In this document: positions 1 through 40,189 of the stretch, piece by piece | Position numbering within the stretch: the stretch's first letter is position 1 | How the letters are laid out: the number at the start of each line of letters is the position of its first letter | Source of the DNA: a virus | Strand: one strand, 5' to 3' | Virus record (IMG/VR): IMGVR_UViG_3300019890_000001 | Location: 1 to 40,189 of that record | Length of the DNA stretch: 40,189 bases | Made by a program: the position numbers and the translations under genes | Notes under the pieces: model-generated | Seen by the model: the letters and a program-made list of their open reading frames with translations, nothing else | Databases searched by the model: none | What the model was told of the DNA's origin: nothing

Positions 1-127
1 CGAATATCCGAAGATACACAGTTTATGGAAACGACAAGGATGGTATTTTGATGAACAATGTAAAAAAGATCCAACCAAACAGCAAGGAAGACAATCTTTT
101 ATTGTTGGAGACTATGCTTGTGAGGAG
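1..127. repeat. Left copy of 127-bp terminal direct repeat
   Basis: Positions 1-127 are identical to 40063-40189. The repeat cuts through the RNA ligase gene and carries no feature of its own. An exact overlap of 127 nt at the two ends is what a de Bruijn assembler with k=127 leaves on a circular contig, so I read it as an assembly overlap of a circular or circularly permuted genome rather than a biological terminal repeat. Confidence 0.95.
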
Positions 128-685
128 TTTGGGAATATCAAGCACTGGGACGTCGAAGAGAAAATTGACGGCACGAATATCAGAGTGTTTTACAAAGACG
201 GTGAAGTCAGATTTGGTGGTCGTACCAAAGATGCGCAAATACCATGTAATTTGCTCGACTACTTACAAACATGGTTTACCCCATCGTTGCTTAGTGCTCG
301 GTTCGCTGATAAAGCTGGCATTGGCACCCAAGTAATCCTTTTTGGGGAAGGTTTTGGTCCAAAAATTCAATCCGGGAGCTACTACTCTGAGCGGGTTGGA
401 TTTTGTTTATTTGATGTGAAAGTGGGCTCATGGTGGCTGGGAAAAAATGTGGTTAGACATTCTATTGCTGAACAATTGGGTGTTACTTCTCCCCCATGTC
501 TAATGACCACGGCAACTGAACAAGAGATCATTGAATACGTAAAGCAAAAGAATCCCTCCAGCTTTGCCATGAATGATCCCGATCGAAAGCACGTCATGGA
601 AGGCGTGATATGCCGTCCCGTCAAGACCATGCTTTTTAGAAATGGAGATCCCATAATGTACAAACTTAAATGTCGAGAATTTTAA
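2..685 (+). CDS. T4 Rnl2-type RNA ligase (3' part; gene starts at 40058)
   Basis: ATP-dependent RNA ligase that would seal nicked RNA through a ligase-AMP intermediate. Joining 40058-40062 to position 1 gives one uninterrupted 229-residue frame. The nucleotidyl-transferase motif I is EEKIDGTNIRV, with Lys56 as the expected AMP-accepting residue. A motif III-like LFGEGFGPK, motif IV-like EGVICRP and motif V-like YKLKCREF follow in order. At 229 residues it is shorter than T4 Rnl2 (334 aa), so it covers the adenylyltransferase core and lacks most of the C-terminal domain. The stop overlaps the ATG of the HNH gene. The window start is an artefact; the gene is intact on the circle. Confidence 0.9.
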   Translation, partial: EYPKIHSLWKRQGWYFDEQCKKDPTKQQGRQSFIVGDYACEEFGNIKHWDVEEKIDGTNIRVFYKDGEVRFGGRTKDAQIPCNLLDYLQTWFTPSLLSARFADKAGIGTQVILFGEGFGPKIQSGSYYSERVGFCLFDVKVGSWWLGKNVVRHSIAEQLGVTSPPCLMTTATEQEIIEYVKQKNPSSFAMNDPDRKHVMEGVICRPVKTMLFRNGDPIMYKLKCREF

Positions 686-1110
686 TGAAGAGATTTTGGG
701 ATAAAGTTCAAAAAACCAATACATGTTGGAACTGGATAGGGGCAATTAAATCTAATGGATATGGATTATTTTGGTGGGAAAGGAAAAACATTTCAGCTCA
801 TAGATTTAGTTATATACTTAACAAAAGTATCATATTAAATGGATTTAATGTTTGCCATACATGTGATAATCGTAAATGTGTTAATCCAGATCATTTGGTC
901 GCTTGTACTCAATCTGAAAATTTAATAGATGCATATAAACGGAAGCGCAAGACTTCGGTTCGAAGAAAATTGACTGATGAGAAAGTTATATCTATTAGAT
1001 CAAAGTATTCAAAAGGGAATTCTTATAGAAAATTAGCGAAAGAATATGGTGTTAGCACTTGTTGCATCGTACTAATTATAAAAAATAAAACTTATGCAAA
1101 GGAATCCTAA
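685..1110 (+). CDS. HNH homing endonuclease
   Basis: A 141-residue HNH_3-type nuclease. The N-terminal CWNWIGAIKSNGYG, an AHR, and the cluster VCHTCDNRKCVNPDHL form the zinc-dressed beta-beta-alpha-metal site. The C-terminal third (about 95-141) reads as a helix-turn-helix (LTDEKVISIRSKYSKG, then YRKLAKEYGVS), usual in phage homing endonucleases. I chose the ATG at 685, which overlaps the ligase stop; an in-frame ATG at 670 would add five residues. The gene is visibly more AT-rich than its neighbours, which suggests a mobile insertion behind the ligase gene. Confidence 0.9.
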   Translation: MKRFWDKVQKTNTCWNWIGAIKSNGYGLFWWERKNISAHRFSYILNKSIILNGFNVCHTCDNRKCVNPDHLVACTQSENLIDAYKRKRKTSVRRKLTDEKVISIRSKYSKGNSYRKLAKEYGVSTCCIVLIIKNKTYAKES

Positions 1111-1358
1111 TGTCTTTTTCTGCCCAATACGATATTCCAAAGACGAAACATGCCAAGTTAGGAAATTATATCATTACTTTGGATCAGATCCACGGAGTCA
1201 TGATGTCAAAAGCCGACAGCAAAGATTTCCCATACCAAGTGTTTGTCACATACATGGACAAAGAACGAGGCGCCCACACAGTAGTTCTAGAAATGAGTAG
1301 TAAAGAAGTGGCCGAACAAGCTTGTAGTAAAATAGCCGAACAGTTAGGTGCAATCTAA
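1110..1358 (+). CDS. Hypothetical protein, 82 aa
   Basis: Begins in the TAATG overlap with the HNH stop. The 82-residue product has no recognised domain. It contains beta-strand-like segments (KLGNYIITLDQI, QVFVTYMD, AHTVVLEM) and a helical C-terminus, and looks like a small soluble globular protein. It closes the operon before the portal promoter region; function unknown. Confidence 0.7.
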   Translation: MSFSAQYDIPKTKHAKLGNYIITLDQIHGVMMSKADSKDFPYQVFVTYMDKERGAHTVVLEMSSKEVAEQACSKIAEQLGAI

Positions 1359-1364
1359 TTCTTG

Positions 1365-1391
1365 TGTTAAATTTGAATTTTAATGTTTACA
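1365..1391 (+). promoter_or_regulatory. 27-nt conserved motif upstream of the portal gene
   Basis: A 27-nt block beginning TGTTAAATTTGAATT and ending GTTTACA. It matches the block at 3558-3584 at 23 of 27 positions with identical length. It lies 28 nt before the portal start codon. A TACAAT that could serve as a -10 overlaps its end (1388-1393), with no convincing -35. Candidate late-gene promoter or activator site; the activity is inference. Confidence 0.5.
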
Positions 1392-1419
1392 ATGGGGTTA
1401 ACCATCAAAAGGATGTTAA

Positions 1420-3513
1420 ATGGCCAGCCCCATGTCCGATTATTCATATTCAAACGAATCACGAGACTTTCTTAACGATTACACCAAAAAAGTCAAATCG
1501 GACCCACGTCTAGAATTTCACCAAGACATCATCCAAGACTTCGGTGAGTCATATGAAAGGGCATATCAATTATGGAACCCATATTACGCAGAAGCATATA
1601 AAGACCTTTCTTATTATTTGGGAAATCAATGGTCATTAGAAGAGCTGTCTTATTTAAATAACCAACGTCGATCTTCTTTTACTTATAACAAAACTTTCCG
1701 ACTTATTAATCTTGTGTTGGGCCGCTTTTCCAGCACCATGCGCGGCTATTTAGTCGAGCCGATTGAGAACTCATCCCAAGAAACTGCCGAGATTATGACT
1801 GATGGGCTGCAATACATCATGCAGTATGGCAATGGGCATGAAGTCGTTAAAAAGGCTGTAAAGGGCGCTTTGACCACCGGTATGTCGTTTGTTTCCCCAT
1901 GGATAGACTATAGAAATGATCCGGTATCGGGCGACATCAAGTTCCATCAAGATGAGTGGAATGCGGTGATCCTGGACCCATTCCTTACAAAAAAAGACTT
2001 GTCAGATTGTTCTTTTATTGCCCGCAGAAAGTTCTTAAGCCGTACCGAAGTCATATCATTATTGCCCGATAAACAAGAAGAGATTGAAAAGCTGCCGTGG
2101 GGAACGCGGGATGATAAATTCACTTACATGCCATATGCCCGGCAATGGGGTATGCAAAAACTTCTGAATTATAACGAATACTGGAGAACCAAGTGGGAAA
2201 CCAAAGATGTTTTGGTAGACATGCAAACGGGCGAAATGAAGGAATGGGATGGCGACAAAAAACGTTTGTATTTGTTCAGAAAAATGTTTCCACAATTAGA
2301 GATAGTAAGAAAACCAGTACGTACAGTTGAACTTGGTATAATTGTAGAAGGTCAGTTATTATATTATGGTACAGACCCCAACGGCCTTAACGATTACCCA
2401 TTCGTGCCTTTCTTTGCAGTGTTCGAACCCTCATACGACTTGTATACATGGAAGATCCAATCATTGACTAGATTCGTTCGGGACCCCCAAACAGAACTGA
2501 ATAAACGCCGCTCAAAAATGGTCGATGTCATCGATAATCAACTGAATAGTGGATGGATCGCCAAGACCAATAGTGTTACCAATCCATCATCTATGTACAA
2601 GTCCGGCCAGGGCCAAGTAATTTGGCTGAAGCCTGAAGCGCAGATGACCGACATTCAGCGAATCCCAAGTGCCGGTATCGATCCATCCCAGTTCCAATTG
2701 GAAGCCGAATTCGAGAAAGACATGCTGGAGATTTTGGGCCTAAGTTCAGAAAACATTGGCATGGCTGAGAACGAGAAAATTGAGACGGCTGGCATTTTGT
2801 CGAAATATCGTCAAATGGCTGGCTGGATTCCAATGCAGCATATCTTTGATGGCATGTGGGAATCCCAAAAACTACTAGGCGAGAAAACGCTTAAGTTGAT
2901 GCAGGCCAATTATACACCAGAAAAAATCAAGCTGATTACGAAAAAAGAACCAACACCCGAGTTCTATTCCAAGACTTTCTCAAGATATGGAGTCACTGTC
3001 GAAGAAGGAATCTTGACCGATTCTCAACGCCAAAGCCAATTCGTACAACTTGTGGCATTGCATCAGATGGGAGTATTGCCACCAGAAGGCGTCCCATTAA
3101 TCATAGAAAATTCAAATCTTCATGGCAAAAAAGACCTTCAAGCACTTGTGCAGAAAAAAGTCGAAGCCGACGCACAAGCCCAACAACAAGCAATGCAACT
3201 TCAGATGCAAAATCAGCAGACCGTTACACAAGCTGTCGGGGCGAAGGCCGAAGCCGATCGATCATTGGCTGCCGAACGTTTAAATAAAGTGGGTCTTGAT
3301 GCCGCTTTATCAATGGAAAGAATCTCAAGATCTGAAGAAGACAGAACGGCTGGAGCGCTTAATATTATCAAGGCATTGAAAGAACTTGATGGAATGGATC
3401 TGGATAATCTGCACAAAAAACTAGCGCTGTTACGAACGCTTGAAGGGAAAGATGATTTACCCGCTAAAGTTGCTAAACCTGCTAAAAAAACATCATCCCC
3501 AAAACCTGCTTAA
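1420..3513 (+). CDS. Portal protein (P22 gp1-like)
   Basis: Dodecameric portal through which DNA is packaged and ejected. The 697-residue length is close to P22 portal (725 aa). The N-terminal half (about 55-330) has the P22-like portal signature: WNPYYAEAYKD, GNQWS, NLVLGRF, RGYLVEP, and a segment around FVPFFAVFEPS. The last 110 residues are Gln/Ala-rich and helical (EADAQAQQQAMQLQMQNQ), matching the portal barrel. An AAAGGATG ribosome site precedes the ATG. It heads the head-gene operon after the 27-nt motif. Confidence 0.92.
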   Translation: MASPMSDYSYSNESRDFLNDYTKKVKSDPRLEFHQDIIQDFGESYERAYQLWNPYYAEAYKDLSYYLGNQWSLEELSYLNNQRRSSFTYNKTFRLINLVLGRFSSTMRGYLVEPIENSSQETAEIMTDGLQYIMQYGNGHEVVKKAVKGALTTGMSFVSPWIDYRNDPVSGDIKFHQDEWNAVILDPFLTKKDLSDCSFIARRKFLSRTEVISLLPDKQEEIEKLPWGTRDDKFTYMPYARQWGMQKLLNYNEYWRTKWETKDVLVDMQTGEMKEWDGDKKRLYLFRKMFPQLEIVRKPVRTVELGIIVEGQLLYYGTDPNGLNDYPFVPFFAVFEPSYDLYTWKIQSLTRFVRDPQTELNKRRSKMVDVIDNQLNSGWIAKTNSVTNPSSMYKSGQGQVIWLKPEAQMTDIQRIPSAGIDPSQFQLEAEFEKDMLEILGLSSENIGMAENEKIETAGILSKYRQMAGWIPMQHIFDGMWESQKLLGEKTLKLMQANYTPEKIKLITKKEPTPEFYSKTFSRYGVTVEEGILTDSQRQSQFVQLVALHQMGVLPPEGVPLIIENSNLHGKKDLQALVQKKVEADAQAQQQAMQLQMQNQQTVTQAVGAKAEADRSLAAERLNKVGLDAALSMERISRSEEDRTAGALNIIKALKELDGMDLDNLHKKLALLRTLEGKDDLPAKVAKPAKKTSSPKPA

Positions 3514-3557
3514 TTGATGACGCCATTTTAAATATATACATAATATTTTATTCATCA

Positions 3558-3584
3558 TGTAAAATTTGAATTAGAATATTTACA
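3558..3584 (+). promoter_or_regulatory. Second copy of the 27-nt motif
   Basis: Begins TGTAAAATTTGAATT and ends ATTTACA, so its ends form an inverted repeat TGTAAA/TTTACA. It matches 1365-1391 at 23 of 27 bases and lies 15 nt upstream of the next ATG, in the only sizeable gap between portal and the following small genes. It suggests a second transcription start for the scaffold and coat genes. Confidence 0.5.
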
Positions 3585-3599
3585 CATAAAAATGGTGTT

Positions 3600-3794
3600 A
3601 TGGACAAAAAAATGGCAAATGTCACGAAGGCAATGAAAATTGCTGAAAAAGACATGAAAAAAGATGAGAAGAAACCGGCAATGAAAGCTTTAAAGGGCGC
3701 TGTGAAAGAAAACGTCAAGCTGACTAAAGAAGACCGAGAAGTCCGTGATCCAGAGATCAAAGCTTATAAAAAGATGAAAACCAAGGGCTGCTAA
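3600..3794 (+). CDS. Small Lys-rich protein, 64 aa
   Basis: A 64-residue, strongly basic, almost entirely helical peptide (MDKKMANVTKAMKIAEKDMKK at the start, many Lys and Met). It could bind nucleic acid or be a minor head component. It is not a recognised family. The stop codon overlaps the next ATG (TAATG), so it is translationally coupled to the gene at 3794. Confidence 0.75.
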   Translation: MDKKMANVTKAMKIAEKDMKKDEKKPAMKALKGAVKENVKLTKEDREVRDPEIKAYKKMKTKGC

Positions 3795-4009
3795 TGAAAG
3801 AGAGATTCCATGACCTGCTTACGAATAAAGATAACGATTATCGCCATCCGGTCCCTCAGAACAGCTACTCAAGAGAATTAGACTCACGGATCCAAGATTC
3901 AGAAATGCCTTATGGGTATTCGACTGACAGTCCACCAGCCGATACAGGCGATTTTAACCAAAGACGTCTTGAGTCCAATAAACAGTATTCCAAATCGAGA
4001 GGAAAGTAA
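3794..4009 (+). CDS. Hypothetical protein, 71 aa
   Basis: A 71-residue hydrophilic protein rich in Asp, Ser, Arg and Tyr (for example SRELDSRIQDSEMPYGYS), probably disordered. TAATG overlaps at both ends couple it to its neighbours between portal and scaffold. No domain recognised. Confidence 0.7.
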   Translation: MKERFHDLLTNKDNDYRHPVPQNSYSRELDSRIQDSEMPYGYSTDSPPADTGDFNQRRLESNKQYSKSRGK

Positions 4010-4239
4010 TGAAAGAACACAAACACGCGATGTACAAAAACGAAGTTGAAGAGCCTAAAGTCCCGATGCATGGGCATCAAGAATCGGGCATGGGATGCCA
4101 CGACTTTAAGGGCGAAGCACAAGACATTGCTTATGGTCAAGCCGGAGAAATGGGCTGTAAGTCCGATTCCAAAAAGATGGGCGCTCAATTTAAGAATTAT
4201 CACTGGGATTCAGACACCGGCGGAACTTCAGGTTACTAG
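4009..4239 (+). CDS. Hypothetical His/Lys/Gly-rich protein, 76 aa
   Basis: A 76-residue hydrophilic protein with His- and Met-containing stretches (MKEHKHAMYKNEVEEPK, PMHGHQESGMGCHDFKG) and a Gly/Ser-rich tail. Low complexity and no membrane segment suggest a disordered accessory peptide. It starts in the preceding stop codon. Confidence 0.65.
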   Translation: MKEHKHAMYKNEVEEPKVPMHGHQESGMGCHDFKGEAQDIAYGQAGEMGCKSDSKKMGAQFKNYHWDSDTGGTSGY

Positions 4240-4248
4240 GGTTAAAAA

Positions 4249-4611
4249 ATGCAAGAAATTGGAGAGAGCCGACAGCAATGGGGATTAGCGGTTTGGCATG
4301 AAGCCGAAGAGATTGCTAATCGCCTGAAAAGCGACGAGAAGCCCTTTTACATTGTCTTTGCTGCTAAAGCGGACAAGGGTAGCCCAGGAACGTTTCGACA
4401 AGCCTTTCGCATGTACCGTCAACGTCCACCCAAACTTATAGGAATATTGGTTTGGTACGTCGACAACAAGCAAGGGGTCTTTCGATTAGTCCCAGAATTA
4501 TCAATACCTCCCGATGTGCCGTTAGACGAGTCATTGCTTTCGAAAGACAGTAACGATTCATTCGCAACCATCGCGGAAGTTGGACAGAAGATGGGAGTCT
4601 TACTGTCTTAA
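4249..4611 (+). CDS. Hypothetical head-operon protein, 120 aa
   Basis: A 120-residue globular protein: an N-terminal amphipathic helix (AVWHEAEEIANRLKSDE), then strands FYIVFAAKADKG and KLIGILVWYVDNKQGVF. It sits between the portal and scaffold genes, where P22-like phages often carry unassigned head genes. No domain recognised. Confidence 0.75.
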   Translation: MQEIGESRQQWGLAVWHEAEEIANRLKSDEKPFYIVFAAKADKGSPGTFRQAFRMYRQRPPKLIGILVWYVDNKQGVFRLVPELSIPPDVPLDESLLSKDSNDSFATIAEVGQKMGVLLS

Positions 4612-4647
4612 AAATATGGATTAGGCAAGCAACCATAAGGGAATGCA

Positions 4648-5451
4648 ATGGCTATCGACATGAAAGATTATGCGGGCGAATTAGAGTCTCCAGCCGCCGT
4701 GGAGCAACAAAATACTTATAACAGTTACGAAGCACAGTCGCAAAACGAAGAGTTAGGGTTGCCACCGATGCCTCCAGCTGCTCCAGTTGTTGAAAATGAA
4801 ATTCAACATAAAGAACAGCCCCCAGCACCAGACCAACAAGAACTTAACTTCAGAGCACTCTCGGAATCTGTTGAAAAGTTAAAGGCCGAAAGAGAAGCAG
4901 AAAAGCGGGATTACCAACTCCAACTGGACATGCTTCGAGCCAATGTAAATAAGTCGCAACCCAAAGAAGCGCCAAAAACCAGACAGATGTTTGAAGGCAT
5001 GGAGGACAACGATGTCCCAAATGTCGGTGAACTACGGAAGGCTTGGTCTGAAAGGGAATCGGCTTACAACGAACGGATCGAAGAACTACAGGTCGCAAAT
5101 CAGCATAACGACTACGCCGAAGTATTAGGAAAGTACGGAAAACAACTTGCAGAAACCGATCCCGTTTTTTTACAGGGAATAAGAGGTGCGGAGAACAAGG
5201 CTTTATTTGCTTATCAGTATGCAAAAAGAGAACAAGAACTTCAGCAACTCCGAGAGGCTGTCAAACAGACCGCGCCACCACAAGCATCGCCATCGAGCAT
5301 TACTGCTCAAAGAATAGTCGATAACGCCCGCAAGCCAGGAACACTGGCACAAGCTGGCGGACAATCAGTCCTGAGTAAGGCGGACTACTACGCGACGATG
5401 AGTGATGGCGAGTTTATGAAGATGGCCTCGAAATTCCTGGGCGAGATCTAA
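4648..5451 (+). CDS. Scaffolding protein
   Basis: A 267-residue acidic protein very rich in Gln and Glu. A Pro-rich N-terminus is followed by long predicted coiled coil (about 65-105 and 125-150, ESVEKLKAEREAEKRDYQLQ) and a helical C-terminus ending FMKMASKFLGEI. This composition and the position immediately upstream of the coat gene identify a scaffold that templates procapsid assembly and leaves before maturation. The call rests on context and composition, as scaffold sequences diverge fast. RBS AAGGGA precedes the ATG. Confidence 0.8.
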   Translation: MAIDMKDYAGELESPAAVEQQNTYNSYEAQSQNEELGLPPMPPAAPVVENEIQHKEQPPAPDQQELNFRALSESVEKLKAEREAEKRDYQLQLDMLRANVNKSQPKEAPKTRQMFEGMEDNDVPNVGELRKAWSERESAYNERIEELQVANQHNDYAEVLGKYGKQLAETDPVFLQGIRGAENKALFAYQYAKREQELQQLREAVKQTAPPQASPSSITAQRIVDNARKPGTLAQAGGQSVLSKADYYATMSDGEFMKMASKFLGEI

Positions 5452-5467
5452 CACATAAAGATTAAAA

Positions 5468-6415
5468 ATGGCAATTACAGGTTTAACACAACTGCCTCCA
5501 GAGGTCCGAACTTATTTCGATAGACTGTTGCTTGCGCTAGCGCGACCATACTTCATCTACGATCTGTTCGCCCAAAAGAGACAAATCCCACTAAATTCTG
5601 GGGACCAATTGGTCTTCCGACGTTATGGGACATTAACAAGTGCTACAGTGCCGCTTACAGATGGTCAAACGCCACCTGGGGATCAACTGTCAGTCACAGA
5701 CTTTAAAGCACAAATTCAATGGTACGGTTCATTCGTTACCATTACCGACCAAGTTCAATATGTCGTACAAGACCGAGTACTTAATGAAGCAACTAAAGTT
5801 CTTTCATTACAACTTGGCTTGACCCTAGATACATTGATCAGGGATATGATGGTATCTACCGCAAGTACTATTGCATGTCAATTTGGTCTAAACGGCAATA
5901 TTCCTACAGAGATCACTGATGCAGATATACAAACTGCTATCATTGCATTACGTCAAGGGAACGCCAGACTCATGACAAATCCTCTACCTGGGGAAAACAA
6001 ATTTGGTACGGCTCCCGTACGAAGTTCCTACTGGGGATTCATGTCTGTAGATCTACAAGCAGATCTAGAAGCCGTCTCTAGCTTTATACAAGCTGCCAAC
6101 TATCCAAACCCAATGAATGCACTTGAAGCAGAATGGGGTGCAACTCGTAACTGCCGATGGCTCTTAAATACCAACGGATACAGTAACGGTGCATCACCAA
6201 ACGTCTACAGTTCATTTATGCTTGGGCAAGAGGCTTACGGTGTGATTCGACTTGGAGCAAAAGAAGCCGAATTCATTGTAAAACCACTTGGCGCATCTGG
6301 TACAGCGGATCCACTTAATCAACGTGGAACAGTCGGCTACAAGTACCCATTTGCAACTCGTCTGCTCAATGATAACTGGATCACCAGAATCACATCAACA
6401 CTGGCATCATCATAA
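5468..6415 (+). CDS. Major capsid protein, N4-gp56 family
   Basis: Main shell protein, 315 residues. The family pattern is clear: LLALARPYFIYDLFAQ, then IPLNSGDQLVFRRYG (39-53), LTDGQTPPGDQLS, a strand pair QIQWYGSFVTITD, and the long helix of the HK97 fold (NEATKVLSLQLGLTLDTLIR). The C-terminus has GVIRLGAKEAEFIVKPLG and KYPFATRLLND. It follows the scaffold gene by 16 nt. The N4-type coat within a P22-like head operon is a mosaic feature. Confidence 0.92.
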   Translation: MAITGLTQLPPEVRTYFDRLLLALARPYFIYDLFAQKRQIPLNSGDQLVFRRYGTLTSATVPLTDGQTPPGDQLSVTDFKAQIQWYGSFVTITDQVQYVVQDRVLNEATKVLSLQLGLTLDTLIRDMMVSTASTIACQFGLNGNIPTEITDADIQTAIIALRQGNARLMTNPLPGENKFGTAPVRSSYWGFMSVDLQADLEAVSSFIQAANYPNPMNALEAEWGATRNCRWLLNTNGYSNGASPNVYSSFMLGQEAYGVIRLGAKEAEFIVKPLGASGTADPLNQRGTVGYKYPFATRLLNDNWITRITSTLASS

Positions 6416-6425
6416 GGAGCACACA

Positions 6426-7163
6426 ATGGCAATAGTAAGAAAAGGTACTCTAACAGTACTGACAGGTGGAGCGGCCCAGAACTTGGCGCTAGGCTTCATT
6501 CCTAGTTACTTCAGAATGGTCAACAAAACCATTCAAACATCTGGAACAGTTACAGGTGTAACAAACGTAGAGTGGTGGGATGACATGGTGAATGCTTCTG
6601 CATACATCACTACGTACACCACAGGTAGTGGCGTTCTAAGCTACATCTCTAGCAATGGTATTACGCCTTTGGTCACACCAGATAGCAGCATCTATGCTGT
6701 TACAAATTTGGCAATCACAGGTATCAGCAAAGCAGCAAACGCAAGTATTACTGCTACGCATGCTTTTACAGCAGCAGATATTGGCGTGACAACTGTCAGT
6801 TTTCATGGCGTTGTTGGTATGACTCAGATCAACACTTTAAGTGGTGTGATCCAGTCCGTAACTAGCACGACAAGTTTCACTGTAAATATTAACACTACAA
6901 ATTTCACTACATTTGTAGCCAGTGGAACACCAATTGCAAACGTCGTAACAGGAAACTACCCATTCGCATTACAAGGCGGAGTACCAAGCGCAACACGCGC
7001 CCCTGGATTCCCTCCAAGTCAGGCGACGACACCTCAGGTACTAAATGCAGCTTTGTATAACCAAGGCATCATTGGCTTGACATTGGGGACCACTTTAATG
7101 GTCAACACTAGCGATGTATGGGATTACCTTGCGTTGTTAGATGCACCATTTACAAGTGCGTAA
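6426..7163 (+). CDS. Putative capsid decoration protein with FCCH-like module
   Basis: I place the start at the ATG at 6426 behind AAGGAG; a longer frame from 6288 would run through the coat gene. The 245-residue product is Thr/Ser/Ala/Gly-rich and beta-predicted. Residues about 96-172 form a module (ITGISKAANASITATHAF ... GVVGMTQINTLSG) that recurs in the genes at 7215 and 9769 and resembles modules annotated in phage proteins as ubiquitin-activating E1 FCCH-like. Position directly after the coat gene suggests a head surface or stabilising protein. That role is inference. Confidence 0.75.
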   Translation: MAIVRKGTLTVLTGGAAQNLALGFIPSYFRMVNKTIQTSGTVTGVTNVEWWDDMVNASAYITTYTTGSGVLSYISSNGITPLVTPDSSIYAVTNLAITGISKAANASITATHAFTAADIGVTTVSFHGVVGMTQINTLSGVIQSVTSTTSFTVNINTTNFTTFVASGTPIANVVTGNYPFALQGGVPSATRAPGFPPSQATTPQVLNAALYNQGIIGLTLGTTLMVNTSDVWDYLALLDAPFTSA

Positions 7164-7169
7164 TGTTTT

Positions 7170-7195
7170 GGGGCCGGTCTAAAAAGCCGAGCCCC
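7170..7195 (+). terminator. GC-rich stem-loop after the decoration gene
   Basis: GGGGC pairs with GCCCC across a CGG/CCG inner stem, followed by CTTTAATT. The U tract is short, so it may be a partial terminator or mRNA stability hairpin that sets coat and decoration transcripts above downstream ones. Confidence 0.5.
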
Positions 7196-7214
7196 CTTTA
7201 ATTAAGGGTGAAAA

Positions 7215-7586
7215 ATGGGCCTGCGGAATATCCCACCATCAGTTACTTATCCGTCTCCCAACGAGTTCTTGGAAACAGTTTTTCCAATAACCGGAATCAC
7301 CAATGCATCTCAGGCTACCGTTACTTGTGCTGCGTATCCATTCACTGCTGAAGACCAGTTGATTACCCAAATTACCTTCAAGCAAGTCGTAGGAATGCTT
7401 CCCATCAACGGCATTACATGTCTGATCACTAAGGTACTAAGTTCGACGCAATTTCAAATTGCTGTCGATACAACTAACTTCCCAATTTACCGTAGCGGCG
7501 GAGTGATTTGTATCGATACCGGCCAACCGCCAGTCGAAAAACAAGGGGCTCAGTACTTCAATACACCTTGGCAAAACATTTTATAA
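7215..7586 (+). CDS. Small structural protein built around one FCCH-like module
   Basis: A 123-residue protein. Nearly all of it (about 25-100) is one copy of the repeated module: ITGITNASQATVTCAAYPF, then VVGMLPINGITCLI and a final YRSGG. It lies in the head operon and is probably a virion surface component. The hairpin upstream may lower its expression relative to the coat gene. Confidence 0.75.
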   Translation: MGLRNIPPSVTYPSPNEFLETVFPITGITNASQATVTCAAYPFTAEDQLITQITFKQVVGMLPINGITCLITKVLSSTQFQIAVDTTNFPIYRSGGVICIDTGQPPVEKQGAQYFNTPWQNIL

Positions 7587-7599
7587 AAGGAAATTTAAC

Positions 7600-8019
7600 A
7601 TGGCAAGACCACGCAGAGTGCGAAAATTAGACGATGCAAAATCAGAAGTGATTGCTGAAAACATCCTTCAAGAGAATCCAGAAGGGCTCCCAAAGATTGA
7701 TCACTCCAAAGTCGATAAAATCGTCGTAGCAAAATATGTTCCAGAATACAGGGATATCACCTTTTTGAATGGGCGCGATCCAGGATACCCATTGGATTTC
7801 CATTACTCCAGCAAGACACATCCTTTAAAGCTGTACAAATTGCTCCATGGGCAGAACTACAAGTTGCCAATCGAGATCATAGAACACCTTGAAGGCCGTA
7901 GCGAACCCGTATATGGATACCGCAAAGGTTTAGATGGCCACCCAGAGATGTATATCGTCAGCCGCAAGTTTCTATTCCAATGCAGAAACGTGCCCAGAAA
8001 TGGAAGCGCAGCAGCCTAA
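7600..8019 (+). CDS. Hypothetical head-completion protein, 139 aa
   Basis: A 139-residue protein with a basic N-terminus (MARPRRVRKLDDAKSE) and a globular C-terminal part with PLKLYKLLHGQNYKLP and EPVYGYRKGLDG. Good RBS AAAAGGAAA. Its place between coat-associated genes and the gp4-like adaptor suggests a neck or head-completion role, but no family is recognised. Confidence 0.72.
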   Translation: MARPRRVRKLDDAKSEVIAENILQENPEGLPKIDHSKVDKIVVAKYVPEYRDITFLNGRDPGYPLDFHYSSKTHPLKLYKLLHGQNYKLPIEIIEHLEGRSEPVYGYRKGLDGHPEMYIVSRKFLFQCRNVPRNGSAAA

Positions 8020-8031
8020 CCAAGGAAAGAC

Positions 8032-9192
8032 ATGTCAACTTTTACTACTTCGGGTTGGAATCGAGCAAACATCCGAACCAAACTTCGGAATGTCGTTGGA
8101 ATGCCCAGCCAAGATCAATTGTCTGATGATTCGGCGAACGCCTATATCAACAATTATGGTACGTATCAGTTGCCACATGAACTTAAGATGCAAATCCAAA
8201 ACAACTTTTTGGACTTCAAAACCACACCTGGGGTTAACACATACCAGTTCCCAGGTTCATATTTAACAGACGGACCCGGAGCTTATGCCGATGGATTTCC
8301 GCTGATCTTTTACGAAGATCCAGACATTTTCTATCAAGACTGGCCACAACAATACAACGTTGATGCCATTGCAGCCGGAGATGGAGTCCAAAATCAATTC
8401 GCAGGCAACACTCAGGGCTTCCCGATCATAATTGGGACATTTTTCATTACTGATGGCTTCCAAGTGGTCCAAGACACAGGACTACCACAAGTGATTGGAG
8501 TCACAATTGCAACGGGTAATGGCGGCACATCATATTCGGGAGTTCTTGGCGCGATCCCAGTCGAAATGGGAACATTCACAGCAATTGGCGGGATCGGCGC
8601 CGCTAGTCCAGAATCTTTTGCAGACAATGGAGATGGTACTTTAACGGGCTCACAAGGCGGCACAGGTACTATAGACTATACTACTGGGGCTTGGACTTTA
8701 TCTTTCAACTCAGAGGTCGCAAATAGCCTTCTTATCCAATCTACATACAATGTGGTCGGCCTTGGTGTTCTTGCTGGAGATGGGTCTGGCACTTTGAATT
8801 ATGCGACAGGGGCTTTTTCAGTCACCTTTGATAGTGCTCCTGCTAGTACTTTAACGGTCTACTCAAAGTACATCGCTTATACCGGTAACCGTCCCCAGGG
8901 CGTCTTATTTTTTCAGAACCAGTTCCAACTTATGCCTGTGCCAGACCAAGTATATGCTATTCGGATGCAAGGATTTGTTTTACCAATCCAATTAGTCAAT
9001 GACACTGACATACCTGCCCAACCGGAATGGGGACCATTATATGCATATGGAGCGGCTTTGGAAGTCTTCGCAGACCGTGGAGACGTCGAGAATTATGACC
9101 GCTATTATCCGATCTTAAAGAAATTCGAAAACGTTGCGTTGTCTAGAACAATCCAACAATACACCCCAGAACAAGGCGTACCACGGTTTTAA
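8032..9192 (+). CDS. Head-to-tail adaptor / tail accessory protein with beta-module insertion
   Basis: A 386-residue protein. The N-terminal 90 residues (around YGTYQLPHELKMQIQNNFLDF) and the C-terminal 80 (YGAALEVFADRGDVENYDRY) resemble the helical parts of P22 gp4-type adaptors that dock under the portal. Between them are two copies of a beta module, GTIDYTTGAWTLSF (about 215) and GTLNYATGAFSVTF (about 258), of a type often inserted in phage structural proteins. The start follows AAGGAAAGAC. Confidence 0.72.
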   Translation: MSTFTTSGWNRANIRTKLRNVVGMPSQDQLSDDSANAYINNYGTYQLPHELKMQIQNNFLDFKTTPGVNTYQFPGSYLTDGPGAYADGFPLIFYEDPDIFYQDWPQQYNVDAIAAGDGVQNQFAGNTQGFPIIIGTFFITDGFQVVQDTGLPQVIGVTIATGNGGTSYSGVLGAIPVEMGTFTAIGGIGAASPESFADNGDGTLTGSQGGTGTIDYTTGAWTLSFNSEVANSLLIQSTYNVVGLGVLAGDGSGTLNYATGAFSVTFDSAPASTLTVYSKYIAYTGNRPQGVLFFQNQFQLMPVPDQVYAIRMQGFVLPIQLVNDTDIPAQPEWGPLYAYGAALEVFADRGDVENYDRYYPILKKFENVALSRTIQQYTPEQGVPRF

Positions 9193-9193
9193 T

Positions 9194-9769
9194 ATGGCTT
9201 ATAATAGAAACATACCTCAACCAACCGATCTAATATCTAATAGCCAGCCTGCATTATTGGCAAACTTTCAAGCGATCGACAGTGGAACAACCCAATCAGG
9301 TATTGGATTTTCCCGAAATCATGTCACTATGACTGATGCTTCGAATGGCGGTCTTCATAATCGAATAGATTTTTTTCAGAATATTGCCGATCCACTAATT
9401 ATTAGTTGGATTTCGTCTTTATATCCTAATACAACTAATTCAGCCCTTAACTATAGATTGGGAACAACAAACTTTCAATTGACTAACCTTCCAATAGTAT
9501 CTACAAGCGGTTCTGGTTTTGTCAATTACAGCGTTCAGACTCCATGGGGAATCAAATTAAGTTGGGGACTTCTTTCCATCGTAACCGGATCTGCTCCTTT
9601 TACAGGTACGGCAACTTTTGCAATTCCATTTGCGGCCCTTCAATCGCTTACTGTCACAGCTCACAATGTTAATGGAGTGGGTGTCTCGACAGAAAATGAA
9701 TCAACTACGGGATTTACAGCCTATTGTAATTCAGGAAATGCCGCTCGTTATTTTGCGATAGGCACCTAA
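9194..9769 (+). CDS. Tail fibre / virion protein with gp53-like C-terminal domain
   Basis: The start is the ATG at 9194, directly after the stop of the previous gene; a longer frame overlaps that gene. The 191-residue product has a collar-like N-terminus (SQPALLANFQAIDSG, FSRNHVTMTDA) as in phage fibre attachment proteins. The C-terminal domain (TPWGIKLSWGLLSI ... AIPFA) resembles the gp53-like beta-sandwich found at fibre tips. The stop overlaps the next ATG. Confidence 0.72.
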   Translation: MAYNRNIPQPTDLISNSQPALLANFQAIDSGTTQSGIGFSRNHVTMTDASNGGLHNRIDFFQNIADPLIISWISSLYPNTTNSALNYRLGTTNFQLTNLPIVSTSGSGFVNYSVQTPWGIKLSWGLLSIVTGSAPFTGTATFAIPFAALQSLTVTAHNVNGVGVSTENESTTGFTAYCNSGNAARYFAIGT

Positions 9770-11682
9770 TGGCAAGCGATCTCGAGCCTTTTCTGATTTC
9801 CGAGTTCAAGACTGGTATAAATACTTATTTGCAACCATGGATACGCCCAGCCGATGCTTTTCAGCCTTTAAAGAATGCTTATATCTATCGTGGTACTGTC
9901 AATAAGCGAGCTGGATATATCCAATATGGCAACGATGTGCCAATAGCCCTTGTCATTACAGGGATTTCTAAAGCAGCAAGTGCAGTTGTTACAGCATCAA
10001 ACGCATTCGACGCCGACGACTATGGCGTCACTACTATGACATTTTACAATGTAGCCGGAATGGTGGAAATTAACGGTTTGACCGGCACGGTTACTGCTTC
10101 TACCCCAACAACTTTTACCGTGAACATCAATAGCACTGGATTTACTGCTTATACTTCCGGCGGTATTGCGGTGGGTATACTTTTCAGCGGTATTGGAGAT
10201 CCCATCATGGGGATAATGCGATATATCAATGAATCAACCGGGGCCATATCACTAGTAATTGCTACGACCAGAACCCTTTTTCTATATGATCCAGGGACTG
10301 GGAATTATAATATAGTTGTTTCCCCTCCAACATTCACTGGAAACATCACCCAGTTCTTTAACTGGACCAATTGGCAAGCGTCTTCCGGGGCCTCTTCTTT
10401 CCTTTACTTCGTCAATAATAAAGACAACATCGGAACTTTCGATGGGACAACTTATGCTGCCTTGGTTCCTGTGATTGATGGCGCTGGGGAAACCATCACT
10501 ACCGCTTTAGATATTCAAGTCTATAAACAGAGATTATTGGTAATACGGCCGACTTTAAGCATAGATGGTGTACAAAACCAATCTATTTATTGGAGTAAGC
10601 AACAAAATCCAGCACAAGGCATGGGAGACACAAATTGGCGAGTAGATATAGCTGGAAATGGTGGATTCTTAGCAGCGCCGACTGGCGATATAATCCAATC
10701 GACCGAATTCATTCGAGATGTTTTAGTGGTCTTCTTCACCAATAGTACATGGATCTTCCGCTTCACTGGCAATCAATCTGATCCCTTCCGATGGGATAAA
10801 GTAAATAATAGCAAATCTACCAATGCTCCGTACGCAGCCGTGAACTATGATGAACGGTGTACTTCGATTGGCAATACGGGATTAATTGCATGCGATGGAG
10901 TGAATGTCCAGAGATACGACATTCCAATAATCGATTACTACGAAACAAACTTTAGCGAACAATATTATGCCCAATCATTTTCCCAGCGCTACGACAATTT
11001 AAACCAAGCATGGACTCTTTATGTATCCAATGATCCCGAAAACGTCTTTCCTCTTGTGGGTAATATTGCCCCTGGTTCTGATAGTGCGCTTGTTTACAAT
11101 TTTCTGGAAAATAGCTGGGCCACTTATACGTGGAGCATACCACTCACTTGTCTTGGTCTTTTTTATGATCAAACAGGGCTTACTTGGGCTTCTCTTAATT
11201 TATCGCCGCAGAATGAATGGGAAAACTTCCAACAACCCTGGAACGCATTCGGAGGACAAAAAGGAGCTCCCCTATTGCTAGCGGGAGATACGACGGGTCA
11301 CGTATATCGAATGGATACCGGAATAAATGATAATGGCACACCCATAGATGTAGACATTGTTACCACTAGATGGAACCCAATTCTAAAATTGGGGCAAAAA
11401 ACCCAGTTTTGTTATATCGATATTTATTATCGAATTATTTCTTCAGCAATAAGTGTAACTTTAGACTTCTACGTAGACAATACAACAGATACCGATCCGG
11501 CCGTTACTCGGACTTTAACTTTAGATGGACCAGTTGGATCTGGATACGCTTTCAAAAGAATTTATGTGAATCTCATCGGCGAATTTATTCAGATGGAAAT
11601 TGACCCCGATCAGAATTCTAACTTGCAGTTCGTCGGATTCATCATTTGGGCACGCCCAGCTGGAAGGTTGACGCCCTTCTAA
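9769..11682 (+). CDS. Tail hub / DNA stabilisation protein (P22 gp10-like)
   Basis: A 637-residue beta-rich protein. The N-terminus (FKTGINTYLQPWIRPADAF, then YRGTVNKRAGYIQYG) is typical of P22 gp10-type tail-hub proteins that plug the portal after packaging. Residues about 64-140 carry the FCCH-like module (LVITGISKAASAVVTAS). A beta-propeller-like region follows, with QNQSIYWSKQQNP and STWIFRFTGNQSDPF. The gene order after the adaptor agrees with P22. Confidence 0.82.
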   Translation: MASDLEPFLISEFKTGINTYLQPWIRPADAFQPLKNAYIYRGTVNKRAGYIQYGNDVPIALVITGISKAASAVVTASNAFDADDYGVTTMTFYNVAGMVEINGLTGTVTASTPTTFTVNINSTGFTAYTSGGIAVGILFSGIGDPIMGIMRYINESTGAISLVIATTRTLFLYDPGTGNYNIVVSPPTFTGNITQFFNWTNWQASSGASSFLYFVNNKDNIGTFDGTTYAALVPVIDGAGETITTALDIQVYKQRLLVIRPTLSIDGVQNQSIYWSKQQNPAQGMGDTNWRVDIAGNGGFLAAPTGDIIQSTEFIRDVLVVFFTNSTWIFRFTGNQSDPFRWDKVNNSKSTNAPYAAVNYDERCTSIGNTGLIACDGVNVQRYDIPIIDYYETNFSEQYYAQSFSQRYDNLNQAWTLYVSNDPENVFPLVGNIAPGSDSALVYNFLENSWATYTWSIPLTCLGLFYDQTGLTWASLNLSPQNEWENFQQPWNAFGGQKGAPLLLAGDTTGHVYRMDTGINDNGTPIDVDIVTTRWNPILKLGQKTQFCYIDIYYRIISSAISVTLDFYVDNTTDTDPAVTRTLTLDGPVGSGYAFKRIYVNLIGEFIQMEIDPDQNSNLQFVGFIIWARPAGRLTPF

Positions 11683-12122
11683 TGACATATCCAATTATCA
11701 CCCAGCCCACATTACCACCGAATACGATCGTCCCAGAAAACGACTTCTTGTTCATTCCGTATCTGAACCGACTGTATGAAGATATAGCCCTGACCGTAAA
11801 CAACAAGGACAACATCTATTTTCAAGCACCCATTACTTCAATTGCGACAAATATACCGAACTTGCCAAACTTTGGTGCTTATATCGTATGCATCAGTGGC
11901 ACACTTTCTACCCTACCTACCATCACTGTTTCTTTATGCAAATCAGATGCAGCGGCTACGGGATCAATTGCTGTATTGGGCTCACAAGTTGGAACAGGCG
12001 CTTGGGCTGGGAATGCATTAACAGTTACGTCAACAGCCACTAACCTCCAAATTGCTCACAACCGAGCAGGAGTTACGGGCAATTTTAATATCCGAATTCT
12101 TGGAACGCAAGGAGCCACTTAA
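11682..12122 (+). CDS. Virion-associated hypothetical protein, 146 aa
   Basis: Begins at the TAATG overlap (MTYPIITQPTLPPNTIV); an upstream ATG at 11646 lies inside the previous gene. The Thr/Pro-rich, beta-predicted 146-residue product includes a segment (IYFQAPITSI ... NIRILGTQGAT) reminiscent of small tail or fibre-tip proteins. It occupies the position of the tail needle or neck genes in P22-like order, but no needle coiled coil is visible. Confidence 0.7.
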   Translation: MTYPIITQPTLPPNTIVPENDFLFIPYLNRLYEDIALTVNNKDNIYFQAPITSIATNIPNLPNFGAYIVCISGTLSTLPTITVSLCKSDAAATGSIAVLGSQVGTGAWAGNALTVTSTATNLQIAHNRAGVTGNFNIRILGTQGAT

Positions 12123-12580
12123 TGAGCACATCAGCGACAGAAAACACAGAAAAAGAAGCAACAATTCCCAAGTTGGAGTTCGTCCCATTGAAAATTCCAA
12201 GTCTTATCCCATTGGAATTAGTCGAAGCCGTCAAGGGAAGAACGTTTACCGCCAAACAATTCATCGCCCATCAAGAAAGCCAAATGGATAATCCAGGCAA
12301 CTTTTTGTATGTATTGATCGATGAAAATAAAAAAATTCATGGGTATCTTTGGGCAGAACTTAATATTTTGGACAATACCCTATTTGTTAACACGTTCTCG
12401 ATCTCTAAAGACCATTGGGGAAAAGGAACGGCCATAAAAATGGCCATAGATTTTCTTCATGTTCTTAAAGAAAAAACCAAAGCTCCAAGGGTCTATTGGG
12501 TGACTACAAATGAGAAGTTCTTTTCCAAACATGGGTTTAAAAGATCAAAGAATGTCTTGATGGAATATAATTCAAATTAA
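12122..12580 (+). CDS. GNAT-like acetyltransferase
   Basis: A 152-residue protein with the GNAT outline: a strand FLYVLIDENKKIHGYLWAEL, then LFVNTFSISKDHWGKGTAIKMAIDF, where WGKGTA stands in for the R/Q-x-x-G-x-G/A acetyl-CoA loop, and a C-terminal FFSKHGFKRSK matching GNAT motif B. Such proteins are common in the head or tail operons of P22-like phages of aquatic hosts; the substrate is unknown. Coupled by TAATG overlap. Confidence 0.75.
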   Translation: MSTSATENTEKEATIPKLEFVPLKIPSLIPLELVEAVKGRTFTAKQFIAHQESQMDNPGNFLYVLIDENKKIHGYLWAELNILDNTLFVNTFSISKDHWGKGTAIKMAIDFLHVLKEKTKAPRVYWVTTNEKFFSKHGFKRSKNVLMEYNSN

Positions 12581-12596
12581 TCATTAAAAGGTGAAT

Positions 12597-13103
12597 ATGG
12601 GGCAATCTAGGGGCGGAAATTACGAACAACAATCAGTAATTACACCAGAAATTCAATCTTTTTTACAACAAATCTTGGGTCCAGCGATGCAAAACCAACA
12701 AGCCGCATCCCAAGGGTATAAAGATTTTCTTCCAGGCGGAAAGGGTGGTCAAGCCATCACCGATCAAGCAAACAAGAATTTCCAACAGCAAACCATACCA
12801 TCGATCTTGAATGCATTTGGAAGCGGTGCTAAGGGGTCAAGTTCATTGAATCAAGCCCTAGCGGCTGGGGCTTCTAACTTGAACACAGATCTGTCATCAA
12901 TGTTAGCCCAGGCTCAGTTGACTGCTTCCCAAGGCATTGGAAATTTGGGAACATCGCAATCTCAAACAGCAGCCCAAACGCCACAATTTGCTCTCGCTCC
13001 AAAACAACCTTCTCTTCTGGAGCAATTTCTTTTGGCTGGAACCCACGCTGGTGGTGAGGCTGCCAAAGGACTTCTTTCAAACCCAGGATTCATCGGTGGC
13101 TAA
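12597..13103 (+). CDS. Internal virion / ejection protein 1
   Basis: I prefer the ATG at 12597 to the in-frame GTG at 12591, since AAAAGGTG makes a ribosome site for it. The 168-residue product is rich in Gln, Ala, Ser and Gly and mostly helical (SVITPEIQSFLQQILGPAMQ; ITDQANKNFQQQTIPSIL). Composition and place at the head of three such genes match P22 gp7/gp20/gp16-type proteins ejected into the host. The assignment is by context. Confidence 0.7.
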   Translation: MGQSRGGNYEQQSVITPEIQSFLQQILGPAMQNQQAASQGYKDFLPGGKGGQAITDQANKNFQQQTIPSILNAFGSGAKGSSSLNQALAAGASNLNTDLSSMLAQAQLTASQGIGNLGTSQSQTAAQTPQFALAPKQPSLLEQFLLAGTHAGGEAAKGLLSNPGFIGG

Positions 13104-13317
13104 GAAAAATGCAAATGCAATAGATCAACGTCAATTTAAAGGTGGTTATGCTCCTAGACAGCCTGTGGATGAATGGAACCGATCTTATAGAACTGAGCCA
13201 AACAGTCCTTCAGGGGCTCGTAGGCGTGATTCTGTACAATTGGGTTCTCAAACTGAAGCAAGACCAGGCCAAGTAGGCTGGAGTGATCGCCAACCAGTGA
13301 AAAAAAGGAGTAAGTAA
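13096..13317 (+). CDS. Small basic virion-operon protein, 73 aa (GTG start)
   Basis: A 73-residue frame starting at GTG 13096, inside the last codons of the previous gene, with CAGGA about 8 nt upstream; the same frame extends further up only as an unused overlap. The product is hydrophilic and Arg/Gln-rich (ending QPVKKRSK) and ends in a TAATG overlap with the next gene. Probably a disordered accessory peptide. Confidence 0.62.
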   Translation: MAKKNANAIDQRQFKGGYAPRQPVDEWNRSYRTEPNSPSGARRRDSVQLGSQTEARPGQVGWSDRQPVKKRSK

Positions 13318-14084
13318 TGGTTCAAGTTCTCCCATATGTCCCATCATTTCTTGAGAAGCTTTCTCCACACATATCAGAAGTGGCTGGCGCTGTTGGCGCT
13401 GGTGTTGGCCAGCATTACCGAAATAAAGCCGATCAATCAATCTTACAACAATTGCAAAGTGGGACTGTTAAACCCGTCGATTATCCGACCTTATGGAGTA
13501 AGTTAAGTGAAGGCGCTAGAAAGAAACATGAACCGTTTCTTGCTTCTCACCTTCGGACCCAAGAAGCCGCCGCTAAAGAAGAACAAAAAAGAGAAACCAA
13601 AGATCTAGAAAAATACGAAGCAGCAAAATCGGTTATTGATACGGCCGAAGAGATGGAAAAGTTGATTAAGTATACCGGTAGCACCGGCATACCTTTTACA
13701 TCGTCTTTCAATGCAAAACCTGGCGGTATCAATCGAGAGGGACTAGAAAAAAGAAATGAGTTCGATACCCTTGCTGCAAGCGCAGCCAGCTTTTTCCGAG
13801 ATCTAGATACCAAGGGGCAACTTCCTCAAGGGCTTTATGAAAAAGTTATATTGCCAAGATTGCCAACTACTCAAGTATCCGAACGAGAAAATAAAGGCCG
13901 AATCAAGGGTATTGTCGCCTTGGCCAAGAAATATGGCGGAAAGAAATTTAATGAACCTGCAAAGGATTCAAAGGTCGAAAAGGGTACTAAAGTCACCAAG
14001 GATGTTGCAGCGGAATGGAAAAAAGAAGGTCTAACTAGAGATCAAGCCGAAAAAAGAGCCAAGGAATTGGGTTATGAGTTCTAA
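13317..14084 (+). CDS. Internal virion / ejection protein 2
   Basis: A 255-residue protein. An Ala/Gly-rich N-terminal segment (VAGAVGAGVGQHY) that could insert in membranes is followed by charged coiled coil (about 80-120, EEQKRETKDLEKYEAAK) and a C-terminal helical KEGLTRDQAEKRAKELGYEF. The architecture fits ejected internal proteins of short-tailed phages. It overlaps the next gene by 11 nt. Confidence 0.68.
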   Translation: MVQVLPYVPSFLEKLSPHISEVAGAVGAGVGQHYRNKADQSILQQLQSGTVKPVDYPTLWSKLSEGARKKHEPFLASHLRTQEAAAKEEQKRETKDLEKYEAAKSVIDTAEEMEKLIKYTGSTGIPFTSSFNAKPGGINREGLEKRNEFDTLAASAASFFRDLDTKGQLPQGLYEKVILPRLPTTQVSERENKGRIKGIVALAKKYGGKKFNEPAKDSKVEKGTKVTKDVAAEWKKEGLTRDQAEKRAKELGYEF

Positions 14085-16110
14085 GAGTGTCTTCGATGAA
14101 GTTTATGGTTCTTCTTCCAATGTCTTTGATGAAGTTTATGGACCAAAAAAAGAAGAAGGAAAACCAAATTCTTTTTTTAACCGACCAAAACGAGCCCCTG
14201 GCGGTGTTGTGGGTGCTGTTGCAAGAAATCCTGGTAAGGCATTGGCAGAGGCTGGATCGCAAGCCATTGAAGGGTTAAGTCAAGCCTTTACTGGAAATGT
14301 AAAACCTCCAGCTGGATTTGGTTCACCACAAGAAGAAAACCTACCAAGTTTCTCCGACTTTATTAGACAAAAATCTGGTGTTTCTGAATTGCCCGAACTA
14401 GAACGAGAAGAATTGCAGGCATTTGGAATTTTAGCAAATGTATTGGCGCCGTTTATTGGTGAAGCTGGTGTTGCAAAATTAAAGGGGCTTGCGAAACCAA
14501 AAGCCAACGTTCCGGGGGGTTCTTCTCCCCCGCCTGGTACTCCTCCCAAAGAACCATATAAATCTGTATTTTCCAAAGGTTTGGGCTCAGAAGGCCCACC
14601 ACCTGGAGGGTCTGGACCTGGGAAATTCGAACCCGGTTCAGTCTTGCCAGAAACCAAAAGCTCTTTTGGCGAGAAAGAACAGATCATTAAAGACCTTCAT
14701 AAAGTTGAAACACCTCCTAAATTGGGCATAGAAGCCAAAGTAGCCGATACCACAGCCAAAGCCACCTCTCTGCAAGGGCGCGTCTCTGAAGCCCAGGAAT
14801 TGGGCCGGGTGATCGCCAAAGAACCATTCGAAACAGAAGCCCAAAGTGGTCGTTCAATCGCCAAAGAAGTCACTGCCGAGCGCAATGCGGAAAGAGGCGT
14901 GGTCAAAGAAAAATACAAATCCGCCGAAGAAGTCACCGCAACTCATAATGCACCGTATGCAAAATTGGCCCAGCAAAACGAAGAACGAATACATCGTCTA
15001 GAGCAGTTGGAAAAGCGTAGCGCTGGTGAAGAAGCGGTTTATCAAGACGCTTTAGCATTACGCCGAATGATTGGAGAGCCCCACGGATTAATAGAAACGA
15101 ATGCCGACCGACTCATGAAACAGGCCAATTCATTTTCTCAAAAGATCAATTTCGAGCTGCCATATGCTGGGTACAAAGGCGAGATAAAAACAATCGTCCA
15201 TGAGATGAATCAAGCCGTTATTGAATCACTTGAACATGCTGGGAAGAATGCGGCAGCCGTTAAAGAAGCAGACAGAACGTTTGCACGATTTGCTGATCGA
15301 TTTATGGGTGATGAGATATCCCCATATTTTAATAGAAAAATATTGAACCCTGAAGAATTGGGCAAAAAAGCGATCTCTGATCCATCGACATACAGAGCCG
15401 TCAAAAAGGCCATTGGCGAGCGCGGAAGTGATCTTGTAAATAAGATCGACCGAGAAGTTGTTCATCAAGCAATGGACAAATACTTTAAAGATCCATCCAA
15501 GGTCAATTCTAAAGAATATGTAAAAGATCTCAAGAATTTGGCGGAGAAAATTGGCAAAGGAAAAACCTCTGACGTTGACCATTTTCTTCGTCAAAAGCAA
15601 TTGAATGCAGAACGCAAGACATTTGCGGAACGTAAATTGAAAGAGTCTGATCTTTCCAAGCAAGGCATTAAAGGTCGAGAGACTGAAAAGCCCAAGTCAA
15701 TCGAACTGAAAAAGCCAATCGCAAAAACACCCGAGCAATTGGATAAATTATTCAAATCCAGATCAGACATCCGTCGCCTTAAACGCGAAATGAAAGATAA
15801 AGGACTTTCCAAACAGTTTGATAAATTATCCGAAGACAAGATCGAAGAAATTTTTAAAGAAGGTGGTTTTGGCGCTAAAAAAGTCACTGGGACCGACCTA
15901 AAAAGAATCATCGATAAAGATCACGAAATCTTATCAGAATTATTGGGCGAAGAAGAAGTTTCACTGCTTTACAAGGTTGCTTCAAAAGCTGGCAAAGAAG
16001 AACTGACCCAAGAAATTATCAAACAGGTCGTGAAGGCCACTGGAAAGCTTGCAGCCAACTTTTTGGGTATTGGAAAATTAATTAAATTAATTCCCTTAAA
16101 TCGTATCTAA
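14074..16110 (+). CDS. Large internal virion / ejection protein 3
   Basis: A 678-residue protein, the largest of the internal set. The N-terminus has a tandem repeat of VFDEVYG at residues 5-11 and 17-23. A Pro/Gly-rich linker lies at about 145-195 and long Lys/Glu-rich helices fill residues 210-620. The C-terminus is hydrophobic (LAANFLGIGKLIKLIPLN). It would enter the host during infection, as P22 gp16/gp20 do. No lytic transglycosylase motif is visible. Last gene of the head operon. Confidence 0.68.
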   Translation: MSSKSVFDEVYGSSSNVFDEVYGPKKEEGKPNSFFNRPKRAPGGVVGAVARNPGKALAEAGSQAIEGLSQAFTGNVKPPAGFGSPQEENLPSFSDFIRQKSGVSELPELEREELQAFGILANVLAPFIGEAGVAKLKGLAKPKANVPGGSSPPPGTPPKEPYKSVFSKGLGSEGPPPGGSGPGKFEPGSVLPETKSSFGEKEQIIKDLHKVETPPKLGIEAKVADTTAKATSLQGRVSEAQELGRVIAKEPFETEAQSGRSIAKEVTAERNAERGVVKEKYKSAEEVTATHNAPYAKLAQQNEERIHRLEQLEKRSAGEEAVYQDALALRRMIGEPHGLIETNADRLMKQANSFSQKINFELPYAGYKGEIKTIVHEMNQAVIESLEHAGKNAAAVKEADRTFARFADRFMGDEISPYFNRKILNPEELGKKAISDPSTYRAVKKAIGERGSDLVNKIDREVVHQAMDKYFKDPSKVNSKEYVKDLKNLAEKIGKGKTSDVDHFLRQKQLNAERKTFAERKLKESDLSKQGIKGRETEKPKSIELKKPIAKTPEQLDKLFKSRSDIRRLKREMKDKGLSKQFDKLSEDKIEEIFKEGGFGAKKVTGTDLKRIIDKDHEILSELLGEEEVSLLYKVASKAGKEELTQEIIKQVVKATGKLAANFLGIGKLIKLIPLNRI

Positions 16111-16161
16111 AATACCATAAACAATACAGCATAGTACTATTACTATTACTGAGCAAATCAT
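16096..16161 (-). CDS. Micro-gene: hydrophobic peptide, 21 aa
   Basis: A 21-residue frame, MICSVIVIVLCCIVYGILDTI, almost wholly one membrane segment. It starts inside the stop of the preceding minus-strand micro-gene (AATGA overlap) and its 3' end overlaps the end of the ejection protein gene. With its two neighbours it could form a lysis or membrane micro-operon. Short length keeps confidence modest; the overlap pattern is the main support. Confidence 0.45.
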   Translation of the reverse strand: MICSVIVIVLCCIVYGILDTI

Positions 16162-16304
16162 TTTTTATCCTCTAAGTGTTCAATTTTTACTTCTAATTTA
16201 GCCACACGTTCTTTGATATCGGCTATATAAAAAATCACTGTTAAAAAACCAATTAACAATGCCAAGTAAATTCCAATTTTTTCCCAATGGATCTCATTTT
16301 GCAT
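16158..16304 (-). CDS. Small membrane protein with coiled-coil tail, 48 aa
   Basis: A 48-residue frame. N-terminus MQNEIHWEKIG, one membrane helix (IYLALLIGFLTVIFYIA, about 12-28), then a charged coiled-coil tail (DIKERVAKLEVKIEHLEDKK). This N-in single-helix plus coiled-coil layout is that of small holins or i-spanin (Rz-like) proteins, or of membrane-anchored regulators. It overlaps both flanking micro-genes by a few bases on the minus strand, opposite to the virion genes on either side. Confidence 0.6.
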   Translation of the reverse strand: MQNEIHWEKIGIYLALLIGFLTVIFYIADIKERVAKLEVKIEHLEDKK

Positions 16305-16368
16305 GCGGAATGCTCCAATATATACCCCAAGACATCACAATCGCTGAAAAAATATAAGGCCAGATCAT
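16294..16368 (-). CDS. Micro-gene: membrane peptide, 24 aa
   Basis: A 24-residue frame (MIWPYIFSAIVMSWGIYWSI, then PHAK) with one hydrophobic segment. A very strong ribosome site AAGGAG lies 6 nt before its ATG (minus strand, 16375-16380), which is the best evidence that this strand is translated here. It is first in the three-gene micro-operon. Candidate holin-like or lysis peptide; no family recognised. Confidence 0.5.
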   Translation of the reverse strand: MIWPYIFSAIVMSWGIYWSIPHAK

Positions 16369-16390
16369 TTTTTGCTCCTTTTTTCCCAAT

Positions 16391-16423
16391 ATTATAGACA
16401 TTCCTCTCTTTATTAAAAAGAGA
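16391..16423 (-). promoter_or_regulatory. Minus-strand -10 box and dyad before the micro-operon
   Basis: On the minus strand a perfect TATAAT (16391-16396) lies upstream of the micro-genes. Its -35 (TTTTTA at 17-nt spacing) is poor, so an activator may be needed. Just upstream, TCTCTTT/AAAGAGA (16405-16423) forms a 7-bp dyad between this promoter and the divergent plus-strand promoter at 16451. It could be an operator or a weak bidirectional terminator. Confidence 0.4.
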
Positions 16424-16450
16424 AAACGTCTATAGATCATAAAAAGAAAG

Positions 16451-16479
16451 TTTACATATCATACTGGTTACTCTAAAAT
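16451..16479 (+). promoter_or_regulatory. Sigma70-like promoter for the tail-fibre genes
   Basis: TTTACA, 17 nt, TAAAAT, ending 30 nt before the ATG of the first fibre gene. A second GTTTACA (16492-16498) follows, like the ends of the 27-nt motifs at 1365 and 3558. This promoter restarts transcription after the minus-strand micro-operon. Confidence 0.65.
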
Positions 16480-16509
16480 AAAGTTTACAGTACCATTATG
16501 GAGTAAATC

Positions 16510-17259
16510 ATGCCTGTCCTTCCTACCCCTATCACCCCTTATTATGGCGGTGGTCAAGTCGCTAACCCAGCCAACGTCATTGCAACAGTTGGAGCCCCAA
16601 CAACAAAACTAACCGAAGATCGGGTTGGTACAATGGCCGTCGATAACGCAGCCGCTAATATTTATGGACTGGCATCAAAGGCTGGAGGCGTGGATACATG
16701 GGTTCTTCTTGGGGGTAGTTCCGGAGCAATCACTTCCGTGACTGGCACCGCGGCGCAAATAACTGCAGTCACCACTGGAGATTCTGTCGTTCTCTCTTTG
16801 CCAGCTGCAATCACAGCACCCGGATCGTTGACTACAAACACAACCTTGGCATCGGGAACTACACTAACAGCCGGAACTGGGCTGACTGTAACATCCGGAA
16901 GCGCAACCATCAGTTCTGGAAACGTGGTATTCAGCACCATAGCAACTGGAGTCGTTTTTAACCCAGGTACGATCTCAGGGACGACTTCAGCAACTTTGAC
17001 AGCTAGAGCGGGCCAAATCACGATAACCACTCCAAGCATCGCAGCTGGAGCAACTTTCGTCTTTACGCTTTCCAATGCAACTATAACCGGTTCTTCGACG
17101 CAAATTCTCTATTGCCTGACCGGCGGAACAACAGGCGCAGCTTTGACAATCCAATCTTATGTGAACACTGCTAGCCAATCTGTTATTACGATCCAAAACG
17201 GCACAGGAGCAACGACCAATACTGCGTCATTGACACTGAACTTCTTGGTCATCAACTAA
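16510..17259 (+). CDS. Tail fibre / spike-like protein, 249 aa
   Basis: RBS TGGAG precedes the ATG. The 249-residue product has a short head-binding-like N-terminus (PVLPTPITPYYGGGQ, then DRVGTMAVDNAAANIYGL, WVLLGG) followed by a Thr/Ser/Gly-rich beta-repeat body (LTTNTTLASGTTLTAGTG) and a compact C-terminus ending LTLNFLVIN. This is the look of a trimeric adhesin. No enzymatic motif is seen. Confidence 0.72.
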   Translation: MPVLPTPITPYYGGGQVANPANVIATVGAPTTKLTEDRVGTMAVDNAAANIYGLASKAGGVDTWVLLGGSSGAITSVTGTAAQITAVTTGDSVVLSLPAAITAPGSLTTNTTLASGTTLTAGTGLTVTSGSATISSGNVVFSTIATGVVFNPGTISGTTSATLTARAGQITITTPSIAAGATFVFTLSNATITGSSTQILYCLTGGTTGAALTIQSYVNTASQSVITIQNGTGATTNTASLTLNFLVIN

Positions 17260-17268
17260 AGGTAGAAC

Positions 17269-17586
17269 ATGTCGACACCAGTATATAACCAAACGCCCAC
17301 CGTTCAGAACCGACCGATGGGACGTCTCGATGCCCAGGGAAGGGTAATACCCGATTCGTTCGGAGATATGGCCTTCCAGGGGGCTTATGCCGGGACGAAT
17401 CTAACCTACAAAGGGTTTGCTAGACCTGGGTCTTCTACTACGGCCGCTGTTTGGCAAATAGCCCTTTTAACGTATGACGGATCAAATAATCTTTTATCAA
17501 TCACATGGCCCCAAGATGCGAGTGGCCACGCCTCGAACGATTACCAATTCCAGTGGAGTATTCGAACCGGTTACACCTACAGCTAA
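17269..17586 (+). CDS. Small virion protein, 105 aa
   Basis: A 105-residue, beta-predicted protein with NRPMGRLDAQGRVIPDSFG near the start and VWQIALLTYDGSNNLLSITW in the middle. It lies between two fibre genes with a 9-nt gap. Probably a fibre adaptor or assembly factor; no family recognised. Confidence 0.68.
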   Translation: MSTPVYNQTPTVQNRPMGRLDAQGRVIPDSFGDMAFQGAYAGTNLTYKGFARPGSSTTAAVWQIALLTYDGSNNLLSITWPQDASGHASNDYQFQWSIRTGYTYS

Positions 17587-17601
17587 TAGCAAAGGAATTT
17601 C

Positions 17602-18777
17602 ATGACTTTCAAATTTAACCCGTTCACTAATAAATTAGATATTGTGGGTTCAGGTGGGGGTGGCGGTGGGATCACCACACTTGATGGTGATACTGGGTCT
17701 GCTACCGGTTCTACCATTTTAGTAACAGCCCGCGGATCGATTAGTGGTCAAAATTGCGGATCTTCAGTTTCTTTTACTGGAAGCGGTTCCACTTTGGAGA
17801 TTGACGTTACTGATGCGAATGGAAATACTTTAATAGGCCGAGGAGCGGGAAAGCTTAATACTACGGGATCTTCAAACGTAGGTCTTGGTGTTATCGCTTT
17901 AAGATCTATTTCAACGACATTAAGCCCTAACAATAACACTGCCATAGGTTTTGCTTCTATGGCTTCAACGGTTCAAGGTGTTAACAATACTGCCGTTGGG
18001 TCCGATAGCCTTTTAAGTTCTATAGGAGATTGGAATGCTGCATTTGGGTTTCAAGCTTTGCAATTATTGGTTGGTACTGCTGGAGTCGGCGATTTCAATA
18101 CAGCTCTAGGCCCGCAAGCAGGATATCAGCTTTTAAGCGGGGTTCAAAATAATTTAATTGGATACAACGCTGGTGGTAATTATATCTCATCAGAAAGCAA
18201 TAACATTTGTATTGGACACCCAGGATCACCTGGCGAAGATGATACAACCAGAATTGGACTTGGTAAAACTGCATGTTTTGTATCTGGCATAGCTGGAGTA
18301 GCTATTTCGAATCCAAACCTGAATATGGTAACGATTGATACTTCATCGGAGCAAATGGGTTCTGTGGCGTTTTCTCAAGGCACTTGGGTCCCAGATGTGC
18401 AATTTGGGGGAAGTTCAACTGGCTTTGTGTATTCCACGCAACTAGGGGAATATACCCAAGTAGGAAATATTGTATTTATCAATGGCGATGTAGCATTCAC
18501 AACCGTTGGATCTGGAACCGGAGCAGTCACTATCACAGGACTGCCTGTTCGATGCATCCAAACGAATTCAGGAGCAGTGAATCTCCCTATTACTCAAATG
18601 ACAATTTCCTCGGTAGGAAGCTCAACAATGTGCTTTAACACGGGTACAGCTTCGTTTGCATTAACAGGTATTGTTAACAACTCGGCAACTGGTGCAAACG
18701 CGGCAATGACCACTACGAATACCACAATTGCGAATGGGCAATTCTTTAGATTTTCTGGGTTTTATTTCGCTGGTTAG
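17602..18777 (+). CDS. Tail fibre with YadA-like head repeats
   Basis: A 391-residue protein. The N-terminus MTFKFNPFTNKLDIVGSGG is a common fibre-joining segment. Residues about 75-205 hold repeats of the form N-x-(A/V)-(I/L/V)-G-x-x-(A/S) (VGLGVIAL, NNTAIGFASM, NTAVGSDSL), as in the left-handed beta-roll of YadA-type adhesins. The C-terminal 140 residues (QLGEYTQVGNIVFINGDV ... FSGFYFAG) match the end of the next gene. Likely a host-binding trimer. Confidence 0.78.
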   Translation: MTFKFNPFTNKLDIVGSGGGGGGITTLDGDTGSATGSTILVTARGSISGQNCGSSVSFTGSGSTLEIDVTDANGNTLIGRGAGKLNTTGSSNVGLGVIALRSISTTLSPNNNTAIGFASMASTVQGVNNTAVGSDSLLSSIGDWNAAFGFQALQLLVGTAGVGDFNTALGPQAGYQLLSGVQNNLIGYNAGGNYISSESNNICIGHPGSPGEDDTTRIGLGKTACFVSGIAGVAISNPNLNMVTIDTSSEQMGSVAFSQGTWVPDVQFGGSSTGFVYSTQLGEYTQVGNIVFINGDVAFTTVGSGTGAVTITGLPVRCIQTNSGAVNLPITQMTISSVGSSTMCFNTGTASFALTGIVNNSATGANAAMTTTNTTIANGQFFRFSGFYFAG

Positions 18778-18794
18778 ACCAAAAAAGGACAAAA

Positions 18795-21137
18795 ATGACA
18801 GGCTCAATCCCTCCTCCGACCCCTCTCGCTTACGAGGGACAAGTAGCAGTTCCATTTATTAAAAGAACGTTTCCCCCAGAAACAACTTTTAATACTTTCC
18901 CGGTGCCGACGCTTTGGATTGACACGCTTCATAAAAATGCCTTTATCCAGGTGGCCAAACCCTTGGGCGTGGCAGATTGGGCTCCAATTGGGGGGTCTCC
19001 CGGAGAGCTTGATACAATCACAACACCCGACTCAGTAGTCGTGGTTCCATCAGCTGGGAATATAAATTTTTTGAATGGCACCGGAATGACTATTACTGGT
19101 TCCGGTTCAAACATAACATTCAATTCCTCCATAGCGGGAAGCATCGATACGATCGATGGCGATATTGGATCAATTTCCGGCGCTACAGTGTCTATAATCG
19201 CCGGGAATTCAACGCAAATTTCTGGGTCTTCCGTTTCATTTCGAAATAGCGGAACCGTTTCCACCCTTCATTTAACCGATTCAACTTCAAACACACTTCT
19301 TGGATCGGGCGCTGGAAATTTGTCCATAGGTGGAACGGGTAATACAGGGGTTGGCCTGCAAGTTGGAAAAGCCTTAACTTCAGGTTCATCAAACAGTTTT
19401 TTTGGACAGCTAGCTGGAATAACCTTAACTTCTGGAAGCAGTAATTGTTTGATCGGCACTGAATCTGGAAGTTTATTGACTACGGGAAGTCAGAACACTT
19501 TTGTTGGAACCGGCTCGGGATTTAGAATTCAAACTGGCGGGAACAACACTTTTGTTGGAATTAATACAGCAGTAAGTTTACTTACCGGAAGTTATAATGT
19601 TTTTCTTGGATATGAGGCGGGGCTTGTATACACAAGTTCGGAATCATCGAACATTCTGATTTCAAACTTTGGTGTTCTGGGCGAGTCTAATATAATTCGA
19701 ATTGGCACGCAAGGAACAGGTAATGGTCAACAAAATACTTGTTTTATAGCTGGAGTGGCTGGTGTATCTGTTTCCAGCACTAACCTGGTTACGATTAACA
19801 CTTCAACGGGACAATTGGGTTCCCAAGCAGTACCCACAGGAGTATTAAGTGGTAATGGAACGTCTATTTCTGGAAGTACTGTAACGCAAAATGGTGTAGT
19901 GGTTGGCGGAGCAAGTAATGCCGTAACGACAACTGCCGTTGGAGCCACTGGAACAGTACTCCAGGGAAATACATCGGCTGCGCCTACATATTCGACAGCG
20001 ACTTATCCATCAACCACGACAATAAGCCAAATTCTTTATTCTAGCAGTGCCAATGTCATAACAGGCTTGGCCACAGGAAACAATGGCGTATTGATTACCG
20101 GAACCACTGGAATACCGTCGATTCTTGCGAATGGAACCACCGGACAGGTTTTGACTGCTACAACAGGGTCTCCGCCTTCATGGATTCTCCCTGCTACATC
20201 CGGTACAGTGACCACGGTTTCTGTTGTCAGTGCCAATGGCTTTGCCGGCACCGTAGCAACCGCAACAACAACTCCAGCCATAACGCTTTCTACTTCCATC
20301 ACGGGCGTATTAACAGGCAACGGAACAGCTATTTCTGGATCAGCCGTAACCCAGCACGGAGTTGTCGTAGCAGGGGCATCAAATGCTTTAACAACCACAG
20401 CTGTTGGCTCAACAGGTCAAGTACTTCAGGCGAATACTTCGGCAGATCCCACATACTCTACAGCCACATACCCATCAGTCGCCACAGGTACAGGCACTAT
20501 TTTACGGGCTAATGGTACAAACTGGGTAGCAACAACAGCCACATACCCCACGACAACCACAGCATTCCAGCTTTTGGTGTCCACGGCAACAAGTGTTGTA
20601 GGCGGTCTTACTGCGGGAACAACCGGGCAAGTCTTAACGGGCGTTACCGGAGCAGTCCCAGTTTTTAGCGCTACACCTACCGTAACTTCGGTAACTTTTG
20701 GGGCCGGAACAGCGCTGAATACATACAAGCAGGGGACATTTACACCCACTCTTTTAATTGGTGGAGTCACAACAGGAATTACATATGGAACGCAAATTGG
20801 GTACTATACCCAAATTGGAAACATTGTCTACATCCAAGTTGATATCACTTTAACCAACAAAGGGGCAGCAACCGGAAACGTAACTTTTAGTGGATTGCCA
20901 ATTACCTCGGTGAACCAGTCAACAAGCGGGGTTTCTACAATATTAGTTGCCCAAGCAAACTCCATAACTTTGACAGGATTTACCGCTATCAGTTTTGTCG
21001 TAGACAGTACTGCAACAACTGGTGGTTTCGTGGTTTCTACTCCATCCACAGGCACCAGTTCGGTGATGACAACCACAAATGCCACTTTGACTAATACCAC
21101 TACCCTTAGATGGCAGGGTTTCTACTTCTCATCATAA
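18795..21137 (+). CDS. Large tail fibre / adhesin, paralogue of the preceding fibre
   Basis: A 780-residue protein. An N-terminal anchor-like domain (PTLWIDTLHKNAFIQVAKP) resembles small head-binding domains. YadA-like repeats follow at about 165-285 (NTFVGTGSGF, NNTFVGINTA), then beta-repeats with two related units of about 58 residues (GVLSGNGTSISGS... and GVLTGNGTAISGS...). The C-terminal domain (TQIGYYTQIGNIVYIQVDI ... WQGFYFSS) is shared with the gene at 17602. Probably the main receptor-binding protein, with a recently duplicated tip. Confidence 0.78.
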   Translation: MTGSIPPPTPLAYEGQVAVPFIKRTFPPETTFNTFPVPTLWIDTLHKNAFIQVAKPLGVADWAPIGGSPGELDTITTPDSVVVVPSAGNINFLNGTGMTITGSGSNITFNSSIAGSIDTIDGDIGSISGATVSIIAGNSTQISGSSVSFRNSGTVSTLHLTDSTSNTLLGSGAGNLSIGGTGNTGVGLQVGKALTSGSSNSFFGQLAGITLTSGSSNCLIGTESGSLLTTGSQNTFVGTGSGFRIQTGGNNTFVGINTAVSLLTGSYNVFLGYEAGLVYTSSESSNILISNFGVLGESNIIRIGTQGTGNGQQNTCFIAGVAGVSVSSTNLVTINTSTGQLGSQAVPTGVLSGNGTSISGSTVTQNGVVVGGASNAVTTTAVGATGTVLQGNTSAAPTYSTATYPSTTTISQILYSSSANVITGLATGNNGVLITGTTGIPSILANGTTGQVLTATTGSPPSWILPATSGTVTTVSVVSANGFAGTVATATTTPAITLSTSITGVLTGNGTAISGSAVTQHGVVVAGASNALTTTAVGSTGQVLQANTSADPTYSTATYPSVATGTGTILRANGTNWVATTATYPTTTTAFQLLVSTATSVVGGLTAGTTGQVLTGVTGAVPVFSATPTVTSVTFGAGTALNTYKQGTFTPTLLIGGVTTGITYGTQIGYYTQIGNIVYIQVDITLTNKGAATGNVTFSGLPITSVNQSTSGVSTILVAQANSITLTGFTAISFVVDSTATTGGFVVSTPSTGTSSVMTTTNATLTNTTTLRWQGFYFSS
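19839..20476 (+). repeat. Two divergent ~170-bp direct repeats in the adhesin gene
   Basis: Units at about 19839-20010 and 20304-20476 encode similar segments: G-V-L-(S/T)-G-N-G-T-(S/A)-I-S-G-S, then GVVV-(G/A)-GASNA, then P-T-Y-S-T-A-T-Y-P-S. The period is about 465 nt. Such repeats could support length change of the fibre by recombination. Confidence 0.7.
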
Positions 21138-21156
21138 TTTTAAATGGAGTGTAGCA

Positions 21157-21249
21157 ATGTACTCAATTCAAGCAACCCCCCCATACAATGATATTTGTCT
21201 GTTAATCGGGGCGATCATTTCGGCTGCCATTGTTGTGTTCACGGGATAG
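21157..21249 (+). CDS. Small membrane peptide, 30 aa
   Basis: A 30-residue frame behind ATGGAGTG: MYSIQATPPYNDICLLIGA followed by IISAAIVVFTG, one C-terminal membrane segment. It is the last plus-strand gene before the convergent replication genes, a place where holin genes often sit. Too short for a firm family call. Confidence 0.5.
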   Translation: MYSIQATPPYNDICLLIGAIISAAIVVFTG

Positions 21250-21331
21250 CCCAAAAAACCCATCAAATTTGCTCTACAATCGATTTGTTTTGTTAAAACG
21301 TACTTTCAGTCGTCTAAACCATTACAAGGTC

Positions 21332-21667
21332 TTAAAATGGAATTAAAGCCTGTTTTGGAGCAAATCTGCTTGCCAATTGAAAGTGATAATTGAAATACCA
21401 CTCTCTTTCCTTTTCAACGGTGGCTTTATTTTGATGAAGACTTATCGGCGCTGCATAAATTCCCATTGGATAATATGTGGGGGGTCGAAAGCTGATCACT
21501 AAGATTCGATCGTTTTCAACCAAAACCACATTCAGCCCTTCGATCAAAGACTTTTGGATGTTCCGGATAAATGCTTTGGAATCTGATAAATTCCGCAAAT
21601 AGTCCGGATGATCTCCCATTTTTTGGGGCTCTTCCGGTTTTCTCCAACTAGCACTGGGCTGGAACAT
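21332..21667 (-). CDS. Hypothetical protein downstream of replication gene O, 111 aa
   Basis: The start is set at 21667 (MFQPSASWRKPEEPQK), behind GGGGGTGA and overlapping the end of the O-like gene by 20 nt. The 111-residue product has a helix (DSKAFIRNIQKSLIEGL) and strands NVVLVENDRILVISFRPP. In lambda the P helicase loader occupies this place, but this protein is far too small and lacks ATPase motifs, so loader function is unsupported. Confidence 0.7.
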   Translation of the reverse strand: MFQPSASWRKPEEPQKMGDHPDYLRNLSDSKAFIRNIQKSLIEGLNVVLVENDRILVISFRPPTYYPMGIYAAPISLHQNKATVEKEREWYFNYHFQLASRFAPKQALIPF

Positions 21668-22592
21668 ATTCACCCCCGAACATTTCGATTAAAGCCTGTC
21701 GGAATGTCTCGACCGGAAGATTGAATGGCACTTCTTTTGCTTTCGAGGCATTTATGGCGTATTTTGCATCGAATGTCAGTGCTTTCATTTCTTGGGGGTA
21801 TTTTTCTTTGAACGACAAAGCGAATGCCCGGTTGGTCCGAACCAACTCTTTTTGCTCGTCGGATTGCATTTGAAGTGCCATAGCGTCGAAATCTTTTCTA
21901 AGTTTGGAAGGGGATATGCAAGCAGTCTTCCACCATGAATGCTCAGAGGCCCAAATAATCAGGGCTTTGGTTTCGATAACGTCGCGCTTGTCTTTGTGTA
22001 AAAGCAAATCGAACTCTTTGGCCCATTTGTCACGGTTGGCTACAATGAACTGGGGTCTTCTTTCTTTGATTTTCGAGAGAAAAAAATCACATAAAGAATC
22101 GGCGCCAGCCGAGTGGGGGGTTGGGGGTGGAACCCCTTTTTCTTTCTTTTCTTTTTTTTCTTTAGAATTTTCTTTAAGAAGAGTTTCTTTTGTGGGTGTG
22201 TTCATCACACTGGGGGGGGGTGTGTTCATCACACTGGTACCCGTGTGTTCATCACACTGGTAAGAATTATTTGAATCATTGACAAGAAGGTCATAAAAAG
22301 TCTGTTGATCCCCCATTTTTCCTTCGACTGTTTTTGTGATGATTCCTTTTTCGGCCAATGATTTTGTTGCTCGCAAAACAGCTTGTCTAAGAGCACCTGT
22401 CATTTCTTCAAGTTGGCTTAGACTGATGCGATCACGGGTCTTGTGCCATCCGAAAGTTTTTCGCATGATGACCAAAAGAACTTTGGTTTCGACTTCGGAT
22501 AAGAAGGGGAGCCATTCATCTATAAGAACGTTGGGCAATTTAGTAAAATTCGGGGCCGGAACAGTAAATGTCTTGGGCGGTTGTCGCGTCAT
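21648..22592 (-). CDS. Replication initiation protein O-like
   Basis: A 314-residue protein with the N-terminal Phage_rep_O winged-helix domain: NFTKLPNVLIDEWLPFLS, VLLVIMRKTFGWHK, and RISLSQLEEMTGALRQAV, then AEKGIITK (about 15-90). It would bind iterons and recruit host helicase. The central linker (125-165) is low-complexity and encoded by the iteron and polypyrimidine DNA. The C-terminal part (170-314) is a helical partner-binding region. RBS AAAAGGACTC precedes the ATG. No phage helicase or polymerase was found, so replication would use host enzymes. Confidence 0.85.
   Translation of the reverse strand: MTRQPPKTFTVPAPNFTKLPNVLIDEWLPFLSEVETKVLLVIMRKTFGWHKTRDRISLSQLEEMTGALRQAVLRATKSLAEKGIITKTVEGKMGDQQTFYDLLVNDSNNSYQCDEHTGTSVMNTPPPSVMNTPTKETLLKENSKEKKEKKEKGVPPPTPHSAGADSLCDFFLSKIKERRPQFIVANRDKWAKEFDLLLHKDKRDVIETKALIIWASEHSWWKTACISPSKLRKDFDAMALQMQSDEQKELVRTNRAFALSFKEKYPQEMKALTFDAKYAINASKAKEVPFNLPVETFRQALIEMFGGEYVPAQC
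22136..22260. other. Probable replication origin: three iterons plus polypyrimidine tract
   Basis: Three exact copies of GTGTGTTCATCACACTGG start at 22196, 22220 and 22243 (spacing 24 and 23 bp). Each has an internal inverted repeat GTGTG/CACAC. Beside them, 22136-22190 is a tract of nearly pure T/C, AT-rich on one strand. Iterons with dyads next to an AT-rich strand-biased element, all inside the O gene, is the arrangement of lambda ori. A run of nine G separates iterons 1 and 2. Confidence 0.8.
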
Positions 22593-22673
22593 ATGAGTCC
22601 TTTTTTGTAAGACCCGGCACTTCTCACGTCTCTTCTTGCTTTTATGCTTGGAAGAAATTACCCTTTTGAGTAA

Positions 22674-22757
22674 GATATCTGAATGTTCTTAGTCAGATAT
22701 CCGGTGTTGAAGGCACCAGATTTAAAAGAGCCCGCATCAACGGGCTCTTTCTTTTTA
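22674..22757 (+). ncRNA. Putative small RNA or leader ending in a strong terminator
   Basis: Three successive hairpins on the plus strand: GATATCTGA/TCAGATATC (22674-22701, 9 bp), GGTGT/GCACC (22703-22717), and the terminator at 22725. No gene precedes it on this strand; upstream DNA is the 5' end of the minus-strand O gene. The position near the origin recalls lambda OOP RNA, but no clear promoter was found, so existence of the RNA is inference. Confidence 0.45.
22725..22757 (+). terminator. Rho-independent terminator
   Basis: A perfect 10-bp stem AAAGAGCCCG/CGGGCTCTTT with a 6-nt loop, followed by CTTTTTATT on the plus strand. On the minus strand the tail is TTTT only, so action there would be weaker. 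Confidence 0.85.
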
Positions 22758-22770
22758 TTCATCCAGTGTA

Positions 22771-22780
22771 TGTAAAATTT
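22771..22780 (+). promoter_or_regulatory. TGTAAAATTT motif
   Basis: This decamer shares its sequence with the left half of the 27-nt motif (3558) and nearly with 31311 (TGTAAAAATTT). It lies just after the terminator, 116 nt before the gene at 22896. Possible binding site of a phage regulator. Confidence 0.3.
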
Positions 22781-22895
22781 CCGTAACGCACAAGAGACAT
22801 TTCCAGCAGCCATCAAATTAAATTAATTTCTATTAAAGACTTGCCTTGAATTACATAAATCGCTTATCGTTTTATCTCGCACCAAGGAGCCCGAC

Positions 22896-23291
22896 ATGTT
22901 AGGTGAGCAAATATTTGAAAGAATTGCCGATCTGAAAGAAAAATTTAAAGAATTTTTCCAGCAACGCAAGCAAATGACAGCTTTACAAAATCACTCGATG
23001 GTCAAAAGATTTACCGATTCCGAACAGGAAGTATTTGGGGCTATAAAATATTGCATGAAAGGGTCTTTTCTAGAAGATGAAGACGCCGAATGGATCACAA
23101 AAAAGTTGGATCGACTGCAAATAAATTATTTGGATTGGGCGCACAGAACCAAGTGGCTGAAAGAAAAGATCGAGTCTGAAAAGCCAAAACATGCAGAAAT
23201 TTATCAGACGTTTTTCGATTTTGCGAAGACATCCCAGAATTTATATATACCCCCAAATATTACTAAACCCAAACCCGGAGCCCGTGTTTAA
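22896..23291 (+). CDS. Hypothetical protein, 131 aa
   Basis: Strong RBS AAGGAG. The 131-residue product is helical and highly charged (FERIADLKEKFKEFFQQRKQ; EWITKKLDRLQINYLDWAHR) with a Pro-rich C-terminus. It lies with the next gene on a small plus-strand island between two minus-strand operons, where early or regulatory genes could be placed. No domain recognised. Confidence 0.75.
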   Translation: MLGEQIFERIADLKEKFKEFFQQRKQMTALQNHSMVKRFTDSEQEVFGAIKYCMKGSFLEDEDAEWITKKLDRLQINYLDWAHRTKWLKEKIESEKPKHAEIYQTFFDFAKTSQNLYIPPNITKPKPGARV

Positions 23292-23587
23292 TGTTTTCCC
23301 TTCTTGCCAGTATTTCAATGTTATTGATTGCTTTGTGCCAGTGTTTTCATGTATTCAAACTTTACAAGCAATTAATTACAATCGAAGTTGTTTTGAATTC
23401 ACTTGTAATGCAAGTTGAATTAAATGATTGGATTAAGCAACAAGAAAAGAAAAGAGAAATAAAAAAAACATCTCCGCTATATTCCAGAACCGACGAACAA
23501 AAACGTGTGGCTTCAATCAAGCGAAAAGAATGGTGGATCAAAAAAAGGGCTGAAGACGCAAAAAACGCCACCCAGCCCATTGTTTAG
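23291..23587 (+). CDS. Membrane-anchored hypothetical protein, 98 aa
   Basis: Begins at the stop of the previous gene (TAATG). An N-terminal hydrophobic segment (MFSLLASISMLLIALCQCF) could be a membrane anchor; a second weakly hydrophobic stretch follows at 30-45. The C-terminal half is very basic (QQEKKREIKK, IKRKEWWIKKRAED). Its stop overlaps the convergent RecT-like gene by 4 nt. Function unknown. Confidence 0.68.
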   Translation: MFSLLASISMLLIALCQCFHVFKLYKQLITIEVVLNSLVMQVELNDWIKQQEKKREIKKTSPLYSRTDEQKRVASIKRKEWWIKKRAEDAKNATQPIV

Positions 23588-24387
23588 ACACAAAGAACTT
23601 CGGGTTCTGCGGGGAATAAGAACTTTAAGAACGCTTTTTTGAATTTTGGAAGCGTGTTCTTATCCAAACAAAGATCGACGATAACGTCCGATGTTTGATT
23701 TTTCATTTGAGCCCTTAGATTAATCCACTCTTGAAGGCGATCCGTTGCTATGCCATCAGCGGACAAATGATCCCTTAGATCGTAAAATGCCTCAGAAGAT
23801 GATTTATTTGGGCTACAATCGATTGTTTTTATTTCAGCGACATTTGTCTCGGGACGGTCAACAAAAACCGCAGAAGACCCCTGTGGATCGTTTCCGTCTA
23901 CATTCATTTCATCTGCATCATAAGGAATCGCGATATCGCAAAAAAGCATCCGAAATAAATGCCTGGCGCACGCACAATAAAGCATTGACTTGCGATTTGT
24001 TTTCCAATTGGTTTTAGTCCCAAGCCCCGCATCACACGCTTCGTCATAGGTGTATTCATATTTTATGCTGTCATCGTTATCTTTTCTTTTCCCCAGCATT
24101 ATGCACTTTTCTTTTGTCAGCTCGATCACTTTAAGACTGTGGCCCGCGCGTCTAGCCAAAGAAACCATGAAATGCGCTCCCATATTAATTTTTCCATTAA
24201 TAATATTGAATCCGCTGTTCAAGGCAAGTATTGGGTCGACTCCCAGGGCTCGTGCGGTGAAAAAGACATTCATAATTGTGGCGTGATCGAAGTCTTTGTA
24301 TTTTCCAGACTTCAAAGCGATATCTGCCATCGTATGCAAGATGGCAAGATCTTGTTGTTGTTCTTCATATTTTGTTATTGTCGTCAT
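23584..24387 (-). CDS. RecT/Bet-like single-strand annealing protein
   Basis: A 267-residue protein with a RecT/Bet-like core: ARALGVDPILALNSGFNII (about 50-68), GAHFMVSLARRAGHSLKVIE (about 75-94), then an R/K-rich segment and a helical CACARHLFRMLFCD. It would anneal ssDNA made by the exonuclease encoded upstream. The sequence is diverged, so the family call rests on the pattern and on the operon with an exonuclease. RBS is weak. Last gene of the minus-strand recombination operon. Confidence 0.72.
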   Translation of the reverse strand: MTTITKYEEQQQDLAILHTMADIALKSGKYKDFDHATIMNVFFTARALGVDPILALNSGFNIINGKINMGAHFMVSLARRAGHSLKVIELTKEKCIMLGKRKDNDDSIKYEYTYDEACDAGLGTKTNWKTNRKSMLYCACARHLFRMLFCDIAIPYDADEMNVDGNDPQGSSAVFVDRPETNVAEIKTIDCSPNKSSSEAFYDLRDHLSADGIATDRLQEWINLRAQMKNQTSDVIVDLCLDKNTLPKFKKAFLKFLFPAEPEVLCV

Positions 24388-24403
24388 TGTTGTTCTTTTT
24401 TGT

Positions 24404-25012
24404 TTATCTGGTTTTTAATTGGGTTACTTTTTCTTGATAGATTTCTAGCCCGGCGATCTCAGATACACCTAGACCGATGTCTTGTTTGACCAAATCTTCA
24501 TTCACTTGCAGATACTTTATGGGCACTTTGGAAAGATCAACCGTCCGAAATTTTATTACCGTTCGGGTATACATTAGCGCCCCATCTCCGCGGATAGATT
24601 TGTCCAAAGGCGCAACCATTGGAACGTCATCCAAGCCCAGAACATCCGCAGCATCAACCATTCTTTGCTCTTCTTCGGCTTGTTTTTGTTCCAAAAGCGA
24701 TTGGTATTTCTCGCACTTTTGCTTTGCGATGGTTTGGATTTGCTTTAATGGGCCCAAGATCTCTTGCGCTTTGTCGTTTCTTCCCGAGATTCTGTTTTGA
24801 TCGGGGCGATTGGCTTCTTTGCGCAAATATTCAATGCGCTTTTCCCAGTCTTTGGATTCCGAATACATGCTGGTCATTCTTTTGAAGCCTTCATCGGTGG
24901 TCACTTCAAGATTTATGGCATCGGCCACAATCATATAAAGCTTTTCTTTAACACTTATCTTGTTTTCTAATAGATATTCATCTATTTCGATTGGTATCGT
25001 TTGCGCGCTCAT
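24404..25012 (-). CDS. Recombination-operon protein with C-terminal VPxxYL motif, 202 aa
   Basis: The start is set at 25012 (MSAQTIPIEIDEY) because GGAG lies 7 nt upstream; the in-frame ATG at 25024 has no RBS. Helical region about 25-120 with coiled coil (KQKCEKYQSLLEQKQAEEEQ). The C-terminus has VPIKYLQVNEDLVKQDIGLG and IAGLEIYQE, a recurring pattern in phage proteins coded beside recT and exonuclease genes. The exact role is not established. Confidence 0.75.
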   Translation of the reverse strand: MSAQTIPIEIDEYLLENKISVKEKLYMIVADAINLEVTTDEGFKRMTSMYSESKDWEKRIEYLRKEANRPDQNRISGRNDKAQEILGPLKQIQTIAKQKCEKYQSLLEQKQAEEEQRMVDAADVLGLDDVPMVAPLDKSIRGDGALMYTRTVIKFRTVDLSKVPIKYLQVNEDLVKQDIGLGVSEIAGLEIYQEKVTQLKTR

Positions 25013-25182
25013 TAGTAACTCCATATTCTTTTGTCTAGTTCGTTATAAACACTGCATTCATAATTGTGCAGGGCTATTTCTATTTCTTCGTCAGACGGTT
25101 CTTTTTCAATGTCGTCGAAGTATTCCGAAAAAATCTGCGCATATCGAATCAGATCATCGGGTTCAAGGTGTATATCTAACAT
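25012..25182 (-). CDS. Small acidic protein, 56 aa
   Basis: A 56-residue frame, MLDIHLEPDDLIRYAQIFSE at the start and CSVYNELDKRIWSY at the end. Strongly acidic in the middle (YFDDIEKEPSDEEIEIA). The stop TAA overlaps the ATG of the next operon gene, and the GGAG of that gene lies inside its last codons, so the two are coupled. No family recognised. Confidence 0.7.
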   Translation of the reverse strand: MLDIHLEPDDLIRYAQIFSEYFDDIEKEPSDEEIEIALHNYECSVYNELDKRIWSY

Positions 25183-25205
25183 TTTATGTCCAGAAATTGT
25201 AATGG

Positions 25206-25373
25206 TTACTTTACATATGAAGAAAGCACTTTTCTCATGTGTTTCTCAATGGCCAATTCAAATTCCAGCATAGCAATTTTGCAGTCTTTGTCTATCAATT
25301 TCGCTTGTAAATCAAACACAGACTTTACATAATTTTCCAAATCATTTATTTTGATGTCGTTAGCGCATATCAT
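25206..25373 (-). CDS. Small helical protein, 55 aa
   Basis: A 55-residue frame behind GGAG, beginning MICANDIKINDLENYVKSVF and continuing as a charged amphipathic helix (LAIEKHMRKVLSSYVK). The layout suggests a short coiled-coil or helical-bundle protein. It sits in the minus-strand recombination operon, 23 nt upstream of the 56-aa gene. Confidence 0.65.
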   Translation of the reverse strand: MICANDIKINDLENYVKSVFDLQAKLIDKDCKIAMLEFELAIEKHMRKVLSSYVK

Positions 25374-25400
25374 ACAGAAGCTCTCCAGTTTCAGGTTTGG

Positions 25401-25429
25401 CCCTCGGTTGCACGCCGAGGGTTTTTTTT
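25401..25429 (+). terminator. Rho-independent terminator without an upstream plus-strand gene
   Basis: CCCTCGG/CCGAGGG with a 6-nt loop followed by eight T on the plus strand. All genes here are on the minus strand. Read on the minus strand the hairpin has no T tract. It would stop plus-strand (antisense) transcripts from 23587 onward, or act as a roadblock hairpin in the minus mRNA just after the 57-aa gene. Confidence 0.75.
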
Positions 25430-25431
25430 GT

Positions 25432-25605
25432 TTAATCGGTCATCGCCAATTCTTTTGGCAAAATTTCTTTCATCACCAAGACAGTCTTAATGATTGCTAT
25501 GTCTTTTTCAATCTGATTGAATTTCCCATTCATCCAAAGCATCGAGCTTATGATTGCAGTCAAAATAATGACTACATCGGAATGTTTCTCAAACCAGTCT
25601 TTCAT
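25432..25605 (-). CDS. Small membrane protein, 57 aa
   Basis: RBS GGAGTG lies 5 nt before the ATG. The 57-residue product has MKDWFEKHSD, a single membrane segment (VVIILTAIISSMLWM, about 11-25), then a helical tail (FNQIEKDIAIIKTVLVMKEI). The N-in helix plus amphipathic tail is seen in many phage inner-membrane peptides, including holin-like ones. Its own promoter candidate lies just upstream. Confidence 0.68.
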   Translation of the reverse strand: MKDWFEKHSDVVIILTAIISSMLWMNGKFNQIEKDIAIIKTVLVMKEILPKELAMTD

Positions 25606-25620
25606 GTTGCACTCCTTTTA

Positions 25621-25649
25621 TTTATATACTGTACTATACAGTTTGTGAG
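25621..25649 (-). promoter_or_regulatory. Minus-strand promoter with palindromic operator
   Basis: Minus strand CTCACA, 17 nt, TATAAA. The spacer holds a perfect 15-bp palindrome ACTGTA-nnn-TACAGT (25628-25642). The core TGTACTATACA recurs at 30215-30225 upstream of another minus-strand operon, so it looks like a repressor site. It overlaps the end of the exonuclease gene. It does not fit the CTGT-N8-ACAG LexA box. Confidence 0.55.
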
Positions 25650-26218
25650 GAATTTAACGCAACATTTTTGTTCTTTTCCCAATAGGCATCTACTTCTTGC
25701 AAACAATTTTTCAAGAATTTACTGTCCAATTTGTATTGATATACTTTGGGGAAACCGCCATTACGATCCAATTTAACGAACAAAGCGTTCTGGGAGACGA
25801 TGATTCCAGTCTGTTCCAACAGATACCAATACAACATGGCTTGCATGGGCCAAGTGGTGGGAGATTCGGACACGGATGTCTTCCAATCGACCAAGATATG
25901 CTGATCATGGCCTTCCAATTTAATCAATGCGTCGATGCACCCTGTAAGCATTTTTTGGTGACAGTACATCCGTTTTTCTGTAATCAAAAAGACTGGCTTG
26001 AGTGCGGATCTCCATCTTTCGAAGCTTTGGAAGTATCCATGCTCTTGCAGGCTAACCACTGGGAAATCCCCTTGGATGTCTTGCTGGATAGCATTATGGA
26101 TTCGCGTGCCGAGCGCCGCTTTGCTTTTAAGGACTTCTGGCGGAATGGCGGAGAAATCAAGGAATTGCCCCAGAACTTCTGAGACTCGGGCGTACATTTT
26201 CCCATTAAATTCTAGCAT
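25634..26218 (-). CDS. PD-(D/E)XK exonuclease (RecB-like)
   Basis: A 194-residue nuclease. Start at 26218 (MLEFNGKMYARVSEVLGQF), with GGAG 9 nt upstream; the longer frame has no RBS. Motifs: LGTRIHNAIQQDI (motif I), GCIDALIKLEGHDQHILVDW then KTS (GxxD ... DWK active site), and QAMLYWYLLEQTG (motif IV, Q-x-x-x-Y). It would resect dsDNA for the RecT-like protein coded downstream, as in lambda Exo/Beta. First gene of the minus-strand recombination operon. Confidence 0.85.
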   Translation of the reverse strand: MLEFNGKMYARVSEVLGQFLDFSAIPPEVLKSKAALGTRIHNAIQQDIQGDFPVVSLQEHGYFQSFERWRSALKPVFLITEKRMYCHQKMLTGCIDALIKLEGHDQHILVDWKTSVSESPTTWPMQAMLYWYLLEQTGIIVSQNALFVKLDRNGGFPKVYQYKLDSKFLKNCLQEVDAYWEKNKNVALNSSQTV

Positions 26219-26250
26219 GTTTACAGACTCCGGTTGATTTTTAAGACAAG

Positions 26251-26283
26251 TGTTGTTATCATTCGCCCATAGTATAAACAACA
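26251..26283 (+). promoter_or_regulatory. Divergent control region with inverted repeat
   Basis: Between the exonuclease gene (minus) and the Cro-like gene (plus). TGTTGTT and AACAACA form an inverted repeat that brackets a plus-strand TATAAA (26273-26278) with a weak -35. A natural operator for the Cro-like protein coded 12 nt downstream; that link is inference. Confidence 0.45.
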
Positions 26284-26294
26284 GTTGGAATATA

Positions 26295-26498
26295 ATGCAT
26301 CTGAAAGATTATTTTGATAAGCGGTTCGACAGCATAGAAGGACTGGCTTATAAATGTGGGATCACGACATCATGTATATGGCATTATTTATCAGGACGCC
26401 GGAAGCCGTACCAAAAGACAGCCGAGCGCATCGAAATCGAAACCGGGGGCCGGGTAACCGTTCTTGAACAAAGGGACAAAGATGACCGCCGAAAATGA
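26295..26498 (+). CDS. Cro-like helix-turn-helix regulator, 67 aa
   Basis: Start at the ATG 26295 (MHLKDYFDKRFDSIEGLAYK); a GTG at 26250 would add 15 unlikely residues through the promoter. The helix-turn-helix is IEGLAYKCGITTSCIWHYLS (about 13-32), followed by GRRKPYQKTAERIEIETGG, the Cro/YdaS layout. It probably switches the divergent minus-strand recombination operon. It overlaps the next gene by 17 nt. Confidence 0.82.
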   Translation: MHLKDYFDKRFDSIEGLAYKCGITTSCIWHYLSGRRKPYQKTAERIEIETGGRVTVLEQRDKDDRRK

Positions 26499-26952
26499 AT
26501 TATTCACATCCGTCCGCCAGGCCGGGAAATATGCCCGAACAACAGGCCAAGCGCTATTTGTTGCCATTAAAAAGGGCGAATTGAAAGCCGAGAAACGAAT
26601 GGTTCTGAATAAACGGAACCGATGGATGGAGCAATGGTGTATCCGGAAAAGCGACATTGATGAATATCGAAAATCAAAATACAACCGCGACAAGCGCACC
26701 TTTGAAGGCGAAAAGTTATTCGATATCGAGCGCAATCGCTGGAGTGTATTGCACGCCTCCAAGGCTTTAAGCACAATGCTGGGCATCCCATACCCAGCAC
26801 ACAGATTGTATTACCAAATCCGCATGGGCTACATAAAAGCGTCTAAAAAAGCCAGTTCATGGATAATTGCCAAAGAAGAATTCGTTCGCATATATCATGA
26901 CGAATTAGCCCGTCTCCAGCAAGGATTAGCCAAGTCAATCACCCCTCCCTAA
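26482..26952 (+). CDS. DNA-binding protein with two excisionase-like winged helices
   Basis: Start at ATG 26482 behind AAAGGGAC. The 156-residue product carries two similar units: FTSVRQAGKYARTTGQALFV with IRKSDIDEYRKS (about 8-60), and WSVLHASKALSTMLGI with YYQIRMGYIKASKK and IIAKEEFVRIYH (about 83-140). Each resembles the MerR-like excisionase domain (helix-turn-helix, x-G-x-I/L-K-A wing, then a short helix). It may be a bivalent regulator or an accessory recombination factor. The 3' end overlaps the start of the structured RNA. Confidence 0.72.
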   Translation: MTAENELFTSVRQAGKYARTTGQALFVAIKKGELKAEKRMVLNKRNRWMEQWCIRKSDIDEYRKSKYNRDKRTFEGEKLFDIERNRWSVLHASKALSTMLGIPYPAHRLYYQIRMGYIKASKKASSWIIAKEEFVRIYHDELARLQQGLAKSITPP

Positions 26953-27300
26953 AGGGAGAGGCTTGTTGCAAGACATGCCTAGTTGACCAGACTAAGACTT
27001 GGAGCCCTGATAAGGCGTTGATAAGTCTACGTTAGGAGAGAATATATAGTCACTCTGGGATGCTTCTCCAGTCCCAGACACTGAGGTAAATGGTTAAACA
27101 GATGTAAGGGTTAAGTCAGTGCTGTTTACACAAAACCTCTCCATAACTTTGTCGAGGAGGCGGATTTGGAAACGTCAATCCAAATCCATTACCCGGGAAA
27201 CCGGAGTGCGGGTGACCGCAATGGGGGAGGAAACTCCCCTACTTTTAACACTTAACAGGGAGCAGCGCTTCCTCCCGGCCCTAAAGGGCCAGGTTTCCGC
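26941..27300 (+). ncRNA. Large structured non-coding RNA, class unassigned
   Basis: The 468-nt gap 26953-27420 has no credible gene but many stems. Pairs: 26945-26949/26954-26958; 26959-26962/26977-26980; 26995-27000/27023-27028; 27054-27060/27072-27078 (7 bp); 27079-27084/27116-27121; 27162-27169/27180-27187 (8 bp); CCGG-GAAA-CCGG at 27193-27204; GCGG-GTGA-CCGC at 27208-27219; GGGGAG-GAAA-CTCCCC at 27224-27239; 27258-27262/27272-27276; GGCCC-TAAA-GGGCC at 27277-27290. GNRA loops point to a folded RNA. A GACTA (26990-26994)/TAGTC (27047-27051) pair within AGTTGACCAGACTA ... ATATATAGTC recalls a group I intron P7, but P4-P6 is not convincing and no split gene surrounds it. Confidence 0.7.
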
Positions 27301-27420
27301 GCTGTCAATACGATGAAAGAATTAACCGAATCGATAAGAGAAAACCCAAAAAAATAATTTCCATACCAAAAATATTCTGTCGGTGTTACTTATCGAAGTA
27401 ATGATAAATAACAGTGAAAA

Positions 27421-27855
27421 ATGTTTATTTTTGAAGTAATCGGAATCCCAATCCCCCAACAGCAGGTCCGCTTCAACAAGAGAAGCGGACACATATACAA
27501 TCCCTCCACGAACGACATTCATCAACTTCAATGGCAAATCAGGCCATATGCCCCGCAAGAACCGCTTCTGGGGCCAGTAGAAATGCACCTTACGTTCTAT
27601 TTGCCCATTCCCAAATCATCTACAGCAAAAGCCAAGATCCAAATGTTAAACGGCGTGATATTGCCAACCAAAAAGCCAGACTTTGACAATTTGGCATATC
27701 TTGTAACGAACGCCCTGAAAGGCATTGCTTATGGCGATGACGCCCAAGTTACAGATTGCATAATCCGAAAGCGATATAGCGATCGCCCGCGAACCATTAT
27801 CAAAATTATCCCCATCGACGATCTTCAACAAGTAGGCGGTACCGCTTGCGAGTAA
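27421..27855 (+). CDS. rusA: RusA-type Holliday junction resolvase
   Basis: A 144-residue nuclease that cuts four-way junctions as a dimer. The RusA signature is present: N-terminal FEVIGIPIPQQQVRF, the metal-binding KPDFDNLAYLVTNALKGIAY (about 81-100) with Asp82 and Asp84, and GDDAQVTD with a further acidic pair. A C-terminal RPRTIIKI strand follows. It fits with the recombination genes on the other strand and could resolve replication or packaging concatemer branches. The next gene starts at a TTG inside its last codons. Confidence 0.92.
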   Translation: MFIFEVIGIPIPQQQVRFNKRSGHIYNPSTNDIHQLQWQIRPYAPQEPLLGPVEMHLTFYLPIPKSSTAKAKIQMLNGVILPTKKPDFDNLAYLVTNALKGIAYGDDAQVTDCIIRKRYSDRPRTIIKIIPIDDLQQVGGTACE

Positions 27856-28202
27856 TTTACGAAAAAGTCGATCAAGAATATTTCTTTGAAGTTATTTTAT
27901 CAGATACCGATCTAGAACAATTAGAAACACTTGGATCATTAATAAGTGATTTTCTTTATGAGTCAGACGGTATCAATTACATTAATGTTTACATTCACAA
28001 ACAAAAGGACGAAGTATGCCACTTAAAAAAGGCGCAGCCGCCAGAACAAAAGCCGGATTCTCAGACAATGTTAAAGCCGAAATGCATGCCGGAAAGCCCC
28101 AAAAACAAGCCGTTGCGATTGCTTATAGCGAAGCGGACAGGGGTAAAAAAGCCGATTCCAAAAAACCCCCCATCAAAAAAAAGAAATAACCCACAGGAGT
28201 AA
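27846..28202 (+). CDS. Hypothetical protein overlapping the 28016 gene
   Basis: A frame from TTG 27846 (AGGCGG upstream) runs 118 codons. The first 57 residues look real: RVIYEKVDQEYFFEVILS, then DTDLEQLETLGSLISDFL and INYINVYIHKQK. After that the frame covers the entire next gene out of phase and becomes Lys/Pro-rich, as if read from another gene's DNA. Either the protein has a functionless tail or its original stop was lost. No family recognised. Confidence 0.55.
   Translation: MRVIYEKVDQEYFFEVILSDTDLEQLETLGSLISDFLYESDGINYINVYIHKQKDEVCHLKKAQPPEQKPDSQTMLKPKCMPESPKNKPLRLLIAKRTGVKKPIPKNPPSKKRNNPQE
28016..28189 (+). CDS. Small basic phage protein (MPLKKG...KPQKQAVAIAY type), 57 aa
   Basis: A 57-residue frame behind AAGGACGAAGT. 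The motif set MPLKKGAAARTKAGFSDNVK, then HAGKPQKQAVAIAYSEA, is a very widespread small phage and mobile-element protein (DUF6496-like) of unknown function. The Lys-rich C-terminus ends PPIKKKK. It lies entirely inside the upstream gene's frame, but this family match makes it the firmer of the two. Confidence 0.82.
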   Translation: MPLKKGAAARTKAGFSDNVKAEMHAGKPQKQAVAIAYSEADRGKKADSKKPPIKKKK

Positions 28203-28205
28203 AAT

Positions 28206-28511
28206 ATGTTTATACGATGGACATTTGCATTTGGATTAGAAAAAGATTCTTTAGCCGTCGAGGTTCGTAATGAAAGCGAAGACAAGCGTATTTCAGACAG
28301 TATGGACTCTTCTTTGGACTGGCTGCCTGTACCTGCTGTTGGAAAGGATGCTTTCATTAATCTTAGAATGTGTAAAGCCATAATACGCGAGGAAGTCAAT
28401 GAAGAAGCCCAACCAACCCAAACCAATGAATCAGCCCAAAAAATCAGCCCAAACCCCGAAAATAGTGATCAGCCAATCGGAACGCCAAACGATCAAATTG
28501 GATCTGTTTGA
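28206..28511 (+). CDS. Hypothetical protein, 101 aa
   Basis: Good RBS GGAG before ATG 28206. Residues 1-65 look structured (FIRWTFAFGLEKDSLAVEV; AFINLRMCKAIIREEV). The tail is Asn/Gln/Pro-rich and overlaps the following gene by 113 nt out of frame. No domain recognised. Confidence 0.6.
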   Translation: MFIRWTFAFGLEKDSLAVEVRNESEDKRISDSMDSSLDWLPVPAVGKDAFINLRMCKAIIREEVNEEAQPTQTNESAQKISPNPENSDQPIGTPNDQIGSV

Positions 28512-28683
28512 TTATTGCGTGTTTGACGAATTTGAAGGTACTTTATTAAATTTGCAAGGAGTCAAAGAAATCATGGACTCGGCGCAAGACGAAGCGGATA
28601 TGTGTTGGCAATTCGATGATGTGTACATTAACGCTGAAGATGATTCGATATACCATTTATGTTTCAGCAGGGCGAAGCCATGA
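28399..28683 (+). CDS. Hypothetical protein, 94 aa
   Basis: RBS GAGGAAG before ATG 28399. The first 30 residues are Lys/Gln/Pro-rich; the rest is an acidic globular segment (LDLFDYCVFDEFEGTLLNLQ; DSIYHLCFSRAKP). Ends in an ATGA overlap with the next gene. No domain recognised. Confidence 0.65.
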   Translation: MKKPNQPKPMNQPKKSAQTPKIVISQSERQTIKLDLFDYCVFDEFEGTLLNLQGVKEIMDSAQDEADMCWQFDDVYINAEDDSIYHLCFSRAKP

Positions 28684-28871
28684 AGATATTTCCAAATGGT
28701 ACATATTACTCCAGGTGTGTCAAGTGTGGAGGGCCAACCATGCAGTACATGCATCAACCAATGATAGCATGTATATGGTGTGCGGACAAAGAAGTACAAA
28801 GCGATGTACCATTCAACGAACCAAATGAACCAGATGGGCCGACACAACATAATGGATATTATCAGACGTAA
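28680..28871 (+). CDS. Small zinc-ribbon protein, 63 aa
   Basis: Begins in the ATGA overlap (MKIFPNGTYYSRCVKCGGP). The spacing CVKC ... CIWC (about residues 13-16 and 38-41) is a four-cysteine zinc ribbon. The C-terminus is Pro/Asn-rich. Small proteins of this type are often phage regulators that bind host factors or nucleic acid; the specific role is unknown. Confidence 0.7.
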   Translation: MKIFPNGTYYSRCVKCGGPTMQYMHQPMIACIWCADKEVQSDVPFNEPNEPDGPTQHNGYYQT

Positions 28872-28894
28872 CATTTTAACAATAAGAACTTTAC

Positions 28895-29413
28895 ATGTCC
28901 AAAAAAGTGAATGAAACGGGGATACCAAAAAGTGCAGAAGATGTAATTTCTGGTAATTCCCCGCCACTAAGAAGAAGTTTTTTTTCTGGTCATTCTGGTA
29001 ATGATGTAAATGAAAAAATAACCAAAATTGCCATTGTTCAAGAATTGCGAATAATGGATGAAAAATTGGATAAATTGACATCATATCTAGATATATTGGT
29101 AAACCAAAATCATGCCTCCATCATCGAGCCACTTACCCAAACAATAGCAGAACAAGCCCAACGAACAATTGACCAAATTCAACGAAAAGTACTTATGCCA
29201 GAAGAAACCGCGCTGGTAATGAGAGCGGTTGGTTCAACATTCAAAGAATTACAAGAAAAACACACCAGGAAAACAAAATGTCAGACGAAAAAAAATACGA
29301 AATGCGAGAACCAAAAGAAAACTTGCATTGGATCAATTACAGCGCGAAAAAACAACTTGAGTGTCTTATCCAAATTAAAGACCTTTTGGGGCAAATTCTC
29401 CGCGCCCAAATGA
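28895..29413 (+). CDS. Hypothetical coiled-coil protein overlapping the 29278 gene
   Basis: A 172-codon frame. Residues about 40-130 are helical and plausible (KITKIAIVQELRIMDEKLDK; ETALVMRAVGSTFKELQEK). The last 45 residues (CQTKKNTKCENQKKTC) read as out-of-frame sequence of the next gene, which it overlaps by 136 nt. RBS is weak. The natural end may have been near 29280. Confidence 0.55.
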   Translation: MSKKVNETGIPKSAEDVISGNSPPLRRSFFSGHSGNDVNEKITKIAIVQELRIMDEKLDKLTSYLDILVNQNHASIIEPLTQTIAEQAQRTIDQIQRKVLMPEETALVMRAVGSTFKELQEKHTRKTKCQTKKNTKCENQKKTCIGSITARKNNLSVLSKLKTFWGKFSAPK

Positions 29414-29520
29414 TGACAGAGCAATTAAAGACACCATCGCCAGCCCCAGAATATCCGGCGCCCCATATATATCAACCAAAATCACATTTAAACTCCGTTC
29501 AAGATGATATACCGTTCTAG
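29278..29520 (+). CDS. Hypothetical protein with C-terminal DDIPF, 80 aa
   Basis: RBS CCAGGA before ATG 29278. The 80-residue product has helices (SAKKQLECLIQIKDLLGQIL) and a Pro-rich linker, ending HLNSVQDDIPF. An acidic-then-hydrophobic DDIPF tail is the signature by which ssDNA-binding proteins call partners, so it may mimic or join the SSB network. That is inference; no OB fold is visible. Confidence 0.68.
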   Translation: MSDEKKYEMREPKENLHWINYSAKKQLECLIQIKDLLGQILRAQMMTEQLKTPSPAPEYPAPHIYQPKSHLNSVQDDIPF

Positions 29521-29579
29521 CCATACCGATACAGCCCCGCAACCGCGATAATCGATTGTAGGGCATTTAAAGTGGTGTT

Positions 29580-29741
29580 TTATTCCATGATATCAACATA
29601 GGATAAATCCCAAAATTGCTTCTCGTATTCGGGAATATCCAATTGTTCATAGGCTTTTTCAATGGCTTCTTCTCGATCGTCGGCTTCTACAATTATATCC
29701 AGATAAGAAGTTCTTACCAGCTCGATTTGATATTTTTTCAT
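29580..29741 (-). CDS. DpnD/PcfM-like small protein, 53 aa
   Basis: A 53-residue frame: MKKYQIELVRTSYLDIIVEA, then DDREEAIEKAYEQ and a C-terminal YVDIME. The pattern of a first strand, an I/V-V-E-A-x-x-x-E-E-A helix and a closing strand is that of DpnD/PcfM-type phage and plasmid proteins of unknown role. It overlaps the upstream minus-strand gene in a TAATG. Confidence 0.7.
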   Translation of the reverse strand: MKKYQIELVRTSYLDIIVEADDREEAIEKAYEQLDIPEYEKQFWDLSYVDIME

Positions 29742-29986
29742 TAGTCAACCCATTTCCAGCCTGGCGCTGGTTGAATACTTTTTAAATCTTTTGTTCGTGA
29801 TGAAATATATGGTTTTATTTCATCCAGGGATACCAAACCAATCTCTTGAAAATCTCCAAAAACCAAACAATATGCACAATTGGTATCATCCCATTTTTCA
29901 GTTACATAATATTCCCAAAATATTTTGCGAACAATTATCCATTCCAGAACTTTTAAAGTTGTTTTACCATCAGTCATTTTTCTCAT
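29741..29986 (-). CDS. Hypothetical protein, 81 aa
   Basis: Start set at 29986 (MRKMTDGKTTLKVLEW), where GGAG lies 6 nt upstream; a longer frame to 30055 lacks an RBS. Beta-rich with several Trp and Tyr (FWEYYVTEKWDDTNCAYCLV; FGDFQEIGLVSLDEI). Looks like a small globular phage protein; no family recognised. Confidence 0.7.
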   Translation of the reverse strand: MRKMTDGKTTLKVLEWIIVRKIFWEYYVTEKWDDTNCAYCLVFGDFQEIGLVSLDEIKPYISSRTKDLKSIQPAPGWKWVD

Positions 29987-30002
29987 TTTAATCTCCAAGT
30001 GG

Positions 30003-30188
30003 TTATGAAATGTATAAGCATTCAATGAATTTATCATGATAATACGAAGCTTCAATCATGTATTTTTCGGTGATGGAAATTAAATCCATAATTTCTTGAC
30101 TGAGTGGCTTGTTCGCGTTTGCTTTTATGAAAGCCAGGTATGTTTCATTAAGAGCATCTAAAGTCTTTTGTCCAGATATTTTTTTCAT
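30003..30188 (-). CDS. Small helical protein, 61 aa
   Basis: Start at 30188 (MKKISGQKTLDALNETYLAF), with GGAG 6 nt upstream inside an alternative 4-codon extension. Wholly helical (IMDLISITEKYMIEASYYHD). First gene of a three-gene minus-strand operon preceded by the palindrome at 30215. Confidence 0.65.
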   Translation of the reverse strand: MKKISGQKTLDALNETYLAFIKANANKPLSQEIMDLISITEKYMIEASYYHDKFIECLYIS

Positions 30189-30214
30189 TGTGTACTCCAT
30201 GTTTGTATATGCAA

Positions 30215-30225
30215 TGTATAGTACA
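30215..30225 (-). promoter_or_regulatory. TGTACTATACA operator copy
   Basis: This 11-bp dyad is identical to the core of the palindrome at 25628-25642, and lies 27 nt upstream of a minus-strand start codon as that one lies 23 nt upstream. Candidate common repressor site for two minus-strand operons. Confidence 0.5.
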
Positions 30226-30302
30226 CTAGAGGCGCATTTATCACAACAGTAGATATTATTTTAATCCCATGATATGCATAAATCAAACCAACCCAAGCCC
30301 AT

Positions 30303-30785
30303 ATGCCCACAGAAAGCGATATGAATGAATTCAAAAAGGCCAAAAAATCCCACAAGAAACCATCCAAAGATATTCAGACAATAGAAGAACCCAAAAAACC
30401 AATTGGTAGACCACGCGAATGGACAAAAGGATATATTGAACAAAAACGCTTGCAATTAGAGAAATGGATAGATGATCCCAAGAATTATTTCTTCACCACA
30501 TTCTTGAACGAGGCTGATTTACATCATGAACACATCGAAAGATTCTGTAGATATTCACCAGAATTCCGTGCTACTCACGCCCGCGCCCTTAAAATTCAAG
30601 AAGCCCGTTTAGTCGAATTGGCCATATCTCGCAAGGGCGATGGTAACTTCATTAAATTCGTCATGGCCAATAAATGCGGATGGAAAGAGAAGTCCGAGGT
30701 ATCGGGCGATGGAGTGAACCCGTTGGCTATTATAATGGCTAGAATCGCTGACAGTGCAAAAGATCCCTTGGACTATGATGGATAA
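30303..30785 (+). CDS. terS: Terminase small subunit
   Basis: DNA-recognition subunit of the packaging motor, 160 residues. A disordered basic N-terminus (KKAKKSHKKPSKDIQ) precedes a helical region with GRPREWTKGYIEQKRLQLEK, an EADLHHEHIERFCRYSPEF helix-turn-helix, and GNFIKFVMANKCGWKEKSEV, a very characteristic ending of phage small terminases. ATG 30303 and 30321 are both possible starts; neither has a strong RBS. The large subunit lies 800 nt downstream. Confidence 0.88.
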   Translation: MPTESDMNEFKKAKKSHKKPSKDIQTIEEPKKPIGRPREWTKGYIEQKRLQLEKWIDDPKNYFFTTFLNEADLHHEHIERFCRYSPEFRATHARALKIQEARLVELAISRKGDGNFIKFVMANKCGWKEKSEVSGDGVNPLAIIMARIADSAKDPLDYDG

Positions 30786-30789
30786 GAAA

Positions 30790-30969
30790 ATGGACTTAGA
30801 TAGATTACAATACTTCAAAGGTCTTTTAAATGACTTATATTGAGAAGAGACTGAAACTAAACCAAGGGCATCAGTAAAGGAAGCAATTGGAGTTCTTATT
30901 GAATCCGTTCACTTTATTATTCATTCTTATGAGAAAGAACAAACGAAAGCCGCGGAATATGACGACTGA
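30790..30969 (+). pseudogene. Small gene interrupted by an in-frame TGA
   Basis: A frame from ATG 30790 (GGATAAG upstream) reads MDLDRLQYFKGLLNDLY, then TGA (30841-30843), then EETETKPRASVKEAIGVLIE and on to AAEYDD and a TGA at 30967. Both halves are charged and helical and fit one 59-residue protein; TGG in place of TGA would restore it. Other genes here end in TGA, so this is not a changed code. A recent nonsense mutation, sequencing error or readthrough site are the options. Confidence 0.5.
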
Positions 30970-31288
30970 GTCCTTTGAGGAGTGGGCGTTTGGGACAGGT
31001 CCATTCCCTGATAGTTCTTTAGATCGGATGAAGGCATGGAATCAGCGCCATAGTGATAAATTGTTACTCCATCCAAATGACTCTATCCATGAATCTTTGA
31101 TAAAGATGAGGCTTATTTATGACCCAATCTACCAAGAAAGAACTGCTAAAACACACCAAAAGATACCACAAAGAATTGGGGCATTGGGAAGGCAAGCATT
31201 GGTGCGATTGTTGTGTGCGTGGTTGGCGGTTGTGGCTTGGCCGAAAGTTATATGGGCCCGAATCGATGTACTCTGTAGAAGATTCTGA
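30959..31288 (+). CDS. Hypothetical protein overlapping the 31119 gene
   Basis: Start set at ATG 30959 (MTTESFEEWAFGTGPFPDSS), overlapping the end of the broken gene before it. The first 55 residues look genuine. The remainder is read through the next gene out of frame (ALVRLLCAWLAVVAWPKVIW) and is Trp/Arg-rich. Natural length may be about 60 residues. No family recognised. Confidence 0.5.
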   Translation: MTTESFEEWAFGTGPFPDSSLDRMKAWNQRHSDKLLLHPNDSIHESLIKMRLIYDPIYQERTAKTHQKIPQRIGALGRQALVRLLCAWLAVVAWPKVIWARIDVLCRRF

Positions 31289-31298
31289 TCTTCATTGA
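31119..31298 (+). CDS. Small protein with paired cysteines, 59 aa
   Basis: A 59-residue frame, MTQSTKKELLKHTKRYHKEL, then HWEGKHWCDCCVRGWRLW and SMYSVEDSDLH. Several His/Cys (H-x-x-x-H, CDCC) suggest metal binding. GAGG lies 11 nt before the ATG. It is convincing by composition although it overlaps the previous frame by 170 nt. Confidence 0.6.
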   Translation: MTQSTKKELLKHTKRYHKELGHWEGKHWCDCCVRGWRLWLGRKLYGPESMYSVEDSDLH

Positions 31299-31324
31299 CA
31301 GATTTGGGTATGTAAAAATTTAGA

Positions 31325-31353
31325 TAGACAACTAAATCACGAAGTGGTATAAT
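31325..31353 (+). promoter_or_regulatory. Sigma70-like promoter upstream of the terminase large gene
   Basis: TAGACA, 17 nt, TATAAT: the best consensus promoter seen in the window. TGTAAAAATTT, related to the 27-nt motif, lies immediately upstream (31311-31321). The start would be near 31360, leaving a 140-230 nt untranslated leader containing GAGCG/CGCTC and a direct repeat TAATCGAGAC (about 31350 and 31402). Confidence 0.7.
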
Positions 31354-31500
31354 CGAGACGGAACGTAAGAAGAGCGAAGCGCTCCAGACCGGCGAGTAAT
31401 CGAGACACAGAAGGGAAAAAGGGCAGGGAGCTTGCGACTTGGAAAAAGGGATTGACAACTTGACAAAAGAATATGGCCTGGTCGTTGGGGTTAATATCAA

Positions 31501-31596
31501 ATGGTAAACTTAACAACTGTTCTAATGGTATTCCTTGTGGTTATCCTTGTGGCTCGGGTAATAAGCATTATACTGAATGAGATGAACGATGAGTGA
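31501..31596 (+). CDS. Small membrane peptide, 31 aa
   Basis: A 31-residue frame: MVNLTTVLMVFLVVILVARV then ISIILNEMNDE, one membrane segment with an acidic tail. It overlaps the terminase start by 8 nt. An alternative 35-residue frame (31471) covers the same DNA, so only one is likely real; the hydrophobic one looks more protein-like. Confidence 0.45.
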   Translation: MVNLTTVLMVFLVVILVARVISIILNEMNDE

Positions 31597-33088
31597 TGTT
31601 GAAAAGCACCTGGCCAATCCCTTATGGCGGTTGAACAATCTTTATACCATCATCGACAAAGAAGGCCAGAAGCGTATATTCAAATTCAATTACGCCCAAA
31701 AGCAACTGTATGACGGGATATGGCACCGCAATATTATCTTAAAGGCCCGGCAATTGGGTATCTCAACCTTTGTGTGCTTGTTCTTCTTGGATATGTGCCT
31801 TTTCAAACCCAACGTTGCTGCGGGTATCATTGCCCACACCCGTGAAGACGCCGAGCATATGTTCAAGCGTATCAAGTTCTCTTATGATCAACTGCCGGAC
31901 TCCATTAAGGGGATTCGGACGGCCACAGTCGACTCGGCTCGAGAGCTGATTTTCAATAACCACTCTAGCCTTCGAGTAGGCACGTCTATGCGTGGTAGCA
32001 CACTTCAATATCTCCACATCTCCGAGTTCGGAAAAATCTGCGCACATTTTCCCGATAAGGCGAGAGAAATTGTTACTGGCTCTTTGAATACCCTTGGTAG
32101 CCGACAATACGTCTTTATCGAATCCACCGCAGAAGGGAAGGAGGGCTACTTCTATGACTTTTGCAAAGACGCTGAGTCGCATCAAATGGCCCACAAGCAA
32201 CTTACGCCCCTGGATTACAGATTCCATTTCTTCCCTTGGTTTGGTTGTCCGGACTACACCTTGAAAGACAATATCATGCTTCCCGTTGAAATGGAAGACT
32301 ATTTCAACAAATTACATGACAAAGGGATTGTTCTTTCACATCCACAAAAGGCTTGGTATTTTAAAAACCTACAGATTCAAAAAGACGACATGAAGCGCGA
32401 ATATCCATCCACGCCCGACGAGTCCTTTGAATCGGCAATCGATGGAAGCTTTTATGCAAAATGGATTAGAGAAGCCAGAACCCAAGATCGTATTGGGAAC
32501 GTTCCCTGGGACAAAGCGGCACGGGTATACGTTGCGTTCGATCCAGGATTTCTCGATTCGTGCGCGGTTATCTTTTGGCAATGTATTGGGCAAGAGATCC
32601 ATATTATCGACTACTATGAAAACTCGGGAGAAGGGCTTGCATATTATGTCGGAATTATCAAATCAAAACCATACATTTATGAACAATTCTATGGACCACA
32701 TGATATCGAAGCGCACAATTTTGCCAATGCGAATACCATCAAAAGCGTGGCGGCGGGGCTTGGTATCAACCTTATACGTCTTGATCCCAAGATGGAATAC
32801 CGTTTGGATGACGGCGTTGATGCTGTCAGACTGTTGTTTAACCGTTTTTGGATTGATGAACAAAAATGCTCGCGGCTGATAAAATGTATAGAAAATTATC
32901 GAAAAGAGTTTGACGTTAATCATGGCATCTACAAAAGTAAGCCTGTGCATGACCAATACTCGCATGGGGCTGATGCCTTGCGGTATGCATGTCTTGCAAT
33001 AAAGACTCATATAGATAGCGCCAAAAGCGGAATATCCGATGACGAAGCCGACAGACTTTATAACAAACACAATCCCATCTTCAAATAA
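31589..33088 (+). CDS. terL: Terminase large subunit
   Basis: ATPase-nuclease of the packaging motor, 499 residues. N-terminal ATPase: adenine-binding FNYAQKQLY, Walker A variant KARQLGISTF (about 52-61), a hydrophobic strand with acidic residues LQYLHISEFGK (Walker B), and a coupling-type IESTAEGKEG. C-terminal RNase H-like nuclease: VYVAFDPGFLDSCAVIFWQ (about 310), DYYENSGEGL, GPHDIEAHN, and the last acidic site HGADALRYACLA. The pattern is close to headful-packaging P22/T4-type terminases, consistent with a circularly permuted genome. Confidence 0.95.
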   Translation: MSDVEKHLANPLWRLNNLYTIIDKEGQKRIFKFNYAQKQLYDGIWHRNIILKARQLGISTFVCLFFLDMCLFKPNVAAGIIAHTREDAEHMFKRIKFSYDQLPDSIKGIRTATVDSARELIFNNHSSLRVGTSMRGSTLQYLHISEFGKICAHFPDKAREIVTGSLNTLGSRQYVFIESTAEGKEGYFYDFCKDAESHQMAHKQLTPLDYRFHFFPWFGCPDYTLKDNIMLPVEMEDYFNKLHDKGIVLSHPQKAWYFKNLQIQKDDMKREYPSTPDESFESAIDGSFYAKWIREARTQDRIGNVPWDKAARVYVAFDPGFLDSCAVIFWQCIGQEIHIIDYYENSGEGLAYYVGIIKSKPYIYEQFYGPHDIEAHNFANANTIKSVAAGLGINLIRLDPKMEYRLDDGVDAVRLLFNRFWIDEQKCSRLIKCIENYRKEFDVNHGIYKSKPVHDQYSHGADALRYACLAIKTHIDSAKSGISDDEADRLYNKHNPIFK

Positions 33089-33215
33089 CGACGAAAACGG
33101 TCTTTATTTCCATTTAATTTCTATTGACGATCCAATCGATGATTTTCTTCATCCAAAACAGTGGATAACACGTCAAGAAGCCTTGCAATATTGGCCCGAG
33201 ACACCCGATGACTGA
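33039..33215 (+). CDS. Hypothetical protein, 58 aa
   Basis: A 58-residue frame that begins inside the last codons of the terminase gene (50-nt overlap) and ends in an ATGACTGA overlap with the next gene. It has YFHLISIDDPIDDFLHPKQW and a C-terminal RQEALQYWPETPDD. No family recognised, but composition and coupling support it. Confidence 0.6.
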   Translation: MTKPTDFITNTIPSSNNDENGLYFHLISIDDPIDDFLHPKQWITRQEALQYWPETPDD

Positions 33216-33540
33216 GATGACAGCCATAAACGCCACTACAATCACCGCGCCCGGTTTTTATAAGTGGGACGGCGTCAAAAGAACCCGCAAGAAAGCCTTT
33301 ACGCATTATCTGACGTATTACATTAAAGATTATTCGAATTGTCCCAGAAAGTATAAGAAACGTTATAAATCTGGCGCTATTAATAGTGTTTATTATGATA
33401 AATGGCGTATTTACATCTTTAATCCGAAGATGTTATCTATGCCAATCCCAAAAGACATTTTTAGAATGTTTTCGTTCAATCGATTACCCATAAATTCTGG
33501 TCAAATCTGTCGGTTTAGACGATATTCCGAGGTGACATGA
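33208..33540 (+). CDS. Hypothetical basic protein, 110 aa
   Basis: Coupled to the gene before it. The product is rich in Lys, Arg and Tyr (KWDGVKRTRKKAFTHYLTYY; CPRKYKKRYKSG), suggesting nucleic-acid binding, with a beta-like YDKWRIYIFNP. No family recognised. Ends in a TGACATGA arrangement overlapping the next ATG. Confidence 0.65.
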   Translation: MTEMTAINATTITAPGFYKWDGVKRTRKKAFTHYLTYYIKDYSNCPRKYKKRYKSGAINSVYYDKWRIYIFNPKMLSMPIPKDIFRMFSFNRLPINSGQICRFRRYSEVT

Positions 33541-33800
33541 TTGAATCTGCAAAAATAGCCGGGCAAAAGTTCGTTGATCTTTTTGAAGATCTTCATGACC
33601 AAGACCCGTCTGTTGCAATGACATTAGCTATATCCACTTTTGTCAGCTGTTATTCGATTATGGAACCCGCTGATCGCGCCCGAACCATGCTTGTGGTAAT
33701 GGAGATTATTAACGAGATCCAAAGCGAAAAGTTCGAAGATGGCCCCGACTTTTTAGATTTTATGAAGCAAAAGTTTACAAAAGACAAGGACGAAACATGA
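33537..33800 (+). CDS. Hypothetical helical protein, 87 aa
   Basis: An 87-residue acidic helical protein (GQKFVDLFEDLHDQDPSVAM; ADRARTMLVVMEIINEIQSE). Coupled by ATGA overlaps on both sides and directly upstream of the GroES-like gene. No domain recognised. Confidence 0.7.
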   Translation: MIESAKIAGQKFVDLFEDLHDQDPSVAMTLAISTFVSCYSIMEPADRARTMLVVMEIINEIQSEKFEDGPDFLDFMKQKFTKDKDET

Positions 33801-34081
33801 TTCAATCATTCGCTGGGCGTATTTTGGTACGCATTGTTGAAACCGAGAAGAAAAAAAGCCTGGTAATCATACCCGATGAGAAAAAAGAATACCAAATTGG
33901 TCAAATTGTCTCGATTGGGGGTGATTTGCCCATCATTGAATCCCAAGATGGCGGATTTATGAAACCTGGATCATATGTCTGGGCCCGCAAATATAGCGGT
34001 CTTTTAATGGAATATGATGGCATTGAATACGTTTCGCTAGAAAGCAAAGAAATCTTGGCCTTTTCGTCGGTGTTAAAATGA
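33797..34081 (+). CDS. GroES-like co-chaperonin
   Basis: A 94-residue Cpn10-fold protein, close to the usual 97. The pattern FAGRILVRIVETE, IIPDEKKEYQIGQIVSIGGD, GSYVWARKYSGLLMEYDGIE and YVSLESKEILAFS follows GroES strand by strand. The region of the mobile loop (residues 18-28) is short and lacks the usual GGI-type contact, so GroEL binding may differ. Like T4 gp31 it could retune the host chaperonin for coat folding. Confidence 0.85.
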   Translation: MIQSFAGRILVRIVETEKKKSLVIIPDEKKEYQIGQIVSIGGDLPIIESQDGGFMKPGSYVWARKYSGLLMEYDGIEYVSLESKEILAFSSVLK

Positions 34082-34437
34082 GAAAGCTGATTATTACAAG
34101 TCATTGTGAAAATGAAGACCTAAAGGCGGCATCATTAATCACCCAAGAAATGGTCCGTGGTGATGCTGATCAGATTATATGGTACTCAAAGTTTGGAGAA
34201 AAAATCGCCGAATTAGACCAAGTGGTTACGTCTAATGCTGAACAAATTGCCGAAGTGTTGACAAACCATACTTGCACTCTTAAAACCGTTTGTGATTTAA
34301 GAACTCAAATTATTAATTTGAAAATAGAACAAGATGAAACAAAAAAGAAATTAACAGATCTTGTTAAATCATTTAAAGAAAGTAAAGAACCAAAAAAGAA
34401 GAAAGAAGAACCGAAACCAACCAAGGAGAAGGACTAA
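34078..34437 (+). CDS. Coiled-coil protein with Lys/Glu tail, 119 aa
   Basis: Helical throughout: NEDLKAASLITQEMVRGDAD, then a coiled coil (VCDLRTQIINLKIEQDETKK) and a low-complexity tail (EPKKKKEEPKPTKEKD). ATGA overlap with the GroES-like gene upstream and TAATG with the membrane peptide downstream. Role unknown. Confidence 0.68.
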   Translation: MRKLIITSHCENEDLKAASLITQEMVRGDADQIIWYSKFGEKIAELDQVVTSNAEQIAEVLTNHTCTLKTVCDLRTQIINLKIEQDETKKKLTDLVKSFKESKEPKKKKEEPKPTKEKD

Positions 34438-34553
34438 TGGAAGAATTTTTTATTGGTATTGCTACTCCGTGCAAGATCATTGCATGGGTATATACAATTT
34501 TAATTCCCGGCACATTAATTGTTGGGGCAGTAGCAAGGGGTCTAATTAAATGA
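34437..34553 (+). CDS. Small membrane protein, 38 aa
   Basis: A 38-residue frame: MEEFFIGIATPCKIIAWVYT followed by ILIPGTLIVGAVARGLIK, with one or two hydrophobic segments. Stop and start overlaps bind it tightly to both neighbours, which makes it credible in spite of size. Holin-like by appearance only. Confidence 0.6.
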   Translation: MEEFFIGIATPCKIIAWVYTILIPGTLIVGAVARGLIK

Positions 34554-34987
34554 GCAAAAAATATGATGAAGATTTTCTTTTTAATCCTGTTTCTATGGTT
34601 ATTGCTGGCGTTGGCGGTCTTATGGCAATCACCATCATCATATGGGGAACATGTGCATTGGGGCGTTGCTACGATGTATGGGCTCAAGGGAAACATGGAG
34701 AAGCCGAACTTGCCCGAGCCGAGTCTAACCGATCAATTAAAACCCTTGAAGCGAAAGCAAAAATGGAAAGCTCCAAGCACATGGCAGAGGCTGAAGTGAT
34801 TCGTGCTCACGGTGTGGCCGAAGCCAATCGCATCATTGGAGACTCGCTGCGTGAGAACGAAGGGTATTTAAGATATTTGTGGATACACAATCTTGCGGAA
34901 TCGTCTAATCAAGTGATATATGTCCCAACAGAAGCCAACTTACCCATTCTAGAGGCTAACCGTCTAAAAGGAATCCAAACATGGTAA
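34550..34987 (+). CDS. Membrane protein with prohibitin/SPFH-like C-terminus, 145 aa
   Basis: An N-terminal membrane helix (VSMVIAGVGGLMAITIIIWG, about 14-33), then a long Ala/Glu helix (AELARAESNRSIKTLEAKAK ... AEAEVIRAHGVAEANRII) and a C-terminal YLRYLWIHNLAESSNQVIY with VPTEANLPI. The last part matches the C-terminal oligomerisation region of prohibitin-like proteins that some phages carry. It could form a ring on the inner membrane; function in infection is not known. Confidence 0.72.
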   Translation: MSKKYDEDFLFNPVSMVIAGVGGLMAITIIIWGTCALGRCYDVWAQGKHGEAELARAESNRSIKTLEAKAKMESSKHMAEAEVIRAHGVAEANRIIGDSLRENEGYLRYLWIHNLAESSNQVIYVPTEANLPILEANRLKGIQTW

Positions 34988-35286
34988 TTGAATCAAAAGA
35001 AGTGTATGTAACCGGTTCTGATGGAGTCCGGTATCGTCTTGTGGCTGATAAATCAAAAAAAAATTCTCGCAGCAATAAAAAACGCAAGCAATTCAAAGCT
35101 TATGGCGGTCTTTATAAAGAAGACGGGGAGAAAATTCTGCAATTGCTCCAGAATTGCGTTCGTTTGTCCGGTGCCAAATGGAATGCCAGCGATGTCGTAA
35201 GCGGTCTTTTGCTGGAATACTTCAAGCAGAACGCCGATCTAGAAAAGATCAGCAAAGATCTTATTAATGGATGTTACAACTCATGA
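34981..35286 (+). CDS. Hypothetical protein, 101 aa
   Basis: A short strand segment (SKEVYVTGSDGVRYRLV) and a basic linker (KSKKNSRSNKKRKQFK) precede a helical C-terminus (EKILQLLQNCVRLSGAKW; VVSGLLLEYFKQNADLEK). It might be a nucleic-acid-binding protein. Overlaps both neighbours by a few bases. Confidence 0.65.
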   Translation: MVIESKEVYVTGSDGVRYRLVADKSKKNSRSNKKRKQFKAYGGLYKEDGEKILQLLQNCVRLSGAKWNASDVVSGLLLEYFKQNADLEKISKDLINGCYNS

Positions 35287-35522
35287 AAAATGATACAATG
35301 GAATTTACTATGAAAGAAGTGTTTTTGGCTTTACAGCCTCAAGATGGCGATAGAATGACGGGCGGAGATCCCGGACTGTGCATTAGTCGTTGGATAAGTG
35401 ACGCCGGTCTTATTTCTCAATACATCCAGGCTGGATGGTATGTCTATCGAGTCAATGGCTTCCAAAGAATCACTGACGTGACTGTTGAATTGAAAATGGA
35501 GAAAAAGGATGCCTTTACCTAA
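35283..35522 (+). CDS. Hypothetical protein, 79 aa
   Basis: Start at ATG 35283 (MKNDTMEFTMKEVFLALQPQ), in an ATGA overlap with the previous stop. The product is globular, with MTGGDPGLCISRWISDAGLI and QAGWYVYRVNGFQRITDVTV. No family recognised. Overlaps the next gene by 14 nt. Confidence 0.68.
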   Translation: MKNDTMEFTMKEVFLALQPQDGDRMTGGDPGLCISRWISDAGLISQYIQAGWYVYRVNGFQRITDVTVELKMEKKDAFT

Positions 35523-35793
35523 TCGGATCAATCCCCCAAGTCAGATAACTAGTGCGGGCGGTAACGGCTCGCCTTTTGCGGGACAGGGACGTGTCGCCGT
35601 TCAAGCACCCCCACGCCCAAGACCATTCCCTTGGCCGTACCCATCAAGTGCCACCCAGGGCGCGGTTGGCGGGGCCGGAGGCCGGGGGATGGTTGCCGTT
35701 AGCTTGCCCCCTTACTATGGGCCTTTTAATATGTATTGTCCATACCAAGCGCCTAGACTGAATGGATTGCCAAACAACCCTTTAAGGTCATAA
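35509..35793 (+). CDS. Pro/Gly-rich protein, 94 aa
   Basis: A low-complexity 94-residue product (MPLPNRINPPSQITSAGG; PRPRPFPWPYPSSATQG; VGGAGGRGMVAV) with higher GC than its neighbours, probably disordered. TAATG overlap with rtcB downstream. A similar Pro-rich peptide is coded at 37905. Confidence 0.65.
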   Translation: MPLPNRINPPSQITSAGGNGSPFAGQGRVAVQAPPRPRPFPWPYPSSATQGAVGGAGGRGMVAVSLPPYYGPFNMYCPYQAPRLNGLPNNPLRS

Positions 35794-36956
35794 TGATTAA
35801 AACTTTTGGTATCGTTGAAGACGAAGTCTTAAAGCAAATGCAGGCCGCAATGGGAAAAAGCGATGCGTCATATGGTGTACTTTGCGCAGACAATCATTTA
35901 GGGTATTCTGTTCCTGTTGGTGGGGTATTGGCTTTGGAAGGCTCTATTTGCGTCAATGGTGTGGGATATGACATTGCATGCGGGAATAAGGTTGTCCGTT
36001 TGGATTGTGACCCTTTAGAAGTTAAGAAAAACATATATCGAAACATGAACGAGATCCAAAAGCACATAAGCTTTGGTGTGGGCAGAGTGAACAATGAAAA
36101 AGTGGATCATGAGATTTTTGATGACCCCATTTGGGAAAGTATCCCTTTGCTTTCCGGGATCAAGGACAAGGCTAGAGATCAACTTGGAACTGTTGGGTCT
36201 GGTAATCATTATGTTGATGTGTTTGTTGACGAAGCATCTAGAATATGGGTGGGAGTCCACTTTGGTAGTCGCGGCCTCGGTCATTCTATTGCAACGCATT
36301 TCGTTAAAAAGGGAGGGGGAGTAGATGGAGTACATGCAGACCCAGTTATTTTTAGCGAAAAGTCTGAACTTGGAGAGCAATATATTAGATGTATGGAGCT
36401 TGCTGGGCGATATGCTTACGCAGGGCGAGATTGGGTATGTCAACGAGTTGCGCAGATTCTTAGAGGTAACATCATCCAGGAAGTACATAATCACCACAAC
36501 TTTGCTTGGCGCGAGCGCCATTTTGATAGAGATATGTGGGTCGTCCGAAAAGGATCGACTCCTGCCTTTCCTGGTCAAAAAGGCTTTGTTGGAGGATCTA
36601 TGGGAGATATATCAGTCATACTCCGAGGAGTTGAATCACAAGCATCAAAACATGCCTTATATAGCACCATTCACGGTGCAGGACGTGCAATGGGAAGAAC
36701 TGCAGCAAAGGGAAAGCGAGACAAAAGAGGCAATATCACCAAGCCAGGACTTATTAGCCGAGACTCGATGCAGGATTGGATTAAAGCCAAGGGAGTCGAA
36801 CTCCGAGGAGCGGATGTGGATGAGGCTCCTCAGGCTTATAAACGTATCAAAGATGTTCTCGAAGCCCACAAAGAAACCATAGAAATTTTGCATACTCTGA
36901 ATCCGATTGGGGTTGCAATGAGTCCTGGTAACATTTATGATCCTTACAAAGATTAA
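35793..36956 (+). CDS. rtcB: RtcB 3'-phosphate RNA ligase
   Basis: GTP- and Mn-dependent ligase that joins RNA 3'-phosphate or 2',3'-cyclic phosphate to 5'-OH ends. The 387-residue length is close to E. coli RtcB (408). Motifs: DNHLGYSVPVGGVLAL, VNGVGYDIACGNK (metal ligands Asp60 and Cys63), TVGSGNHYVDVF, HFGSRGLGHSI, VHNHHNFAW, STPAFPGQKGFVGGSMGD, and STIHGAGRAMGR with the His that is guanylylated. All catalytic residues appear kept. Together with the Rnl2-type ligase it could reverse tRNA cleavage by host anticodon nucleases. Confidence 0.95.
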   Translation: MIKTFGIVEDEVLKQMQAAMGKSDASYGVLCADNHLGYSVPVGGVLALEGSICVNGVGYDIACGNKVVRLDCDPLEVKKNIYRNMNEIQKHISFGVGRVNNEKVDHEIFDDPIWESIPLLSGIKDKARDQLGTVGSGNHYVDVFVDEASRIWVGVHFGSRGLGHSIATHFVKKGGGVDGVHADPVIFSEKSELGEQYIRCMELAGRYAYAGRDWVCQRVAQILRGNIIQEVHNHHNFAWRERHFDRDMWVVRKGSTPAFPGQKGFVGGSMGDISVILRGVESQASKHALYSTIHGAGRAMGRTAAKGKRDKRGNITKPGLISRDSMQDWIKAKGVELRGADVDEAPQAYKRIKDVLEAHKETIEILHTLNPIGVAMSPGNIYDPYKD

Positions 36957-36968
36957 GGATTAAAAACT

Positions 36969-37442
36969 ATGGCAAGACTAGGATTTAAAGGACCGCATAC
37001 AGATGAAACTAAGAAAAAGATCAGCGCAACCTTGAAGGGAATTCATCCAGTTGGTTTTAAAAAGAAAATAATCTGTCCTAATTGCAATGAGCCTATGACA
37101 TGTCCCAATCTTCCGCGACATCACAAGTTATGTCTTCTTTTTTCTAAATACAAACACTTATTTCCATCTGCTAAAACATTGCGTCAATTTAAACATGCTA
37201 AAGTTTGTTTAAATTTAAGTTATAAAATAAATCTTGAGACTTATCTAGAAATGGTAGAATCACAGAAGGGATGCTGTAAAATATGTAAAAAAAAGCCCGA
37301 TAAGCGTCTATCAGTCGATCATTGTCATAAGAGCGGTCGAAATAGGGGATTGCTTTGTAGTAATTGTAACTTTATCTTAGGTTTATGTTGCGATGACATT
37401 AGTATTTTAGAATCTGCAATAAAATATTTAAAGGACTGGTAA
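36969..37442 (+). CDS. Endonuclease VII-like homing endonuclease with NUMOD3
   Basis: A 157-residue nuclease. The N-terminus GPHTDETKKKISATLKG is a NUMOD3 DNA-binding motif. A CPNC ... CLLF segment forms an extra zinc-like unit. The C-terminal domain has CKICKKKPDKRLSVDHCHKS, then GRNRGLLCSNCNFILG, the Endonuclease_7 His-Me fold with its four cysteines. AT-rich relative to rtcB, as expected for a recently inserted mobile gene. It lies 12 nt after rtcB and overlaps the next gene. Confidence 0.9.
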   Translation: MARLGFKGPHTDETKKKISATLKGIHPVGFKKKIICPNCNEPMTCPNLPRHHKLCLLFSKYKHLFPSAKTLRQFKHAKVCLNLSYKINLETYLEMVESQKGCCKICKKKPDKRLSVDHCHKSGRNRGLLCSNCNFILGLCCDDISILESAIKYLKDW

Positions 37443-37822
37443 TGGTACAACTTCGAAAAAATTTTTTAAACAAGTTTCATGAATTTAAAGACCTAGATAT
37501 TTCTTTTATAATGGTATCCGAAGAAGACGGTTGTACGTTCCACTTTGATGCTGGTCCAAGTTGTACCATTTATGATGGTCGCCAATCATGTTGCGAACAT
37601 CGATGGATGACTTGTGATGACGATCTGAATGAACATCGTGGCTCTCGTTTGTTGGGCGCTGAACTTCTAGATGATAGTTGCGAACCTGGCGAAAATGACT
37701 ATGAACACGATATCGTTTTTTTAAGAATAGATACCACTACCGGAAGTTTTAAATTAGTCATGCACAACAGTCATAATGGATGTTATGGCGGTTTTGCTCC
37801 AGAGATAAGAGATGGCTCATAG
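37442..37822 (+). CDS. DUF7448-like protein, 126 aa
   Basis: The core CTIYDGRQSCCEHRWMTCDD, LLGAELLDDSCEPGEN, IVFLRIDTTTGSFKLVMHN and HNGCYGGF matches the DUF7448 pattern of phage proteins (Cys/His-rich, unknown function). Its last codons and TAG stop lie inside the tRNA-like element: the stop equals tRNA positions 8-10. So this gene's 3' end has replaced the tRNA's 5' acceptor strand. Confidence 0.8.
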   Translation: MVQLRKNFLNKFHEFKDLDISFIMVSEEDGCTFHFDAGPSCTIYDGRQSCCEHRWMTCDDDLNEHRGSRLLGAELLDDSCEPGENDYEHDIVFLRIDTTTGSFKLVMHNSHNGCYGGFAPEIRDGS

Positions 37823-37886
37823 CTCAGCGGTCGAGCGTCGCTTTTACACAGCGAAGGTCGGTGGTTCGAGTCCTTCCACCCTGACA
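37813..37886 (+). tRNA. tRNA-Val(TAC)-like gene with unpaired acceptor stem
   Basis: D arm GCTC/GAGC with GG in the loop, anticodon arm TCGCT-TTTACAC-AGCGA (anticodon TAC at 37845-37847), variable AGGTC, and T loop TTCGAGT are all present. The T stem GGTGG/CCTTC has one mismatch and one GU. The acceptor strands TGGCTCA (37813-37819) and CACCCTG (37877-37883) do not pair. No CCA is encoded. It is either a decayed tRNA or a tRNA-derived remnant (for example from recombination); function as tRNA is doubtful. Confidence 0.5.
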
Positions 37887-37904
37887 TTTTAACCAGGAAA
37901 TAAT

Positions 37905-38054
37905 ATGCCCCAAGGAATGGTTTCAACACCCCGACCGCCATCGCCGGTCCCAAGATCGCCGATGAGCGATATTTCGCAAACGCCCGGGACCAATGGCCCC
38001 GCGCCGCGAATCCCAACACCCCCAGGAGTAACCCCGCAATACCCAACCCAGTAG
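37905..38054 (+). CDS. Pro-rich peptide, 49 aa
   Basis: A 49-residue frame behind AGGAAATAAT: MPQGMVSTPRPPSPVPRS, then TNGPAPRIPTPPGVTPQ. About one third proline, GC-rich, probably disordered. It resembles in style the product at 35509. Role unknown. Confidence 0.6.
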   Translation: MPQGMVSTPRPPSPVPRSPMSDISQTPGTNGPAPRIPTPPGVTPQYPTQ

Positions 38055-38058
38055 GCAT

Positions 38059-38235
38059 ATGATCAATATATTTATCCGAATAGTACTTTTTTCTTTATGT
38101 TTTTTAGACTGCGGCTGTACGCTCTTCAGAAAGGACTTGGGAGACGTTGAAATGCAATTGATGACTGAAAGTGTGCTTAAACACCACGAGGGCATTGAAA
38201 TCGACTTTAAGCCCATTCCTGAGTCAAAGAAATGA
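38059..38235 (+). CDS. Small exported or lipoprotein-like protein, 58 aa
   Basis: A 58-residue frame. The N-terminus MINIFIRIVLFSLCFLDCGC is a short signal-like hydrophobic segment with cysteines at 18 and 20; the lipobox is imperfect. The mature part is KDLGDVEMQLMTESVLKHHE and IEIDFKPIPESKK. It could be an o-spanin-type lipoprotein. ATGA overlap with the next gene. Confidence 0.6.
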   Translation: MINIFIRIVLFSLCFLDCGCTLFRKDLGDVEMQLMTESVLKHHEGIEIDFKPIPESKK

Positions 38236-38474
38236 CAAAGTACAAAATAGCATCAGTCATGAAAAGATTGGGCAAGTTAATAGAGTCCGTTGACGGCGGT
38301 GAATATTATGATCTGCCAGAAAGATTCACCTCAACGCTTTTGGACCTTGGTTTTATCAAAATGCATAGAGAATGTGTTCGCTACAATATCGGAATATTCA
38401 GTACTTCTGAATTCCTTCCAACCGAACAAGGCCGTGAAGAATATTTTAAATGGATAGAAAACCATGATCATTGA
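38232..38474 (+). CDS. Hypothetical protein, 80 aa
   Basis: An 80-residue protein with helix KIASVMKRLGKLIESVDGGE, then LPERFTSTLLDLGFIKMHRE and FLPTEQGREEYFKWIEN, which resembles a winged-helix-like small fold. No family firmly recognised. Overlaps the phosphoesterase gene by 11 nt. Confidence 0.65.
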   Translation: MTKYKIASVMKRLGKLIESVDGGEYYDLPERFTSTLLDLGFIKMHRECVRYNIGIFSTSEFLPTEQGREEYFKWIENHDH

Positions 38475-39102
38475 CATCATAAGCGATTTGCATGGTACCA
38501 AGCCCAAATTAGATGGTGGAGATCTTCTAATTCTTGCGGGAGACTATACTTCAGCGGACACCACGGGTCAATGGCTTGCCTTTAGAGAGTGGTTAAGGGA
38601 TCAAAAATATACCAAAAAAGTCATGATCGGGGGCAACCATGACATGTCCATTGAAGATGGAAGGTTCTATTTCAATCACGATTGGCTTGGAGCAACATGG
38701 TTAAAGGACACTGGCACCGAATTCGACGGCTTGAAAATATGGGGCTCTCCCTGGACTGCTTGGTTCGAAGGAATCAATCCCAGATGTACCGCATGGACTC
38801 TTAAAACCGACAAAAAATTAGCAGAAAAATGGGATTTAATCCCTGATGATACCGACATTTTGATCACTCATTCGCCTCCATACGGTATTTTAGACGAAGC
38901 AATGCATACTCATAACTTCCAAAGCGTCGGCAGTAAAAGTTTATTGGCCAGAGTTCATAAGATACGGCCAAAAATCCACGCATACGGCCACATCCACGAA
39001 GGATACGGCCAATATAAAGCAGAAGGCGTTCATTTTATCAATGCAAGTATTATGGATGTTAATTACAAACCTTCAAATAAACCAACAAGAATTGAATTAT
39101 GA
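38464..39102 (+). CDS. Calcineurin-like metallophosphoesterase
   Basis: A 212-residue binuclear metal phosphoesterase. Motifs in order: IISDLHG (D8, H10), LAGDYTS (GD), IGGNHD (GNHD), ILITHSPPYG, and AYGHIHEG (GHxH). It is a compact MPPED/rhamnogalacturonan-type member. Possible substrates are cyclic nucleotides or RNA 2',3'-cyclic phosphate ends. Its place between rtcB and the RNA ligase makes an end-healing role worth testing, but no substrate can be read from sequence. Confidence 0.9.
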   Translation: MIIDIISDLHGTKPKLDGGDLLILAGDYTSADTTGQWLAFREWLRDQKYTKKVMIGGNHDMSIEDGRFYFNHDWLGATWLKDTGTEFDGLKIWGSPWTAWFEGINPRCTAWTLKTDKKLAEKWDLIPDDTDILITHSPPYGILDEAMHTHNFQSVGSKSLLARVHKIRPKIHAYGHIHEGYGQYKAEGVHFINASIMDVNYKPSNKPTRIEL

Positions 39103-39377
39103 TCCCATGTAAAATCCGAGGATGTCGAAATCTCCAAAACGTTTGCAAAGATTGCGGACGCATTGTTTGTACCATGACTTTCCAACCTCCTAGTGATTGG
39201 ATTTGCGTAAAAGATCAAGTTCCCCCCGCCATGAAAGATGTGCTTCTTTTAGCAGGCAATCTTGTTGTGAAAGGCTGGAATGAATCGGTTCAGCCCGAAG
39301 AAGACCCATCGTATTGCAGTTACCAAGATTTTGATTCAGATGAGATAACTCACTGGATGCCTTACCCACAACCATAA
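39099..39377 (+). CDS. DUF551 protein with N-terminal Cys cluster, 92 aa
   Basis: N-terminal cysteines (CKIRGC, CKDCGRIVC) suggest a small zinc site. The C-terminal 60 residues have the DUF551 pattern: DWICVKDQVPPAMKDVLLLA, VVKGWNES, then ITHWMPYPQP. DUF551 proteins are common in phages and of unknown function. ATGA overlap with the phosphoesterase gene. Confidence 0.8.
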   Translation: MIPCKIRGCRNLQNVCKDCGRIVCTMTFQPPSDWICVKDQVPPAMKDVLLLAGNLVVKGWNESVQPEEDPSYCSYQDFDSDEITHWMPYPQP

Positions 39378-39385
39378 GGAAAAAT

Positions 39386-39526
39386 ATGAAAAAATTATTG
39401 CTAATGTTTATTTTAGGCTGTTCTTGTGTGGCTTATGCAGATCCCGGCATCATGATCGACATAGATATTATTTTTGAAAGACCATCCGGTCCCGGCGGAG
39501 TGGTAATGGGGGACTCATGCAAATAG
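39386..39526 (+). CDS. Small secreted protein, 46 aa
   Basis: A 46-residue frame behind AAGGAAAAAT. MKKLLLMFILGCSCVAYA is a textbook signal peptide with an AYA cleavage site, leaving a 28-residue mature peptide (DPGIMIDIDIIFERPSG ...). It could act in the periplasm. A Cys near residues 12-14 leaves lipidation open. Confidence 0.62.
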   Translation: MKKLLLMFILGCSCVAYADPGIMIDIDIIFERPSGPGGVVMGDSCK

Positions 39527-39609
39527 TATTTGTATTGATTCCAAAGACTTGGAAATCGATGGTAGATTTTTTCAAAAACCATAGAAAACCAAAAGAACCA
39601 CCACAATGA
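39517..39609 (+). CDS. Micro-gene, 30 aa
   Basis: A 30-residue frame (MQIVFVLIPKTWKSMVDFF, then KNHRKPKEPPQ) starting in the last codons of the secreted peptide and ending in an ATGA overlap with the next gene. The pattern of overlaps supports translation. Amphipathic N-terminus with a basic tail; role unknown. Confidence 0.45.
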   Translation: MQIVFVLIPKTWKSMVDFFKNHRKPKEPPQ

Positions 39610-39890
39610 TTTGGAAATCCATCAAAGAAGAATGGCCATATAGCAACGATGAAGTATGGCTAAGATATACCAAAGATGGAGTCAACTACATCGAGGAAAT
39701 TGTGCATGAGAAGTCTTTGGATCGGATTGATTGTTTGGGAATACCGGAATGGCGCGAATTAGATGCTCCAGAATGGATGAGCGAACACCAAAAAGACAAG
39801 TTCGAGCAAATGCGCCAACAAGGCGTAAGTTGGATCAACCGGATAAGTAATATCGACACCGAGGACTATGACAAAAGAAATCAAATGTAA
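39606..39890 (+). CDS. Hypothetical protein, 94 aa
   Basis: MIWKSIKEEWPYSNDEVWLR and a closing WRELDAPEWM give it a look similar to DUF551-type W-x-x-I openings but without the ITHWMP end. The C-terminal third is a charged helix (SEHQKDKFEQMRQQG). No family assigned. Confidence 0.65.
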   Translation: MIWKSIKEEWPYSNDEVWLRYTKDGVNYIEEIVHEKSLDRIDCLGIPEWRELDAPEWMSEHQKDKFEQMRQQGVSWINRISNIDTEDYDKRNQM

Positions 39891-40113
39891 ATGCAAACTT
39901 TGTAGGGCCAGACATCGTGAAAGTTTTGTCATTCAATTCGAAGACAAGATTGTCTGTTATGATTGTTTTTGCGAATACATGAAGATTTTTCGCGGCTATA
40001 AGAACCGACAGGCCCGTAAGAATTTAGAAATCCCCATCATAAAAAGGATTGAAAAAGATGAGCGAATATCCGAAGATACACAGTTTATGGAAACGACAAG
40101 GATGGTATTTTGA
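39868..40113 (+). CDS. Small Cys-rich (zinc) protein, 81 aa
   Basis: N-terminal CKCKLCRARHRES and CYDCFCEYM form a zinc-binding cluster. The C-terminal half is basic (RGYKNRQARKNLEIP). The last 18 codons overlap the start of the RNA ligase gene by 56 nt out of frame, so its true end may be earlier. The stop lies inside the terminal repeat. Confidence 0.65.
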   Translation: MTKEIKCKCKLCRARHRESFVIQFEDKIVCYDCFCEYMKIFRGYKNRQARKNLEIPIIKRIEKDERISEDTQFMETTRMVF

Positions 40114-40189
40114 TGAACAATGTAAAAAAGATCCAACCAAACAGCAAGGAAGACAATCTTTTATTGTTGGAGACTATGCTTGTGAGGAG
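40058..40189 (+). CDS. RNA ligase gene, 5' part (continues at position 1)
   Basis: The ATG at 40058 begins the Rnl2-type ligase whose remainder is at 2-685. The part here codes MSEYPKIHSLWKRQGWYFDE and on to ACEE; the repeat 40063-40189 duplicates 1-127. GGATTG lies 11 nt upstream of the start. Counted once, the protein is 229 residues. Confidence 0.88.
   Translation, partial: MSEYPKIHSLWKRQGWYFDEQCKKDPTKQQGRQSFIVGDYACEE
40063..40189. repeat. Right copy of the 127-bp terminal direct repeat
   Basis: Identical to positions 1-127. Removing one copy gives a circle of 40,062 bp. Confidence 0.95.

Follow-up and report, generated by a model that had tools for sequence, protein, structure and literature searches.

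The region at 26934-27312 (+ strand) of the phage DNA analysed here, a stretch of 40,189 nucleotides that we call the window, is a 379-bp ORF-less element of the IscB type, and the RNA it encodes has a genuine structure that evolution has conserved; it belongs to the HEARO family. We consider it likely that the element is a non-autonomous, MITE-like derivative, which would be moved by a TnpA transposase acting in trans and whose guide RNA would be used by an IscB or IsrB supplied in the same way. What was supposed to be a new class of RNA has become a named guide RNA.

A guide RNA of the HEARO family

An Rfam scan of the whole window gave a full-length match to HEARO (RF02033, model positions 1-211) at 26934-27167 on the + strand, with a score of 137.5 bits (cut-off 83; E = 1.1e-28). 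HEARO, also called omega RNA, guides the Cas9-like nuclease IscB and the nickase IsrB (PMC9755519; PMC9581776; PMC12286853). An earlier note on this DNA had described a dense succession of hairpins belonging to no assigned class of RNA. As a description this was accurate. All the hairpins it mentioned are found, and the RNA of 26934-27311 folds far more stably than shuffled sequences do, at -143.1 kcal/mol compared to -112.0 +/- 5.8 (z = -5.37; 0 of 100 as good). The region is also, as proposed, neither a terminator array (2 terminator-like sites, with 2.4 expected) nor a credible gene; the longest internal ORF has 65 aa and no Pfam match, and coding read-through was rejected on the same grounds. 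The lack of a class is the part that has to be given up. Among the families suggested for checking, HEARO matched; none of the models for group I and group II introns, GOLLD, ROOL and OLE reached its gathering score anywhere in the window, or E <= 5 in 26900-27420. A GACTA/TAGTC pair had been likened to P7 of a group I intron; it does not belong to a group I core, and no group I intron model matched. The RNA is not an intron.

It had further been suggested that homologues be examined for compensatory changes, and these were found. Seven ORF-less copies were aligned with plain MAFFT and the Rfam structure was mapped onto them; 83.8% of the cells pair, and 25 of the 66 pairs have changed on both sides. 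The covariation score is 0.373 versus 0.160 in shuffles, none of 500 shuffles being as high, and sliding the partners by 1-3 columns brings pairing down to 31-40%. Helices 7 and 8 are paired in all sequences and use several pair types. Such changes do not prove a present-day function, because the constraint is common to autonomous ancestors as well. It is conceivable that selection no longer acts on the RNA and that it is a recent relic in which the ancestral structure persists.

Limits and parts of the element

The limits were drawn from L007, L011, L068 and other copies, which have both ends in common at unrelated sites. The feature is present where the earlier note had placed it (26941-27300), and its true limits are slightly wider, running from the left end GTCAATCACCCC up to the last base ahead of ATGA. 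All parts lie on the + strand. One of two hairpins with a TAAA loop, CTCCC-TAAA-GGGAG, lies near 26944-26960, and the other, GGCCC-TAAA-GGGCC, near 27277-27290. At the 3' end of the HEARO core (26934-27167) there is a 9-bp hairpin, GGATTTGGA/TCCAAATCC (27162-27187), a 100% complementary inverted repeat specific to this copy: it is absent in L007 and L011, and none was seen in the other copies compared. Three short hairpins follow at 27193-27239, namely CCGG-GAAA-CCGG (27193-27204), GCGG-GTGA-CCGC (27208-27219) and GGGGAG-GAAA-CTCCCC (27224-27239). They occupy the region where iscB begins in autonomous elements, and L007, L011 and L099 have counterparts of differing sequence.

A Shine-Dalgarno (SD)-like GGGAG (27258-27262) stands directly 5' of the right-end subterminal hairpin, CAGCGC-TTCCTCC..CTAAAG..GGTTTCC-GCGCTG (27263-27304). 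This inverted repeat, together with a fixed short motif on one side, ATGA, is the arrangement of IS200/IS605-type elements. The ATGA (27313-27316, within ATGAAA) comes directly after the element, 8 nt past the hairpin, and resembles both a target and a TAM. On the other side, the 16-nt flank AGCAAGGATTAGCCAA (26918-26933) is the presumed guide segment, judging by the known organisation of omega RNAs, and it includes an SD-like AAGGA at 26921-26925. The 3' third of the region is no separate new RNA but belongs to this transposon-like element, as its distal part and right end.

Recurrence in other phages

A DNA-pattern search found two phage contigs, L007 and L011, with the layout of the window: the left end GTCAATCACC, HEARO, short hairpins, the right-end hairpin TTCCTCC..CTAAAG..GGTTTCC and ATGAAA, in this order. 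Scanning for the right end and with the HEARO profile added further ORF-less copies (L028/L043, L068 and L122), a decayed one (L083, whose RNA scores 41.9 bits) and a cut one (L099), alongside about a dozen IscB-bearing elements. The HEARO cut-off is exceeded in six of the eight other records with an ORF-less copy. Except for the near-identical pair L028/L043, the flanks are different in each copy, and the copies are thus separate insertions. By pattern scan, the right-end hairpin motif is also present in 104 stretches of viral contigs. L004 has HEARO and no recognised right end.

Two further observations concern related ends. L099 has near-identical right ends at 8455-8484 (+) and 10100-10129 (-); HEARO sequence precedes only one of them, and the other seems to be without an omega RNA. 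L031 (near 13748), L050 (near 8055) and L092 (- strand) hold ORF-less elements of another kind, whose ends are similar and which have no HEARO match. Their layout is GTAAACAAC..CTRAAG..GCTTTTTGA followed by the right-end hairpin and ATGA, and they possibly derive from TnpB elements on the opposite strand.

The missing nuclease and transposase

Neither an IscB gene (PF14239) nor a gene for the Y1 transposase TnpA (PF01797) is present anywhere in the 40,189-base record, which is possibly not a whole phage, so that either gene may lie elsewhere in the phage genome. The absence of TnpA is expected for a non-autonomous copy. Both domains are also absent from the records of L007 and L011, and PF14239 from those of L028, L043, L068, L083, L122 and L099; as a control on the searches, five of the HEARO-bearing records gave a PF14239 match and two a PF01797 match. 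An IscB OMEGA system is recognised by an IscB gene (RRXRR/RuvC-HNH) lying in cis on the 3' side of the RNA, and the window has none there. Genome contigs held no exact match to DNA patterns taken from the left end or from the bases immediately 3' of HEARO, so no cellular autonomous parent was identified, and no IscB partner for the window element was found.

It may be argued that the element is a dead relic, left by an internal deletion in an IscB element and now in decay, which yields no useful transcript and is recognised by no nuclease. A record that lacks the partner gene would fit this, as would the extra hairpin of the window copy and the degraded RNA of L083. However, ORF-less copies in six other records still score above the HEARO gathering threshold, and the set as a whole, from unrelated phages and different sites, has many compensatory changes. 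We regard death of the element as the strongest of the competing explanations and nevertheless an unlikely one.

The record also holds features outside the element. Two free-standing HNH-type endonuclease genes, unrelated to IscB, are found at 670-1110 (HNH_3, just before the portal gene) and at 36969-37442 (endonuclease VII, with a NUMOD3 motif). At 35793-36956 lies the gene for a phage RNA ligase of the RtcB type (PF01139, E = 5e-64). About 0.9 kb past that gene, a tRNA-like stretch at 37820-37876 matches RF00005 with 38.7 bits, the match being confined to the D, anticodon and T arms (model positions 8-63 of 71); ARAGORN does not call it. It could be an acceptor-less tRNA decoy, or it could have a link to tRNA repair.

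How the element might spread

The mechanism that we favour draws on known OMEGA biology and is that of a non-autonomous element served in trans. Having kept its left end, its HEARO/omega RNA and its right-end hairpin, and being without iscB and tnpA, the element would be moved as single-stranded DNA by a Y1 (HUH) transposase supplied in trans, and would insert beside ATGA, which the bottom strand reads as TCAT. Transcription from the upstream phage gene would then produce an omega RNA with the flank AGCAAGGATTAGCCAA as its 5' guide. An IscB or IsrB from the host or from a co-resident element could load this RNA and cut or nick the empty site, in which the AGCAAGGATTAGCCAA flank is joined to ATGA(AA). 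Such cutting would favour retention of the element and its homing into sibling phage genomes that are without it. The AGCAAGGATTAGCCAA flank on the 5' side and ATGA on the 3' side stand where a guide and a TAM are expected, and ATGA fits NTGA, the TAM reported for DtIsrB (PMC9581776).

The same RNA might instead have been co-opted as a regulator, acting with a host IscB or IsrB against competitors or repressing the ribosome-binding region of the operon that it interrupts. The presumed guide does overlap the SD-like AAGGA beside the start codon, and guide-directed repressors derived from TnpB exist. No single locus or guide is conserved, however. Every copy is at a different site, as one would expect of a mobile element and less so of a fixed regulator, and we give co-option very little credence. 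An undescribed class of large phage RNA, as the earlier note proposed on the strength of the folding density, is refuted by the full-length RF02033 match and retains practically no probability.

Insertion at start codons

ATGA comes directly after the right end in 66 of 69 non-redundant sites. In the window, a likely ribosome-binding site lies 5' of the element and a start codon 3' of it, with the insertion falling exactly between the two. The upstream small gene (26482-26952, + strand) is an ORF with a weak HTH match (PF12728, below cut-off), and no relatives of it were found in the collections searched. With the flanks joined, the site would read ..CAAGGATTAGCCAA directly followed by ATGAAAG.., and the TGA of ATGA would end the HTH-like gene (..LAK, stop); with the element in place, its product is extended to ..LAKSITPP (stop). 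The upstream frame is open for 158 codons in the xxA-TGA frame, and from the target ATGA a putative 14-codon ORF, MKELTESIRENPKK, runs over 27313-27357 (+). L011 shows this xxA-TGA overlap at its site too. We considered whether the target ATGA generally combines the stop of one gene with the start of the next; the window and L011 fit this idea, which was rejected as a general rule. An exact search of viral contigs for the joined flanks, that is, for the empty site, gave no match.

We surveyed 60 refined non-redundant right ends (L007-L123 and the window), in which IscB elements are mixed with other IS200/IS605-like elements. In 44 of these 60 (73%) the ATGA begins a frame of 40 codons or more, compared to 36% when every ATGA of those contigs is counted (binomial p = 8e-9). 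An SD-like motif is enriched before the hairpin: 50% of the right ends have a stretch of at least 4 bases within the 12 nt that precede the hairpin foot, versus 8-27% for intervals ending at least 12 nt further upstream, and 27% versus 2-7% have one of at least 5 bases. From the hairpin foot to the ATG the gap is 7-9 nt in 37 of the 60. Several 5' flanks end in what appears to be a displaced Shine-Dalgarno sequence (L068 TTAAAGGAGATTTGT, L008 CGGAAGGAGATA, L060 CAGGAGGATCAGGTT), and SD-like sequence is enriched in these flanks in a small sample of 19 elements. Among 12 annotated records of plasmids and phages there are seven where the annotated start of the next gene is exactly the ATG of the ATGA that closes an IscB element; in two of these seven, the insertion site is the parA-parB junction.

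We hypothesize that the right end is a portable ribosome-binding site. If correct, this would explain how elements with ATGA as both target and TAM can enter start codons without silencing the gene. A broader suggestion, which we offer tentatively and think rather doubtful, is that phages carry a widespread class of IscB-less omega RNAs, as homing MITEs dependent on partners in trans that insert between the Shine-Dalgarno sequence and an ATGA start. The right end would bring a replacement Shine-Dalgarno sequence and a hairpin which, by looping out, places that sequence 7-9 nt from the start; the operon would still be translated, and the guide would be the displaced ribosome-binding region. The strength of the SD-like sequence in the right end shows no association with whether ATGA opens a long ORF (Fisher p = 1), which weakens an adaptive reading. 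The purine motif before the hairpin could serve transposition instead.

Implications and comparison with known systems

Intact omega RNAs travel in phages without a nuclease, which implies a trans-acting partner. ORF-less copies of HEARO, insertion beside ATGA or GTGA, and standalone omega RNAs were all reported earlier. As the RNA family is known too, we call fresh only the phage-borne ORF-less set and the statistics on start codons and right ends. Our literature search on IscB with standalone or non-autonomous omega RNAs found no direct paper among those it covered.

Three kinds of known system may be compared with the element. It resembles HEARO (RF02033) in sequence and structure over the full length, including GGGAUGCUUCnCCAGUCCC, the closing stems of the multi-branch and the CGAGG tail, and differs in having no IscB or IsrB gene downstream and in the added hairpin at 27162-27187. 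The closest plasmid matches are IscB (ISC, IS200/IS605-like) elements of Oceanisphaera pA and C. difficile pCd11_2 (L012, L013). They likewise have HEARO at the left in the same orientation, and L012 also has the right-end hairpin and then ATGA. In these plasmids iscB begins about 40 nt past the HEARO match, whereas in the window HEARO is followed only by three hairpins and the right end. Finally, like MITE- or PATE-type derivatives of IS200/IS605 elements, it has retained its ends, lost its genes and inserted at several unrelated sites; unlike them, it retains a complete, covarying guide RNA.
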